The position numbers were made by a program, and so were the translations under genes. A DNA stretch of 64,000 nucleotides, taken from assembly GCF_014202425.1 (NCBI RefSeq), contig NZ_JACHGT010000002.1, positions 566,164 through 630,163 on the forward strand, in the 5' to 3' direction. Of this stretch, positions 1 to 64,000 are shown one piece after another (within the stretch, counting starts at the first letter, position 1; each line of letters starts with the position of its first letter). This DNA is from Phytomonospora endophytica. Its GTDB lineage: Bacteria > Actinomycetota > Actinomycetes > Mycobacteriales > Micromonosporaceae. The notes under the pieces were generated by a model. It saw nothing but the letters and a program-made list of their open reading frames with translations, ran no database searches and was not told the DNA's origin.

Positions 1-1440
1 GTGGCGGCCGATGAACAGCACCGGGTGCTGTCCGGCGAGGCTCCGTGCGAGCTCGCGCACCGGGTCCATCTGGTCGAGGACGGTCGAGATCTTCGCGGGC
101 ATCGCCGCGAGCTGCTCCAGCACGGCGGCGACCTCGTCGGCGTACTTCACGCCCCGGATCTGCGCGAGGTGCAGGCCGACCAGGTAGCAGGCGACGAGCT
201 GGGTGAGGAAGGCCTTCGTCGACGCGACGGCGACTTCGAGGCCGGCGCGCGTGTAGAGCACGGCGTCGGACTCGCGCGGGATCGTCGAGCCGACCGTGTT
301 GGAGATGGCCAGGACGCGCGCCTTCTGCTCCTTGGCGTGGCGCAGGGCCATGATCGTGTCCATGGTCTCGCCGGACTGGGAGATGACGATGACGAGCGTG
401 GAGCGGTCGAGGACCGGGTCGCGGTAGCGGAACTCGCTGGCCAGTTCCACCTCGCAGGGCAGTCGGGTCCAGTGCTCGATGGCGTACTTCGCGACGAGGC
501 CCGCGTGGTAGGACGTGCCGCAGGCGACGATGAAGACCTTGTCGGCGTCGCGGAGGTCCTGGTCGGACAGGCGGACCTCGTCGAGGGCGATCTCGCCGGT
601 CTCGGTGACGCGGCCGCGCAGCGTGTCGGCGACGGCGGCGGGCTGCTCGTCGATCTCCTTGAGCATGAAGTGGTCGTAGCCGCCCTTCTCGGCGGCCGCG
701 GCGTCCCAGTCGACGGTGTAGGGCGTGGCCTTCGCGGGCTCGCCGGAGAAGTCGGTGACGGCGAAACCGTCGCGGCCGATCGTGACGACCTGGTCCTGGC
801 CGAGCTCGACGGCCTCGCGCGTGAAGGAGAGGAACGCGGCGACGTCGGAGGCCAGCCAGTACTCGCCGTCGCCCCGGCCGACGACCAGCGGCGAGTTACG
901 GCGGGCGCCGACCACGGTGTCGGGGTCGTCGGCGTGCACCGCGAGGAGCGTGAACGCGCCGGTGAGGCGGCGGACGACGCGGTGCATGGCCTCGGACAGG
1001 CTCGCACCCGCCGCGACCTCGGCGGACAGGAGGTGCGCGACGACCTCGGTGTCGGTGTCGGAGGCGAACTCGACGCCCTCGGCCTCCAGCCGCGCGCGCA
1101 GGACGGCGAAGTTCTCGATGATCCCGTTGTGGATCACCGCGATGCGGCCGTCGGCGCTCGAGTGGGGATGGGCGTTGCGGTCGGTCGGGCCGCCGTGGGT
1201 GGCCCAGCGCGTGTGGCCGATGCCGACCGTCGCGGCCAGGTGCGCCGGCTCCCCGTTGTTCTCGGCGAGGGCCTTGTCGAGGTTGCCGAGCTTTCCGGCG
1301 CGTTTCTCGACGTAGAGCTCCCCGCCCACCGGGAGGGCGACCCCCGCCGAGTCGTACCCGCGGTACTCAAGGCGCCGAAGGCCGTCCATAACGACATCGA
1401 GCGCCGGCCGCGCTCCAACATATCCAACGATTCCGCACAC
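1..1440 (-). CDS. glmS: Glutamine--fructose-6-phosphate aminotransferase, 5' part (truncated by window edge)
   Basis: Converts fructose-6-phosphate and glutamine to glucosamine-6-phosphate, the first step toward UDP-GlcNAc for peptidoglycan. The start is a GTG at 1440-1438, giving V/M-C-G-I-V-G-Y, so the catalytic N-terminal cysteine becomes residue 1 after Met removal. The glutaminase domain shows GHTRWATHG and HNGIIENF; the first SIS isomerase domain shows ISQSGETMDT and CGTSYHAG. 480 codons are present of a family length near 610, so the C-terminal end of the second SIS domain lies outside the window. A strong antisense open frame over this gene is a GC artefact. glmM, the next enzyme of the pathway, is about 49 kb away at 50219. 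Confidence 0.97.
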   Translation of the reverse strand, partial: MCGIVGYVGARPALDVVMDGLRRLEYRGYDSAGVALPVGGELYVEKRAGKLGNLDKALAENNGEPAHLAATVGIGHTRWATHGGPTDRNAHPHSSADGRIAVIHNGIIENFAVLRARLEAEGVEFASDTDTEVVAHLLSAEVAAGASLSEAMHRVVRRLTGAFTLLAVHADDPDTVVGARRNSPLVVGRGDGEYWLASDVAAFLSFTREAVELGQDQVVTIGRDGFAVTDFSGEPAKATPYTVDWDAAAAEKGGYDHFMLKEIDEQPAAVADTLRGRVTETGEIALDEVRLSDQDLRDADKVFIVACGTSYHAGLVAKYAIEHWTRLPCEVELASEFRYRDPVLDRSTLVIVISQSGETMDTIMALRHAKEQKARVLAISNTVGSTIPRESDAVLYTRAGLEVAVASTKAFLTQLVACYLVGLHLAQIRGVKYADEVAAVLEQLAAMPAKISTVLDQMDPVRELARSLAGQHPVLFIGRH

Positions 1441-1577
1441 GGGCGCGACTGTACCCGAGTTTCAAGCAAACTGCTTGCGCGGATAGGGGGTGTTCACGCA
1501 CGCCCCATGCGCAAGTCGGTTAACAGAGCGGCAACAACCCACGCCTACCGTGAGCCCTGCACCAGTGGAGGTAGCCC

Positions 1578-2093
1578 ATGACCACGACACGCGCACCACG
1601 GCTGACGATCACCCAGATGACCGACGCCCACGCCCGGCAGGTGCTGGCGATCTACCAGGCGGGCATCGACACGGGCAACGCGACCTTCGAGACGGCCGCG
1701 CCGGACTGGACGCGATTCTGCGTGGGAAAGCTCCTGCGGCACCGCTTCGTCGCGACGGAGGGCGCCCACGTCCTCGGCTGGATCGCGGGCACCGCCACGT
1801 CGAAACGCCCCGCGTACGCCGGCGTCGTCGAGCACTCCGTCTACGTGCGGCCGGACGCGGCGGGACGCGGGGTCGGACGCGCGCTGCTGGAGACGTTCAT
1901 CGCCTCGACCGAAGCCGCGGGGATCTGGACGATCACGACGTCGATCTTCCCGGAGAACACCGCGAGCCTGGCGCTGCACGCGCGGACGGGATTTCGGACC
2001 GTGGGGGTGCGGGAGCGGGTGGGGAGGCTGCGGGGGGTGTGGCGGGACACGGTGATGCTGGAACGGCGGTCGGGAGTGGTGGGGGTGGGGTGA
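1578..2093 (+). CDS. GNAT-family N-acetyltransferase (phosphinothricin acetyltransferase-like)
   Basis: 171 aa. The ATG is preceded by a good ribosome-binding site, GGAGGTAGCCC. The fold matches the Pat/Bar branch of GNAT enzymes: IYQAGIDTGNATFET near the N-terminus, the acetyl-CoA pyrophosphate loop VRPDAAGRGVGRALL around residues 91-105, and a late FPENTASLALHARTGFR segment where acceptor-side helices pack. Pat relatives acetylate small amines such as phosphinothricin or methionine sulfoximine; the substrate here cannot be read from sequence. It is divergent from glmS and isolated. The last ten residues become V/G-rich and run into the repetitive intergenic DNA. Confidence 0.88.
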   Translation: MTTTRAPRLTITQMTDAHARQVLAIYQAGIDTGNATFETAAPDWTRFCVGKLLRHRFVATEGAHVLGWIAGTATSKRPAYAGVVEHSVYVRPDAAGRGVGRALLETFIASTEAAGIWTITTSIFPENTASLALHARTGFRTVGVRERVGRLRGVWRDTVMLERRSGVVGVG

Positions 2094-2784
2094 GGGGTCG
2101 GCAGCAGCCGCCGTATGTCCTGCCGCGCACGCCACCGCGAGCCGCGTGGCCCGTCGGCGGGCGAGCACCGAACGCGGGTGCGGCGCGGTCGTGACCGGGG
2201 CGAGCGCGAGCCGGAGCGAACTCCGGCGCCGTCCGCCCGCCGCGACACCACCTCGTCCCCACAAGCCGCAGGAGCCGGCGCCGGGCGAGCGCGGGATCGA
2301 CGGCGGAAGCGGGTACAGGCGCCGGCGCGAGCCTCCGCCGGCCGAGCGCGGAAGCGAGGGCGGTTCCGCCTCCCGCGACACCACCGTTTCGCCGCAACCG
2401 CAGCGCCCTGGACCGACGCGGCAGCGGACGCGAGGACTGGCCGGTGCGAGCGTGAGGCCGCGTGGGGTGAGATGCGGGCGCGGACCTGAACGCGGGTAGG
2501 GGCGCGAGTCCCGGTACGGGCGGGAACCTCGTGCGAGTCACGGACGCGAGGGCAGGCACGGGTGCGCGACCGAGCCCCGCCCGAAAGCCGCCACGACACC
2601 ACCTCTCACCGCAGGCGGCGTGTCCTGGTGCCGGCGAGCGTAGGCCAGAGCCGACGCAGGGGAACCGCACGCTGAGAACCGACGGATCACGATGGCGCAG
2701 GCGAGCCCGGAAGCCGCCCGGGCACGGAGTCGGGTGTCGGCTCGCGCGAGAACGTGGCGGCGCCACGAGCAAACCCGCGCCCCC
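2094..2784. repeat. Gene-free GC-rich stretch with degenerate repeats
   Basis: No credible gene is seen in about 690 bp between the acetyltransferase and the convergent BRCT protein. The motif CGACACCACC recurs near 2241, 2376 and 2598, each time next to GCCGC-rich sequence. Codon statistics do not favour any of the six overlapping open frames. It resembles, in style but not in sequence, the repeat arrays at 11.2 and 62.5 kb. Confidence 0.5.
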
Positions 2785-3849
2785 TCACCCGAAAACGGCG
2801 TACTCCTCCACCAGCCGCACGGCGTCCGGGTCCAGGTCGGCGCGCACCACCAGCTCGGCCACCGAAGCGAAAGGCCCCGACAGTTCGCGCATCGTCACGA
2901 TGCGCTCGGCCGTCTTCGCGTCGACTCCGCGCATTGTCGCGAGGATCTCGGCGGGCGCGTGGTTGACGTCCACGAGGCCGCCGTCGTCGTAACCGAGGTC
3001 GAGGTCGGGGCGGCCGATGCCGAGTTCGTCGGCCATGGCGGGGTCGTCGGCGAGGAGGCGGCGGGCGCGGGCGCGGCGTTCCCGGCGGGCGAGGACGCGG
3101 GCTTCGGCGTCGTCGGCGGGAATGACACGGCGGGGCGTGTCGTCGCCTTCGGCTCGCGGGAACATCTTGTTGCGGATCATGAACGCGTGGGCGGTGCCGC
3201 CGAGCATCAGCGCGAACAGCGAGATCATGGCGAGCGGATTGACGTTGGCGAACTGGCCGTCGTCGAGTTTCTGCGCGTCCATCGCGAACAGGGTGATGTA
3301 GGCGATCGCCATCCCCGCGTACAGGAACGCCGCGATGCCGGCGACGACGGACTTCAGTTTCGCGGCGGCGTGCCCGAAGATGATGGGCGCGCTGAGCCCA
3401 CCGGTGAGCAGCGGCGACAGTGCCCACAGGATCGACCCGAACTGCCTCAGGGCTTCGCGGATGGCGGTCGGGTCGGCGTTGTTGATCGCCTTGAACAGCG
3501 AGTCCATGGCCTGCTGGACCTGGGGCGAGCGCGGGTGCCCGTGCGGTGAGCGCGGGTGGTGCCCGCTGGGGCGTCCGCCGTGGTGTCCCATCGGCGCGAC
3601 GGCGCTGTCGGCGGCGTCGCGGGGCGCGGGCCACTGTTCGGGCTGGTTGACGAACTCGGTGTCGGGTACGACGTGGACGCCGAGGGCCCTGGCGGCGACG
3701 AGTTTGGGGTCGCGGGGGTTGACGGTGTCGTCGGCGACGATGTAGGTGACCGAGTCGAGGGCGTGGCGGGCGAGCCGCAGGCCGCGTTCGTGGGCGAGGC
3801 GCCTCGCGTTCGCGGCACCCGGGCCGGTGCCGAGGACGAGGATGCGCAT
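2785..3849 (-). CDS. Membrane protein with N-terminal BRCT-like and C-terminal helix-hairpin-helix domains
   Basis: 354 aa from the ATG at 3849, which has GGAGG eight bases upstream; an in-frame start 69 bases earlier lacks one. Residues 1-65 look like a BRCT domain of the LigA type (ILVLGTGPGAANARRLA, then VTYIVADDT and KLVAARALGVHVV). A His/Pro/Gly-rich linker follows, then about four hydrophobic segments between residues 140 and 245, a basic stretch, and a C-terminal ComEA-like helix-hairpin-helix (VDVNHAPAEILATMRGV, AERIVTMRE). Both end domains normally bind DNA or DNA-associated proteins, which is unusual around a membrane core. Function unknown; it could sense or tether DNA at the membrane. 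Confidence 0.8.
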   Translation of the reverse strand: MRILVLGTGPGAANARRLAHERGLRLARHALDSVTYIVADDTVNPRDPKLVAARALGVHVVPDTEFVNQPEQWPAPRDAADSAVAPMGHHGGRPSGHHPRSPHGHPRSPQVQQAMDSLFKAINNADPTAIREALRQFGSILWALSPLLTGGLSAPIIFGHAAAKLKSVVAGIAAFLYAGMAIAYITLFAMDAQKLDDGQFANVNPLAMISLFALMLGGTAHAFMIRNKMFPRAEGDDTPRRVIPADDAEARVLARRERRARARRLLADDPAMADELGIGRPDLDLGYDDGGLVDVNHAPAEILATMRGVDAKTAERIVTMRELSGPFASVAELVVRADLDPDAVRLVEEYAVFG

Positions 3850-3978
3850 GGGTGCCTCCGGCGGGGCGCGAGGGGTTGTCGGCCCATTGAACGGTATCCG
3901 GATTCCGTTGACGCGCAAGGCATCCGGCCGGGAGTCAGGGATTAATCAGGGGTGACTCATCCACCGGCCGGAGTGTTC

Positions 3979-4359
3979 CTACGACTTCCGGTACGCCCAG
4001 GCCTCCTCCGCGGCGGCGAGCGCTTCGGTGAGGGTGGCGCCGGTTCCGGCGATGACTCCGGCGGCGACGGCTCCTTCGACGAAGGGGGCGTCGGCGAGGC
4101 GCACGTCGCCGTCGAGGTCGTCGAGGAGGAGTCTCGCGGTGAGGACGGCGGAGCCGAGGTCGGCGAGGATGAGGACACCGTCGCCGCCGTCGGCGCGGGT
4201 GACGGCGTCGGTGATGAGTTCGGGGCTGGTCCCGAGGCCGCCGTCGGGGGTGCCGCCGGCGGGGATCACGCGGACGTCGGCGGCGAGTTGCGCGACGAGT
4301 TCGGCGGTGCCTTCGGCGAGTGTCCGGCTGTGGGAGACGAGGACGAGTCCGACGGTCAT
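3979..4359 (-). CDS. dhaM: DhaM, phosphoryl carrier subunit of PEP-dependent dihydroxyacetone kinase
   Basis: 126 aa EIIA-mannose-type protein. The phosphorylated histidine is His10 in VLVSHSRTLAEG. It relays phosphate from HPr to the ADP permanently bound in DhaL. Only the single EIIA domain is present; the HPr and EI-like domains fused to it in Escherichia coli are absent, as is usual in Gram-positives. Its ATG overlaps the dhaL stop (ATGA), so the three dha genes are translationally coupled. It requires a cytoplasmic PTS EI/HPr, not encoded in this window. Confidence 0.93.
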   Translation of the reverse strand: MTVGLVLVSHSRTLAEGTAELVAQLAADVRVIPAGGTPDGGLGTSPELITDAVTRADGGDGVLILADLGSAVLTARLLLDDLDGDVRLADAPFVEGAVAAGVIAGTGATLTEALAAAEEAWAYRKS

Positions 4360-4958
4360 GTCAGCCCCGCCAGTGCCTCGAACAGCAGGGCGCTCGACGC
4401 GGCTCCGGGGTCGATGTGCCCGGCGGAGCGTTCACCGAGGTAGCTGGCGCGGCCCTTGCGGGCGACGAGGGGCTTCGTCGCGTCGCGGCCCGACGCGGCG
4501 GCGTCGGCGGCCGCGCGGGCGGCGGTGGAGAAGTCGTCGCCGGTGAAGGCGGCGACGGCGGGGGCGAGCGCGTCGATCATGGTCTTGTCGCCTTCGGCGG
4601 CGCCGCCGAGCCTGCGGACGCCTTCGAGTCCGGCACCGAGGGCGGCGGCGAAGGCGGTGGCCGTGGCGGTGGGGTCGTCGCCGAGGGCTTTGGCGGCCCT
4701 GCGCAGGAAGGTTCCGTAGAGGGGCCCGGAGGCGCCGCCGGTGGTGTTGACGAGTGCGGTCCCGGCGGCTTTGAGGACGGCTCCCGGGGTGTCGCCGACG
4801 GCCTCGGCGGCGGCGGCGAAGCCGCGGCGGAGGTTCAGGCCGTGGTCGCCGTCGCCGATGGCGGTGTCGAGGGCGGTGAGCTCGTCGGCGTGTTCGGTGA
4901 CGAGGGCGGCCGTCGCGGCCATCCAGCGGGCGCACAGCCCGGCGTCGACGGCGGTCAC
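4356..4958 (-). CDS. dhaL: DhaL, ADP-binding subunit of dihydroxyacetone kinase
   Basis: 200 aa from a GTG at 4958 that overlaps the dhaK stop codon (GTGA). The nucleotide site is visible as DTAIGDGDHGLNLRRG near residues 29-44, whose aspartates hold Mg-ADP, followed by TTGGASGPLYGTFL and GDKTMIDALAPA. It transfers phosphate from DhaM to dihydroxyacetone bound on DhaK. The gene is the middle one of dhaK-dhaL-dhaM, with overlapping junctions on both sides, which fits a fixed subunit ratio. Confidence 0.95.
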   Translation of the reverse strand: MTAVDAGLCARWMAATAALVTEHADELTALDTAIGDGDHGLNLRRGFAAAAEAVGDTPGAVLKAAGTALVNTTGGASGPLYGTFLRRAAKALGDDPTATATAFAAALGAGLEGVRRLGGAAEGDKTMIDALAPAVAAFTGDDFSTAARAAADAAASGRDATKPLVARKGRASYLGERSAGHIDPGAASSALLFEALAGLT

Positions 4959-5941
4959 CGTCCCCACCTCAGCGCGGGCGTCTCGACGGGCGCGTCCCAC
5001 AGGTCCAGCAGCCTCGGCGTGAGGTTCATGACCGTGATCGAGCAGCCGGCCATGTCGAGGGAGGTCACGTAGTTCCCGACGAGGCTGCGGCTCACCGTGA
5101 CCCCGCGCGCGTTCAGCCAGTGCGCGACCTCGGCGAACATCGCGTACAGCTCGATCAGCGGCGTCGCGCCCATCCCGTTGACCATGACGAGCGCCTCGCC
5201 CGTCAGCGGCATGTCCGTCGCGATCGCGTCGAGGGCCTCGGCGGCGATGTCTCGCGCGGGCGCGAGGGGTCCGCTGCGGCGTCCCGGTTCGCCGTGGATG
5301 CCGACGCCCCATTCCATCTCGTCGTCGCCGAGCGGGAAACCCGGCCGCCCGACCGCCGGGACCGTGCCCGCCGACAGCGCCACCCCGTAGGACCGCGACC
5401 GCGCGTTCACCTCCCGCGCGAGCTCGTGGACGACGGCGAGCGACTCCCCCGCCTCGGCCGCCGCGCCCGCGATCTTCTCGACGAACACCGTCGCGCCCGT
5501 CCCGCGCCGCCCGGCGGTGTGCGTGGAATCGGTCACGGCGACGTCGTCGTCGACGATCACGGTCGCCACCTCGATGTCGTCGTCGTCGAGCAGTTCGGCG
5601 GCGAGGGCGAAGTTGAGGACGTCGCCCGTGTAGTTCTTCACGACGTGCAGGACGCCCACACCGCCGTGCACGGCCTCCGTCGCGGCCTGGACCTGCCCCG
5701 GAACGGGTGAGGTGAACACCTCCCCCGGACAGGCCGCGTGCAGCATGCCCGGCCCGACGAAACCCGCGTGCAGCGGCTCGTGCCCCGAGCCGCCGCCCGA
5801 GACCAGCGCGACCTTCCCCGGCGACGGCGGTCTCGTCACGATCCGCTGCTCAAGGTCCACCGTCAGACCCGGGTGGGCGGCGGCGAAACCGTCGAGCGCG
5901 TCGGTGAGCAACGTCTCAGGCGTATTGATCAGCTTCTTCAT
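4955..5941 (-). CDS. dhaK: DhaK, dihydroxyacetone-binding kinase subunit
   Basis: 328 aa. It binds dihydroxyacetone covalently through a histidine, here His216 in [10 protein letters not shown], and yields dihydroxyacetone phosphate for glycolysis. [16 protein letters not shown] (residues 48-63) and [11 protein letters not shown] (101-111) are the family's substrate-site signatures. I chose the ATG at 5941 because GAGGT lies eight bases before it; a GTG four codons upstream is possible. First gene of the dha operon; no dhaR or dhaQ regulator is adjacent. Confidence 0.95.
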
Positions 5942-6103
5942 CAGCGACCTCACAACAGGCGTGTCCCCGCCACGCTAGCGGCAACGCACCCGTCCCCGGG
6001 GCCACCGGCCGTGGAATAGTCGGAGGGAAGAAGTCGTTGCGATACCCGTGGACGGTATGAGCCGTCCGCGAACCGAGAGAGTACCGGCGAAGCTGGAGGA
6101 CCC

Positions 6104-6463
6104 ATGGCCACCGTGGACCTGACCAAGGACACGTTCGAGAAGGCGATCAGCGAAGAGGGAATCGTCCTCGTCGACTTCTGGGCGGACTGGTGCGGTCCGT
6201 GCAAGCGCTTCGCACCGACCTACTCCAAAGTCAGCGAGCAGCACGAGGACGTCACCTTCGGCAAGGTCGACACCGAAGCCGAACAGGACCTCGCCCGCGC
6301 CGCCGGCATCAGTTCCATCCCGACCGTGATGGCCTTCCGCGACGGGATCCTCGTCTTCGCGCAGCCCGGCATCCTCCCCGAGAGCGGCCTCAACGCCGTC
6401 ATCGAGAAGGTCAAGGAGCTCGACATGGACGACGTGCGCAAGCAGATCGAGGCGCAGGGCTAG
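6104..6463 (+). CDS. trxA: Thioredoxin
   Basis: 119 aa thioredoxin with the redox-active site WCGPC at residues 29-33, the cis-proline loop SSIPTV and a normal one-domain length. GGAGG precedes the ATG by six bases. It reduces protein disulfides in the cytoplasm. The C-terminal extension (about residues 105-119, DMDDVRKQIEAQG) is slightly longer than the minimal fold. It stands alone, divergent from dhaK, and ends at a strong bidirectional hairpin. Confidence 0.95.
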   Translation: MATVDLTKDTFEKAISEEGIVLVDFWADWCGPCKRFAPTYSKVSEQHEDVTFGKVDTEAEQDLARAAGISSIPTVMAFRDGILVFAQPGILPESGLNAVIEKVKELDMDDVRKQIEAQG

Positions 6464-6492
6464 TACGGCCCGCGACGCGGCCGGCAACGTTC

Positions 6493-6517
6493 GGGCCGGT
6501 GCCCAGGGCACCGGCCC
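6493..6517. terminator. Bidirectional hairpin terminator between trxA and the DM13 gene
   Basis: A near-perfect palindrome, GGGCCGGTGCC / GGCACCGGCCC around a 3-nt loop, lies between two convergent genes. There is only a short T run (TT) on the plus side, so it would act as the GC-rich actinobacterial type of terminator. Confidence 0.65.
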
Positions 6518-6538
6518 TTACCTGTGCCCGCGCGTCGG

Positions 6539-7099
6539 TCAGGCCGTCGCCAGGGGCGCGGCGCCGAAGGACACGCTGAACCGTTCGCACCAGATCGTCA
6601 CGCTCGTCACCTTGCTCAGGTCCGTGTCGGCGGGGACCTCGTAGAGCTGATCGCCCTTGTTGCCCTTGAGCTCGCCCAGTTCGACGTGGTAGCCGTCGTC
6701 GAACACGAACCAGTCCTCGCCGACCTCCTGGTCGGTGATCCACACGCGCAGGTCGGGGCCGTCGCTCGTCTTCAGGCCGGCGATGGCCAGCACGACCGTC
6801 CCGTCGGGCTGCTCGAAGAGCTGGGCCTTGCCGCTCGTGTCGTGCTCGTGGGTGATGAAGTCGCCTTCGGCGAGCAGGTGCGCGACGGTCGGGTCGTCGT
6901 TCGTCGACGGGGCTTCGGAGCCGTCCGGCGCTCCCTGGGCACCGCCGGAGGGCGCGGCGGCGATGGGCAGGTCCTCGTCGACGGTCGTGGTGGTCCACAG
7001 CTTCCACGGCTGGAACCAGAACAGGCCGAAGGCGATCGCGACGACGACCGCCCCGGCCACGACCCAGGCGACGGGTTTACGGGCGAGCTTGCTCAACAT
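6539..7099 (-). CDS. Membrane-anchored DM13 domain protein
   Basis: 186 aa. One transmembrane helix at residues 10-28 (VAWVVAGAVVVAIAFGLFWF), a low-complexity linker rich in Ala/Ser/Pro, then a DM13 (electron-transfer-associated) domain from about residue 70 to the end. The domain shows GKAQLFEQPDG, DLRVWITDQE and the conserved cysteine in IWCERFSVSFGAAPL. DM13 domains are proposed to carry a redox-active cysteine at the cell surface. The topology predicted is N-in with the domain outside. Convergent with trxA; no operon partner. Confidence 0.85.
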   Translation of the reverse strand: MLSKLARKPVAWVVAGAVVVAIAFGLFWFQPWKLWTTTTVDEDLPIAAAPSGGAQGAPDGSEAPSTNDDPTVAHLLAEGDFITHEHDTSGKAQLFEQPDGTVVLAIAGLKTSDGPDLRVWITDQEVGEDWFVFDDGYHVELGELKGNKGDQLYEVPADTDLSKVTSVTIWCERFSVSFGAAPLATA

Positions 7100-7167
7100 G
7101 ACTCAATCCCACCCGATTCCCGCGGCGAACGCCAGGGTTGTCGCGCTTACGAAACGGTTACCGGCGG

Positions 7168-9912
<2,745 letters not shown>

Positions 9913-10054
9913 GCTCGGTCTCCCTCGTGACGGGGGGTGGACGGCGCTGTCCGTGGTCGGAAGGGATATTACCGAAGGCCGGCGGGCGCGAACCCGTCGC
10001 GACGACTTCGCCGAGTGAGACCCACCTCACGGGTCGCGCGGGCGGCCGCGCCCG

Positions 10055-11125
10055 TCAGAGCGGCGCGAAGGTCACGGCGTACTCCGCCGGCGGGGGTCCC
10101 TTCGACCACTTCGTGGCCGCCGTCGCGTCCGACCACACCGCGCGCATCGGGCCGTCCGGATGCACCCGCAGCGTCGCGCCCTCCGCCGTCGCCGGAATGC
10201 CGAAGACCGGGCCGGCACACGTGACACCCTCGCCGGAACGGTCACTGAGGTCGTCGACGTCGTCGTTGGCGGGCGCGACGGTCTCACCGCCGACGACGAG
10301 GCTGTAACTGTCGGCCGCCGACAGCCGCCACTCCACGGCCGGTTCGTGCTTCGACACCTCCGGCGAGAAACCCCAGTAGGCGTCCGACGAGCAGGTCACC
10401 GCGAAACGCAGCCACACCCGGCCGTCGCCGGCCCAGCGCTCACCATGGCGGTCCCAGGGCCCGCGCGCGGCCGCCGAGAAGGTGAGACTCAGGCTCACGT
10501 CGCGCGTGACCCCCTTGGCCGTGACATCACCGCTCTGCTCATAGGACTCGGCGAAGGCGACGTACTCGGCGAAACCATAGAACTCGGGGATCTCGCCGAC
10601 ACGCGTGCCGTCACGCAGATTCAGGCCCTGCCCGCGACCCTCCGTCGTCACCGAAAGCGTGACCGCGACGCCCACCGGCGCCACCACCGCGAGCAGGTCA
10701 CCGCACTCCAGAGGATCGTCGAGGACGATCACGCGCTCCCCGACCACGACCTCCGACGCCAAACCGGCGGCATTGCCGCCCCAGTCGGAACACCGCTGCG
10801 TGGCGACCTGCGTCAGCACGAACTCGTGGCCCGCAGGGGCATGCAGCGGACCGCGAAGACCGTACGCGGAAGCCTCGACGGCATCGATATCGCGAGTCAC
10901 GGACACCACACGCTGCTGCAACGAGAAGTCCGCACCGATGAGGAGACCCTCAGTGCCGGAAGCCGCGAAGACACGACCACCGTCCAAAGTAGGCGAAAGA
11001 TCGCCATCCGCCTCCACCACGACCCAGAAGTCGACGGGCGCATCGACAGCCGGAGAAGAAGGACGACCACAACCGGAAAGAACCAACACGAGCACGAACA
11101 GCACGCGAAACCGCCGAGCGGGCAT
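10055..11125 (-). CDS. Predicted lipoprotein of unknown function
   Basis: 356 aa from the ATG at 11125. The N-terminus has a basic start (MPARRFR), a hydrophobic run and a lipobox LVLSGC, so Cys19 is expected to be lipidated and the protein held on the outer face of the membrane. The mature part is beta-rich with four further cysteines (for example QRCSDWG, LECGDLL, VTCSSDAYWG, VTCAGP), which could form two disulfides. I recognise no family. The frame remains open far upstream into the repeat array only because that DNA is stop-poor; no ribosome-binding site supports a longer form. Confidence 0.75.
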   Translation of the reverse strand: MPARRFRVLFVLVLVLSGCGRPSSPAVDAPVDFWVVVEADGDLSPTLDGGRVFAASGTEGLLIGADFSLQQRVVSVTRDIDAVEASAYGLRGPLHAPAGHEFVLTQVATQRCSDWGGNAAGLASEVVVGERVIVLDDPLECGDLLAVVAPVGVAVTLSVTTEGRGQGLNLRDGTRVGEIPEFYGFAEYVAFAESYEQSGDVTAKGVTRDVSLSLTFSAAARGPWDRHGERWAGDGRVWLRFAVTCSSDAYWGFSPEVSKHEPAVEWRLSAADSYSLVVGGETVAPANDDVDDLSDRSGEGVTCAGPVFGIPATAEGATLRVHPDGPMRAVWSDATAATKWSKGPPPAEYAVTFAPL

Positions 11126-11149
11126 GAAGAGCACCCTAATAGGCGAGAG

Positions 11150-12330
11150 ACACCGACGGGGGCGGTGGGGACTCGGCTCGCGGGGGGAACGAGCGAAGCG
11201 CAGCTCGGGGTTGTGGGGTGGCTTGGGGCCCGGTGGGGGTGGGTGAACAGACCCGGTACCCGGCCTTGGGGGGTGAACAGACCCGGTACCCGGCGTTGGG
11301 GGGTGAACAGACCCGGTTCCCGGTGTTGGTGGGTGAGGTTTGAAGGGCCTGTGCTTGTTGGGGCGGCGCGAACGAAACCGCCTGCCAGGTATGGGATCGG
11401 GCTGCGGCCCGCCGCCGGTGCCGGGTCCCCGGCCAGGGCGGGCGATCGAAGCGAGACACGCTGTGGGCGAGACGGCTGCGGCCGGATCCCCGGCGCGGGT
11501 GGGCATGCGAAGCGAAACTCGCCCGCAGTAGACACCGCTACGGCCAGAATTCCTTGCCCGCGTGGGCGATCGAAGCGAGACACGCTGTGGGCGAGACGGC
11601 TGCGGCCGGGTCCCCGGCGTGAGCGGGCAAGCGAAGCGAGACACGCTGTGAGCGAGACGGCTGCGGCCGGGTCCCCGGCGTGAGCGGGCAAGCGAAGCGA
11701 GACTCGCGCTCGCGAGGTCGTGTCTCGGGTCCCGGACCTGCGTGGGCGAGCGAAACGGGACTCGCCCGTCGCGCGACAGCGCTGCGGCAGGCGACCCACG
11801 GTGAGCGGGACGCGAAGCCGGGGCTTGCGCTCGCATAGGCCAGGTCTGCGGCGGGCCAAGCGAAGCGAGACTCACGCTCGCCGGGCCGCGTCTTAGGCAC
11901 CCGGGCCCGAGTGGGCCGCGAAGCAAGACTCACGCTTGGCAAGATCGCTGCGGCCGGGGTTCCCGGCCCGCGAGGGCGAACGAAGCGAGGCTCACGCTTG
12001 TGGGGTCGGCGTCTTGGGTTCCCAGTCTTGGTGGGTGAACAAACCCGGTTCCCGGCGTTGGTGGGTGAGCTTGAAGAGCCTGTGCTTGTTGGGGCGGCGC
12101 GAACGAAACCGCCTTTGCGGCATGGGATCGGGCTGCGGCCCGCCGCCGGTGCCGGGTCCCCGGCCAGGGCGCCGAAACGCGGCCAGGTCCCCAGCCCGCG
12201 GGGGCGAGCGCGCGCGAGACTCACCCTTGGCGGACCGCCGCGGCCAGGTCCCCGACCCGCGGGGGCGAGCGAAGCGAGACTCACGCCCCCAGGTCCCGGC
12301 GCGGGTGCGGAAACACAGCCGCGCCCCCCA
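11150..12330. repeat. Intergenic array of imperfect GC-rich tandem repeats
   Basis: About 1.2 kb with no credible gene. It contains three exact-length 30-bp units starting at 11241, 11271 and 11301 (core GGGTGAACAGACCCGG), two 61-bp units from about 11571 to 11694 (core CGAAGCGAGACACGCTGTG), and further diverged copies with CGAAGCGAGACTC to about 12290. A 112-bp segment is present twice in direct orientation (11329-11440 and 12060-12171, about 90% identical). The unit sequence permits open frames on both strands but shows no ribosome-binding site. Spacers between units are absent or irregular, so it is not CRISPR. Confidence 0.8.
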
Positions 12331-12465
12331 CTTCACACCACCCCCGTGCCGCCCTCCCGCGCCCGCCCCCGCATCGCTTGCCGTACACCGAAAGCGTTCG
12401 TCGCCGCCGTCGGTCCTGTCGCCGTCATCGGCTACCCTCACGTCCACAAAGGAGAGTGACTACTC

Positions 12466-13278
12466 ATGGTGATGGGTCCGACGCACGCCGTTTCGGGTGC
12501 CGCGATCTGGCTGGCCGGGTCGGCCGTCGCCGACGCCGTCTACAACGTCCACCAGACGCCCGCCGAGCTCATGGTCGGCACGATCGTCTGCGCCGGCGGC
12601 GCCCTGCTCCCCGACCTCGACTGCGCCGGACGCGTCCTGAAGAACCGCGGCGGCTCGACCGTCGCGCGCACCTTCGGGCCGGTCACCATGATCATGGCCG
12701 AGGCCACCGAGCGGATCGCGTGGGGCTTCTACTCCATCACCCGCACCAAGAAGGACGGCAAGCGCAACAACGGCCACCGCACCCTCACGCACTCCTGGAT
12801 GTTCGCCGGACTCATCGGCCTCCTCTTCGGCTGGCTCGCCAGCGACTTCGGCAAACCCGCCGTCATCCCCATCCTCTTCTTCATGATCGGCCTGGCCATG
12901 CGCGGCCTCATGGCCGAGTTCGCCAAGGAGAAGGGCTGGTTCGTCATCGTGGTGGTATCGGCCGTCGGCGCCTTCGCGGCCTACCGATCACTACCCGAAA
13001 GCCGCTCCTACTGGCTCATAGGCATAGCCGTGGCGGCGGGCTGCGTCATCCACACCCTCGGCGACATCATCACCAAGATGGGCTGCCCGCTCTTCTTCCC
13101 ACTCCCCATCAAGAAGCAGGTCTGGTACGAGATCGGCGTCCCCGACAAGATGGCCGTCAAAGTCGGCGGACCCTTCGAGAAGAAGGTCCTCACCCCCGGC
13201 TTCACCATCCTCGGCGGCATCGCCGCGATCGCCATGCTGCCCGAGGTGCGCGCGGCGATCGTCAAACTCCTGGAATGA
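12466..13278 (+). CDS. YdjM-family (DUF457) membrane-bound metal-dependent hydrolase
   Basis: 270 aa with GGAGAG upstream of the ATG; a second ATG two codons in is possible. The family signatures are visible: MGPTHAVSGAAIW at the N-terminus, GGALLPDLDC near residue 45, NNGHRTLTHSW near residue 100 and CVIHTLGDIITKMG near residue 190. The histidines and aspartates are the predicted metal ligands. About five to six membrane segments. E. coli YdjM is LexA-regulated; the biochemical role is unknown. It ends convergently with, and overlaps by 17 bp, the AlkB-like gene on the other strand. Confidence 0.85.
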   Translation: MVMGPTHAVSGAAIWLAGSAVADAVYNVHQTPAELMVGTIVCAGGALLPDLDCAGRVLKNRGGSTVARTFGPVTMIMAEATERIAWGFYSITRTKKDGKRNNGHRTLTHSWMFAGLIGLLFGWLASDFGKPAVIPILFFMIGLAMRGLMAEFAKEKGWFVIVVVSAVGAFAAYRSLPESRSYWLIGIAVAAGCVIHTLGDIITKMGCPLFFPLPIKKQVWYEIGVPDKMAVKVGGPFEKKVLTPGFTILGGIAAIAMLPEVRAAIVKLLE

Positions 13279-14044
13279 CGACGGGCGGCGACAGGTCGCT
13301 CCCGCTCACCGTGTAGTCCACCGCCGGGTACGCGAAGTCCGTCTCCTCGTTCTCCCTGCGCCGCAACCGGTAGAACTCACGGCCGGCCTCGTCGTCGGCC
13401 ACCGACAGACGCGAACCGCCCGGAAGGTACGCGTGCCCGTCACGGAACCGCAGAAGCGTCTTCGACATGCGGAAGGTCACGCCGAGCCACCGGTTGCCGG
13501 CGGCCCCCACCGGCGCGTCCAGCACGATCTTGTGCCTGAGCCGGCGGTTGGCCGCGACGGAGAACACGACGGCCCCGTGGTGGGCGAGCGCGACCTCGTG
13601 ACCATCCACATCGGACGACTTCGACTCGAAGACCAGTTTCCGCGCCGGTCCCTCCGGGTGCTCGTAGCAGGAGAACACCGCGATGAACGACTCCGGCTCC
13701 AGGTCGAGGGCCTGGTCGGAGTGGGCGCCCATCCGCCGGTAGGCGTTGGTGTAGCACTCGATGAGGGCGTTGTTGAAGCCGACGGGAAGTCCCGCGCACT
13801 CCCGGATCCGCCGCGCGAGCCGCTCGTGCACCTCCCGGAACGGTTGCGGCGGCGCGGTGTAGCGCGTCGTGGTCCGCACGAGCGGCACGGCGCCGGTCTC
13901 GTCGGGCCTGGTGAGCACGCCGCCCCGCCGCCCCTTTCCCAGGTCCTCCATGCGAACCGAGGCCGACAGTTCCGCGAACAGGTCCACATCGGACGGCAGT
14001 TCGCACACGGTGATCTCGTCGGCGACGCTAGATCCGCGGTGCAC
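13262..14044 (-). CDS. AlkB-like 2-oxoglutarate/Fe(II) dioxygenase, second of a tandem pair
   Basis: 260 aa from a GTG at 14044 with GGGGA upstream, overlapping the previous gene by 17 bases. The jelly-roll dioxygenase ligands can be read: His108-x-Asp110 in GAHSDQALDL, His171 in NRRLRHKIVLD, and the AlkB-type arginine pair R185...R192 in NRWLGVTFRMSK that would bind 2-oxoglutarate. It aligns with the upstream gene around all of these motifs, so the two are divergent paralogues. AlkB relatives demethylate alkylated nucleobases, but others act on proteins or metabolites; no substrate can be assigned. Confidence 0.75.
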   Translation of the reverse strand: MHRGSSVADEITVCELPSDVDLFAELSASVRMEDLGKGRRGGVLTRPDETGAVPLVRTTTRYTAPPQPFREVHERLARRIRECAGLPVGFNNALIECYTNAYRRMGAHSDQALDLEPESFIAVFSCYEHPEGPARKLVFESKSSDVDGHEVALAHHGAVVFSVAANRRLRHKIVLDAPVGAAGNRWLGVTFRMSKTLLRFRDGHAYLPGGSRLSVADDEAGREFYRLRRRENEETDFAYPAVDYTVSGSDLSPPVVIPGV

Positions 14045-15236
14045 GGTAGTCCCCGGTGTTCATGCTGAAACCGAAGCTCTCGCCGTAGTCGATGAACGCC
14101 GAGGACCTGTTCTCCTCGGCGTACAGCCGCCGCAGTTCGCCCATGCCCTCCGGCGTGGGAGGTCCCAGCTCCACCCGCCGGGCGTCCCTCACGATGAAGG
14201 TGCGGCCGCCGTCGTGCACGGCCTCGGTGGCCGAGCAGCGCACGACGTATCCCAGCCGGGTCGGGAGAAGCCCGGCGTCGAGGGCCGACGGCCGGATCGC
14301 GTGCGTGTACAGGCGATTGGTGGACAGCGGCATGAAGAAGACCGAGCCCGGATACAGCGGCACGGTGAAGCTCTCCGGCCCCTCTCCGTCGGCGTCCTTG
14401 CGCCGGAAATGGAGCCTGGTCAGCCCACTGACCCCGTTCACACCGAAGTCGAAGGGGTCATCGGCCGAGGGCCGCAGCCCGTCGAGTCCGTCGTAGAAGG
14501 TGCAGAAGGCCATGATCCCGTCGGCGGGCATGTCCTTCGTCTTGTCGGCGTGGTCGGAGATCTTGGCCTTGGACTGCTTCCGCTCCGCCGTCGCCGAGGT
14601 GTTGCGGTAGATCTGGGCGAGGACGTGGTTGAGCGGCGCGTGCCCGGCGAACACCGTCGCGGCCTCGCGGTTGAGCGCGCCGACGACCGAGGTGTCGGTC
14701 GGGCGGAAGTTGTCGGTCGGTCCCGAAAGGTTCGTGGAACACCGCAGCAGACGAAAACGCAGCGCGTCGCCCTCGCGGGTGACCGGCGTCAGGTAGATCC
14801 CGCTGCGGTGGGCCGTCGCGGGTTTGGTGGACTCGGTCAGCGACTGGAACTCGTGCTCGGCCGTGATGCGCCCGAAGTGGTCCTCGCCGGGCTCGAAGAA
14901 GCGGCGGTAGTACACACCCATGCCGTGCGTTCGGACCGGAACCCTGCCCAGGCCGACGACGGTCCATGGCGCGCCCTCGCGGTGACCGTGCGACAGCTCC
15001 CGGACCGCGAACACCCGGGCGGCGTCCCGCAGCCGCGCGACGTCCACCCCCGCCAGGTCACCGCACAGGTAGACGCTCTTGCCCGCCACCTCGGCCGCAC
15101 CCGACAGGATCCGCTCGTAGGCGACCGCGGTCCCGAAGAAGTCGCCGGCCGGCTCGGCGAACTCCACTCCGCCCGCCGCGACCAGAAGGTTTCCGGCGTC
15201 GGCGATCCGGGCTTCGGCAGGCTCTGTGATCCGCAT
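14028..15236 (-). CDS. Large AlkB-like 2-oxoglutarate/Fe(II) dioxygenase, first of a tandem pair
   Basis: 402 aa from the ATG at 15236, ten bases after GGGAG. The C-terminal half carries the dioxygenase core: His229-x-Asp231 (ISDHADKTKDM), His312 (NRLYTHAIRPS) and R327-x5-R333 (TRLGYVVRC). The first 200 residues are an additional domain with VYLCGDLAGVDVARLRDAA and a conserved-looking GMGVYYRRFFEPGEDHFG segment that I cannot place. The core aligns with the smaller downstream gene, and the 17-base overlap implies co-translation. Divergent from mfd with about 170 bp between them, an arrangement that would suit a repair role but does not prove one. Confidence 0.72.
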   Translation of the reverse strand: MRITEPAEARIADAGNLLVAAGGVEFAEPAGDFFGTAVAYERILSGAAEVAGKSVYLCGDLAGVDVARLRDAARVFAVRELSHGHREGAPWTVVGLGRVPVRTHGMGVYYRRFFEPGEDHFGRITAEHEFQSLTESTKPATAHRSGIYLTPVTREGDALRFRLLRCSTNLSGPTDNFRPTDTSVVGALNREAATVFAGHAPLNHVLAQIYRNTSATAERKQSKAKISDHADKTKDMPADGIMAFCTFYDGLDGLRPSADDPFDFGVNGVSGLTRLHFRRKDADGEGPESFTVPLYPGSVFFMPLSTNRLYTHAIRPSALDAGLLPTRLGYVVRCSATEAVHDGGRTFIVRDARRVELGPPTPEGMGELRRLYAEENRSSAFIDYGESFGFSMNTGDYRAPRI

Positions 15237-15408
15237 CCGGCGATGCTCCCACGCACCCGCCACCCATCGGACACGCCCGGGTGACACAACTCCCATGACA
15301 CCGCCGGAACGTGGACGTAGGCTTGCCGAAGCGCACGTCCACCCCCTCCCTCACGCGGCCAGGGGGCAAGCCGTCGTGCCCTCGTGCTCCAACCCAAAAG
15401 GTGTCACC

Positions 15409-18963
<3,555 letters not shown>

Positions 18964-19019
18964 AGCTCGGATAGGCTGCCTTCGGTTTGGAATTGACTGA
19001 GCAGACAGCGAGGGACGAC

Positions 19020-19697
19020 GTGAAGGTACGACGCATCGCCGCGAAGGCAGCCATCGCTACCGTGGGGCTGCTGGCCGTGGCCGGGCTGTCGGCCTGTCGG
19101 GTCGAGTCGGGGGCCGCCGTGTTCGTCCAGGACCAGCGCATCGCCGAGACGCAGGTCGACGCGGTCGTGGACAGCGCCCCCGAGGCCTTCGGCAACGACA
19201 TCGGGCCGATCCGCCAGTGGACGGTCAGCTCCTTCGCCGTCGTCGAACTGGCCCGCCAGTACGCCGCCGACAACGGCACCGCACTGCCCGGCCCCGACTA
19301 CGCCGGCGTCGCCGAGGCCGCGGGCGGCGAAAGCGCCTTCACACGCCTGTATGCCGAACAGGCCGCCTACGGCCAAACCCTGTTCACCGAGGCCACCGCC
19401 GTGCAGCCCACCGAGGCCGACGTGGCCGACCTGCGCATCGGCACGTTCAGCCAGATCAACGCGTCCCTCGACGCCGAACAGGCCGCCTACGTCGAAGAGG
19501 CCATCTCCCAGGCGGCCACCGGCGAGGCCTTCAGCCAGTCCCTCGGCAAGCGCGACCTGCTCAACAGCCTGTTCGCCGAGTACGACGTGGTCGCCAACCC
19601 GCGCTACGGCGCCCCGACCGTCACGGTCGCGCAGGTCGCGGTGGCGCCGCAGGTCGCCTACTCGGTGACGGTTCCGCTTCCCACTACCGCGTCCTGA
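19020..19697 (+). CDS. SurA N-terminal-like lipoprotein
   Basis: 225 aa from a GTG at 19020 with GAGGGA upstream. Signal peptide with lipobox AGLSAC, lipidated Cys28. The mature protein begins with the VFVQDQRIAETQVDAVVD pattern of SurA/PrsA-type foldase N-terminal domains and stays helical; no peptidyl-prolyl isomerase domain is visible. It likely helps fold or escort exported proteins on the outer face of the membrane. It lies 56 bp after mfd and 4 bp before mazG, the same order seen in other actinobacteria, so it is probably co-transcribed with them. Confidence 0.85.
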   Translation: MKVRRIAAKAAIATVGLLAVAGLSACRVESGAAVFVQDQRIAETQVDAVVDSAPEAFGNDIGPIRQWTVSSFAVVELARQYAADNGTALPGPDYAGVAEAAGGESAFTRLYAEQAAYGQTLFTEATAVQPTEADVADLRIGTFSQINASLDAEQAAYVEEAISQAATGEAFSQSLGKRDLLNSLFAEYDVVANPRYGAPTVTVAQVAVAPQVAYSVTVPLPTTAS

Positions 19698-19701
19698 CGC
19701 C

Positions 19702-20694
19702 ATGGCACCGCGCATCGTCCTCCTCGTCACCTCACCGCGACTGCCCGCCGGGATCCTGTCGGCCGACGCGTGGGACGAGCTGCGCCGCGCCCAGGCCGTC
19801 TTCACCGGCGCCGACTCCGCGCAGGCCAACGCGATCCGCCGGGTCGGCGTCAACGTCACCGTGATCGACGAGCACACCGCCGCCGACGTCCTGCTGTCCA
19901 CCGTGGACGGTGCCACGACCGTGTGGCTGTCCGGCCCCGACGGCGACCCGCGCCTCGCGCGCACCCTCGGCACACGGCTGGCGAAGAACCCCTCGGCGGC
20001 CGAGATCGAACTGTGCCACGGGTCCTGGGACCCGCCGGGCGGCCGCCTCCTCGACGTCGTGTCCACCATGGACACCCTGCGCTCGCCGGGCGGCTGCCCG
20101 TGGGACGCCGAGCAGACCCACGAGTCGCTGCTGCCCTACCTGGTCGAGGAGACCTACGAGGTCATCGACGCCGTGCACTCCGGCGACAAGGAGCACCTGC
20201 GCGAGGAACTGGGCGACCTGCTGCTCCAGGTCGCGTTCCACGCACGGATGGCGCAGGACGATCCCGACGAGGAGACGCGCTTCGGGATCGACGACGTGTC
20301 GGGCGACCTCGTCGCCAAACTCGTGCGGCGGCATCCCCACGTGTTCGCCGACGTCGAGGTGACCGACGCCGGACAGCTCAACGACAACTGGGAAGCCATC
20401 AAGGCCGAGGAGAAGCCGCATCGCGAGTCGGCGATGGACGGTGTCGCGATGGGCCAGCCCGCGCTGCCCCTGTCGGCGAAGCTCCAGTCGCGGGCCGAGC
20501 GCGCGGGACTGGCCGAGGCCGCCTGGCCCGAAGACGGCACCGGTGCCGAACTGACCGAGGAGACGCTCGGGGCGCGGTTGTTCGCGCTCGTGGCGCGGGC
20601 GCGCGAGGCCGGGCTCGACGCCGAACTCGCGCTGCGCCGGGCGGCCCTCGACTTCGCCGAGCGGGTCCGCGCCGCCGAGAAGGACGCGGCGTAG
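19702..20694 (+). CDS. mazG: Nucleoside triphosphate pyrophosphohydrolase MazG
   Basis: 330 aa. It cleaves (d)NTPs to NMP and pyrophosphate, a house-cleaning activity against damaged nucleotides. The metal site is visible as LVEETYEV (Glu149, Glu150, Glu153) and EELGDLLLQVAFH (168-180). The MazG domain starts near residue 115 (LLDVVSTMDTLRSPGGCPWDAEQT). Residues 1-110 form an actinobacterial N-terminal extension resembling a tetrapyrrole-methylase remnant. A second, weaker MazG-like helical block follows. Start ATG four bases after the lipoprotein stop. Confidence 0.93.
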   Translation: MAPRIVLLVTSPRLPAGILSADAWDELRRAQAVFTGADSAQANAIRRVGVNVTVIDEHTAADVLLSTVDGATTVWLSGPDGDPRLARTLGTRLAKNPSAAEIELCHGSWDPPGGRLLDVVSTMDTLRSPGGCPWDAEQTHESLLPYLVEETYEVIDAVHSGDKEHLREELGDLLLQVAFHARMAQDDPDEETRFGIDDVSGDLVAKLVRRHPHVFADVEVTDAGQLNDNWEAIKAEEKPHRESAMDGVAMGQPALPLSAKLQSRAERAGLAEAAWPEDGTGAELTEETLGARLFALVARAREAGLDAELALRRAALDFAERVRAAEKDAA

Positions 20695-20740
20695 TCCGCA
20701 AGTCCCCGAAAAGCCCCCAAAGGCACCCCGCGCATTCACT

Positions 20741-20791
20741 TTGTCGACAATCGACAGGCAAACCGGCAGACTGTCCGATCCTCGACAGTCT
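20741..20791. promoter_or_regulatory. Inverted repeats upstream of ectABCD (putative operator or terminator)
   Basis: A perfect 10-bp palindrome TTGTCGACAA (20741-20750) is followed by an inverted repeat with 8-bp arms AGACTGTC (20768-20775) and GACAGTCT (20784-20791). The hexamer TCGACA occurs three times. The stretch is AT-richer than its surroundings and sits 110 bp before ectA. It could bind a regulator of the osmolyte genes or end mazG transcription; no regulator gene is adjacent. Confidence 0.4.
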
Positions 20792-20901
20792 TCGTCCGAA
20801 AAGCCCGCTACCTGCCCTTAATATCCCCTTTTAGACCTCGCAAAAGCGCTCAAAACACCAGGCTGGCTTGACCTTGCTCTGATCCGATAGTGTCGTTGAC
20901 C

Positions 20902-21477
20902 ATGTCCCCCGACGACGCAAGCGCAACCGTCGCCCAGGTCCCCGGGAACCTCGCCGTCACCCTTTCGACCCCCTCGATACCCGACGGCAACCATCTCTGG
21001 CGCCTGGCCCGCGAGGCCGGATCCCTCGACGTCAACTCCCCCTACAGCTACCTGCTCTGGTGCCGCGACTTCGCCGACACCAGCGTCGTGGCGCGCGACG
21101 GGGAACGACCGGTCGGCTTCATCTCCGGCTACACCCGGCCCGGCCGGGCCGCCACGCTCTTCGTCTGGCAGGTGGCGGTCGCCCCGAGCCACCGGCGACA
21201 GGGCCTGGCCAGGCGCATGCTCGACCACCTCGCCGATTCCCTCGCCCCCCGTGGCGTCGTGAACGTCGAGGCGACGGTGACACCGTCCAACGAATCGTCC
21301 ACGCGGCTGTTCACCTCCTTCGCGGAAGCGAGGGGGGCGACGGTCACGCGTGACGTGCTGTTCGCCGAGGACCATTTCCCGGCCGGCGGCGCCCACGAGG
21401 CGGAGGTCCTGTTCCACATAGGACCCCTGCGCCGAGCGGCGACGCCCCCACCGGGGAACGGTTCCGCCATCGGGTGA
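20902..21477 (+). CDS. ectA: L-2,4-diaminobutyrate N-gamma-acetyltransferase
   Basis: 191 aa GNAT enzyme that acetylates diaminobutyrate, second step of ectoine synthesis. EctA signatures are clear: LDVNSPYSYLLWCRDF at residues 43-58 and the acetyl-CoA loop VAPSHRRQGLARRML near residue 97. I used the ATG at 20902; a GTG four codons upstream is possible and neither has a good ribosome-binding site, so a leaderless or near-leaderless message is conceivable. First gene of ectABCD, 89 bp before ectB. Confidence 0.93.
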   Translation: MSPDDASATVAQVPGNLAVTLSTPSIPDGNHLWRLAREAGSLDVNSPYSYLLWCRDFADTSVVARDGERPVGFISGYTRPGRAATLFVWQVAVAPSHRRQGLARRMLDHLADSLAPRGVVNVEATVTPSNESSTRLFTSFAEARGATVTRDVLFAEDHFPAGGAHEAEVLFHIGPLRRAATPPPGNGSAIG

Positions 21478-21566
21478 TGCCGACCCGATGACGTGCCGCA
21501 CCGCCCCCCGGCAGGGGCGGTGCGCGACGACGGCGACCGGCCAGTACAGGCCGACCCTGGAGGATA

Positions 21567-22826
21567 ATGCGCATATTCGAAGAAACCGAGTCGCAAGTCC
21601 GCTCCTATTGCCGCGGCTGGCCCGCGTTGTTCGTCCGCAGCAAGGACAGTCACGTCTTCGACGAGCACGGGAAGTCCTATCTGGACTTCTTCGCCGGCGC
21701 GGGTGCCCTCAACTACGGGCACAACCATCCGGTGCTCAAGAACGCGCTGCTGGAGTACCTGACCGACGACCACATCGTCCACTCCCTCGACATGTACACC
21801 GAGGCCAAGGCCCGCTTCCTGGAGACCTTCCGGGACGTGATCCTGCGCCCGCGCGGCCTTGAGTACCGCGTGCAGTTCCCGGGCCCGACCGGGACGAACG
21901 CCGTCGAGGCGGCCCTCAAGATCGCCCGCAAGGTCACCGGGCGCACGACGATCGCCCGGTTCACCAACTCCTTCCACGGCATGACCCTCGGGTCGCTCGC
22001 GGTCACCGGCAACGGGCGCAAGCGGCACGGCGCGGGCGTTCCCCTCGAACACACGCTCACGCTTCCCTTCGACCAGTACCTCGACGGGTCCACCCCGGAC
22101 CTGTTGTGGCTGCGGCGCCTGATCGAGGACTCCAGCAGCGGCGTCGGCCTCCCGGCCGCCGTCATCGTGGAGACCGTCCAAGGGGAGGGCGGCATCAACG
22201 TGGCGAGCCCGGAGTGGCTGCGCGCCCTGTCGCTGCTGTGCTCCGAGCACGACATGCTGCTCATCGTCGACGACGTTCAGATGGGCTGCGGCCGCACCGG
22301 CCCGTTCTTCAGCTTCGAGGAGTCCGGCGTCGTGCCCGACGTCGTGTGCCTCTCGAAATCCCTGAGCGGCTACGGCCTGCCCTTCGCGGTCACGCTGCTG
22401 CGCCCGGAGCTCGACATCTGGGAGCCGGGCGAGCACAACGGCACCTTCCGCGGTTACAACCCGGCGTTCGTGACGGCGACCGCCGCGCTGGACGAGTTCT
22501 GGCGCGACGGGATCCTGCGCGACACCGTCGACCGGAACGGGTCCTTTGTGGACTCCGAACTGCGGCTGATCGCCGATGAGCACGCCGACGCCGGAGCGAC
22601 CGTGCGCGGTCGCGGCCTGGCGCGGGCGGTGGCCTTCGAGGACGCGAACATCGCGGGGGCGGTGTGCCGCAACGCCTTCGAGCGCGGCCTGCTGCTGGAG
22701 ACGGCCGGAAGCGACGACGAGGTGGTCAAGCTGCTCCCGCCGCTGACCACGCACCGGGAGGATCTGGACGCCGGACTGTCCATCGTGGCCGATTCGGTCC
22801 GGGCGGCGAGGAAGGAACTGGCATGA
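21567..22826 (+). CDS. ectB: Diaminobutyrate--2-oxoglutarate transaminase
   Basis: 419 aa class III aminotransferase converting aspartate semialdehyde to L-2,4-diaminobutyrate, first step of ectoine synthesis. The PLP lysine is Lys264 in [27 protein letters not shown] (104-118), [14 protein letters not shown] and [13 protein letters not shown] are the cofactor-site motifs. GGAGG lies just upstream of the ATG. Its TGA overlaps the ectC ATG (ATGA), so synthesis of the last three enzymes is coupled. Confidence 0.97.
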
Positions 22827-23245
22827 TCGTGCGCACTCTGGAAGAGATCGCGGGCACCGACCGCGACGTCGTCGGCAACGACCGGGACCGGGCGCAGGGG
22901 ACGTGGCGTTCGCTGCGGCTCGTGCTGGCCAAGGAGAAGGTCGGCTTCTCCCTGCACGACACCGTTCTCTACGCGGGTACGAAGACCTCCATGTGGTACG
23001 CCAACCACATCGAGGCCGTCTACGTCATCGACGGCGAGGGCGAGCTCATCGACCACGACAACGGTGAGAGCCATCGCCTGGCGCCCGGGACGATGTACCT
23101 GCTCGACGGGCACGAGAAGCACACGCTGCACGCGCACACCGATCTGCGGACAGTCTGCGTGTTCAACCCGCCGGTGACCGGCCGCGAAGTGCACGACGCC
23201 GACGGCGTCTACCCCCTGTTGACCGAGACCGGAGAGGAAAGCTGA
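22823..23245 (+). CDS. ectC: Ectoine synthase
   Basis: 140 aa cupin that cyclises N-gamma-acetyl-diaminobutyrate to ectoine. Family residues include [16 protein letters not shown], the metal-site stretch [18 protein letters not shown] (Glu and Tyr ligands) and [13 protein letters not shown] with the distal histidine. Normal length. The ATG overlaps the ectB stop and its own stop overlaps the ectD start by one base (TGATG). Confidence 0.97.
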
Positions 23246-24147
23246 TGTTCGACACCGTTCATGGAGTCCGCGACCTGTACCCGACCCGGGTCGGCGCCGA
23301 GGCGGCGCTGCTCTACCGCAAGGAGGACCCGGTCGTCTACGGCCGGCGCAACGAGGGGCTGCTCGATCAGGAGACCCTCGACTCCTATGAGGAGAACGGT
23401 TTCCTGTCGGTCGAGGAGCTGATCACGCCGGCCGAGCTGCTGGGGTACCAGGCGGAGCTGGAGCGACTGCTCACCGACGAGGCCATCAAGCGCGACGAGC
23501 GGACGGTGCTGGAGAAGGACTCCGGCGAGGTCCGGTCGATCTTCGAGGTGCACAAGATCAGCGAGGTGATCGCCGGTCTCGTCGCCGACGAGCGCGTCGT
23601 CGGGCGGGCCCGCCAGATTCTGGGTTCGGACGTCTACGTGCACCAGTCGCGGATCAACTACAAGCCCGGTTTCAAGGGCAAGGAGTTCTACTGGCATTCC
23701 GACTTCGAGACCTGGCACGCCGAGGACGGGATGCCGCGGATGCGCGCGGTGAGCATCTCGATCGCGCTGACCGACAACCACGCCTACAACGGCGGGCTGA
23801 TGATCATGCCGGGTTCGCACAAGACCTTCGTCTCGTGCGTCGGCGAGACCCCGGCCGATCATTACCGGGAGTCCCTGCGGGAGCAGGAGATCGGGACGCC
23901 CGACCCGCTGAGTCTGGCGGTGCTGGCCGAGAAGCACGGGATCGAGCTGTTCACCGGCCCGGCGGGGTCGGCGACGATGTTCGACTGCAACTGCATGCAC
24001 GGCTCGAACGGCAACATCACGCCCTTCGCGCGGTCGAACGTGTTCGTCGTGTTCAACAGCGTCGACAACACGTGCGTGGCCCCGTACGCCGCTCCGGGGC
24101 GCCGCCCCGACTTCGTCGCGGCCCGGGACTTCACGCCGGTGAAGTGA
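23245..24147 (+). CDS. ectD: Ectoine 5-hydroxylase
   Basis: 300 aa 2-oxoglutarate/Fe(II) dioxygenase making 5-hydroxyectoine. The diagnostic EctD stretch is present with iron ligands His151 and Asp153 (FYWHSDFETWHAEDGMP) and His252 (DCNCMHGSN). With ectABC it gives a complete hydroxyectoine pathway, a marker of osmotic, heat or drying stress tolerance. Last gene of the operon; no aspartokinase (ask_ect) or transporter is attached. Its 3' end overlaps a convergent membrane-protein gene by 17 bp. Confidence 0.97.
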   Translation: MFDTVHGVRDLYPTRVGAEAALLYRKEDPVVYGRRNEGLLDQETLDSYEENGFLSVEELITPAELLGYQAELERLLTDEAIKRDERTVLEKDSGEVRSIFEVHKISEVIAGLVADERVVGRARQILGSDVYVHQSRINYKPGFKGKEFYWHSDFETWHAEDGMPRMRAVSISIALTDNHAYNGGLMIMPGSHKTFVSCVGETPADHYRESLREQEIGTPDPLSLAVLAEKHGIELFTGPAGSATMFDCNCMHGSNGNITPFARSNVFVVFNSVDNTCVAPYAAPGRRPDFVAARDFTPVK

Positions 24148-25153
24148 CCGAGGGGGCGGGCGGCGGGACGCCGTCGTCCGCCCTTTCGCATGTGCCGCAG
24201 CGGTCGCGGGCGGCGAGGTGGTATCCCCACGTCGCCGCCGACAGCGCGAGGCCCCAGGCGAGGAAGACGAGTTCGGTGCCGAAGATCGACCATTCGCGGG
24301 CCAGGTCGGTCCACGTCGCGGTACCGGCCGACAGGTCGCGGGTCATCAGCGCGATTCCGATGACGCCGTAGGCGGTCAGGGCCGCCGAGACGACCGCGCC
24401 CGGTACGAGGGCGAGCATCCGGGGGATCCTCCGTCCGAAGAGGACACGTCCCCAGCGCATGCCGAGGCCGAGGCTGACGAACCCGCCGAGCGCCGGGACG
24501 GCGCACAGGGCGATGGCGGTGGCGGGGTCGAGGTCGGTGCGGATCTCGGTGAGGGTCTGCTCCGAGGCGCCGAAGGGGATCCCGAGGACCCACAGCAGGT
24601 GCGGGACGCTGAAGCCGAGGACGGGTAGGGCGCAGGCGGCGTACGCCGACCGGCGCGCCCAGCGCGCGACCGGCGAGGTCCCTTGTCGCCGGTCGTGCCC
24701 GCAGCGGCGCGACTTCGCCGACGCGACGGCCACCCGTGCGAGCAGCAGCGCGAGTCCGAGCTGCGCGAGCCGGTGTACGACGTCGCGCCAGTCCGTCGCC
24801 CGCCCCGCCAGCCCGGCGGGAATCTGGAAGAGCAGGTGCCCGGGAAACGAGACGACGACGAACGCGGCCGTCGCGCCCCACAACCCGGCCTCGGTCACCG
24901 TGCCCCGCCGCGGCGCGGCGGCCACGACACCGACGGCGAGCGCGGCGAGTCCGACGGCACCCCACCCCGGCCAGAACCCGAGGACGGCGGTGTCGGCGTC
25001 GCACCCGGACGCGAGGGCGGCGCGGTCGGACTCACCGGGGGCGCAGACGGTGAGGCCGAGGACGCCCCCGGCGGCCCAGTAGACGCGGAGTGCGAGGTAG
25101 ACGGTGGTGGCGACGGCCGCTACGATCGCGGCCCGGCGCGGGAATGCGGTCAT
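24131..25153 (-). CDS. Multi-pass membrane protein of unknown function
   Basis: 340 aa from the ATG at 25153; an ATG 12 codons upstream is an alternative and neither has a clear ribosome-binding site. About eight hydrophobic segments are visible, beginning with AAIVAAVATTVYLAL at residues 9-23, and a C-terminal tail RDRCGTCERADDG with a Cys-x2-Cys pair in the cytoplasm or outside. The loop TVCAPGESDRAALASGCDAD carries two cysteines. I recognise no family beyond generic actinobacterial membrane proteins. No operon partner: 116 bp separate it from the GT2 gene. Confidence 0.7.
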   Translation of the reverse strand: MTAFPRRAAIVAAVATTVYLALRVYWAAGGVLGLTVCAPGESDRAALASGCDADTAVLGFWPGWGAVGLAALAVGVVAAAPRRGTVTEAGLWGATAAFVVVSFPGHLLFQIPAGLAGRATDWRDVVHRLAQLGLALLLARVAVASAKSRRCGHDRRQGTSPVARWARRSAYAACALPVLGFSVPHLLWVLGIPFGASEQTLTEIRTDLDPATAIALCAVPALGGFVSLGLGMRWGRVLFGRRIPRMLALVPGAVVSAALTAYGVIGIALMTRDLSAGTATWTDLAREWSIFGTELVFLAWGLALSAATWGYHLAARDRCGTCERADDGVPPPAPSVTSPA

Positions 25154-25269
25154 GGGGGCCAGACTCGCGCGCGGGCGGCGGCGCGGCATGACCGTGGTGG
25201 GGGACGGGGGTCCCCCGGGTGGGTGAAATGTCAGACGCGGTATTCGGCCGCGCGCGCCGGTGGCCGCCC

Positions 25270-26187
25270 CTAAATCCCATGCCCCTTCCGGTGCAGCGCC
25301 GACATCACCGTCTCGATGCGCACCAGACCCACCGCCGCCGCCGTCGCGATGACCGCTCGGGGCTCCGTCCACTTCGAGCGCATCGCGCGGCGGGCCCATT
25401 GCAGGGCGTCCTTGCGTTGCCCGACAGCGGCGTGCCAGCAGGCGAGCTGCCCGTAGACGCGTGCCGCGCCCTGCGGGCAGCCGTGCAGTTCCGGGTGCCT
25501 GCTCAGCATCCAGTGCAGCGAGCTGATCTTCGTGTCGTAGCGGGCCGCGAAGTGCGAGTTGCCCCAGTGGACGCGCACGAGCGGTTCGTCGACGTGCGTG
25601 ATCGGCGCGCGGCGGGCCGCGCGCAGGAGCAGGTCCCAGTCCTCGTTCTGGCTTCCCGGGGCGTCTTCGGCGACCATCCCGAGCCCTCCGAGCAGGGCGG
25701 CCCGGCGCAGCAGGAACGTCGACGAGTGCAGCATCATCATCCGCGAGCGCAACAGGTCCACGTGCCGGATCGTCGCCATCCCCGCGAGCCGGGGCACGAC
25801 GGCGCCCTCGTAGGCGACCTCGACGGCGCAGGTGACCAGCTCGGCGTTCGGCGACAGCGCGGCGACCTGGCGGCGCAGCCGTCCGGGCAGCCAGACGTCG
25901 TCGTCGTCGCAGAAGGCGATCAGATCCGTGCCGAGGGCGTCGATGCCGGTGTTGCGGGCACCGGCGAGGCCGGGCGTCCGCAGGTTCTTCGTGACCCGCA
26001 CCGAACGGGGCCCGTCCTGCACGAAACTCTCGTCGGGTTTGGCGCGGTCGAACACCACGACGATGTGCATCTCACCCGGGTAGTCCTGGGTGAGGATCGC
26101 GTCGAGGGTGTCGCGCAACTGCTGCGGCCGGCGGTGGGTCGGCACGACGACGCCGACCGAGGGCCAGCTCTTCTCCTGCTCCGACAC
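25270..26187 (-). CDS. Family 2 glycosyltransferase
   Basis: 305 aa GT-A fold enzyme. GVVVPTHRRPQQLRDTLDAI at the N-terminus, LAGARNTGIDAL and FCDDDDVWLPGRL (the metal-binding D-x-D region, near residue 92) are typical. A likely catalytic aspartate follows in SQNEDWDLLLRAA. It would transfer a sugar from a nucleotide donor at the cytoplasmic face; there is no membrane helix. The GTG start follows the sulfotransferase TAG without a gap, so the two are co-translated. Part of the 25-41 kb polysaccharide locus. Confidence 0.88.
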   Translation of the reverse strand: MSEQEKSWPSVGVVVPTHRRPQQLRDTLDAILTQDYPGEMHIVVVFDRAKPDESFVQDGPRSVRVTKNLRTPGLAGARNTGIDALGTDLIAFCDDDDVWLPGRLRRQVAALSPNAELVTCAVEVAYEGAVVPRLAGMATIRHVDLLRSRMMMLHSSTFLLRRAALLGGLGMVAEDAPGSQNEDWDLLLRAARRAPITHVDEPLVRVHWGNSHFAARYDTKISSLHWMLSRHPELHGCPQGAARVYGQLACWHAAVGQRKDALQWARRAMRSKWTEPRAVIATAAAVGLVRIETVMSALHRKGHGI

Positions 26188-27273
26188 CTACTCCCGCCCC
26201 ACACTGACCGGGGCGATGGCGACGGGCCCGATCGGCTCGGGCCGCGAGTCGGCGGGCGCCGACTGCATCGGCAGCGGCAGCGCCACCGTCGGCCCGGGCA
26301 CGTCCGGCGCGGGGGCCGCCTCCGGTGGCTCGACGGGCCGCGTCGTGTACCCGTAGCGGTTGAGCAGGGGCGCGGTCAGGGTCTTCACGAGACGCTGCTG
26401 CGTCGACGGCAGCTCCTCGCGCCACTCCTCGTCCCGGCGCAGCGGGATCCGCCCGACCGAGAAGCGCATCGGGTTGCCCGCCGCGCTGTGGTTCGGGCCG
26501 AGGTCGGCGTAGTCCTCACCGATGTAGCGCAGGTCGGTCGGCGCGAGCTCGACCCCGGCGAACTCCGCGAGGCGCTCGACGACGGTCCGCGGGTCGGCCA
26601 GCAGCTTCTCGTAGCGCACCCGCCGCACCGGGACCCCGCGCCGCCCCAGCATCGAGAAGGCCGCGTTCTGCGCGTTCCACAGCAGCGCCGACCGCGCCGG
26701 GGAGTACCGCGTCATCTCCGCCTGCCCGCCCGTCTCGGGCCGCGACACCTGCTTCGTCCACGAATAGGCGACACCGCGGCTGTCGCGCACGACGTGCACC
26801 ACGCGCAGATCCACGTCGGGACACCAGCGCAGGCAGTAGGCCAGCGACGCGTGCTTCGAGGAGTCGATGATCAACCGGCCGCCACCGGCGTCGGCCGAGG
26901 CGGCGGCGTACACGCGCCGGTAGAACTCGGCGTACTCGGTGATCAGCGAATGCTGCACCGGCGAGAGCTTCTTCGCCGCGAGGGTCGGGATGTGCCGGGT
27001 GCGGTCCACAGTGGCCCGAAGCGCCTCGATCCGCGCCAGGTCGACGTTCTCCCAGCCGTTGAAGGCACGCCGCCCGACCCGCTGCCAGAACTCGCACATG
27101 GAGAAACGCGCGCCACAGGCGCAGCGCTCGTCGTCGCGGATGTCACGCTCCCACAGGTGCGCGACCTCGCCCAGCGGCAGCGTCCCCGGCAGCTGACCGA
27201 GCAGCCTCTCCAGCAGGGTGGTCCCGCTCCGGCCGAGCCCGCCGATGAACAACACCCGTACGACCTCTGACAT
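26188..27273 (-). CDS. Sulfotransferase family protein (first of two)
   Basis: 361 aa. The 5'-phosphosulfate-binding loop is IGGLGRSGTTLLERLLG near residues 9-25 and the 3'-phosphate-binding region is VVHVVRDSRGVAYSW near residue 160, so PAPS is the expected donor. SKHASLAYCLRW is a further family segment. A Pro/Ala-rich tail follows residue 310. The ATG at 27273 has GGGGGACAGG just before it. The acceptor is likely a glycan, given the glycosyltransferases, flippase and polymerase around it, but that is inference. Confidence 0.85.
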   Translation of the reverse strand: MSEVVRVLFIGGLGRSGTTLLERLLGQLPGTLPLGEVAHLWERDIRDDERCACGARFSMCEFWQRVGRRAFNGWENVDLARIEALRATVDRTRHIPTLAAKKLSPVQHSLITEYAEFYRRVYAAASADAGGGRLIIDSSKHASLAYCLRWCPDVDLRVVHVVRDSRGVAYSWTKQVSRPETGGQAEMTRYSPARSALLWNAQNAAFSMLGRRGVPVRRVRYEKLLADPRTVVERLAEFAGVELAPTDLRYIGEDYADLGPNHSAAGNPMRFSVGRIPLRRDEEWREELPSTQQRLVKTLTAPLLNRYGYTTRPVEPPEAAPAPDVPGPTVALPLPMQSAPADSRPEPIGPVAIAPVSVGRE

Positions 27274-27420
27274 ACCTGTCCCCCACGGTGCGTCCGGCGG
27301 GGTCACCGCCGGAGGGCGGTGGCAGCCCTCACCTCCTATAACCGATCGACCCCACCGAAAGGACACGCCTTGTGTCAAAACAACTACGATTAGCTCCTTC
27401 GCGGGTTAAGGTCTGCGGCT

Positions 27421-28212
27421 ATGAGCTCGCAGCCCACGTTCCAGAGTCGCCTGGAAACTAGCGGTAGTCATTTCACCGTCGCCGGTATCAGATTCGACGC
27501 GCTCGATGAGCGGGGAGTGGTCGCGCACGTGCGCCGGGCGCTCAAGGAGGGACACGGCGGCCGGATCGTCACGGCCAATGTGGACATCGTCCGCCAGGCC
27601 TTGAAGAACCCCGAGGCGCGCGCCCACGTCGAGGCCGGAACCCTCGTCGTCGCCGACGGCGCACCCGTCGTCTGGGCGTCCAAACTGGCCCGTCGCGGCC
27701 TCCCCGCGCGGGTCGCGGGCTCCGACCTGATCTGGAGCCTTTCGGGCGAACTGGGGCAACTGGGCGGGTCGGTGTTCCTGCTCGGTGGACGCCCCGGCAG
27801 CGAGTTGCTGGCCGCGCGGCGGCTGATGGACGCCAGTCCCGGCCTGCGGATCGCGGGCGCGCTGGCACCGCCGATGGGCTTCGAGAAGGATCCCGAGCTC
27901 GTCCGGCGGGTCTGCGAGGAGGTCGCGGCGGCCAAACCGGACATGGTCTACGTCGGGCTCGGCTTCCCCAAGCAGGAGTGGATGATCTCCAAACTGGCGC
28001 CCCTGCTGCCCGGCGCGTGGTTCATGGGCTGCGGCGCCTCGATCGCCTTCGTCGCGGGCACCCTGCGGCGCGCTCCACTGTGGATGCAGCGGGCCGGGCT
28101 CGAATGGCTGCACCGGATGGCCCGCGAACCGCGCCGGCTCTTCGCCCGCTACGTCCTGCACGACGCGCCGCTCGCACTGCGCCTGCTGCTGCTGGCCCTG
28201 CTGCGCCGCTAG
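27421..28212 (+). CDS. WecG/TagA/CpsF family glycosyltransferase
   Basis: 263 aa GT26 enzyme. Signatures: IVTANVDIVRQAL, VADGAPVVWASKLA, VFLLGGRPGSE and the diagnostic GLGFPKQEWMISKL near residue 178. Family members add N-acetylmannosamine(uronic acid) or related sugars to lipid-linked intermediates. The C-terminus is hydrophobic/basic (ALRLLLLALLRR), suggesting peripheral membrane attachment as in the known family. It is the only plus-strand gene in this part of the locus apart from the GH26 gene, divergent from the first sulfotransferase. Confidence 0.9.
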   Translation: MSSQPTFQSRLETSGSHFTVAGIRFDALDERGVVAHVRRALKEGHGGRIVTANVDIVRQALKNPEARAHVEAGTLVVADGAPVVWASKLARRGLPARVAGSDLIWSLSGELGQLGGSVFLLGGRPGSELLAARRLMDASPGLRIAGALAPPMGFEKDPELVRRVCEEVAAAKPDMVYVGLGFPKQEWMISKLAPLLPGAWFMGCGASIAFVAGTLRRAPLWMQRAGLEWLHRMAREPRRLFARYVLHDAPLALRLLLLALLRR

Positions 28213-29030
28213 GCGCACACGTGCGGCCGAACCGGCCCGGACGAGGCGTCCGGGCCGGTTCGCCGTGCCCCTAAACCAAGACGGCGGGCGATGTAGAGCA
28301 CGTTCGTGGCGCAACCCGACAGGAACGACCGCCGGCTCGCCCACGAGTCGAAGCCGGGCGCGACCCAGCTGACCGGCGGGATCTTGTAAAAACCCTGCGT
28401 GAGCAGCGTGAAGCCCTGCCGCGTCAGCAGTTCGAAACCGTGCCGCTCGAAGAGCTCGCCGATCTCGGCGTGGCTCAGTTCGGCGAACCAGCGGCCCTCC
28501 TCGACGCGCCCGGCGGCCTTGCGCAGGTGCCGGAGCGAACCGGCGTTGCCGTGGTTCTCGACGATGAGCAGGCCCGAGTCGGGCGTGGGCAGCATCCCGG
28601 CGGCGAACTCCATCGCGCGGTCGCGGACCTCCCGCGGCGCGTTGAGCAGCAAGCGGAACATCGTGACCAGGTTGGGTTCACGCTGACCGTCCACCGTGCC
28701 CGGCAGCGGACCGGTCTCACCGACGAGGTGCAGATCGGCGGGGACGCCGAGCTCGCGTGCCTTGGACAGCATCGCCTCGGAGGTGTCGTACCCGTGCGCG
28801 CCGCTGGTCAGCCCGTCCAGCATGCGCAGAGCGCGGCCCGTGCCGCAGGCGAAGTCGTGGTGCACCGGCGGCCGCTCGAAGGCGGTCTCGGTGAAGGCGC
28901 GCAGCCATTGGCGCTGCCGGGCGCTGACGTGCGTGGAGAAAGAGCGGGGTGCGTAGACCTCCCGCTCGTACTTCTCCACGGCCTTCTCGTCGCGGAAAAC
29001 CTCTGTGTAGTTGGTGCGCATCCCTTTCAT
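28209..29030 (-). CDS. Class I SAM-dependent methyltransferase
   Basis: 273 aa. The SAM-binding motif I is HHDFACGTGRALRML near residue 57, followed by YDTSEAMLSKA (acidic loop) and a post-I stretch NLVTMFRLLLNAP. The C-terminal third resembles methyltransferases of polysaccharide loci that cap or decorate chains. Its last 18 codons run through a 16-bp-stem hairpin that also sits just after the convergent wecG-like gene. A start at the ATG at 29018 (MRTNYTEV) is an alternative. Acceptor unknown. Confidence 0.83.
   Translation of the reverse strand: MKGMRTNYTEVFRDEKAVEKYEREVYAPRSFSTHVSARQRQWLRAFTETAFERPPVHHDFACGTGRALRMLDGLTSGAHGYDTSEAMLSKARELGVPADLHLVGETGPLPGTVDGQREPNLVTMFRLLLNAPREVRDRAMEFAAGMLPTPDSGLLIVENHGNAGSLRHLRKAAGRVEEGRWFAELSHAEIGELFERHGFELLTRQGFTLLTQGFYKIPPVSWVAPGFDSWASRRSFLSGCATNVLYIARRLGLGARRTGPDASSGPVRPHVCA
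28228..28262. terminator. Perfect 16-bp stem hairpin at the 3' ends of two convergent genes
   Basis: CGAACCGGCCCGGACG and its exact complement are separated by a 3-nt AGG loop. It begins 16 bases after the wecG-like stop and lies inside the final codons of the methyltransferase. Such a stem would stop transcription from both sides even without a U-tract. Confidence 0.7.
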
Positions 29031-29053
29031 ATCCCCCAGGTTGTGTCAGGTGT

Positions 29054-30775
29054 TCACTTCAGATGCCGGGTCAGCAGCGGACCCCGCAGGCGCCAGAGGA
29101 GGACCGCGTAGGCGACTCCCCCGCAGATCGCGACCGGCAGTCGCGCGCCCCCGCCGAGGACGAGACCGGCGGTCGTCGGGAGGACCCCGAAGCAGACGGC
29201 GGTCGCGGCCATGGCCAGCCCGCTCTCCCGGCCGAACGGGTGGAGCCGTTCGGCGAAGGCGAGCTGTGCCAAGGGGATCAGGTTGTTCGCCAGCACGGCC
29301 GCGGCCCAGCCGACGGCGGCCCCGAGTACGCCGATCCGCGGGATCAGCCACAGGTTGACGGCGACGTTGACGACGAGGGCGGTGATCACATTGGACAGTT
29401 GCCAGGACGTGCGGCCCGACATGGCGAGGACGGTGTCGACGGTCCCGCACGCGCTGGCCACGAGCATGGCCCCGGCGAGGGTCAGGACGACGCCGACGGC
29501 CGCGCCGGTCCGGTACTCGGCGCCGAACAGGCCCAGGTACTCCGGTGCGAGGACGGCCGCCGACAGGTACATCGGCCACGACAGCAGGATGATCCACGTC
29601 GTCGTGTGGCGGTAGAGGCGGCGGGCGGTCGCGGTGTCCTTGATGGACAAAGCGGCGGCGATGCGCGGCTGGAGCGACGAGCCGACGGCGAGGTTGGCGA
29701 GCTGCCCGGCGATGACGAAGCGGGTCGCGACGGTGTACAGCGCGGCCTCGGCGAAGCCGAGCATCCCGGCGACGAGCAGGATGTCGAGGCGCTGGAGGGC
29801 GAGCTGCGCGACCGAGGCGAGCGCGCGGGGGGCGGTGTAGCGCCAGAACGCGGCCGGGGTGAGGCCCGGGTCGCCTTCGGCGGTGGTGGTGCGTTTCCGC
29901 AGCCACCAGGCGGCCACGGCGGTCGCCGGGATGAACGGGAGCGCCCACGCGACGGTGACGAACGCCGGTGCGGTGTCCGCCGTGGACAGTGAGACGGCGA
30001 GGGCGAGGAGCGCCAGCTGGGCGAGGGTGCGGCCGAGGCGTTCGATGTAGACGGTCGGTTTCATCGTCGACAGGCCGCGGGTGGCGGCCAGGAGCGAGTC
30101 GAGGACGGTGCCGGCGGGTACGAAGACGGCGAGGAGGCGCAGGAGGCGGGCGTAGTCGTCGACGTGCGCGGGGTCGGGGCTGTAGGCGGCGGCGAGGGCG
30201 GGCGCGGCGATGTAGCCGGCGATGCCGAGGGCGACGCTGAGGGCCGCGACGGGCGTGACGCCGATGCGGATGGGCGCGCGGGCGGGCGCGGGGTGGTCTG
30301 TGGCACGCAGGCGGGCGATCCAGTAGACGAGGCCGGTGGGCGTGCCGAGGCGCGCGAGGCTCGTGGCGAGCAGGAAGGCCGAGGTCGCGGCGAAGAAGAG
30401 GCCGGCGCCGTCGGGTCCGAGCGCGGCGGCGACGAGCCAGGTGATGACGAGGCCCGCACCGCCGGAGACGGCGGAGCCGGCGAGGTTGGCGATGCCGCCG
30501 AGGGCGACACCGCGCAGGGGTGGGGCGGTGGGTGGGGGCGCCGGGGCGAGCTCGCTTGAGGCGGGCGGCGCCGTGGGCTGGGCGGGGATGGCGACGACCT
30601 TGCCGGGAGGCGGCGTGAGCGGCCGCGCCGGTCGCGAGGCGGCTCCCGGTTCGATCCCCGCGACCCGGGCCGCCTCGGCCGCGACCTCGTCGAGGGCGGC
30701 GAGGGCGTCGGGCGCCGGGGCGTTCCGCGCGGGCGCGATCGACGCGCCCCCCGCCCCGGCCTCCGTCGTCGTCAC
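29054..30775 (-). CDS. Lipopolysaccharide/exopolysaccharide flippase (Wzx/MATE-like)
   Basis: 573 aa from a GTG that overlaps the sulfotransferase stop (GTGA). A disordered Ala/Pro-rich cytoplasmic tail of about 95 residues precedes the membrane part, which has roughly 14 helices starting at GVALGGIANLAGSAVSGGAGL. The repeated pattern (ALGPDGAGLFFAATSAFLLATSLARLGTPTG split by helices; AALYTVATRFVIAG) is that of polysaccharide-transport flippases. It would move the lipid-linked repeat unit across the membrane. Longer upstream reading is an artefact of the neighbouring gene's other frame. Confidence 0.87.
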   Translation of the reverse strand: MTTTEAGAGGASIAPARNAPAPDALAALDEVAAEAARVAGIEPGAASRPARPLTPPPGKVVAIPAQPTAPPASSELAPAPPPTAPPLRGVALGGIANLAGSAVSGGAGLVITWLVAAALGPDGAGLFFAATSAFLLATSLARLGTPTGLVYWIARLRATDHPAPARAPIRIGVTPVAALSVALGIAGYIAAPALAAAYSPDPAHVDDYARLLRLLAVFVPAGTVLDSLLAATRGLSTMKPTVYIERLGRTLAQLALLALAVSLSTADTAPAFVTVAWALPFIPATAVAAWWLRKRTTTAEGDPGLTPAAFWRYTAPRALASVAQLALQRLDILLVAGMLGFAEAALYTVATRFVIAGQLANLAVGSSLQPRIAAALSIKDTATARRLYRHTTTWIILLSWPMYLSAAVLAPEYLGLFGAEYRTGAAVGVVLTLAGAMLVASACGTVDTVLAMSGRTSWQLSNVITALVVNVAVNLWLIPRIGVLGAAVGWAAAVLANNLIPLAQLAFAERLHPFGRESGLAMAATAVCFGVLPTTAGLVLGGGARLPVAICGGVAYAVLLWRLRGPLLTRHLK

Positions 30776-31653
30776 CGGCGCCAGGACGGCTCGGCGCCGA
30801 GCCACGCGGTGAGCCGTTCGTCGTGCGGCAGGAAGTGCGCGTCGAGCTCGTCGCGCAGCTCCGGCGTCATCGACGGCCGGTCGGGGCGCGCGTTGTGCTT
30901 CCCGAACCCGGGCTGGTGCAGCCACGGCAGGCCGAGGAAGCCGAGGATCCGGTCGTAGACGGCCTCGGGCTCGGCGAAGAAGTCGTGCGAGTCGAGGACG
31001 AGGATCCGCTCGCGCCCGACGATTCCCGCCACCCGCTCCAGGTGGTCGGCGTACTCCCCGCGCGACAGGTAGCCGTGGTGCTGGTGGCTGAAGCTGTAGT
31101 AGTCGGGCTCGCGGCGCAGGCGCGCGTCCTGCCCGTACAGGCGCTTCGGTTCGGCGTCGAGGGCGCTGCGGAAGTCGAGGATCGGCTCGAAACCGCGCGC
31201 GACCTCGTGCGCGTGGTGCGAGTAGGCCCGTTCGACCGGGTCGCGGACCAGCACGATCAGCTTCACGCCGGGCAGGTCGCGGGCGAAACGCTCGGCGGCC
31301 AGGGGGTGGTACAGGTAGTACGGGCTCGACTCGAAGACCATCGGCCGGATCCCGAGGCCGTCGGTGACCCGGCGGGCCGTCAGCCGGGTCGGGAAGTGTC
31401 CCCGGTACCACGACAGGCCGCGCTGGTAGTTCGTGTCGAAGTAGTGGACTCCCTTGTGCAGCACCGGCTTGAGGATCGCCGGGTGCGAGGACAGCGCCCG
31501 GTACAGCGACGTCGATCCGCAGCGTTGCCCGCCGCACAGCAGGAAGGACGGGAGCAGCCTCGCCGCCGCCGTCATCCGCCCGTAGGAACGCGACCCGGCG
31601 TGGATGACGCGTTTGATCTGGTGCGGGACTTTCTCTCCGCTGATCTTCAGCAC
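30772..31653 (-). CDS. Sulfotransferase domain protein (second of two)
   Basis: 293 aa from the GTG at 31653, six bases after GGGGAG. PAPS-site motifs: LLCGGQRCGSTSLYRAL near residues 35-51 (5'-phosphosulfate loop) and LIVLVRDPVERAYSHHAHE near residue 132 (3'-phosphate site). This is the heparan-sulfate-sulfotransferase-like type, distinct from the first sulfotransferase. Its stop overlaps the flippase start, so both are coupled. Together with the APS kinase at 38 kb it supports sulfation of the exported glycan. Confidence 0.88.
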   Translation of the reverse strand: MLKISGEKVPHQIKRVIHAGSRSYGRMTAAARLLPSFLLCGGQRCGSTSLYRALSSHPAILKPVLHKGVHYFDTNYQRGLSWYRGHFPTRLTARRVTDGLGIRPMVFESSPYYLYHPLAAERFARDLPGVKLIVLVRDPVERAYSHHAHEVARGFEPILDFRSALDAEPKRLYGQDARLRREPDYYSFSHQHHGYLSRGEYADHLERVAGIVGRERILVLDSHDFFAEPEAVYDRILGFLGLPWLHQPGFGKHNARPDRPSMTPELRDELDAHFLPHDERLTAWLGAEPSWRR

Positions 31654-31685
31654 GAACGGCTCCCCTCGGCGTCGATGAGCATCGG

Positions 31686-32969
31686 CTAGTTCCCTTCTGG
31701 GCTGGTCGGTCCGACGACATCGGCGTCGGGCGTGGCGAAGGCGGCCACCCGGCGCACGAGCACCGGGAGCAGCCAGGTGCCCAGGGCGCCGAGCCTCGCT
31801 CCGGCCTCGGCCTGGCGGTCGGTGAGGTACCGGGTCGCCAGGTCGATGAGGTAGAGCAGCGCGGTCAGCCGGGCGAGCCGGGCGGGGGCGGGAGCCGGGT
31901 TGGCGGGGAAGAACGGCGCGAGGAGGGCCCCGGCCTTGTTGATGCAGTGGTCGACGGCGGCCGACGGGTCCCGGCGCGCGATCACGATGTCGTGCTGGAG
32001 GCGGTAGTGGAGGGCGTCGAAACCGACGGGCGCCTCCAGGCAGAAGCGCTCCCAGTCCCACACCAGGCAGGTGTCGGCGAGCATCGCCATGTTCCAGGGG
32101 GTCCAGTCGCCGTGCCAGGCGCCGAAGGTGACGCGTTCCCCGGCGGCGGCGTCGAGGAGCTCGACGGCGGCGGCGCGCAGTTCGCGGGCGTCGGCGGTGT
32201 CGTCGAGGGCGTCGATGCGGTCGCGGAGGGTCGCGAGGTAGTCCGACTCGTCGAGGCGCCGGTTGTGGACGCCTTCGAGGGTCGCGATCTCGCGCATGGC
32301 CTCGGCGAGGCGGCCGGGGGCGACGGCAACGCGGTCGGTCCAGATCGGCAGGGCCTGCTGGACGAGGACCTGGTGCTCGCGCCACACACCGGCGTGCCGG
32401 ACGCCGGGCACGGTGACCTTGACCAGTTCGGCCTTGGCGAGGCGCTGGAGGGCCTCGGTCTCCTCGGCGACGAGCCGCTGGGTGAGCGGGTTGACGCCGA
32501 TCTTGGCGAAGGCGATGGTCTGCCCGTGCTCGGTGAGCAGCTGCACGACGGGTTTGCGGTTGGCCCGCGCCGGTCCGATGTGGACGGAGATGTGCAGGGG
32601 CGTGTCGAGGACGCCCGACAGGTACCCGCTGAGGCTGTCGGCGTCCGGATCGGTGGTGGTGACGGTGATCCGGTCGCGCAGGAGGAGGCGCGACATGCCG
32701 GTCCGCAGGGCGAGGACGGCGGCGTCGCGTTTGAGCCTCGCCAGCCGTGACGGCGGGCGGGCGTAGCGGGCCAGGGCCGCCGCGGCGACCTTCGGCGAGT
32801 TCGCCGGGACGAGCAGCCGCGGCCGGCGGATGTTCGGCACGGCGATCATCCGCACGGCGGTGTCGTCGCCGGGGGCCCCGGATCCGTCGCGCCGCCAGGG
32901 ATCCGGGTAGAGGATCGGCAGCACCTCGTTGACGTACTCCGCCCGCCGGGCCGTGTTGTCGTTGGTCAT
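31686..32969 (-). CDS. Aminoglycoside-phosphotransferase-like kinase of the polysaccharide locus
   Basis: 427 aa from an ATG that overlaps the polymerase stop (ATGA). The C-terminal half has the APH catalytic loop FGAWHGDWTPWNMAM (His/Asp near residue 287) and the metal-binding VWDWERF. The first 150 residues are an uncharacterised alpha/beta region beginning PNIRRPRLLVPANSPK. It likely phosphorylates a small molecule or sugar, but nothing fixes the substrate. Resistance function is unlikely given its place between a polymerase and a sulfotransferase. Confidence 0.72.
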   Translation of the reverse strand: MTNDNTARRAEYVNEVLPILYPDPWRRDGSGAPGDDTAVRMIAVPNIRRPRLLVPANSPKVAAAALARYARPPSRLARLKRDAAVLALRTGMSRLLLRDRITVTTTDPDADSLSGYLSGVLDTPLHISVHIGPARANRKPVVQLLTEHGQTIAFAKIGVNPLTQRLVAEETEALQRLAKAELVKVTVPGVRHAGVWREHQVLVQQALPIWTDRVAVAPGRLAEAMREIATLEGVHNRRLDESDYLATLRDRIDALDDTADARELRAAAVELLDAAAGERVTFGAWHGDWTPWNMAMLADTCLVWDWERFCLEAPVGFDALHYRLQHDIVIARRDPSAAVDHCINKAGALLAPFFPANPAPAPARLARLTALLYLIDLATRYLTDRQAEAGARLGALGTWLLPVLVRRVAAFATPDADVVGPTSPEGN

Positions 32970-34372
32970 GAGTGGTTCTCCCGCTTGTTGCGCCACAGCA
33001 GGGCGTACGCCAGCATCGTCAGCGCCAGCGGCGTGACGAGGGCGTTGTAATAGAACATCGAGGTCAGCGACAGGAGCATGGCCGCCGAGGCGGCCAGTCC
33101 GATGGCGCTGCGGTCGTGGCGGAAGCGCCACAGGACGACGAGGAAGAAGCCGACGTAGCAGGCGGCGCCGAGGATTCCGTGCGCGTAGAGGGCCTGCCAC
33201 AGCTGGCCGTTGCCGCCGATGACGCGCCCGCCGCAGCGGGGGCACTCCTCGGTGGCGCCGACGGCGATGGACGCGCCGGAGCCGATGGTCTTGCGGGTGG
33301 ACCCGTAGCCGATGACGGGGGATCCGGCGACGCCTTCGACGGCCTGCTCGGTGGAGTAGCCGCGGCCGTCGTCGGAGTGGCCGTTGTCGAGACGCTGCGA
33401 GACGACGCCGCCGAGGGGAGTCGCGGCGAGCAGGATCCCGCCGGCGAGCAGGAGGGCGGCCCCCGCGCCGAGGATCCACAGTTTCCCGGCGAGCAGGAAA
33501 CGGAAGGCGAGGTAGGCGCCCGCGACGCCGAGGTTGAGCCACAGGCCGCGGTTCATCGAGTAGATCGCGGGGACCAGTGCGACGACGAGCAGGGCGGCGG
33601 CGCCGAGGCGGACCATGCGGCCGGTCGGCCAGGCCCAGACGGCGACGACCACGAAGGGGGCGAGGATCCCGAGGTTGTTGCCCCAGGTGTTGGTGTAGCC
33701 CCAGGGCGCGGCCGGGCGCGGGGTCTCGTAGCCGAGGAAGTCCATGACCTGGGCGGCGGCGGGGTGCACGAGGGACTGGACGAAGCCGTCCTTGGCGACC
33801 TTCGCCGGGAGCATCATCTCCAGCGGCGAGGTGAACTCGAAGTGCCCGGCGACCATGCCGAGCAGGCCCCCGGCGACGGTCACCGCGAACAGCCAGGCGA
33901 GGAGCTTCACCAGGCGGCGGCGGGGAAGTTCGCGCTCGCTCAGGTTTCCCGCGTACAGCAGGCAGATGGTGACCGAGGCGTACCCGACGACGCGGAACAA
34001 CGCACCGGGCAGGCGCGAGGCGACGCCGCCGGGGATCGTGCCGGCCGGGTCGAGGTCGAGCGCGAGGAGGCTGATGAGGACGACGGCGCAGAACGCGAGC
34101 CACAGCGCGAACCCGGGCGGCACGGCCACCTTCGGCAGGCGGACGAGCCGCACGAGCATGGGCACGGCGAGGATCGGGAAGATCAGCGTGCCGAGGCCGA
34201 GCGCCCACCACAGGGGGTAGAGCGCGAGCAGAGCGGTCAGGGGCCAGGCGGGCGGCAGATTGAGGAGCCGGGCCGCGCGAGGCCCCGAGCGCACGCCCTC
34301 CACAGTGGACGCGTGCGTCACGGCGAGCGCCCGCGAGGGTACGGCGGTGCCGGTTCCTAGCCCCGCCCGCAT
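32966..34372 (-). CDS. O-antigen ligase/polymerase-like (Wzy/WaaL) membrane protein
   Basis: 468 aa, about 11-12 membrane helices, with the large late external loop characteristic of Wzy/WaaL proteins (roughly residues 330-400). The loop includes GYGSTRKTIGSGASIAVG and an unusual ECPRCGG Cys-x2-Cys pair, then GNGQLWQALYAHGILG, the region holding the conserved histidine of ligases. It would join exported repeat units into chains. The ATG at 34372 overlaps the Wzz-like gene by 16 bases; its TGA overlaps the kinase ATG. Confidence 0.85.
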   Translation of the reverse strand: MRAGLGTGTAVPSRALAVTHASTVEGVRSGPRAARLLNLPPAWPLTALLALYPLWWALGLGTLIFPILAVPMLVRLVRLPKVAVPPGFALWLAFCAVVLISLLALDLDPAGTIPGGVASRLPGALFRVVGYASVTICLLYAGNLSERELPRRRLVKLLAWLFAVTVAGGLLGMVAGHFEFTSPLEMMLPAKVAKDGFVQSLVHPAAAQVMDFLGYETPRPAAPWGYTNTWGNNLGILAPFVVVAVWAWPTGRMVRLGAAALLVVALVPAIYSMNRGLWLNLGVAGAYLAFRFLLAGKLWILGAGAALLLAGGILLAATPLGGVVSQRLDNGHSDDGRGYSTEQAVEGVAGSPVIGYGSTRKTIGSGASIAVGATEECPRCGGRVIGGNGQLWQALYAHGILGAACYVGFFLVVLWRFRHDRSAIGLAASAAMLLSLTSMFYYNALVTPLALTMLAYALLWRNKRENHS

Positions 34373-36135
34373 GACCGTCCGTCCACGGTGGACGAGCGGC
34401 GCGGCCGGGGGCCGGGCTTCTCGGCGTCGCCTTCGTGCTGCGCGGGAATCGCGGCGGCGACGACGGGCAGGACCTGCGTGGGCTGCTCGGCGGCGGCGGG
34501 CTCGCGGCCGTCGAAGCGCAGCGCGATGGGCGAGGCGGGTTTCCCGGCGGCCCCGGCCTGCACGGTCGGGACCTCGACGGGGGTGATCGCGGGGGGACGC
34601 AGGCGCGGCAGCACGACGGCGCCGAGCAGGGGCGTGTTGACCCGGCGGAGCTGCTCGGCGAGGTCGACGACGGCGCCGAGCCGGGTGCGCTCGGATTCGA
34701 CGACGAGGAGGACTGCGTCGGCCGCGGCGGCGAGGCGCTGCGCGTCGTCACCGCCGCCGGCGGGCGGGGACTCCACGACGACGAGTTCGGCCGACTGGGA
34801 CAGCGCGCCGACGACCTGGCGCATCGTGTCGGTGGGCCAGCCGGAGGCGCGGGCGGCGCTGCCGGCGCCGATGACGGTGAGGTGCGGGTGCCGGGCGGCG
34901 CGGTTGGCGACCTCGTCGAGGTCGGCGCGGCCGGTGATGACCTCGGCCAGGCCCGGAACCGACGGCGTGCCGAGCAGGTCGGGCAGCGCGAGGTACGGCG
35001 AGGCGTGCGCGGCGACGGCGGCGACGGGCCGGTCGATGCGGGCGAAGGCGGCGGCGAGGTTGGCGGCGACGACCGTCGCCGCCGGGCCCGGGTCGATGCC
35101 GACGACGAGCAGGACGGGACCGCTGCCGGGCCTGCTCGCGTCCGCGTGGGCCGCGGGCGCCAGCAGGGTCGCGGCGAGCTCGTTGCGCAGACGGCCGAAG
35201 AGCTTGCCGGGCGGGCCGTAGGCGCCGTAGACGTCGGCGAACTTCGGCGCCACCGACGCCGGGAGCTCCCCGAGCAGCGGAACACCGCAGCGTTCGGGGA
35301 GGTCGGCGGCGCGGCGGACGCGGCGGGAGAAGCGCTCCCGGGCGATGACGGCGCCGAAACCGAGCAGCAGCCCGGCCGTGCCGCCCCCGGCGAGGTCGAG
35401 CCACACGACGGGGCTGCTCGCCGACTCGGGCAGCGCGGCCTCACTGATGACGCGGCCACCGGCCAGCGTGGACAGTTTGTTGTCGAGTTCGGCCCGGCGG
35501 GCCGCGAGCTCCTCGATCTGGGTCTGGACGAGGTCGCGGTTGCTGTTCCAGACCGGGGCCTGCGGGTCGCGCGAGCCCGCGCCGGCGAGCTTGGCCGAAA
35601 CCTCGGAGAACTCGCCGCGCAAGGTCTCCAGGCTGGCGTCGACGGTGGCGATCTCGGCCTCGATGACCTCGCGGGCGCTGTTCTCGCGATGCGCGAGGTA
35701 GGCCGCGGCGAAGGCGGCGGCGCCGTCACGGGCCTCGGCGGCCGAGTCGCCGGCGAAGCCGATCGTCAGCACGGAGGTGTTGGCGGGGACCTCGACGGTC
35801 ACGCGCGCCGACAACTCGCCCGGCTCACGCGGGGAGGCGAGGAGGTCGTGGGCGAGGGCGGCGACCTCGGTGGAGCGCACGAGCTGCGCCTCGGTGTCGA
35901 GGTTGAGCTCGGACTTGGTCCGGCCGCCTTCGACGTTGACGGAGTCCACGCCGGTCGGCCGCACGAGCACCTGCGCGCGCGACTCGTACACCTTCGGGCT
36001 GGCGACCGCGACCGCGCCACCGGCCAGCAGTCCGGCCGCGAGCAGTGCGAGAAGAAGCCAGCGTCCGCGCCTTACCGCCACGAGCACGTCGCCCAGGTGG
36101 TAAGTGGATGTGGTGCCCCTAGCGTCCATGGCCAT
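34357..36135 (-). CDS. Wzz-type polysaccharide co-polymerase with degenerate BY-kinase-like domain
   Basis: 592 aa. N-terminal helix (WLLLALLAAGLLAGGAVAVA, residues 26-45), an extracytoplasmic coiled-coil region with VYESRAQVLVRP and LDTEAQLVRST, then a second helix near residue 245. The cytoplasmic part resembles CpsD/CapB tyrosine kinases, but the P-loop position reads VGIDPGPAATVVAANLA with no lysine, and there is no Tyr cluster at the C-terminus. It probably sets chain length without kinase activity. I chose the ATG at 36135 because of the GGAGGGGG upstream. First gene of the leftward operon. Confidence 0.85.
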   Translation of the reverse strand: MAMDARGTTSTYHLGDVLVAVRRGRWLLLALLAAGLLAGGAVAVASPKVYESRAQVLVRPTGVDSVNVEGGRTKSELNLDTEAQLVRSTEVAALAHDLLASPREPGELSARVTVEVPANTSVLTIGFAGDSAAEARDGAAAFAAAYLAHRENSAREVIEAEIATVDASLETLRGEFSEVSAKLAGAGSRDPQAPVWNSNRDLVQTQIEELAARRAELDNKLSTLAGGRVISEAALPESASSPVVWLDLAGGGTAGLLLGFGAVIARERFSRRVRRAADLPERCGVPLLGELPASVAPKFADVYGAYGPPGKLFGRLRNELAATLLAPAAHADASRPGSGPVLLVVGIDPGPAATVVAANLAAAFARIDRPVAAVAAHASPYLALPDLLGTPSVPGLAEVITGRADLDEVANRAARHPHLTVIGAGSAARASGWPTDTMRQVVGALSQSAELVVVESPPAGGGDDAQRLAAAADAVLLVVESERTRLGAVVDLAEQLRRVNTPLLGAVVLPRLRPPAITPVEVPTVQAGAAGKPASPIALRFDGREPAAAEQPTQVLPVVAAAIPAQHEGDAEKPGPRPRRSSTVDGRSCGRG

Positions 36136-36194
36136 CGAGCGGTCCGCCCCCTCCGCCGTCAATCGTCCAATGAGGGTCAACGAAATCGGGACGC

Positions 36195-36267
36195 GTCGGA
36201 TACGGCCTAGGTGACGAAGAAGGGAACTGTCGGATACGGTGGGTGTTCACAAAAAGGTCGAACCCAC
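36195..36267. promoter_or_regulatory. Direct and inverted repeats in the wzz/GH26 divergent promoter region
   Basis: The 11-mer GTCGGATACGG occurs twice (36195-36205 and 36229-36239). Overlapping its second copy, GTGGGT (36239-36244) and ACCCAC (36262-36267) form an inverted repeat. The region separates two divergently read polysaccharide genes and is their only shared control region, so a common regulator is plausible. No -35/-10 pair stands out. Confidence 0.4.
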
Positions 36268-36341
36268 AGTAATCAACGCGAGCGTCCGACCTGTACATGG
36301 AGCGAGGCGGCCGGTGCAGCGCCCGGCCAGTGGGGGGCAGG

Positions 36342-37976
36342 ATGAAGGACTGGCGCCGGATCCTCTCGAACACGTTCGGGCTACAGGACCGGCGGGCCCG
36401 CAGAAGGCTGACGTTCGCGGTGATCATCCCGGTCGCGGCGACGGGCTTCGGCCTGGGCTACTCGGTGGGCTTCAGCCGTTCCGGCGCGCCCGTGCCGACG
36501 TCGGAGTTCACCGCGACGGGCGTCGACGCCGAGGCCGACACCTACATCCGCACCGCCGAGCCCGAGGGCGCGGCGGGATCCGAACCGCGGCTCCTCGTCG
36601 GCGGGTCGCCGGAGGTCGGTGTGGCCAGCACCTACGTGCGGTTCACGGTGACGCAGGCGCCCGTGCGCGACGCGCGGCTCGAACTCGCCGTCGCCGAGAG
36701 CGGCAGTGAACAGCTCCTCGAAGTCATCGCCGTCGACGGCCGCTGGGACGAGACGACGCTGTCGGCCGTCGAGGTACCGCCTTTCGGGCGGGCCCTCGAC
36801 TCCGCGTCGGGCGGCGGCGGGACCGTCTCCTTCGACGTGAGCAAGGTCGTCACCGGTGTCGGCGTGTACGCCTTCGCCGTGACCTCACCCGACGAGCGGC
36901 TCCTCACGCGCTTCCACTCCCGCGAAGGCGGCGTCGCGCCCCGGCTCAACTTCCGGGTGCCGGTCACCCCGACCCCGTCGGCGTCGCTCAGCGGCGGGAC
37001 CCAGAGCACCGAGGCGACCTACGGCGCCGACCTCGCCGGGCCCTGCGAGGTGGGCGTCAAACTCGTGCCCACCTGCGGTGCCCTGTGGGGCGTCGCGCCC
37101 GGAGCGCGGTCGAAGGAGTCGCGCGCCGACGCCATCGCCCGCTTCGAGGAGCGCACCGGGCGCCCGCAGGACGTGTTCCACGCCTACCACCGCGGCGACG
37201 AGCTCTTCCCCACCGACGAGGAGATCACCATCGCCCGCGATCCCGGGCGGCCGCGGCTGCTGTTCCTCAACTGGAAGCCGCGCGGCGCCAGCTGGGCCGA
37301 GATCGCCGCCGGCGACCGCGACGTCGACGGCTACCTCGACAGGCTCGCCGCGCACATCAAGGAGAACTTCCGCGAGCCCTTCTTCTTCACCGTCCACCAC
37401 GAACCCGAGAACGACGTCGACCCCCGGGAAGGCTCCGGGCAGACCGCCGCCGACTACGCGGCCATGTTCCGGTACGTCATCGAGTACCTGCGCGGGAAAG
37501 GCGTGACGAACCTCGTCACGGTCATGGTCTACATGGCCTACCTCGGCTGGTCGACGAAGCCGTGGCACTCCCAGCTCTACCCCGGGGACGACGTCGTCGA
37601 CTGGGTCTCCTGGGACACCTACGCCTACTCCGACAAGGGATACGGCTTCGGGGACTTCGCCGAGATGGTCGACCGCACCGACGACACCGGCGCCTGGCCC
37701 GGCTACTACCGCTGGGCCGCCAGGACCTTCCCCGACAAGCCGCTCATGCTCGCCGAATGGGGCGTCTGGCAGTCCGACAAGAACCCCGGGCACCAGGCCC
37801 TGGTGTTCGCGCAGGCCATGGCGCAGCTCGCGCACTTCCCGAGGCTGAAGGCACTCGTGTACTTCGAGACCGCCAACGACCGCGGGAAGGACTCGCGCAT
37901 CGACGGGGACCCGGGGACGCTGTCGGCGTTCCGGGAGCTCGGGGAGTCGCGGCAGTTCCAGGTGCAGCTGCCGTAG
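36342..37976 (+). CDS. Membrane-anchored GH26-like glycoside hydrolase with N-terminal CBM/DNRLRE-like domain
   Basis: 544 aa from the ATG at 36342 after GGGGGGCAGG. One N-terminal signal anchor (LTFAVIIPVAATGFGLGYSVGF, residues 23-44). Residues 60-205 form a beta-sandwich with DTYIRT and ASTYVRF, typical of DNRLRE/carbohydrate-binding modules. The catalytic (beta/alpha)8 domain from about 235 has the acid/base glutamate Glu354 in VHHEPENDVD and the nucleophile Glu472 in LAEWGVWQ. GH26 enzymes cleave beta-mannans and related glycans. Here it may trim or release the locus's own polysaccharide. Divergent from the main operon. Confidence 0.87.
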   Translation: MKDWRRILSNTFGLQDRRARRRLTFAVIIPVAATGFGLGYSVGFSRSGAPVPTSEFTATGVDAEADTYIRTAEPEGAAGSEPRLLVGGSPEVGVASTYVRFTVTQAPVRDARLELAVAESGSEQLLEVIAVDGRWDETTLSAVEVPPFGRALDSASGGGGTVSFDVSKVVTGVGVYAFAVTSPDERLLTRFHSREGGVAPRLNFRVPVTPTPSASLSGGTQSTEATYGADLAGPCEVGVKLVPTCGALWGVAPGARSKESRADAIARFEERTGRPQDVFHAYHRGDELFPTDEEITIARDPGRPRLLFLNWKPRGASWAEIAAGDRDVDGYLDRLAAHIKENFREPFFFTVHHEPENDVDPREGSGQTAADYAAMFRYVIEYLRGKGVTNLVTVMVYMAYLGWSTKPWHSQLYPGDDVVDWVSWDTYAYSDKGYGFGDFAEMVDRTDDTGAWPGYYRWAARTFPDKPLMLAEWGVWQSDKNPGHQALVFAQAMAQLAHFPRLKALVYFETANDRGKDSRIDGDPGTLSAFRELGESRQFQVQLP

Positions 37977-38025
37977 CCGTCCCGGCGTGGGCGAAACAGC
38001 CGGGCCGCCGATGTGCGCGCGACCG

Positions 38026-39549
38026 CTACCAGCCCTGCCTGTCGAGCCACCCCTCGTCGGTCAGGTACGTGATCACGCGTTCGACCGCCTGGTCGACGGT
38101 CAGGTCCGTCGTGTCGATCGTCAGCTCGGCGTTCACCGGCACCTCGTAGGGGTCGCTGATGCCCGTGAACGAGCCGATCACGCCCGCCCGCGCCTTCGCG
38201 TACAGGCCCTTGCGGTCCCGCCGCTCGCACTCTTCCAGGGGCGTGGCCACGTGCACCAGCACGAAGTCGGCGCCCGCCTCACGAGCGGCTTCCCGGGCCG
38301 CGTCGCGTGAGGCCGCGTAGGGCGCGATCGGGCAGCAGATCGCCACGCCGTGGTGCCGGCCGATCTCGGCCGCGACGTACCCGATCCGGCGGATGTTGAG
38401 GTCCCGGTCGGCCGCCGAGAAGGACAGTCCGGCCGACAGCAGGCGGCGGACCACGTCGCCGTCCAGAAGGGATACCGTCCGCTGGCCGCTCTCGGCGAGG
38501 GTGTCGTACAGGCCGCGCGCGATCGTCGACTTCCCCGAACCCGACAGGCCCGTGCAGAACACGACCAGCCCCCGCTCCCTGCGCGGCGGGCGCGAGCGGC
38601 TCAGCTCGGCGGCCACCGCCGGTGGCGTGTGCCAGTCGGGCAGGCCGTGCCCGCGATCGAGCAGGTCGGCGATCTCGCCGCGCGTCTTGCGCGGCCGCCG
38701 GAAGCGCGGCGGGATGTCGTCGAGGGGACGCCACTGCCCGTCGCGGATGTCGTAGCCGAGCTCGCGCGGCACGATGACGCGCAGGCCGCCGCCGGTCACG
38801 GTCTGGCCGTCCGACAGCAGATGCGTCACGCCATAGGCGGCGGCGACCTTGGCGTTGAGCAGGCCGTCGCGGATCTCGTCACCGCGCGGGGCCAGGGGCA
38901 CCGCGGCGACCGTGCAGGCGCGCGGAAGCCGGTCGCGGGCGGCGAGCACCGCGCGGACCAGCGCCTCGGGCGGCAGCCCGTCGGGGCCGGGCGTGGCGAT
39001 GGGGATGAGGATCAGGACGTGCGCCGACAGGGCCTTGGCGGCGTGCGAGATCTGCGCCAGCTGCGGCCGGTGCAGGGGCGTGTCGGCGATGACGCCGAGG
39101 ACCCTGCCGTCGGGCAGTCCCGCGCGAACGGCGACCGGCGTCGCCCGCAACCGCCGGAACGGGCCGTGCTCCGGCTCGGCGATGCGCCGTACCGGCCCGG
39201 CCAGCCGGGCCTGGCCCGGCCCGCTCGGCGTGATCTCCAGGACCTCGACGGCGGCGACGGGCGCGCCTTCGGGGTCGGTGAGCACGAGGACGCGGTCGCG
39301 CGGGGCGGCCGGGTCGAGGCGGGCGGCGAGTTCCTCGGGCACGTCGAGGGTCACCGGCACGGGCCACGGTCTGCCGTCGGCGAGTTCGCCGCGCGCCACG
39401 ACCGAGGCGACGTCGGCGGCCGACAGGAATCCGGTCAGCGGCTCGTACGCGCCGGCCAGCAGCAACTCCAGGTCGGCCAGTTCGTGCGGCCGAGGCGTGC
39501 TGGAAGGCGCGTTGGCGAGTACCTCATCGGGAAGCACCCATTCGCTCAC
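38026..39549 (-). CDS. APS kinase fused to a degenerate ATP-sulfurylase domain
   Basis: 507 aa from a GTG at 39549. The C-terminal domain (from about residue 325) is a complete adenylylsulfate kinase: P-loop CTGLSGSGKST, DGDVVRRLL, DRDLNIRRIGYVAAE and CPIAPYAASRD. It makes PAPS, the donor for both sulfotransferases of the locus. The N-terminal domain has the ATP-sulfurylase fold (LLLAGAYEPLTGFLSAADV, DGRPWPVPVTLDV), but the catalytic R-N-P-x-H-x-x-H site reads DTPLHRPQ and the second signature R-D-H-A-G reads SDGQ. So it probably does not make APS, which would have to come from a CysDN elsewhere. CysC-like by activity. Confidence 0.88.
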   Translation of the reverse strand: MSEWVLPDEVLANAPSSTPRPHELADLELLLAGAYEPLTGFLSAADVASVVARGELADGRPWPVPVTLDVPEELAARLDPAAPRDRVLVLTDPEGAPVAAVEVLEITPSGPGQARLAGPVRRIAEPEHGPFRRLRATPVAVRAGLPDGRVLGVIADTPLHRPQLAQISHAAKALSAHVLILIPIATPGPDGLPPEALVRAVLAARDRLPRACTVAAVPLAPRGDEIRDGLLNAKVAAAYGVTHLLSDGQTVTGGGLRVIVPRELGYDIRDGQWRPLDDIPPRFRRPRKTRGEIADLLDRGHGLPDWHTPPAVAAELSRSRPPRRERGLVVFCTGLSGSGKSTIARGLYDTLAESGQRTVSLLDGDVVRRLLSAGLSFSAADRDLNIRRIGYVAAEIGRHHGVAICCPIAPYAASRDAAREAAREAGADFVLVHVATPLEECERRDRKGLYAKARAGVIGSFTGISDPYEVPVNAELTIDTTDLTVDQAVERVITYLTDEGWLDRQGW

Positions 39550-39607
39550 GGTGGCATCACCCCCAGCAGGGAGTGTGGCAGGCGGGTACGACCTGCGTCG
39601 AGTGGGA

Positions 39608-41263
39608 TCACCGTTCTTCGTGTGTCGCGGCGGCCGAAAGGCAGGCCGGGGGCAGGTGGAAGGACCGGAGGTGCTCGAAGCGGGACCCGAGTCCGGTGGG
39701 GCCGTCGTCGAGGTCGTCGGGCCGGGCCGACATGAGGGCGTGGGCGGTGGCGAGGGTCTCGGCCGGCGACGGGGGCGGCGTCGCGGTCGCGGCGGCGGGC
39801 CGTGGCGGGGCGGTGATCGCGGTGATGTCGGGCAGGCCGGGGTGTTCGGCGGTGTCGGTGTGATGGCGCCACACGCCGGTCTCGGGTTCGAAGCGGTAGT
39901 CGGGGAGCATGCGGTGGCCGAGGCGGGCGACGAGGCGGACGGCGTCGAGGATGAAGGCGGCGGTCTCGTCGGTGACGAGGTAGTGGAGGTTGACGCGGAC
40001 CCAGCCGGGTTTGACGCCGTCGCAGCCGCGGGCGAGGACGGCCTCGTAGCGTTTCGACTCCTCGCGGCCGATGGCCAGCAGCCGGTGGCCGTAGGGGCCG
40101 GCGCAGGAGCAGCCGCCGCGGGCCTGGACGCCGAAGAGGTCGTTGAGGAGCGCGACGACGAAGTTGTGGTGCAGATAGCGGTCTCCGTGGCGGACCCGGA
40201 AGGACACGATGGACAGCCGGGGCGCGGCGAGGTCGCCGAGGATCTCGATGCGCGGGTCGGTCCCCCACGCGGCGAGCGCGTCGCGCCACAGCCGCTCCTC
40301 GATGGGGGCGATGGTGTCCGCGCCGACGGCGCGGGTGAGGGCGATGACGAGCCCGGCGCGGATGGATTCGACGATGCCGGGGGTGCCGCCCTCCTCGCGG
40401 GCGACGGGGTCGTCGAGGTAGCGGTGCCTGTCGGGGCCGACGAAGGCGACGGTCCCGCCGCCGGGTTCGGTGGGGACGGCGTTGCCAACGAGGTCGCGGT
40501 CGACGACGAGGACGCCGGGGGTCTGGGGACCGCCGACGAACTTGTGCGGGGAGAGGAACACCGCGTCCTTGTGGTCGCCGGCGCCGGGGGCGCTCGCGGC
40601 CATGCGGATGGGGAGGTAGGGCGCGGCGGCGGCGTAGTCCCAGAAGGACAGGGCGCCGTGCCGGTGCAGGAGGGCGGCGGTGGCGTCGACGTCGGAGACG
40701 ATGCCGGTGACGTTGGAGGCGGCGGAGAAGCTGCCGATGCGCAGGGGCCGGTCGTGGTGGGCGCGGAGGCGGGCGTCGAGCTGCGCGAGGTCGATGGTGC
40801 CGCCGGGACCGGTGTCGATGCGGACGACGTCGGCGGCCGATTCGCGCCACGGGAGTTCGTTGGAGTGGTGTTCGTAGGGTCCGACGAAGACGACGGGCCG
40901 GGGGCCGGCTGCGCGGGGTCCGCGCAGGCCGAGGACGCCGACGAGTTTGTTGACCGCGCCGGTCGCGCCGGATCCGGTGAACAGGACGATGTGGTCGGGT
41001 GTGCCGCCGACGGCGTCGCGGATCAGGCGGCGCGCGTCCTCGCGCAGGCGGGTGGTGCGGCGGCCGGTCGCCGAGGTCTCGGTGTGGGTGTTGCCGTAGA
41101 GCGGGAGGACCTCGGCGCGAATGTGGTCCTCGATGAAGTCGAGGGCGCGGCCGGAGGCGGTGTAGTCGGCGTAGACGAGACGCCGGGGGCCGTACGGGCC
41201 GGGCAGGACGGCGTCGGCGCCGATGATCCCGGCGCGGACGCGGGCGAGGAGCGGGTCGTCCAC
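39608..41263 (-). CDS. Class V aminotransferase-fold PLP enzyme (cysteine-desulfurase-like)
   Basis: 551 aa from a GTG at 41263. The PLP lysine is in FLSPHKFVGGPQTPG (about Lys247); YADYTASGRAL, TETSATGRRTTRLRE and GPYEHHSNELPWRE fit the NifS/SufS-like clan. A cysteine-rich loop GGCSCAGPYGHR (about residues 385-396) sits where desulfurases keep the catalytic cysteine. A 110-residue C-terminal extension is Pro/Ala/Thr-rich. A role in sulfur supply to the neighbouring PAPS system is tempting but unproven; it could equally be a lyase on another amino acid. Confidence 0.8.
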   Translation of the reverse strand: MDDPLLARVRAGIIGADAVLPGPYGPRRLVYADYTASGRALDFIEDHIRAEVLPLYGNTHTETSATGRRTTRLREDARRLIRDAVGGTPDHIVLFTGSGATGAVNKLVGVLGLRGPRAAGPRPVVFVGPYEHHSNELPWRESAADVVRIDTGPGGTIDLAQLDARLRAHHDRPLRIGSFSAASNVTGIVSDVDATAALLHRHGALSFWDYAAAAPYLPIRMAASAPGAGDHKDAVFLSPHKFVGGPQTPGVLVVDRDLVGNAVPTEPGGGTVAFVGPDRHRYLDDPVAREEGGTPGIVESIRAGLVIALTRAVGADTIAPIEERLWRDALAAWGTDPRIEILGDLAAPRLSIVSFRVRHGDRYLHHNFVVALLNDLFGVQARGGCSCAGPYGHRLLAIGREESKRYEAVLARGCDGVKPGWVRVNLHYLVTDETAAFILDAVRLVARLGHRMLPDYRFEPETGVWRHHTDTAEHPGLPDITAITAPPRPAAATATPPPSPAETLATAHALMSARPDDLDDGPTGLGSRFEHLRSFHLPPACLSAAATHEER

Positions 41264-41308
41264 CGTGCATCACCCCGATCGGTGAAGTGCTGTGGGCGAA
41301 ACGTTAGC

Positions 41309-41497
41309 TCAGCCGCGCCCTTTGAAGGCCCAGACGAGGGCGAGGAGGACGAGGAACCCGACGAGGACGGCGGTGCGGCCGCGACGCAGGCGCGAGCGGG
41401 CGCGCGGGGACACGAACCAGGCGATCGCGGCCACCAGGAGGACGAGGCCGGCGACCGCCGCCGCCGTGGTGAGGGCGGGGTTGTCCAAGTTGTCCAC
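41309..41497 (-). CDS. Small two-helix membrane protein
   Basis: 62 aa from a GTG preceded by GGAAGG. Two hydrophobic helices, TAAAVAGLVLLVAAIAWFV (11-29) and TAVLVGFLVLLALVWAF (42-58), are joined by a strongly basic loop SPRARSRLRRGR, which predicts both ends outside and the loop in the cytoplasm. No family recognised. It lies 45 bp upstream of the class V aminotransferase gene's start on the same strand and may be co-transcribed with it. Confidence 0.55.
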   Translation of the reverse strand: MDNLDNPALTTAAAVAGLVLLVAAIAWFVSPRARSRLRRGRTAVLVGFLVLLALVWAFKGRG

Positions 41498-41603
41498 TGG
41501 GCGCCTTCCGGTGGCCGGGCGGGTGTCGTCTCGATTGTCCCGGACCCGGCCGGGGACGAAGGCGGGGGCCGCCGGAATGCGACCCCCGCGACTTCGTGTC
41601 CCG

Positions 41604-42689
41604 CTAGCCGTGGAACACGACCTCCGGCCAGTCCGCGCTCGGCCCGTCGAGGAGGCCGCCGTCGCCGCAGCCGAGGTGCTCGGCGAAGAACGCGCTGACG
41701 TAGGCGCGGGTCAGTTCCGTCGCCCGCACCGGGTCGATCGCCGACTCCATGGGCAGGCCCAGCTGCGACCCGAGGAGCCCGACGTCGGTGAAGGACGCGT
41801 GCTCGGTGCCCGTCACCTCCAGCCAGCGCTTCCAGCCCGTCGACAGGCCCCAGGCGTCGGTCCACGTCGGGTTGTTCACCGCGGTCCCCTCGTGGCCCAT
41901 CAGCATGAACGGCCGGCCGAGCGGCATGTCGGGCATCTCGTCGATGTTCCCGTCGACGTTCAGGCCCGCCTTGATGCGCGGGTCGAGGCGCATGGCCGCG
42001 AAGGAGCTGGCCCCGCCGAGGGAATGGCCGCCCATGGCGATGCGGCGGGTGTCGATGAGCGACTTCCACGGCCCCCGGCCGGTGAGCTCGTCCAGCACGA
42101 AGCGGACGTCCTGCGCGCGGCCGCGCTGCGCCTTGGCGAACTCGCCGGTGCCGCAGGCGCGGCAGGTGGTCGTGCGCCCGTCGGGGAACTCCAGCACCGA
42201 CTCGTAGTTGTGGCTGATGACGGCGACGAGGAAACCCTCGCTCGCCAGCTGCTCGGCGACGCCGGTCAGGATCGCGCGGGGCTTGTTGAAGCCGGGCGAG
42301 AGCACCACCAGGGGCTTCTTGCCCCGCAGCGGCCGGGCGTCCGGATAGGCGTGGGTCTCGACGTCGCTGAGAAGGTTCGGCGGGAGGTCGAGCTCGGACT
42401 GGATCAGGAACAGCCGCGCCTCCTCCGGCGTCAGGTAGCCCGCCGTCGGTCCGTGGTCCTGAGCGGTCGGGTACCAGAGGGCGACCATGAGCTCGCGGTC
42501 CACCTCCGGCACCCACGGGTCGGGCCGGCCCTCGTCGACGAGGTGCAGCTGGGTGACGCCGACGGAGTACGCGCCGGTCGGTTCCAGCAACCGCGGCACC
42601 GGTACGGCGGCCGCGGCGGCGGGGCCGGTGGCGACGAGCCCGGCGGACACGGCGAGCGCGGCCGCCGTGCGGGCGATCGTTCGTCTCAT
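41604..42689 (-). CDS. Secreted alpha/beta hydrolase (platelet-activating-factor acetylhydrolase-like)
   Basis: 361 aa with a Sec signal peptide (RTAAALAVSAGLVATGPAAAAA, split at about residue 28) and a strong ribosome-binding site AGGAAGG. The nucleophile elbow is MGGHSLGG (Ser near residue 206), the oxyanion region LSPGFNK lies upstream, and EHASFTD supplies the likely catalytic histidine. PAF-AH-type enzymes cleave short acyl esters of phospholipids; some actinobacterial relatives act on polyesters or lipids. Substrate unknown. Two cysteines in TTCRACGTG may form a disulfide. Confidence 0.87.
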   Translation of the reverse strand: MRRTIARTAAALAVSAGLVATGPAAAAAVPVPRLLEPTGAYSVGVTQLHLVDEGRPDPWVPEVDRELMVALWYPTAQDHGPTAGYLTPEEARLFLIQSELDLPPNLLSDVETHAYPDARPLRGKKPLVVLSPGFNKPRAILTGVAEQLASEGFLVAVISHNYESVLEFPDGRTTTCRACGTGEFAKAQRGRAQDVRFVLDELTGRGPWKSLIDTRRIAMGGHSLGGASSFAAMRLDPRIKAGLNVDGNIDEMPDMPLGRPFMLMGHEGTAVNNPTWTDAWGLSTGWKRWLEVTGTEHASFTDVGLLGSQLGLPMESAIDPVRATELTRAYVSAFFAEHLGCGDGGLLDGPSADWPEVVFHG

Positions 42690-42985
42690 GTGGATTCCTT
42701 CCTGGGTCGCCCCGACGTTATGGCCGGTGGCCGGGCGGGCGCGTCGGTCCGGCGGCAGACTTCCGGTCGGCCGCGGTGATGATTCCGGCGCGGGGTCGTT
42801 CGCGGGATGTAGGCCGCTCGGGTGACGCCCCGGATCGGTGCCCGCACCCACCGTCCGGACAGCTCTGGCGCCCACACGTCCAGACCCTGTTCGCCCTCCG
42901 TCCCACCGTGGCCCGCCGTCGGCGCCGGGCCGCTAGCGTGACGGCACACGCACAGCCGACGGGGAGCCGCCATGGGTGACCGGAC

Positions 42986-44074
42986 ATGACAGCCTGGGAG
43001 GACAGCGGTTTCCCCCTGGTCGGGCACCGGGATTCGCCCTACGGTGTCCGGGTCGGCGTCTCACCCGAGTCGCCGCTGCTCTCCGGTGACGCCGGGGGGC
43101 TGTGGATCCGCACCGTGGGACATCCCCGGAGCGGGCCGCCGGTGATCGGTGTCGGCGACGCGCCGGTGCTGTCGGGGTGGGGGCAGGCGCTGGTGCAGGT
43201 CCCGCCGGGGCGGCATCTGGTGACCGCGCAGATCCAGGGCGCCGGGGAGTGCGGCCGGACGGTGGAGGTTCCGGCCGGCGGCATCGTCGAGCTCGACTTC
43301 GTCGAATCGCGGCTGGGCGGCAAGGGCGTGCTCGGGCCGTCGGGGCGGGTGCGCGGGACGGGCTTGACCGGACCGCGGCTGATCACGGTGATCCTGGGCG
43401 TCCAGGCCGTCGCGATCGCGATGCTGGTGACGCTGCTGAACTCCGGTGAGGGCTGGCTGTTCGCGCTGCTGGGCTGGCTGGTCTGGACGGTGCTGGCGAC
43501 GTGGCTGGTGTCCCTGCCGATCCGCTGGCGCGGCCGCTCGATCGTGCTCGCCCAGTCGGGCGAGGCGGTCCCCTACGACGGTGGCGGTGAGGCGCCCGGG
43601 ACGCTGCTGCCCGCGCTGCGCCGGCCGCCGGTCCCCCGGCCGCCCGAGAGGCACGGCGGGCTGCTGCTGCACGTCGACGTCGACCAGAACTCCACGCAGG
43701 ACGGCAGCCCGCGCTTCGACGCCCACGAGTCGTGGACGCCGCCGCCTTCGCTGTCGGTGGACGGGATCGCGACGGCCGTCGGGCACGGGCCCTGGTTCTA
43801 TCCGCTGCCGGCGGGCGTCCACCGGGTCCGGCTCGTGCCGCCCACGATGGACGGGCACGAGCCGGCGACCGGACCGGTCGAGCTGGAGGTGACGATCGAC
43901 GTCGGCCGCGTCACCCACTACGACGTGGAGCTGCGGGTCGACCTCGCCTACGGCCGCGGCGGTCACCTGTCGGCCTACGAACCGTTCCTGTCGGCGATCC
44001 TGCGCGACAAGCACAGTCCGCCGGGCTCGACGCGCATCGGCGTGACCAGTTCCGGACCGCAGGTGCCGCGCTAA
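42986..44074 (+). CDS. Membrane protein of unknown function with two central helices
   Basis: 362 aa. Residues 1-120 and 185-362 are soluble beta-rich regions; two adjacent helices lie between them (LITVILGVQAVAIAMLVTLL and LFALLGWLVWTVLATWLVSL). The two soluble parts share a pattern (VPPGRHLVTAQ / LPAGVHRVRLV followed by a V-E-V run), suggesting an internally duplicated domain. The ATG at 42986 overlaps the stop of a five-codon reading frame (42972-42989) that itself has GGGGAG upstream, so translation may be coupled through it. No family recognised. Its stop overlaps the convergent GNAT gene. Confidence 0.7.
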   Translation: MTAWEDSGFPLVGHRDSPYGVRVGVSPESPLLSGDAGGLWIRTVGHPRSGPPVIGVGDAPVLSGWGQALVQVPPGRHLVTAQIQGAGECGRTVEVPAGGIVELDFVESRLGGKGVLGPSGRVRGTGLTGPRLITVILGVQAVAIAMLVTLLNSGEGWLFALLGWLVWTVLATWLVSLPIRWRGRSIVLAQSGEAVPYDGGGEAPGTLLPALRRPPVPRPPERHGGLLLHVDVDQNSTQDGSPRFDAHESWTPPPSLSVDGIATAVGHGPWFYPLPAGVHRVRLVPPTMDGHEPATGPVELEVTIDVGRVTHYDVELRVDLAYGRGGHLSAYEPFLSAILRDKHSPPGSTRIGVTSSGPQVPR

Positions 44075-45003
44075 CGCAGGTCGATGCGGCAGCTGTCGGT
44101 GGTGAAGCCCGCGCGGTCGAAGGCGGCCTTCATCGGGACGTTGGCCAGGTCGGTGTTGGCCACGATCTTCTCGGCGCCCTCGTCGCGCAGGATGTGCGTC
44201 ATCTCGGCGAGCAGGTCGTCGACGTAGCCCTTGCCGCGATGTCCGGGCAGGACGGCGAGGTAACCGATGACCGGGGTCGTGGGTGTGTGCGCGGGGAAGA
44301 TCGCGCCGACGGGCGAACCGTCGGCGTCGTGGGCGAGGCGCCACCAGTCGCGGCCGCGCGGGTATTTGAGCAGGTCGCCGACCTCCTGTTCGGCGGTGGC
44401 CGTCGCCCCGATACGCCGGGTGTCGTCGCCGGTGTAGGCGTCGAGGGTCCCGGTGTAGCTGTCGGCGACGGCCTTGACGAAGTCCTCGTCGGTGCCCTCG
44501 GTGAAGGTGAGCCGGGCCGGCCGCAGCGGCAGTCCCGCGTCGGGCGTCCAGTGGAATCCGTGGCGTTCCACGAACACCGACAGGCCCGCCGCCTCCGCCG
44601 CCGCGATCCGGTCGCCGACCACGTCGCGGACGCCTTCCCTGCCGCGCCACTCCGTCGGTGTGGGCAGCAGGTACGACGGTCGCGGACCTTGTCCCTTGTG
44701 GACGGCGGCGTAGGCCCGGCGCATCAGTTCCGCGCCGATCGCGATCCGGTCGGGCCGCTCGCCGATCTCGAACCAGTCGACGCAGTACGGCTCGTCGTCG
44801 CCGGGGAAGCCCCCGAAGGCCATGCGCGCCACGACGGTCTCGCCGTCGACGGCGACCCACATCCATTCGGGCCGGTACCGGCCTTCCGCGAGGTACTTCG
44901 CGGGGTCGATGCGGCGTTCGAAGCCGACCTCCGGGGAGGCCGGATGCGGGTAGGCGCCGAAGAGTGCGGCGTCCTCAGTGGACAGTCCCTTGTAGGTGAT
45001 CAC
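44071..45003 (-). CDS. Two-domain GNAT acetyltransferase, downstream copy of a tandem pair
   Basis: 310 aa, GTG start. The C-terminal GNAT domain has the acetyl-CoA loop LAVLPGHRGKGYVDDLLAE (about residues 248-266) followed by VANTDLANVPMKAAFDRAG. The N-terminal half looks like a degenerate GNAT domain (EWMWVAVDGETVVARMAFGG). It matches the next gene upstream in length and motif order, so the pair arose by tandem duplication. Ten base pairs separate the two genes. Substrate unknown. Confidence 0.85.
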   Translation of the reverse strand: MITYKGLSTEDAALFGAYPHPASPEVGFERRIDPAKYLAEGRYRPEWMWVAVDGETVVARMAFGGFPGDDEPYCVDWFEIGERPDRIAIGAELMRRAYAAVHKGQGPRPSYLLPTPTEWRGREGVRDVVGDRIAAAEAAGLSVFVERHGFHWTPDAGLPLRPARLTFTEGTDEDFVKAVADSYTGTLDAYTGDDTRRIGATATAEQEVGDLLKYPRGRDWWRLAHDADGSPVGAIFPAHTPTTPVIGYLAVLPGHRGKGYVDDLLAEMTHILRDEGAEKIVANTDLANVPMKAAFDRAGFTTDSCRIDLR

Positions 45004-45013
45004 CGCGCCCCCC

Positions 45014-45946
45014 TCACCGGAAGTCGATCTGGGCCGAGGTGGTGCGGAAACCCGCGCGGTTGAAGGCCTTCGCCATCGGGAAGTTCGCCTGGTCGGTGTT
45101 CCCGGTGATCCGCTTCGCGCCGCGCTCGGCGTGCCCGTGGATCATCTCGGCGAGCAGCTCGTTGACGAAGCCCTTGCCACGGTGACCGGGGAGCACGGCG
45201 ATGTAGCCGATGCTTCCCCGTTCGGCGGAGAAGGTCGTCGGGAAGATCGCCCCGACGACGTCCCCGTCGGCGTTCTTCGCCAGCCGCCAGTGCTCACGGC
45301 CCGCGAGGGACGTCAAAAACTCCCAGCTCGACCGCGCGGCGGCCTCGATGCCGTCGCCGGCGACGGCGGCACTGTCGTGGGCGTCGAAGGTCCCGGGGAG
45401 ACTCGCGGTGATCGCGTCGAGCAGCTCCTCGTCGCCCGCCTCGGCGAAGACCAGGCGGTCACCGCGCTCGGGCAGGCCGTCGGCGGGTTCCCAGGTGTAG
45501 CCCCAGCGCTCGACGAAGGCCGACAGTCCCGCCGCCTCGACGGCGTCGATGCGGGCCTGGGCCTCGGCGCGCACGTCGGGACGCTCGCGCCAGCCGGGTG
45601 GCAGGACCAGCTGGAACTCGGGCCGGCCGCCGTCGGCGTTGGTCGTCTCGGCGTAGGCGGCCCGGGCCAGCGCGGCTCCGATCTCGGTGGTGGCGTCGCC
45701 GAGTTCGAACCAGTCGAGGGTGATGGGGTGCTCGGTGCCCGGCCGGCCCCAGAAGGCGGCCCGGGCGATGGTCTCACCGTCGCGGAGCGCCACCCAGGTC
45801 CACTCGGGGCGGGTGCGGCCCTCGGCGAGGGTTTCGAGATAGTCCTGCTTCGCCTCGCGGCCGACCTCGGGGTGGGGCGCGTGGGGGAAGCGGGTGAAGA
45901 GTTCGGTCTCGCCGGCATTGATGCGGCGGATGGTGACAGCGGACAT
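45014..45946 (-). CDS. Two-domain GNAT acetyltransferase, upstream copy of a tandem pair
   Basis: 310 aa from the ATG at 45946 with GGAG upstream. Same plan as its neighbour: N-terminal EWTWVALRDGETIARAAFWG and C-terminal IAVLPGHRGKGFVNELLAE, then GNTDQANFPMAKAFNRAG, and the same ending (DLR versus DFR). The acetyl-CoA loop R/Q-x-x-G-x-G/A reads HRGKGF. The double-GNAT layout recalls mycothiol synthase and related actinobacterial enzymes, but it is shorter and lacks clear MshD hallmarks. Confidence 0.85.
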   Translation of the reverse strand: MSAVTIRRINAGETELFTRFPHAPHPEVGREAKQDYLETLAEGRTRPEWTWVALRDGETIARAAFWGRPGTEHPITLDWFELGDATTEIGAALARAAYAETTNADGGRPEFQLVLPPGWRERPDVRAEAQARIDAVEAAGLSAFVERWGYTWEPADGLPERGDRLVFAEAGDEELLDAITASLPGTFDAHDSAAVAGDGIEAAARSSWEFLTSLAGREHWRLAKNADGDVVGAIFPTTFSAERGSIGYIAVLPGHRGKGFVNELLAEMIHGHAERGAKRITGNTDQANFPMAKAFNRAGFRTTSAQIDFR

Positions 45947-46093
45947 CGCGGCTCCAGGAGTGTGAGACGCACTCCCGGGGTACGGGGTCAGCCTTCGGCG
46001 AGTGGAAGGTGGGAGCGCGGAGAGATACAGGTCGACATCGCGTTCCTCCTTCCTTGCGGGCTGCCCTCGTGGCGGCGGTAACCATAACACGCC

Positions 46094-46627
46094 TCAGTCG
46101 AGGTCCTCGCAGACATTGTGCTCGGGGCCGAGGTCGACGGGCAGGGACCGGGTGCCGTCGGGGGCGAAGGCGACGACGTGGAAACCGTCGAAGAGGTAGT
46201 AGCCGCGCGGGAGGTCGAGGTCGCCGTCGCGGAAGCCGGTGCCGACCGGGCCGATCATGACGAAGCGGGCCTCGGTGCCGTCGGGACGGTACTCGGAGAA
46301 GCCGCGCCCGCCGGCGTCGACGAGGAAGCGCTTGCCGGTGTCGCGGTTGACGAACTCCGACATGAGCGGCCCCTCGTACTCCTCGATCTTCTTCGTCCCG
46401 TCGGGGTAGCGCTCGACGACGCGGGAGCGGATGTCCTGGCTGACGACCTCGTGGCCGAGCGGGAAGTCGCAGTACAGGCCGTCGGCCGCCTCCCAGTTCC
46501 GCTGGAACCAGGGCTGCCAGGGCTCGGGGCCGATGACGGTGGTGGCCGGTTCGGCGTGGGCGGCGGCGGGGGCCAGGACCGTCGCGGCGGCCACGGCGAG
46601 GGCGAACAGGACCGATCGTGCGCGCAT
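46094..46627 (-). CDS. Secreted protein of unknown function
   Basis: 177 aa from the ATG at 46627, directly after GGAGGAGAC. Signal peptide MRARSVLFALAVAAATVLAP with cleavage likely after AAAHA. The mature part has two cysteines (GLYCDFP and NVCEDLD), which may pair, and repeated tyrosine/proline turns (RYPDGTKKI, YRPDGTEARF). This looks like the small actinobacterial exported proteins around 170 aa with no assigned role. Divergent from the CGNR regulator, sharing the palindromic region between them. Confidence 0.75.
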   Translation of the reverse strand: MRARSVLFALAVAAATVLAPAAAHAEPATTVIGPEPWQPWFQRNWEAADGLYCDFPLGHEVVSQDIRSRVVERYPDGTKKIEEYEGPLMSEFVNRDTGKRFLVDAGGRGFSEYRPDGTEARFVMIGPVGTGFRDGDLDLPRGYYLFDGFHVVAFAPDGTRSLPVDLGPEHNVCEDLD

Positions 46628-46641
46628 GTCTCCTCCGTTCA

Positions 46642-46670
46642 CTAACCGGACAGTGATCTCTAACCGGTTA
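46642..46670. promoter_or_regulatory. Putative operator between a secreted-protein gene and the CGNR regulator
   Basis: CTAACCGG occurs twice in direct orientation 18 bp apart (46642-46649 and 46660-46667); the second copy is part of a perfect palindrome TAACCGGTTA (46661-46670). It sits about 50 bp before the CGNR gene and 15 bp before the divergent gene. This is the sort of site an autoregulated transcription factor would bind. Confidence 0.5.
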
Positions 46671-46718
46671 TGGCGAGACTAGTGGTTATCGAGTGGCCGG
46701 GCAAGGGATACTGGCGAC

Positions 46719-47330
46719 GTGTACTGGACGGAAGTGCTCGGATACCGCATGCCGAAGCCCGTCGGCGGCCATCCCGCCCTCGACTTCTGCGATACCTACG
46801 CGGGCTGGAACGGCCCCCCGCTCCCCCGCGGCGAATGGCTCCCCGACTACGACCAGCTCACCGTGTTCACCGTGCACGCGGGCCTCGTGTCGGCCGAGGA
46901 CGCCGCACCGGTCCGCGAGCTCGGCGCCGACCTGCCCGCGGAGGCCGCGAAGGTCCTCGACACGGCCCGCGCGCTGCGCGCGAACCTGTACGCCGTCCTG
47001 CTGGATCCGGGCGACGCCAAGGCCTTCGGCGTCGTCGCCGGACTCGCCGCCGAGGCCGCCGCGCACGCCGAACTGGTCTCCGGGGACGACGGCGTCGCGC
47101 ACTGGCGGATACCGTCGGCCGTGGAGCTCGAACTGCCGCTGCGGCTCCTCGCCCAGTCCGCCGCCGAACTGCTCTGCTCCCCCGACCGTGCGCACGTCCG
47201 CGCCTGCCCCGGCGACGAATGCGGCTGGCTGTTCCTCGACCGGCGCGGCCGCCGCCGCTGGTGCAACATGGCGACCTGCGGGAACCGCGCGAAGGTCCGC
47301 GCCTTCGAGGAGCGGCGGCGCGACGGCTGA
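46719..47330 (+). CDS. CGNR zinc-finger / ABATE-domain transcription regulator
   Basis: 203 aa from a GTG at 46719. Residues 10-150 form the ABATE (stress-induced regulator) domain, with PALDFCDTYAGW; the C-terminus has the diagnostic zinc ribbon CPGDECGWLFLDRRGRRR followed by WCNMATCGNRAKVR, whose four cysteines bind zinc and contact DNA. This is an actinobacterial family thought to repress or activate neighbouring genes. The palindromic site in its upstream region suggests autoregulation and control of the divergent secreted protein. A 13-bp stem terminator follows. Confidence 0.92.
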   Translation: MYWTEVLGYRMPKPVGGHPALDFCDTYAGWNGPPLPRGEWLPDYDQLTVFTVHAGLVSAEDAAPVRELGADLPAEAAKVLDTARALRANLYAVLLDPGDAKAFGVVAGLAAEAAAHAELVSGDDGVAHWRIPSAVELELPLRLLAQSAAELLCSPDRAHVRACPGDECGWLFLDRRGRRRWCNMATCGNRAKVRAFEERRRDG

Positions 47331-47338
47331 ACGCGCGC

Positions 47339-47370
47339 GACCGCCCCGGCGTGTGCGCGCCGGGGCGGTC
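47339..47370. terminator. Bidirectional hairpin between the CGNR gene and the Ro gene
   Basis: GACCGCCCCGGCG pairs perfectly with CGCCGGGGCGGTC across a 6-nt loop, between two convergent genes. This is a typical GC-rich actinobacterial terminator. Confidence 0.7.
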
Positions 47371-47408
47371 CTCGTGCAGTCCACCTACACGTGTCTTCCG
47401 AATCAGGT

Positions 47409-48956
47409 CTAGAAGGGCCAGGCGGCCCGCTTTCCCGCTTCCAGCAGCGGGATCATGCCGAAGGCGGCGTCGGAGAGGCCCCCGAAGGTGTGCCGGTTCG
47501 CCGTCGTCGGCCCGTGTCCGTGGCGGTATCCCGCGAGGTTCCAGGTGTAGACCGGGACCTCCGCCGGGACCGCACGCGTCGGGTCGCCGCCCGCCCCGCT
47601 CCACGCCTGCTCGTCGGTGACGATGACGACGCGGTCGTGGTGGTCGAACCAGCGGCGGACGGCCACGGCGGTGTCGGTCCCACCGAGGTTGCCGAAACGC
47701 TCGACCACGCGCAGCACCGAGTCGCCCTTGCGGAAACCGACGCTCTTCGAGGTCGTCCCGAACTCGACCAGGTCGGCCTTCTCCGCCCGCAGGGCCAGCG
47801 CCGTGCCGAACACGGCGGCCGTGTCGGCGAAGGTCAGGCCCGCGCGCCGCGAGTTCGCGAAGAACATCGAACCCGAGCGGTCGACCAGGACCAGCGTCCG
47901 TCCACTGAAGACCGGCACGTTGGCGAGGCTGTGCGACAGCGCCGTCTCCAGGGCCTGCGACCACCGCAGCGAACCCGTCGCCCGGTGGGCGGACAGGAAC
48001 CGCATCGGCAGCTGCTTCGAACGCGCCACGCGAACCGGATCGGCCAGTTCGGCGGCGACCCGCGCGGCGACGTCGTCGTCCACACCGGCCTCGTCCAGAC
48101 TCCTCAGGTTGCGAAGCCTGGCCATGAAACCCATGCCCGGCAGCACCGCGGTCCACGCCTCGGCGTCCATCGGGCCCTGCAACCAGCCCGCGAGCGCCTC
48201 CCACGTCATCCCGGCCGCCTTGAGACGCTCGGGATCGCGCAGGACGGCCCGGCGCCGGTTCACCGGCAGGGCCATCAGCTCCGCCCGCGAACGCAGCAAC
48301 GGCAAGGACCCGGGGATCGAGCCGGCGTTGCCGTGGCGGCGGTCGAGAGCGTGCGCGAACAGGGCGCCCTGAGCGTCCGAAGTGGACGACGGGTGGGTCA
48401 GGTCGAGGACGTCGGCGAAGCGGAAGCCCGCATTGGCACTGTCGTACTTGAGCAGCGCGTACTCGTCGTAGAGCCGCACGGCCGCGTCGGCGATCCCGCG
48501 CTTGACCGGCTTCGGGAGCGCGCGTCCGTACCGCGCGTTCCAGTAGGCCAGGGCCTCACCGGGCTCGTCGGCCCGGCGCAGCACACTCGACACGATCGAC
48601 CGCGAACCCGGGATCCCGGCGCGGACCATCCAGTACGCGGCCTCCAGCGCGCCCACGAGGGCGGCCGAACGCATGTTGGCGGTGGTGCGCAGCCAGACCA
48701 GGAAGCGGCCGAGCCAGTCGGGATCGCTCACGGCGAGCTTGCGGATCAGCTTGATGTAGCGCGAGTCCCGCGCGTCGGCGGACTCGTAGAAGGACTGCTC
48801 GCCGCAGAGGTTCGACACGGCGAGCAGGAACAGCTCGCCCTTCGGGTCGCGCTCGTAGCCGGGGGCGCCCTCGTGGGTGCGTCCCGTCGCGTGCGCGGCG
48901 CCCTTGATCGGTCCGGCGCCGGACGTCTTCTGCCGGGTCTTGTTGAACTTGGCCAT
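47409..48956 (-). CDS. rsr: Ro/Rsr ortholog: TROVE-domain RNA-binding protein
   Basis: 515 aa from the ATG at 48956 with AAAGGCGG upstream. The first 340 residues form the HEAT-like TROVE ring (ELFLLAVSNLCG, TTANMRSAALVGALEAAYWMV, ALPKPVKRGIADAAVRLYDEY). The C-terminal von Willebrand A domain has the MIDAS motif DRSGSM at residues 359-364 and later FGNLGGTDTAVAVR and VIVTDEQAW. Ro proteins bind the ends of misfolded RNAs in the central hole and Y RNAs on the outer ring; bacterial Rsr with YrlA RNA assists RNA decay and repair after stress. Two YrlA-like RNAs lie just upstream on the same strand, as expected for the family. Confidence 0.95.
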   Translation of the reverse strand: MAKFNKTRQKTSGAGPIKGAAHATGRTHEGAPGYERDPKGELFLLAVSNLCGEQSFYESADARDSRYIKLIRKLAVSDPDWLGRFLVWLRTTANMRSAALVGALEAAYWMVRAGIPGSRSIVSSVLRRADEPGEALAYWNARYGRALPKPVKRGIADAAVRLYDEYALLKYDSANAGFRFADVLDLTHPSSTSDAQGALFAHALDRRHGNAGSIPGSLPLLRSRAELMALPVNRRRAVLRDPERLKAAGMTWEALAGWLQGPMDAEAWTAVLPGMGFMARLRNLRSLDEAGVDDDVAARVAAELADPVRVARSKQLPMRFLSAHRATGSLRWSQALETALSHSLANVPVFSGRTLVLVDRSGSMFFANSRRAGLTFADTAAVFGTALALRAEKADLVEFGTTSKSVGFRKGDSVLRVVERFGNLGGTDTAVAVRRWFDHHDRVVIVTDEQAWSGAGGDPTRAVPAEVPVYTWNLAGYRHGHGPTTANRHTFGGLSDAAFGMIPLLEAGKRAAWPF

Positions 48957-49011
48957 GTCTCGTGCACCGCCTTTCATTGACAAAGTAGGAGAATTCGCCG
49001 CGGCGTACCGC

Positions 49012-49156
49012 GCCAAGGGTGTCCGAGATCGAAGTCGACGTGGGAAACGTGGATGTCCTGGGCCGCTAGACGACAGGGCCGGGTGGTGGCCCCGGCGGGA
49101 TTCGAACCCGCGTTTTCGACTTAAGAGGTCGAAGTAACCCATGTCTGCGCACCGGA
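49012..49156 (-). ncRNA. Second YrlA-like RNA, permuted tRNA mimic upstream of rsr
   Basis: Read on the minus strand it starts CCGGTGCGCAGACATGGG and shares GGTTACTTC with the first copy. In order: a hairpin TTCGAC-CTCTTAA-GTCGAA, a T-arm (stem GCGGG/CCCGC, loop TTCGAAT), a 7-bp acceptor-like stem CGGGGCC/GGCCCTG closed by ACCACCC, then a Glu-tRNA-like D-arm GTCTAGCGGCCCAGGAC. This T-before-D order is the circular permutation of YrlA RNAs. A joining stem ACATGGG/TCCACGT has one mismatch. The Ro-binding CGAA element of copy 1 is not preserved and the 3' boundary is uncertain. Confidence 0.7.
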
Positions 49157-49194
49157 CGCCCTTGGCTTGGGCACGCCCTCCCGAGTTCAAGGCC

Positions 49195-49325
49195 GGCGGC
49201 GGTGACCGCGGCGAACCGCGTTACATGCTCTACCTCTGAGCTACGTCCCCGAAGAGACGGCGGGATTCGAACCCGCGACACTGCAAACCAGAAGTAACCG
49301 CTGCCTTCGCACCGGGAGGTGCGTA
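49195..49325 (-). ncRNA. YrlA-type Y RNA (permuted tRNA mimic)
   Basis: On the minus strand a terminal helix CGGTG/CACCG holds an internal loop CGAA opposite GCGGT, then GGC/GCC. This matches the Ro-binding helix of Y RNAs. A joining stem GCG(G)TTAC/GTAACGC leads into a tRNA-like module: T-arm GCGGG-TTCGAAT-CCCGC, a 6-bp acceptor-like stem CGTCTC/GGGACG closed by a TTCG tetraloop, and a D-arm GCTC-AGAGGTA-GAGC. The tRNA parts come in permuted order, so it is not an ordinary tRNA gene. It has its own promoter and lies upstream of rsr, the known arrangement for Rsr and YrlA. Confidence 0.88.
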
Positions 49326-49331
49326 GGAATG

Positions 49332-49360
49332 AACATACGCAGCGCATCCCCGCCGATCAA
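49332..49360 (-). promoter_or_regulatory. Sigma-70-like promoter of the YrlA RNAs
   Basis: On the minus strand, -35 TTGATC (49360-49355) and -10 TATGTT (49337-49332) are separated by exactly 17 bp. The predicted start falls near 49325, a few bases before the Ro-binding helix of the first RNA. It would drive a transcript carrying both RNAs and possibly rsr. Confidence 0.65.
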
Positions 49361-49364
49361 CGCA

Positions 49365-50162
49365 TTAACGCCCGTCCCCTGTGGACTCCCGCCCGGCTCG
49401 CGTCTCCGCGATCAGCGCCAGCAGTGCCCGGCTCACCGGCGTCGACGCCAACTGCGGGTGCGCGTGCACGGCCGCCGGGAGCAGCGGGACGATGCGTTCG
49501 CCGTCGCTGTGGAACTTCGACCACGGCGCCACGAACATGGCCCCGCCGACGCACAGTTCGAGCCCGCACGGCGTCACCGCGACCGGCCCGAACTCGGCCC
49601 GGCCGGTCTCGGCCAGGTCCTTCCTGGCCCGGTGCAGCACGACCGGGGCGGCGTGGTCCTCCACCGCCGACACCAGGGCCGCCCGGCCACCGAAAGGTCC
49701 CATGGGGACGGTCACGGCACGACCGGCGACATCACGTCCGGCGAGCTGGAAACCCTCGTAGAACACGGTCTCGGTCCAGTTGACTCCCGCGTCGGCGGGG
49801 TGCGCGCGCCTCCGGGGCACCCGCAGCGTCACCTCGACACCCGTCCAGCGCAGCACGACGGGGTCGGCGAACTCCCGCAGAACGACCAGTCCCCCGGCAC
49901 AGACGGCGATGTGGCGCCGCCCGGCCGGCGCGGTGATCTCCGACAGGTGCGCGTAGCCGTGGACGACGATCCCGACAGCGGCCAGGATCCCCAGCGACAG
50001 CAACGGATCCCGGAAGGCACAGCCCAACGCGGCCGCGACGGCCAGGACGGAGGTGTACCGCGCCCACGGGCTCCACACCGGCAGCCGTTCGCGATGGATC
50101 CGCCCGACGGCGCCTAAACCGTGCTCGGCGGCGAGTGCGCGGGCCCGGCTGCGCGTCGACAT
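49365..50162 (-). CDS. Membrane protein of unknown function
   Basis: 265 aa, ATG start. A basic N-terminus, then two hydrophobic segments at about residues 36-70 (YTSVLAVAAALGCAF and LLSLGILAAVGIVVHGYAHL), followed by a soluble beta-rich region of about 190 residues. The layout (short tail, two helices, PH-like soluble domain, for example TPCGLELCVGGAMFVAPWSKFHS) resembles bacterial PH-domain membrane proteins, but the match is weak. It ends five bases before the YrlA promoter. No operon partner is evident. Confidence 0.65.
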   Translation of the reverse strand: MSTRSRARALAAEHGLGAVGRIHRERLPVWSPWARYTSVLAVAAALGCAFRDPLLSLGILAAVGIVVHGYAHLSEITAPAGRRHIAVCAGGLVVLREFADPVVLRWTGVEVTLRVPRRRAHPADAGVNWTETVFYEGFQLAGRDVAGRAVTVPMGPFGGRAALVSAVEDHAAPVVLHRARKDLAETGRAEFGPVAVTPCGLELCVGGAMFVAPWSKFHSDGERIVPLLPAAVHAHPQLASTPVSRALLALIAETRAGRESTGDGR

Positions 50163-50218
50163 GCTCCCGACGATAGCCGACCGTGCCCGGCCGGTGACTC
50201 CTCCGTCGCGCGGCTCGG

Positions 50219-51553
50219 TCAGCCGCCGCGGACGACAGAGGCGACGGTGTCGGCGATGGCGTGCGCGCGTTCGGCGGTGTCGGCCTCGACCATGACCCGC
50301 ACGAGCGGTTCGGTGCCCGAGGGGCGCAGCAGGATGCGCCCGCCGTCTCCGAGGACGACCGACTGCTCGTCGAGGACGGCCTTGACCTCGACCGATTCCA
50401 CGATCGCCTTGTCGGCGACCGGGACGTTCAGCAGCACCTGCGGGAGCCTGCGCACGACCGCGGCGAGCTCGCCGATGGTCCGGCCGGACTCGACGGCCGA
50501 GGCGGCCAGGTGCAGGGCGGTGAGGGTGCCGTCGCCGGTGGTGGCGTAGGCGGGCATCACGACGTGGCCGCTCTGCTCGCCGCCGAGGCTGAGGTTCTTG
50601 GCGCGCAGGGCTTCCAGGACGTAGCGGTCGCCGACGGCGGTGGTGACGAGGCTGATGCCGTTCTCGCGCATCGCGTGGTGCAGGCCGAGGTTGCTCATGA
50701 CGGTGGCGACGAGGGTGTCGTCGGCGAGGCCGCCGGACTTGCGCAGGTGGAGGGCGAGGATCGCCATGATGGCGTCACCGTCCACTTCGGACCCGTCGGC
50801 GGCCACGGCGAGGCAGCGGTCGGCGTCGCCGTCGAGGGCGAAACCGATGTCGGCGCCGGTGGACAGGACGGTCTCCCGCAGCGACGCCATGTGCGTCGAG
50901 CCACAGTTGTCGTTGATGTTGAGGCCGTCGGGCGAGGCGTGGATCGCGGTGACGTCGGCGCCGAGGCGGCGCAGGGCCTCGGGCGCGACCTCGGTCGCGG
51001 CGCCGTTGGCGCAGTCGACGACGACGCGCAGGCCGGTGAGGTCGACGTCGATGGTGCCGACGAGGTGGCGGATGTAGCGCTCGGTGCCGTCGGCGAGGTC
51101 ACGGAGACGGCCGATGTCGCCGCCGACGGGACGCGGCCAGGCGGTGGCGAGGTTCGCCTCCAGCTCGTCTTCGACCTCGTCGGAGAGTTTGTGGCCACCG
51201 GCGGCGAAGAACTTGATGCCGTTGTCGGGCATGGGGTTGTGGCTGGCGGAGAGCATGACGCCGAGGTCGGCGCCGACTTCGGCGACCAGGTGGGCCACGG
51301 CGGGGCTCGGGAGGACACCGACGCGGAGGACGTCGGCACCGGCGCTGAGCAGGCCCGCGATCGTCGCGGCCTCCAGCATCTCGCCGCTGGCGCGGGAATC
51401 GCGGCCGATCAGCGCGACGGGGCGGCGGCCCGCGACGGCGTCCTTATCGCACAGGACATGGACCGCGGCCTCAGCCAGCGAGGTCGCCAACTGCGGGCTG
51501 AGCTTCTCGTTGGCCAGTCCGCGTACGCCGTCCGTGCCGAACAACCGCCCCAT
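50219..51553 (-). CDS. glmM: Phosphoglucosamine mutase
   Basis: 444 aa. It isomerises glucosamine-6-phosphate to glucosamine-1-phosphate. The phosphoserine is Ser104 in [16 protein letters not shown], the metal loop is [12 protein letters not shown] (about 241-252), the sugar loop GGEQSGHV and the phosphate-binding loop [14 protein letters not shown]. The N-terminus [15 protein letters not shown] is diagnostic. Third gene of the classic actinobacterial order rplM-rpsI-glmM, with a hairpin between rpsI and glmM. It shares its pathway with the glmS at the other end of the window. Confidence 0.97.
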
Positions 51554-51596
51554 GCCAGTCCTCCAAGTGTCGACTACCTGTCGGTGAATACACGCC

Positions 51597-51637
51597 GAAG
51601 CCGCCGGGTACGCCGCACGCGTCCCCGGCGGCTTCGA
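51597..51637 (-). terminator. Hairpin between rpsI and glmM
   Basis: CGAAGCCGCCGGG and CCCGGCGGCTTCG form a 13-bp stem around a 15-nt loop, starting 16 bases after the rpsI stop. It may reduce read-through from the ribosomal genes into glmM. Confidence 0.6.
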
Positions 51638-51652
51638 AACGCCAGGATGTGA

Positions 51653-52189
51653 TTACCGCTTGGAGAACTGCGGTGCCTTGCGGGCCTTCTTCAGGCCGTA
51701 CTTCTTGCGCTCGGTCGCACGCGCGTCACGCGTGAGGAATCCGGCCTTCTTCAGCTCGGGGCGCACCTCGGGGTCGATCTCGATGAGGGCCCGGGCGATG
51801 GCCAGGCGCAGCGCACCGGCCTGACCGGTGATGCCGCCGCCGTGCAGGTTGGCGAAGATGTCGAAGGTCTCGACGCGGTCGATGGTGACCAGCGGTTCCT
51901 TGACGATCTGCTGGCTGACCTTGCTGGGGAAGTACTCCTCCAGCGAACGGCCGTTGAGGAGGAACTTGCCGGTGCCGGGCTTGAGACGGGCCCGGACGAT
52001 CGCCTTCTTACGGCGTCCGACGGTCTGCACGGGCTTGTCCATGCGCGGGACGTACGGCGCGGGGACGTCGGCCACGGCGGGCACGGCGGGTACGTCGGCC
52101 ACAGCCGGAACGGCCGGGACGTCGGCCACGGCCGGAACTTCGGCGGTGAGGTCGTCGGTCGCCTCGGGGGCGGTCGTCGGCTCGGTCAT
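51653..52189 (-). CDS. rpsI: 30S ribosomal protein S9 with repeat-bearing N-terminal extension
   Basis: 178 aa from the ATG at 52189; a GTG four codons earlier, better placed after AAGGAAG, is possible. The S9 core starts near residue 50 ([16 protein letters not shown]) and ends in the universal KAPQFSKR, whose basic tail reaches the ribosomal P site. The first 48 residues are an acidic/Ala/Pro extension with three copies of a 9-residue unit AVPAVADVP encoded by 27-bp repeats. S9 extensions occur in actinobacteria, but this one is clearly repeat-derived. Follows rplM by 16 bp. Confidence 0.96.
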
Positions 52190-52217
52190 TTGTTTCTTCA
52201 CGCTTCCTTAGCCGCGC

Positions 52218-52661
52218 CTACTGCGCGATCTGGTTGATCTCGAACGGCTGCGGCTGCTGGGCGTCGTGCGGGTGCTCGGCACCGGCGTACACCTTCAGCT
52301 TGGTGAGCTGCGCGGCACCGAGCTTGTTGTGCGGAAGCATGCCCTTAACGGCAAGCGTCACGGCACGCTCAGGCTTCTTGTCGAGCAGCTCGGAGTACTT
52401 GGTCTTCTTCAGACCACCCGGGTAGCCGGAGTGCCGGTAGGCGATCTTCTGCTCACGCTTGTTACCGGTCAGCGCCACCTTGCCGGCGTTGACGATGATC
52501 ACGAAGTCACCGGTGTCCATGTGCGGCGCGAACGTCGGCTTGTGCTTGCCGCGCAGCAGCGTGGCAACGTGGGTGGCGAGACGGCCGAGCACAACGTCGG
52601 TCGCGTCGATGACATGCCACTCGCGAGTGATGTCACCCGGCTTCGGGCTGTACGTAGGCAC
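52218..52661 (-). CDS. rplM: 50S ribosomal protein L13
   Basis: 147 aa. [29 protein letters not shown] at the N-terminus (split here: [16 protein letters not shown]), then [25 protein letters not shown] and [11 protein letters not shown] are all hallmark L13 segments. First gene of the rplM-rpsI pair; the promoter lies in the region right of 52661. L13 is an early assembly protein of the large subunit. Confidence 0.98.
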
Positions 52662-53220
52662 AGGTCTACCTTGCTCTCATCGTCGGTGTGTGGGCGCGCG
52701 AGACCGCGCCGATCGCCCGAGCGTACCTGAACTGGGTGCACACACTTTCGGTGGCATCCGGCCGCTCGCACAACAGTCCGCGAGTCTACCCCGCGCTCGT
52801 GGCTGACCGTCCGGCGGGGTGGCGGGCACGCTCGTGTGCAGGGCAAGTGTATCCGGTGGGGGTGCCGGGTGGGATGGCGTGGTGGGTGGTGGGGGTCACG
52901 GGGCGGGGCCCGGGCTCCCGGCGGAGGCGGTGGCGTTCGGCGTGCACGGCCGCCACCGGCGGCTCGGCGTGGGGCACGCCGAGAGCGCTGTTCCGCGTGA
53001 GCGCCGGCACAGCGGGCCGCTCTCGTGCTCCCGGCCGACTCTCCGGTGGCCGTTCGCGGGATCCGCCGCGAGCGGCGCGGGGACGGCACTTCCTCACGGC
53101 CGCGCGAGGGTCGTGCGCCCCTTCCCCCGGATCGTCGACCTGCCCGGCTACACCGATGCCGTCCGCTCCATGCGGTGCCGCACCGCGACAACCCCGGCCT
53201 CGGCGCGTCGGGGCCGTACT

Positions 53221-53252
53221 GCCCGCTTCGAGTTCCGCTGGGAGGACCAGTT
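53221..53252 (+). pseudogene. 32-bp remnant copy of thiC in inverted orientation
   Basis: GCCCGCTTCGAGTTCCGCTG and the next 12 bases match the thiC coding strand exactly (thiC positions 54114-54083, encoding [10 protein letters not shown]). Flanking sequence does not align on either side beyond a few bases. Since thiC is on the minus strand, this copy is inverted, about 0.8 kb away. A 32-base perfect match is far beyond chance, so it is a duplicated fragment or scar. Confidence 0.7.
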
Positions 53253-53730
53253 GCCGCGAGGGCCGTGCCCGCGCCCGTCGCGCCCGCTGGCGAGGCGCGT
53301 GCCCAGTGGCGTCGCCAGGCGAGCGCGGGGACGGACGTCCTCACCCAGCGTTGCTCCCGCATGGGGAAGGTCCGCGTTGAGCCCTTCCCGGTCCCGGCCG
53401 AGCCCCGGCCACCCCGGTCGGCCGGGCCGTCATCGCGGCCCACGCCGCCGGAGAAGAGGCTGAGCCCCGGGGCCGCTCGACGGTCGAAGGCGCCGTCGGC
53501 CCTGGGCGGTGCCCCTGTTCCCTCCCGACGGCTCCCGGCCCTCGCCGGTCAGCGTCTCCGCGAGCGGGCGAGAGGACCCCGCAGCCCGCCCCGCCCACGC
53601 ATGTGCGGCAGGTCGGGAATGAGGCCTTCCCATGGCGCGGGAGCGTCACCGAAGCCTCGTCGAGTACGGAAGGCCCGGTGACGAGGCTCTCGGCGGCGGC
53701 GAGGGCTCGGTCAGGTCACCGCGGGCCGGG

Positions 53731-53769
53731 CCACCGAGCCACCGAGCCACCGAGCCACCGAGCCACCGA
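53731..53769. repeat. 8-bp microsatellite, about five CCACCGAG units
   Basis: CCACCGAG is repeated four times in a row (53731-53762), then CCACCGA. It lies 94 bp after the thiC stop. Such arrays change length by slippage. Confidence 0.85.
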
Positions 53770-53862
53770 AAAGCGTCGGCGGCCCGGAGACGCCCCGGTC
53801 ACCCGGTCGGCGGCGAGGCCCGTCCCGGTCCCCGGCGGCCGGAGCCGCCGAGCACCGTCCGC

Positions 53863-56233
<2,371 letters not shown>

Positions 56234-56773
56234 GACACGGGCCCCTTTCTTCCCATGACGGGGGATCCGCCCGCAACTCCAGGGTGACGACGGCCGGTGT
56301 GCCCCGGTGGGCGGTCCTCGCCGCGCACGCGGTGCCGCTGACCGTTCTCCCGTCGGGGATCTGGCGGATCCTGACGGTCACCTTCCACATGGGCGGCGGC
56401 GCCGAACAGGGCTCCGGCGCCCTGCCGGACTGGCTGCCGGTACGCCTCCGCGTCGTACCGCTCTCGGTGTTCTCCGAGGTGCTCGCCTTCAGCGTGGTGG
56501 GCCTGGTCGCGCGCTGGGGCGAGGTCTTCCCGCGCTGGATCCCCGGAGTGGCCGGACGTCGCGTGCCGCCGATGCCGGCGGTCGTCCCCGCCGCCATCGG
56601 ATCGGCCGCCCTCACTCTCACGTGGACACTCGCCGGGATCGCCGAGATGCGCGGCGACTTCCCGCTCTCCTTCGACACCCTGGAAGGCGTCGCGGCGATC
56701 GTGGCGTACGCGCCACTGATGCGATGGGGTCCGCTGCTCGGGGCGCTGACGGTCCACTACGCGCGCAGGCGCC

Positions 56774-58339
<1,566 letters not shown>

Positions 58340-58341
58340 GG

Positions 58342-59376
58342 CTAAAACCTCCTGGGGTCGAAGGGTTCGAGCGCCTCCGGGGTCCGGCCGGTGGCGATGA
58401 GCTCGCTGATGAGTTCGCCGGTGACGGGGGCGAGCAGGATGCCGTTGCGGTAGTGACCGGTGGCGGCGATGACGCGGGGATCGCCGGTGCGGCCGAGGAG
58501 TGGCGCGTTGTCGAGGGTCCCGGGACGCAGGCCGACGGTGTGTTCGCGCAGTTCGTATTCGGCGAGTTCGGGGATGACGGCGATGGCGTCGCGGAGGAGT
58601 TCGTAGGCGTCTCCGGCGCGTGGGGTGAGGTCGAAGCCGCGTTCGGCGCTGGTGGCACCGATCACGACTTCGCCGTCGGCGCGCGGGAGGGCGTAGACGG
58701 GGTTGCCGTTGACGGTGGCGCGGACGACGGTGCCGAGGTCGGCGGGTCCGCGCAGGCGCAGCACCTGGCCCTGGACGGGCCGGATCGCGGCGGAGAGCAT
58801 GGGGCCGGAGTGGCTCCCGGCGGCGATGACGACGACGTCGGCATCCACTGTGGATGGATCCGCGACGTGCCGCCGGACGAGTCTGGCTCCGGCGGTGACG
58901 GCGGCGTCGAGGAGGGCGGTGTGGAGTCTGCGGGGGTCGACCTGGTGGTCCCCGCCGGCGTGCAGTCCGCCGCTGATCCTGGGTGACAGCAGGGGTTCCC
59001 GCCGCCGGGTCTCACCGGCGGTGAGACGGGTCGCGGGGAGACCGAGTTCGCGGTGGAAGTCGTGTCGCCGGTCGAGTTCGGCGCGGTCGCCGGCGTCGAG
59101 GGCGACGAGCAGCGAGCCGTTCTCGCGGTAGCCGATGTCGACGCCGAGTTCGGCGGCGAATCGCGGCCACAGCGCGCAAGACGTCAGGGACAGTTCGAGG
59201 AGGTCCCGTTCGCCGTAGTGGGCCTCACCGACGGGTGCGAGCATCCCGGCGGCCACGGTGGACGCTCCGGAGCCCGGCGCGGGGTCGTGGACGTCGACGG
59301 ACATTCCCCGTTGAGCGCAGCGCCAGGCGATCGTCAGTCCGATGGTGCCCGCGCCGACGATGCCGACGTGGGTCAT
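58342..59376 (-). CDS. thiO: Glycine oxidase
   Basis: 344 aa FAD enzyme oxidising glycine to dehydroglycine for thiazole synthesis, the aerobic alternative to ThiH. Dinucleotide-binding loop VGIVGAGTIGLTIAW at residues 4-18, the GSGASTVAAGMLAP region, HQVDPRRLHTALLDAA, and the C-terminal GHYRNGILLAPVTGELI that shields the flavin. The ATG at 59376 overlaps the thiE stop (ATGA). Confidence 0.95.
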   Translation of the reverse strand: MTHVGIVGAGTIGLTIAWRCAQRGMSVDVHDPAPGSGASTVAAGMLAPVGEAHYGERDLLELSLTSCALWPRFAAELGVDIGYRENGSLLVALDAGDRAELDRRHDFHRELGLPATRLTAGETRRREPLLSPRISGGLHAGGDHQVDPRRLHTALLDAAVTAGARLVRRHVADPSTVDADVVVIAAGSHSGPMLSAAIRPVQGQVLRLRGPADLGTVVRATVNGNPVYALPRADGEVVIGATSAERGFDLTPRAGDAYELLRDAIAVIPELAEYELREHTVGLRPGTLDNAPLLGRTGDPRVIAATGHYRNGILLAPVTGELISELIATGRTPEALEPFDPRRF

Positions 59377-60026
59377 CGGGCGGCTCCGGCGGGCTTGTCG
59401 CCGGGGAGCGCGTCGAGGAAGTCGCGGGTGGCGGCGGCCGGGTCGGCGGCGCGGCTGATCGCGCCGACGACGGCGACACCGTGCGCACCGGCGGCGAGCA
59501 GCGCGGGGACCCGCCCGGGCGTGATCCCGCCGATGGCGACGACGGGGATGTCGACGGCCGCGGCGACCGACCGGATTCCCCACACCCCGAGCGGATCCGG
59601 CAGGCCGTCCTTTGTGGACGTCGGGTGTGCGGGTCCGACGCCGAGGTAGCTCGCGCCGGCGCGCTGTGCCGCGCGGGCCGCGTCGGGGTCCCGGCAGGTC
59701 CCGCCGAGGATCGCGGCGGGCCCGAGGACCCGGCGAGCGGCGTCGACGGGCAGGTCGTCGGCGCCGACATGGGCACCGTGCGCGCCGACCGCCAGCGCCA
59801 CGTGCAGCAGGTCGTTGACCAGGCAGGTCGCGTCATAGCGGGCGCAGAGCTCGGCGATGTGGAGGGCGAGATCGTAGGCGGCACGGTCGGTGTCGCGCTC
59901 GTTCGGGCGCACCTGGATCAACGGCGCGCCGGCGGCGAGAGCCGCGTGAACGGTGGCGACGGTGTCGACGCCCGGGGCGGTGTCGGTGATGACGTGCAGA
60001 CGCGGAAACGCGTGCGGAAACAGCAC
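59373..60026 (-). CDS. thiE: Thiamine phosphate synthase
   Basis: 217 aa TIM barrel joining hydroxymethylpyrimidine pyrophosphate and thiazole phosphate. LVNDLLHVALAVGAHGAHVGADDLP is the central signature, split by the motif N-D-L (usually N-D-R); the phosphate loop is HPTSTKDGLPDPLG and the second phosphate site AIGGITPGRVPALLAAGAHG. The N-terminal LR-E-K is altered to VRPNERD. GTG start. First gene after the TPP riboswitch. Confidence 0.93.
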   Translation of the reverse strand: MLFPHAFPRLHVITDTAPGVDTVATVHAALAAGAPLIQVRPNERDTDRAAYDLALHIAELCARYDATCLVNDLLHVALAVGAHGAHVGADDLPVDAARRVLGPAAILGGTCRDPDAARAAQRAGASYLGVGPAHPTSTKDGLPDPLGVWGIRSVAAAVDIPVVAIGGITPGRVPALLAAGAHGVAVVGAISRAADPAAATRDFLDALPGDKPAGAAR

Positions 60027-60036
60027 AGTAGGGCTC

Positions 60037-60121
60037 CTCCCTGCGCCGGCATGATCCGGATCAGGTTCGACGGTCTGGGGCTACGAAGCCCCACTCTCAG
60101 CCCGGTGCACCGGACTCCCGT
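60037..60121 (-). promoter_or_regulatory. TPP (THI-box) riboswitch
   Basis: On the minus strand: GGGAGTCCGGTGCACCGGG, then the invariant CTGAGAG, a P3a-type hairpin GTGGGGCTTCGTAGCCCCA, then ACCTGATCCGGATCATGCC and GGCGCAGGGAGG. These are the P2/P4/P5 elements of the thiamine pyrophosphate aptamer. It ends 10 bases before the thiE GTG; the final GGGAGG also resembles the ribosome-binding site, so binding of TPP would block initiation. Confidence 0.95.
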
Positions 60122-60212
60122 GGGTTACTTGCGGCCACCGTACGCCTTCGGGGCGTGCGGGGGCAAGGGGCGTTTCGTTGAGGGAAGTGAGGGCTGGGTC
60201 ACCCGGTGATGG

Positions 60213-60833
60213 TCAGTCGGTGACCGTGAGGGCGTAGTCGACGTCGACGTTCGCGCCGGGCATCTCGCCGCGAATCGTGAGCGTGTGGGCGCCTGGGGCG
60301 AGCGGCGCGATCCGTGCCCACAGGCCGCATCCGGCGCCGCTGACCATGGACAGGTCATGCGAGATCGGGTTGCCCATCACGCCTTTCACCGTCACCTGCG
60401 CGCCCTCGACCTTCTCCAGGAGGACCTCGGCGCCGTCGAGGGTGATCACACCGCTCATCTGTCCCATGACCTCAAGGCAGGCCTGCGATTCCGGAGCTCC
60501 GGACAGGTCGGGCAAGGCCAGCAGGTTCACCGCCGGAACGAGGATCGGCACACCGGCGGGCATCTCGCACGCGCGGTCGACGGGGCCCGCGGCGTCACCG
60601 AAGGTCCCGGCGAGAAACCAGATGTCGTCGGGCTGCCCCTCCCCGCAGAACGCGCCGGTGGTGTCGGTGACCGGGTTGCGGTCCACGGGCGAGGACACGA
60701 CCCAGTCCCACCACTCGTTCTGGAGCACGGGCAGCTTGTCGGCGGCGATGTCGCGGGCGCCGCCACAGGCGGTGGCGGCGAGTAAGGCGGCGGCGAGCGG
60801 GGCCGCGGTGATGGCGCGTCTAACCCAGGGCAC
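60213..60833 (-). CDS. Predicted lipoprotein
   Basis: 206 aa, GTG start. Signal peptide AITAAPLAAALLAATAC with lipobox ATAC, so Cys23 is the likely lipidation site. The mature part keeps three or more cysteines (AFCGEG, RACEMP, QACLEV, GAGCGLW) and a tryptophan-rich start (NEWWDWVVSSP). No family recognised; the DKLPVLQNEWWDWV start recalls a group of bacterial and eukaryotic extracellular proteins of unknown role. Six bases after the ABC-F stop, probably co-transcribed with it. Confidence 0.75.
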   Translation of the reverse strand: MPWVRRAITAAPLAAALLAATACGGARDIAADKLPVLQNEWWDWVVSSPVDRNPVTDTTGAFCGEGQPDDIWFLAGTFGDAAGPVDRACEMPAGVPILVPAVNLLALPDLSGAPESQACLEVMGQMSGVITLDGAEVLLEKVEGAQVTVKGVMGNPISHDLSMVSGAGCGLWARIAPLAPGAHTLTIRGEMPGANVDVDYALTVTD

Positions 60834-60839
60834 GGCTCA

Positions 60840-62501
60840 CTATCGCACGTCCCACACCGGCTCGTCGGTCTCGACGACCTCGCCGTCGCCGCCGAAGAGG
60901 ACGAAGCGGTCGAAGCCGCGCGTGAACCAGCGGTCGTGGGTCACCGCGATGACGGTGCCGTCGAAACTCCCGAGTCCCTCTTCGAGGGCTTCGGCGCTGG
61001 CGAGGTCGAGGTTGTCGGTCGGCTCGTCGAGCAGCAGCAGCGTCGCCCCCGACAGTTCCAGCAGGAGCACCAGGAAGCGCGCCTGCTGTCCGCCGCTGAG
61101 GCTCTCCCACACCTGTTCGGAGGAGGGCGCCAGCTCGTAGCGCGACAGCTTGCTCATCGCCGCCGAGCGCTCCAGGCTCGGGCGGTGCTCGTCGCCCTTC
61201 CACAGGATCTCGCGCAGGGTCCGGCCCATGAGTTCGGGCCGGTCGTGGGTCTGGGAGAAGTGGCCCGGCATGACCCGGGCGCCCAGCCGCGCCGATCCGT
61301 TGTGCAGCACCGGTTCCAGGCGTTGCCCGTCGACGGGTCCGGCGCCTTCGCTGCCGCCGCGGGCCAGCAGCCGCAGGAAGTGCGACTTGCCGGTGCCGTT
61401 GGCGCCGAGGACGGCGACGCGGTCGCCGTACCAGACCTCCAGGTCGAAGGGGAAGGTCAGGTTGTCCAGTTCCAGCTGCTCGCACATGACGGCCCGTTTG
61501 CCGGTGCGGCCGCCGCGGAGGGTCATCTTGATGTCCTGCTCGCGCGGCGGGGTCGGCGGCGGGCCGATCGCCTCGAACTTCGCCAGGCGGGTCTCGGCGG
61601 CGCGGAGGCGGGAGGCCATGCCGTCGTTGTAGGTGGCCTTCTTGCGGTACATGGCGACGAGGTCCTTGAGCTTCTGGTGCTCCTCGTCCCAGCGGCGGCG
61701 GAGTTCCTCGAAACGGTCCCAGCGGGCGACGCGGGCCTCGTGCCAGGTCGCGAAGCCGCCGCCGTGGGTCCAGACGTCGCCGGCTTCGAGGGTGACGATG
61801 CGCTGCGCGGTGTTGGCGAGGAGCTCACGGTCGTGGGAGACGTAGAGGATCGTCTTCTCGGATTCGTTGATGCGCTCTTCGAGCCAGCGTTTCGCGGGTA
61901 CGTCGAGGAAGTTGTCGGGCTCGTCGAGGAGGAGGACCTCCTCGGGGCCGCGGAGGAGGAGTTCGAGGGCGAAGCGTTTCTGCTCGCCGCCGGAGAGCGT
62001 GCGAACGACGCGGTGGCGCGTCTCGTCCCAGGGTTTTTCGAGGATGAGGATGGAGACGGTGTCGCAGAGGACCTCGAAGTCGTAGCCGCCGGCGTCGCCC
62101 CAGGCGGTGAGGGCGTCGGCGTAGGCGACCTGGGCCTTCTCGGCGGCGTTGCTGTACTTGCCGCGCCTCTCGGCGGCGGCGATGTCGGCCTCGGCCGCGG
62201 CGAGCCGCTCGCCGAGCTGCCGCAGCCGCGCGGGCGCGAGGGACAGCGCGAGGTCGGCCAGGTGCCGGTCGTCGTGCACGAGGAGCTGCCGCATGACGCC
62301 GAGTCCACCGCCGCGGGTGATGGCGCCCTCGTCGGCGGGGATGTCCCCGGCGATCATGCGCACGAGGGTGGTCTTGCCGGTCCCGTTGGCGCCGATGAGC
62401 GCGACTTTGGCACCCTCACCGACCCGAAAGGACACCTCGGAGAAGAGGACGCGACCGTCGGGAAGGGTGCGGCTGACGGCCGCGACATCGATGTAGCCCA
62501 C
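60840..62501 (-). CDS. ABC-F family ATPase
   Basis: 553 aa, GTG start. Two ATP-binding cassettes without membrane segments: Walker A GANGTGKTT (about 37-45) and GANGTGKSH (second), signature LSGGEQKR and LSGGQQAR, Walker B VLLLDEPDNFLD and LLLLDEPTDNLD. The linker between them has the charged coiled-coil region RRWDEEHQKLKDL typical of ABC-F proteins, which act at the ribosome exit or peptidyl site. Whether it is a translation factor or an antibiotic protection factor cannot be told. No adjacent antibiotic cluster. Confidence 0.9.
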   Translation of the reverse strand: MGYIDVAAVSRTLPDGRVLFSEVSFRVGEGAKVALIGANGTGKTTLVRMIAGDIPADEGAITRGGGLGVMRQLLVHDDRHLADLALSLAPARLRQLGERLAAAEADIAAAERRGKYSNAAEKAQVAYADALTAWGDAGGYDFEVLCDTVSILILEKPWDETRHRVVRTLSGGEQKRFALELLLRGPEEVLLLDEPDNFLDVPAKRWLEERINESEKTILYVSHDRELLANTAQRIVTLEAGDVWTHGGGFATWHEARVARWDRFEELRRRWDEEHQKLKDLVAMYRKKATYNDGMASRLRAAETRLAKFEAIGPPPTPPREQDIKMTLRGGRTGKRAVMCEQLELDNLTFPFDLEVWYGDRVAVLGANGTGKSHFLRLLARGGSEGAGPVDGQRLEPVLHNGSARLGARVMPGHFSQTHDRPELMGRTLREILWKGDEHRPSLERSAAMSKLSRYELAPSSEQVWESLSGGQQARFLVLLLELSGATLLLLDEPTDNLDLASAEALEEGLGSFDGTVIAVTHDRWFTRGFDRFVLFGGDGEVVETDEPVWDVR

Positions 62502-64000
62502 CCGGCGAGTGTGCAGGCACGACGGGCGGGGACGCCAGGGGTTTTGGCGCTGGCGGGTGGCGACGGGGCTTCGGCCGGGGCCTGCTCGCGGTCGAGCGCA
62601 GCGAGGGGGCGGGGCGGGGCGGGAGCCGACCGGTCGGCGCGGCTGCGGGCGGGGGGTGCGGGTGGGTGCGGGTGGGTGCGGGCTGCGAGGGCGGCGTTCG
62701 CTTCGCGCGGTTCTGGGGGGCAGGGTGAGGGCGCCGGGTCACGGAGCGGGCGGGGCGGGGGAAGGCGGGAGCCGACCGGCCCGCACGGCTGCGGGCGGGG
62801 GTGCGTGCGGCGAGGGGGGCAGGTTGCGAGGGCGGCGTTCGCTTCGCGCGGTTCTGAGGGGCAGGGTGAGGGCGCCGGTCACGGAGCGGGCGGGGCGGGG
62901 GAAGGCGGGAGCCGACCGGCCCGCACGGCTGCGGGCGAGAGGGGGTGCGGGCTGCGAGGGCGGCGATCGCCTCGTGCGGCCCGGAGTGGGCAGGGGTGAG
63001 AGCGCCGGGTCACGGACCAGGCGAGGTGGGGCGGGGGTTGCGTGCGGATGGGTGCGGGCCGCGAGAGCGGCGCTCGTCTCGCGCGGCCCCGAGCGGACAG
63101 GGGCGAGAGCACCGGGTCACAGACCAGGCGAGGCGGGGGAAGGCGGGAGCCGACCGGCCCGCACGGCTGCGGGCGAGAGGGGGTGCGGGCTGCGAGGGCG
63201 GCGATCGCCTCGCGCGGCCCGGAGTGGGCAGGGGTGAACTCTGCCGCGTAAGGCGTGGTGGTCGACGCAGCCGCCCCGCAACCCTCGCCCGAGCCGCCGC
63301 CTCGACCGAGTGAGCAACCACCCGGTCAAGGCGGCGGAGGCGACCGCCGCGCCCAGCGGCAAGCGGGCCGAAGGCCCGGAGGCGAAGCCGCGCAGCGGCG
63401 CCAGCCGCATCGCGAGCGAAGCGAGCCAAACAAGCACAGGTTCTAACCCCAAGAGCGCTCACAACGCACGCCCGCAGCGCCTGCGGGTGTGCGTCGGGGG
63501 TGAGTGCGTGCCTGCGGGTGTGCCCTGTGGGTGGCTGCGTGCCTGCGGGCCCGCGTGAGTGCGTGGCTCCGCGCCTGCGGGCGTGCCCTGAGGGTGGCTC
63601 CACGCCTGCGGGCCCGCGTGAGTGCGTGGCTCCGCGCCTGCGGGCGTGCCCTGAGGGTGGCTCCACGCCTGCGGGCCCGCGTGAGTGCGTGGCTCCACGC
63701 CTGCGGGCGTGCGTTGTGGTGGGTGGGTGCGTTGTGAGTGGGTGCGGGCGGGCTTGCGGGCTTGCGCTGTGCGTGGCTCCGCGCCTGCGGGCCAGCGAAA
63801 GTGCGGACGTGCGCGGGTGCATGCCTGCGTGAGTGCGGGCGGGCCTGCGGGCGTCCCCTGTGCGTCGCTCCGCGCCTGCGGGCCAGCGAAAGTGCGGACG
63901 TGCGTGGGTGCATGCCTGCGTGAGTGCGGGCGGGCCTGCGGGCGTCCCCTGTGCGTCGCTCCGCGCCTGCGGGCCAGCGAAAGTGCGGACGTGCGTGGGT
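62502..64000. repeat. Gene-free GC-rich repeat arrays running off the window end
   Basis: Units of about 107-140 bp with the core GTCACGGAGCGGGCGGGG or its variant GTCACGGACCAGG start at 62738, 62878, 63009 and 63116. Further right are 63-bp units (core GCGTGAGTGCGTGGCTCC, starts 63541, 63604, 63667) and 91-bp units (core GCGGGCCAGCGAAAGTGCGG, starts 63779, 63870, 63961). Between about 63250 and 63450 the sequence is non-repetitive with GCGAGCGAAGCGAGCC, echoing the 11.2-kb array. All frames stay open for long stretches, without start signals. The array is cut by the window edge. Confidence 0.85.

Follow-up and report, generated by a model that had tools for sequence, protein, structure and literature searches.

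A Ro60 gene of Phytomonospora endophytica is accompanied by two predicted Y RNAs of differing topology, one with a complete anticodon arm in a permuted tRNA-like body

The window considered here, a stretch of 64,000 nucleotides from Phytomonospora endophytica, includes an ORF (Table 1) whose product is, judging from its predicted fold, Rsr, the bacterial Ro60. The TROVE domain was detected by Pfam (PF05731; E 4.6e-12; 46.3 bits, with a cut-off of 23), and the AlphaFold model of the protein (pLDDT 86.3) presents the HEAT-ring plus vWA fold, with all 13 matches to the model at E<=1e-3 in a Foldseek search of the PDB being Ro/TROVE entries. The fold is common to D. radiodurans Rsr (2nvo; E 6.9e-15) and to Ro60 of Thermus phage phiLo (9l5y_A, E 1.0e-16; 9kop, E 2.2e-18), at an identity of 20-25% in each case in these alignments, and 1yvp matched with a TM score of 0.78. 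Residues D359, S361, S363, T427 and D448 are invariant in 18 aligned proteins and are read as a MIDAS site.

Upstream of rsr and on the same strand are two RNA genes, RNA1 and RNA2, in each of which a T-arm, a closed acceptor-like stem and a D-arm follow one another in this permuted order. Both RNAs also contain the Ro helix, in whose internal loop GUGCG(A/C)A, from the 5' strand, faces CUCGG, from the 3' strand. When the window was searched with R1, a covariance model derived from 20 relatives with the window's own sequences left out, RNA2 (86.1 bits; E 1.1e-20) and RNA1 (65.2 bits; E 3e-15) were found, the third-ranked match scoring 11.9 bits (E 0.19). An earlier note on this DNA was correct in describing a TROVE/vWA gene preceded by two such RNAs and in assigning a Ro helix to RNA1, but not in presenting that helix as a feature of RNA1 only. 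In covariance-model searches, the check proposed in the same note, R1 finds both RNAs, whereas the Rfam YrlA model (RF02553) scored RNA1 at 49.7 bits and RNA2 at 17.8 bits, below the cut-off of 69, a value reached in none of 20 loci tried. Because the curated score was not attained, RNA1 and RNA2 are not filed as members of RF02553. ARAGORN called no tRNA in the 64-kb window. The Rfam tRNA model, with a cut-off of 29, overlapped RNA2 with a score of 29.9 bits, in a register without the permutation; the arms of RNA2 are ordered anticodon-T-acceptor-D, rather than acceptor-D-anticodon-T as in a tRNA. A promoter and terminator scan, relying on consensus promoters, found nothing.

Table 1. Features of the rsr locus (positions refer to the window).
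Feature	Positions	Strand	Evidence
rsr (bacterial Ro60, TROVE + vWA), 515 aa	47409..48956	-	Pfam TROVE; AlphaFold model against Ro structures; conserved residues
RNA1 (type B Y RNA), anticodon loop replaced by Ro helix	49172..49321	-	R1; Rfam YrlA (scores in text)
RNA1 Ro helix 5' strand: closing stem CACCTCCCG, loop GTGCGAAGG	49301..49321	-	sequence; motif also in relatives
RNA1 split anticodon stem, 3' strand TTGCA, partner TGTAA at 49221-49225	49282..49286	-	5 pairs, 4 Watson-Crick
RNA1 T-arm	49260..49276	-	Rfam YrlA match, sequence
RNA1 closed acceptor-like stem, UUCG loop	49244..49259	-	sequence, Rfam YrlA match
RNA1 D-arm	49227..49242	-	Rfam YrlA match, sequence
RNA1 Ro helix 3' strand CCGGCCTTGAACTCGGGAGG	49177..49196	-	sequence
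RNA2 (type A Y RNA), complete cloverleaf in permuted order + Ro helix	49013..49165	-	R1; Rfam YrlA (scores in text)
RNA2 Ro helix 5' strand: closing stem CCAAGGGCGTCCG, loop GTGCGC, upper stem GACATGGG	49138..49165	-	R1 match, sequence
RNA2 anticodon arm TTCGAC-CTCTTAA-GTCGAA, anticodon CUU at 49123-49125	49115..49133	-	sequence; arm in 59/118 Y RNAs
RNA2 T-arm	49095..49111	-	Rfam match, sequence
RNA2 closed acceptor stem: CGGGGCC (49088-49094), ACCA (49084-49087), CCC, GGCCCTG (49074-49080)	49074..49094	-	7/7 pairs
RNA2 D-arm, presumably tRNA-Glu-like	49055..49071	-	sequence
RNA2 Ro helix 3' strand CCCACGTC ... ATCTCGGACACCCTTGG	49013..49044	-	R1 match, sequence

In its predicted secondary structure, RNA2 contains every arm of a tRNA (T, closed acceptor, D and anticodon), arranged as a circular permutation in which the Ro helix lies between the D-arm and the anticodon arm, a topology referred to here as type A. 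RNA1 is, by the same kind of prediction, type B, the classic YrlA form, in which the anticodon stem is split, its two strands being joined from either side with the Ro helix serving as loop. It is the full anticodon arm of RNA2, with its loop CU-CUU-AA, together with this difference in topology, that is the unusual part of the locus. Accordingly, the overall reading of the earlier note, a Ro protein with two permuted-tRNA Y RNAs, stands, but the unusual feature was sought in the wrong place and the RNA2 anticodon arm was missed. In the permuted tRNA genes of red algae, the 3' half likewise lies ahead of the 5' half, an order shared by the window RNAs; it is for the algal products that processing to working tRNAs is known.

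Covariation was next considered in type A relatives. In a MAFFT alignment (A1, 47 type A copies) the variable loop was misplaced, and counts were therefore made on alignment A2, comprising 20 of the 59 copies, each having a variable loop of 5 nt; alignment A3, which mixes both types, was excluded from the counts. Across 36 pairs and 20 relatives, 95.2% of cells were paired, with both-sided changes at 24 of the 36 pairs, as compared to 14.5 in shuffles and 9-10 when the pairs were slid. In the Ro helix, 97.7% of cells in the lower stem and 77.5% in the upper stem were paired, with both-sided changes at 6/9 and 5/6 pairs, respectively. Both RNAs lie beside rsr, as do those of relatives, and have a Ro helix with a conserved internal loop, the stems of which covary in the type A relatives; these are features of YrlA-type Y RNAs. 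Loss of the stems in related genomes, suggested earlier as grounds for rejecting the assignment, was not seen, the stems being kept with compensatory changes in the 20 relatives. For the anticodon helix considered alone, both-sided changes were found at two pairs, relative to 1.7 in shuffles (330/500 shuffles reach 2), such that there is no excess by this measure. Still, the alignments indicate that the anticodon stem is kept in relatives through compensatory changes and that U33 and A38 are retained while the three anticodon bases vary.

As the A2 copies had been chosen for a found hairpin, an unconditioned fixed-position test was also run. All five pairs and a 7-nt loop were present in 47/109 copies where shuffling predicts 1.4, and in 27/55 copies after clustering, with 0.9 expected; loop sizes of 3-6 and 8-12 were seen in only 0-3 copies. 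Of the 118 Y RNAs read, a set from which the duplicate loci L039 and L075 and seven further loci (own-genome duplicates or tRNA/DUF7873 matches) were left out, 59 are type A, RNA2 included and two doubtful rows (L044, first copy, and L071) retained. U33 is found in 57 and A38 in 55 of these 59 loops, which carry 24 different anticodons. By contrast, the split anticodon stem occurs in 38/55 non-A copies (2.6 expected) as compared to 2/58 type A copies (4.6 expected). YrlA RNAs have no anticodon arm; RNA1 agrees with this, whereas RNA2 does not.

The variability of the triplet was quantified in 19 close orthologues, namely, type A copies sharing one D-arm motif, with the similar L029 (8-nt loop) and L054 (6-nt loop) outside the set. 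Entropy at the anticodon columns is 1.0, 1.56 and 1.11 bits, whereas that of the seven bases on each side is 0-0.3. The acceptor-loop columns vary as much as do those of the anticodon, and anticodon variability may merely reflect relaxed constraint.

Tandem copies turned out to be common, with two or more Y RNAs in 38 of the 77 relative loci with recognized T-arm Y RNAs, and a Salmonella rsr-yrlBA-rtcBA operon with two Y RNAs is described in PMC7790460. The presence of two diverged copies, put forward earlier as unusual, is therefore ruled out as a novelty. Like the Salmonella operon, the window pairs Rsr with two Y RNAs, but no rtcB is adjacent. Set against YrlA, both RNAs of the window resemble tRNAs, and they differ from one another in topology. 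The absence of rtcB from the vicinity, remarked upon in the earlier note, holds for the whole window, the single RtcB match in the genome (E 8.2e-125) lying on contig C22, as opposed to C2 for the window. Among the stronger R1 (L116-L121) and YrlA (L049-L052) matches opened elsewhere in the genome, no further Rsr-type Y RNAs were found, these being ordinary tRNA genes, DUF7873 RNAs or, at L118, a solitary 3' half of a tRNA that lacks the Ro helix. A fold search of DUF7873 against the PDB gave no match at E<=1e-3. A phylum-wide R1 count (327/396 genomes at E<=1e-4) is unusable, as tandem ordinary tRNAs match model positions 32-109; the three such matches opened were all tRNA-Asn pairs. Outside the own genome, only full-length matches of at least 96 bits were accepted as Y RNAs, these coming from six genomes of one family.

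Phages also carry rsr with type A Y RNAs, often near tRNA clusters. An anticodon arm was found in 28 and not found in 20 of the 48 full-length phage matches of at least 51 bits, with U33 in 27 of the 28 and 21 anticodons represented. This set omits L226 (no match), L237 (28 bits), L243 (45.7 bits) and other full-length matches below 51 bits, as well as L229, L230 and L232, which are near-identical to L228. For four of the six named phages opened, annotated tRNA genes form a cluster that contains rsr or is close to it, while VanLee and Frankenweenie have no such cluster by rsr. In Gordonia phage VanLee, an annotated tRNA-Arg(tct) sits within a Y RNA match of 105.6 bits. This suggests that some 'tRNA' annotations beside phage Ro genes may be Y RNAs, a point that bears on phage tRNA counts.

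Relative to Salmonella YrlA (RF02553; 6CU1, as named in PMC8394870), which lies beside rsr and combines a Ro helix and its internal loop with the permuted T-arm, acceptor and D-arm, RNA1 has the same layout. RNA2 adds a complete arm with a 7-nt loop between the Ro helix and the T-arm, an arm not included in the Rfam YrlA model. For the locus as a whole, we tentatively favor, at a probability of about 0.45, a reading in which Rsr would hold two Y RNAs of differing topology through their common Ro helix and keep them stable, leaving the tRNA-shaped bodies to face tRNA-acting enzymes, whether these cut or modify tRNA, as decoys or handles. The tRNA-like body, which in RNA2 includes a real anticodon arm, would engage enzymes that read tRNA. 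By binding anticodon nucleases, or comparable enzymes acting on the anticodon loop, the arm as decoy would keep them from real tRNAs, and the triplet would determine which enzyme is targeted. Phages that encode rsr and such RNAs, often near tRNA clusters, fit this role best. Competitive inhibition of an anticodon nuclease by ordinary YrlA has been suggested in PMC7790460, although the same work also reports that Salmonella YrlA is itself not cut by the nuclease. Phage tRNAs are described as countering anticodon nucleases in PMC10264068 and PMC11555353. Those tRNAs, described from actinobacterial phages in the former, are likewise tRNA-shaped with varied anticodon loops, but are ordinary tRNAs, whereas type A RNAs combine a permuted order with a Ro helix.

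Plausible too, if short of probable, is that both Y RNAs serve only as an ordinary RYPER tether, linking Rsr to PNPase and gating its substrates in the manner known from D. radiodurans. In that case the anticodon arm would be a structural leftover that aids folding and modification of the tRNA-like body, with no decoy role. Tethering by Rsr and Y RNA is established (PMC8394870 and PMC4726728), and a KH domain occurs in an open frame of the genome that, at 815 aa, is of the size expected of PNPase and is a candidate for this enzyme. Moreover, the same arrays include type B copies, which have no anticodon loop, meaning that the arm is dispensable for some Y RNA functions. A leftover arm should, however, decay, yet the 5-bp stem and the exact 7-nt loop persist in the fixed-position test, U33 and A38 are kept and compensatory changes are seen.

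The anticodon could also simply record a donor, had each Y RNA arisen, by repeated capture, where two tandem tRNA genes meet (the 3' half of one and the 5' half of the next), with selection acting on the fold only. The matches of tandem tRNA-Asn genes to the type A model, the tRNA arrays directly upstream at L061 and L070, and the ACCA found at the junction in RNA2, its nearest relative L003 and L094 (3/59 type A copies, when base pairing of the acceptor strand itself decides its placement) all fit such capture. Nonetheless, since the 19 orthologues differ in anticodon within nearly constant flanks, new anticodons seem to be point changes rather than captures, and we regard repeated capture as improbable; it is, moreover, an origin, compatible with any function. 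Processing of the acceptor loop by RNase P and 3' maturation to yield a two-piece or re-ligated, charged tRNA appears very improbable. The same ACCA, directly after the acceptor 3' strand, and the presence of rtcB in the genome would suit such maturation, but ACCA is found in just those three copies and the Ro helix would separate the D-arm from the anticodon arm. ARAGORN calls a tRNA in 54/59 re-ordered type A sequences, weak support given that controls also pass: 454/590 sequences are still called with the anticodon arm shuffled and 14/59 in native order, as compared to 20/590 with the T-arm shuffled.

Returning to the decoy reading, a broader version, which we consider rather unlikely as a whole, is that Ro-tethered, anticodon-bearing permuted tRNAs serve Actinobacteria and their phages, in an arms race with anticodon nucleases, as decoys or sensors that can stand in for one another, the triplet being freely swapped while the rest of the loop is constant. 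The DUF7873 RNAs encoded in this genome would then represent a second version, unrelated at the protein level. A class of Y RNAs with a real anticodon loop, in which the anticodon is exchangeable, would render the nuclease-inhibition idea directly testable.

The AlphaFold model of Rsr, the bacterial Ro60 (TROVE and vWA) protein of the window (pLDDT 86.3), matched 13 PDB chains at E<=1e-3, all Ro/TROVE and including D. radiodurans Rsr (2nvo) and Ro60 of the Thermus phage phiLo. In both Y RNAs encoded beside it, RNA1 and RNA2, the Ro helix comprises a closing stem and then GUGCG(A/C)A at the start, with CUCGG and the opposite strand at the end. The anticodon stem of RNA1 is split, with the five bases UUGCA that precede the variable loop pairing with the five bases UGUAA that follow the D-arm, and the place of the anticodon loop is taken by the Ro helix. 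The Rfam YrlA model has this same layout and assigns RNA1 49.7 bits (cut-off 69). RNA2, by contrast, scores only 17.8 bits and has what that model lacks, namely, an anticodon arm. Between its T-arm and Ro helix lies a 6-bp hairpin with the loop CUCUUAA which, judged from the sequence, is an anticodon arm position by position (7-nt loop, U33, anticodon CUU, A37, A38), the Ro helix being placed between this arm and the D-arm. Copies built like RNA2, with a whole permuted cloverleaf, are termed type A and those with a split anticodon stem, like RNA1, type B. Inside the closed loop of RNA2, ACCA is found directly 3' of the acceptor 3' strand (49084-49087), as it is in RNA2 of the nearest relative and at locus L094 (3/59 type A copies in total).

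Features in the window (GC content 72%)
Feature	Position	Strand	Remark
TROVE protein (Rsr)	47409-48956	-	515 aa
RNA2	49013-49165	-	upstream of rsr, same strand
RNA1	49172-49321	-	upstream of rsr, same strand
TPP riboswitch	60021-60131	-	ordinary; 59.5 bits (cut-off 54.3)

The Rsr protein had matches in 87 of the 300 family genomes and at 16 loci of named genomes, among them Nonomuraea, Thermomonospora, Streptomyces and Parafrankia; two Micromonosporaceae, Winogradskya consettensis and Rhizocola hellebori, are also among the genomes with an Rsr-type match. A total of 104 loci were read, not counting two duplicates and seven loci that were own-genome or tRNA. Recognition relied on the 5' Ro motif, T-arm and 3' motif, and yielded 118 distinct Y RNA copies in 77 loci, some of the other 27 loci being cut contigs or broken genes. 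Reduced Y RNA-like copies, with Ro motifs and a T-arm hairpin and without a clear D-arm or acceptor, were seen at L010, L012 and L022 (second copies), L061, L093 and L095. At the bacterial loci L061 and L070, arrays of ordinary tRNA genes stand directly upstream of rsr and a type A Y RNA.

The anticodon arm was considered in a fixed-position test in which hairpins were not preselected, the 5' strand was set by the conserved UUC/UCC before the arm, loop sizes of 3-12 were tried and a copy scored only if all five positions paired. With a loop of 7, 47 of 109 copies paired fully, as compared to 1.4 expected by shuffling, while other loop sizes gave 0 to 3; upon clustering at 85%, the values were 27 of 55 and 0.9. 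Separately, 59 of the 118 copies were assigned to type A by searching for a hairpin with a 7-nt loop closed by three Watson-Crick pairs and with at least 4/5 pairs formed; two of these rows (the first copy of L044, and L071) look doubtful. Although loop letters were not used in this choice, U33 is present in 57 of the 59 and A38 in 55, with Y-U-NNN-R-A fitting 44. All four Watson-Crick forms occur at pairs 31-39 and 30-40, where pairing was required by the search. In a structure count of 20 type A copies, 95.2% of cells were paired and both-sided changes occurred in 24 pairs, versus 14.5 when shuffled and 9-10 when slid. Restricted to the anticodon helix, the count gave 14 cells with both-sided changes versus 4.1 and a covariation score of 0.502 versus 0.206, whereas the number of changed pairs (2 versus 1.7) did not exceed expectation. 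As these 20 copies were picked for having the hairpin, the fixed-position test is the cleaner of the two. By these tests, the anticodon arm is real.

The split stem was detected in 38 of 55 copies that lack the hairpin (2.6 expected) but in only 2 of 58 that have it (4.6 expected), five copies with no recognised D-arm having been set aside; among the non-A copies, the other 21 count as reduced or unclassified. By locus, the arrays are A (23), AB (17), BA (3, including the window), ABB (2), BoA (1), AA (2), B (7) and BB (2), with further arrays containing unclassified copies. Since both classes occur together in 23 of 77 loci, the window pair belongs to a common mixed arrangement.

The 59 type A copies present 24 anticodons. 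In 19 orthologues (17 from one genus and two from a second, without the similar copies whose loops differ in length), seven different loops were found, with the anticodon columns measuring 1.0, 1.56 and 1.11 bits and the seven flanking bases on each side being near-invariant (0-0.3 bits). By this comparison, the anticodon is the exchangeable part of the type A sequence. Columns around the acceptor loop are, however, equally variable (1.02-1.72 bits), such that relaxed constraint suffices to explain the anticodon variation without diversifying selection.

Ro is already known in phages (PMC7824862; PMC9583779; PMC13191466). Here, Rsr relatives were encoded on 29 IMG/VR contigs, 22 of which (four near-identical) contained at least one match of at least 80 bits to R1, a covariance model built from 20 type A relatives with the window sequences excluded. 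Of six of these loci, from which 30 proteins were searched against PHROGs, five have genes for terminase, head, tail, helicase or endolysin in the vicinity of rsr. INPHARED held 61 records with a relative of the Rsr protein. Of six named phages opened, four (GiJojo, BRock, Atuin and Neville) have rsr within or close to an annotated tRNA gene cluster; the VanLee and Frankenweenie stretches carry one and three tRNA annotations, respectively. A full-length R1 match (45.7 to 105.6 bits) precedes Ro in five of the six, and in Atuin is found only behind Ro. In Gordonia phage VanLee, the gene annotated as tRNA-Arg(tct) (L242:2204-2275) is contained in the 105.6-bit match; in GiJojo (L239:2269-2343; 59.9 bits) and Frankenweenie (L243:2745-2835; 45.7 bits), tRNA annotations overlap weaker matches. 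These tRNA-annotated genes just upstream of Ro are thus probably Y RNAs. The 7-nt anticodon hairpin appears in 28 of 48 full-length phage matches of at least 51 bits, at 23 of the 29 loci counted, with U33 in 27, A38 in 26 and 21 anticodons; one array (L235) has four different loops.

In D. radiodurans, PNPase is known to be tethered to Rsr, and gated, by Y RNA (PMC8394870; PMC4726728). DusA and TruB are known to modify the YrlA body (PMC8394870). The main rival to our preferred reading is that type A Y RNAs are plain PNPase tethers, with the arm being retained for folding. It has also been suggested that the tRNA-like domain could act as a competitive inhibitor of an anticodon nuclease, with Salmonella YrlA being reported in the same source as not cut by that enzyme (PMC7790460), and phage tRNA clusters have been linked to anticodon nucleases (PMC10264068). 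For such an inhibitor, a Y RNA that possesses a true anticodon loop is a better candidate than YrlA. Given the real anticodon loop, the varied anticodons and the phage copies often near tRNA clusters, we prefer, tentatively and with a probability of about 0.45, that type A Y RNAs act as decoys.

None of 20 loci tried reached the Rfam YrlA cut-off. In the portion available, a review on Y RNA names only the D, T and acceptor arms (PMC8394870), and among the matches listed no title or opening of an abstract pointed to a Y RNA anticodon arm; it may already be noted in Chen et al. (2014), Wang et al. (2018) or the Sim reviews. Tandem tRNA-Asn genes at L131, L132 and L133 matched the permuted model over positions 32-109 with 62-67 bits, a trap for Y RNA counts; a tandem tRNA junction is itself a permuted tRNA, from which YrlA could possibly have originated. 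A lone tRNA 3' half, from anticodon arm to acceptor end and with no adjacent 5' half (G000:C8:228165-228313, own genome), is perhaps an integration-site remnant.

Two further permuted-tRNA-like sequences, whose stems covary and whose basal helix resembles that of Y RNAs, lie downstream of a DUF7873 gene in the same genome (G000:C1, about 665250-665600; L049, about 1300-1600; also L170), whose only TROVE gene is not at this locus. DUF7873 was searched for in 61 genomes of the family and is present in 29 (L152-L180). At least one T-arm motif lies within 430 nt downstream in 28 of these loci, and at 438 nt in the remaining one (L158); 23 have at least two, the first two being 143-154 nt apart in 22, while the second motif of L175 resembles an ordinary tRNA. 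RNAalifold gave both-sided changes in 11 of 26 pairs for the first RNA (15 of 22 sequences used) and in 27 of 33 for the second (18 of 30 used). At three loci tried, Rfam returned only sub-threshold YrlA matches, the DUF7873 model (pLDDT 87.5) had no PDB match at E<=1e-3, and no mention of DUF7873 was found in the literature searched. From their sequences, these permuted-tRNA RNAs look like a distinct, protein-linked family and merit study of their own.
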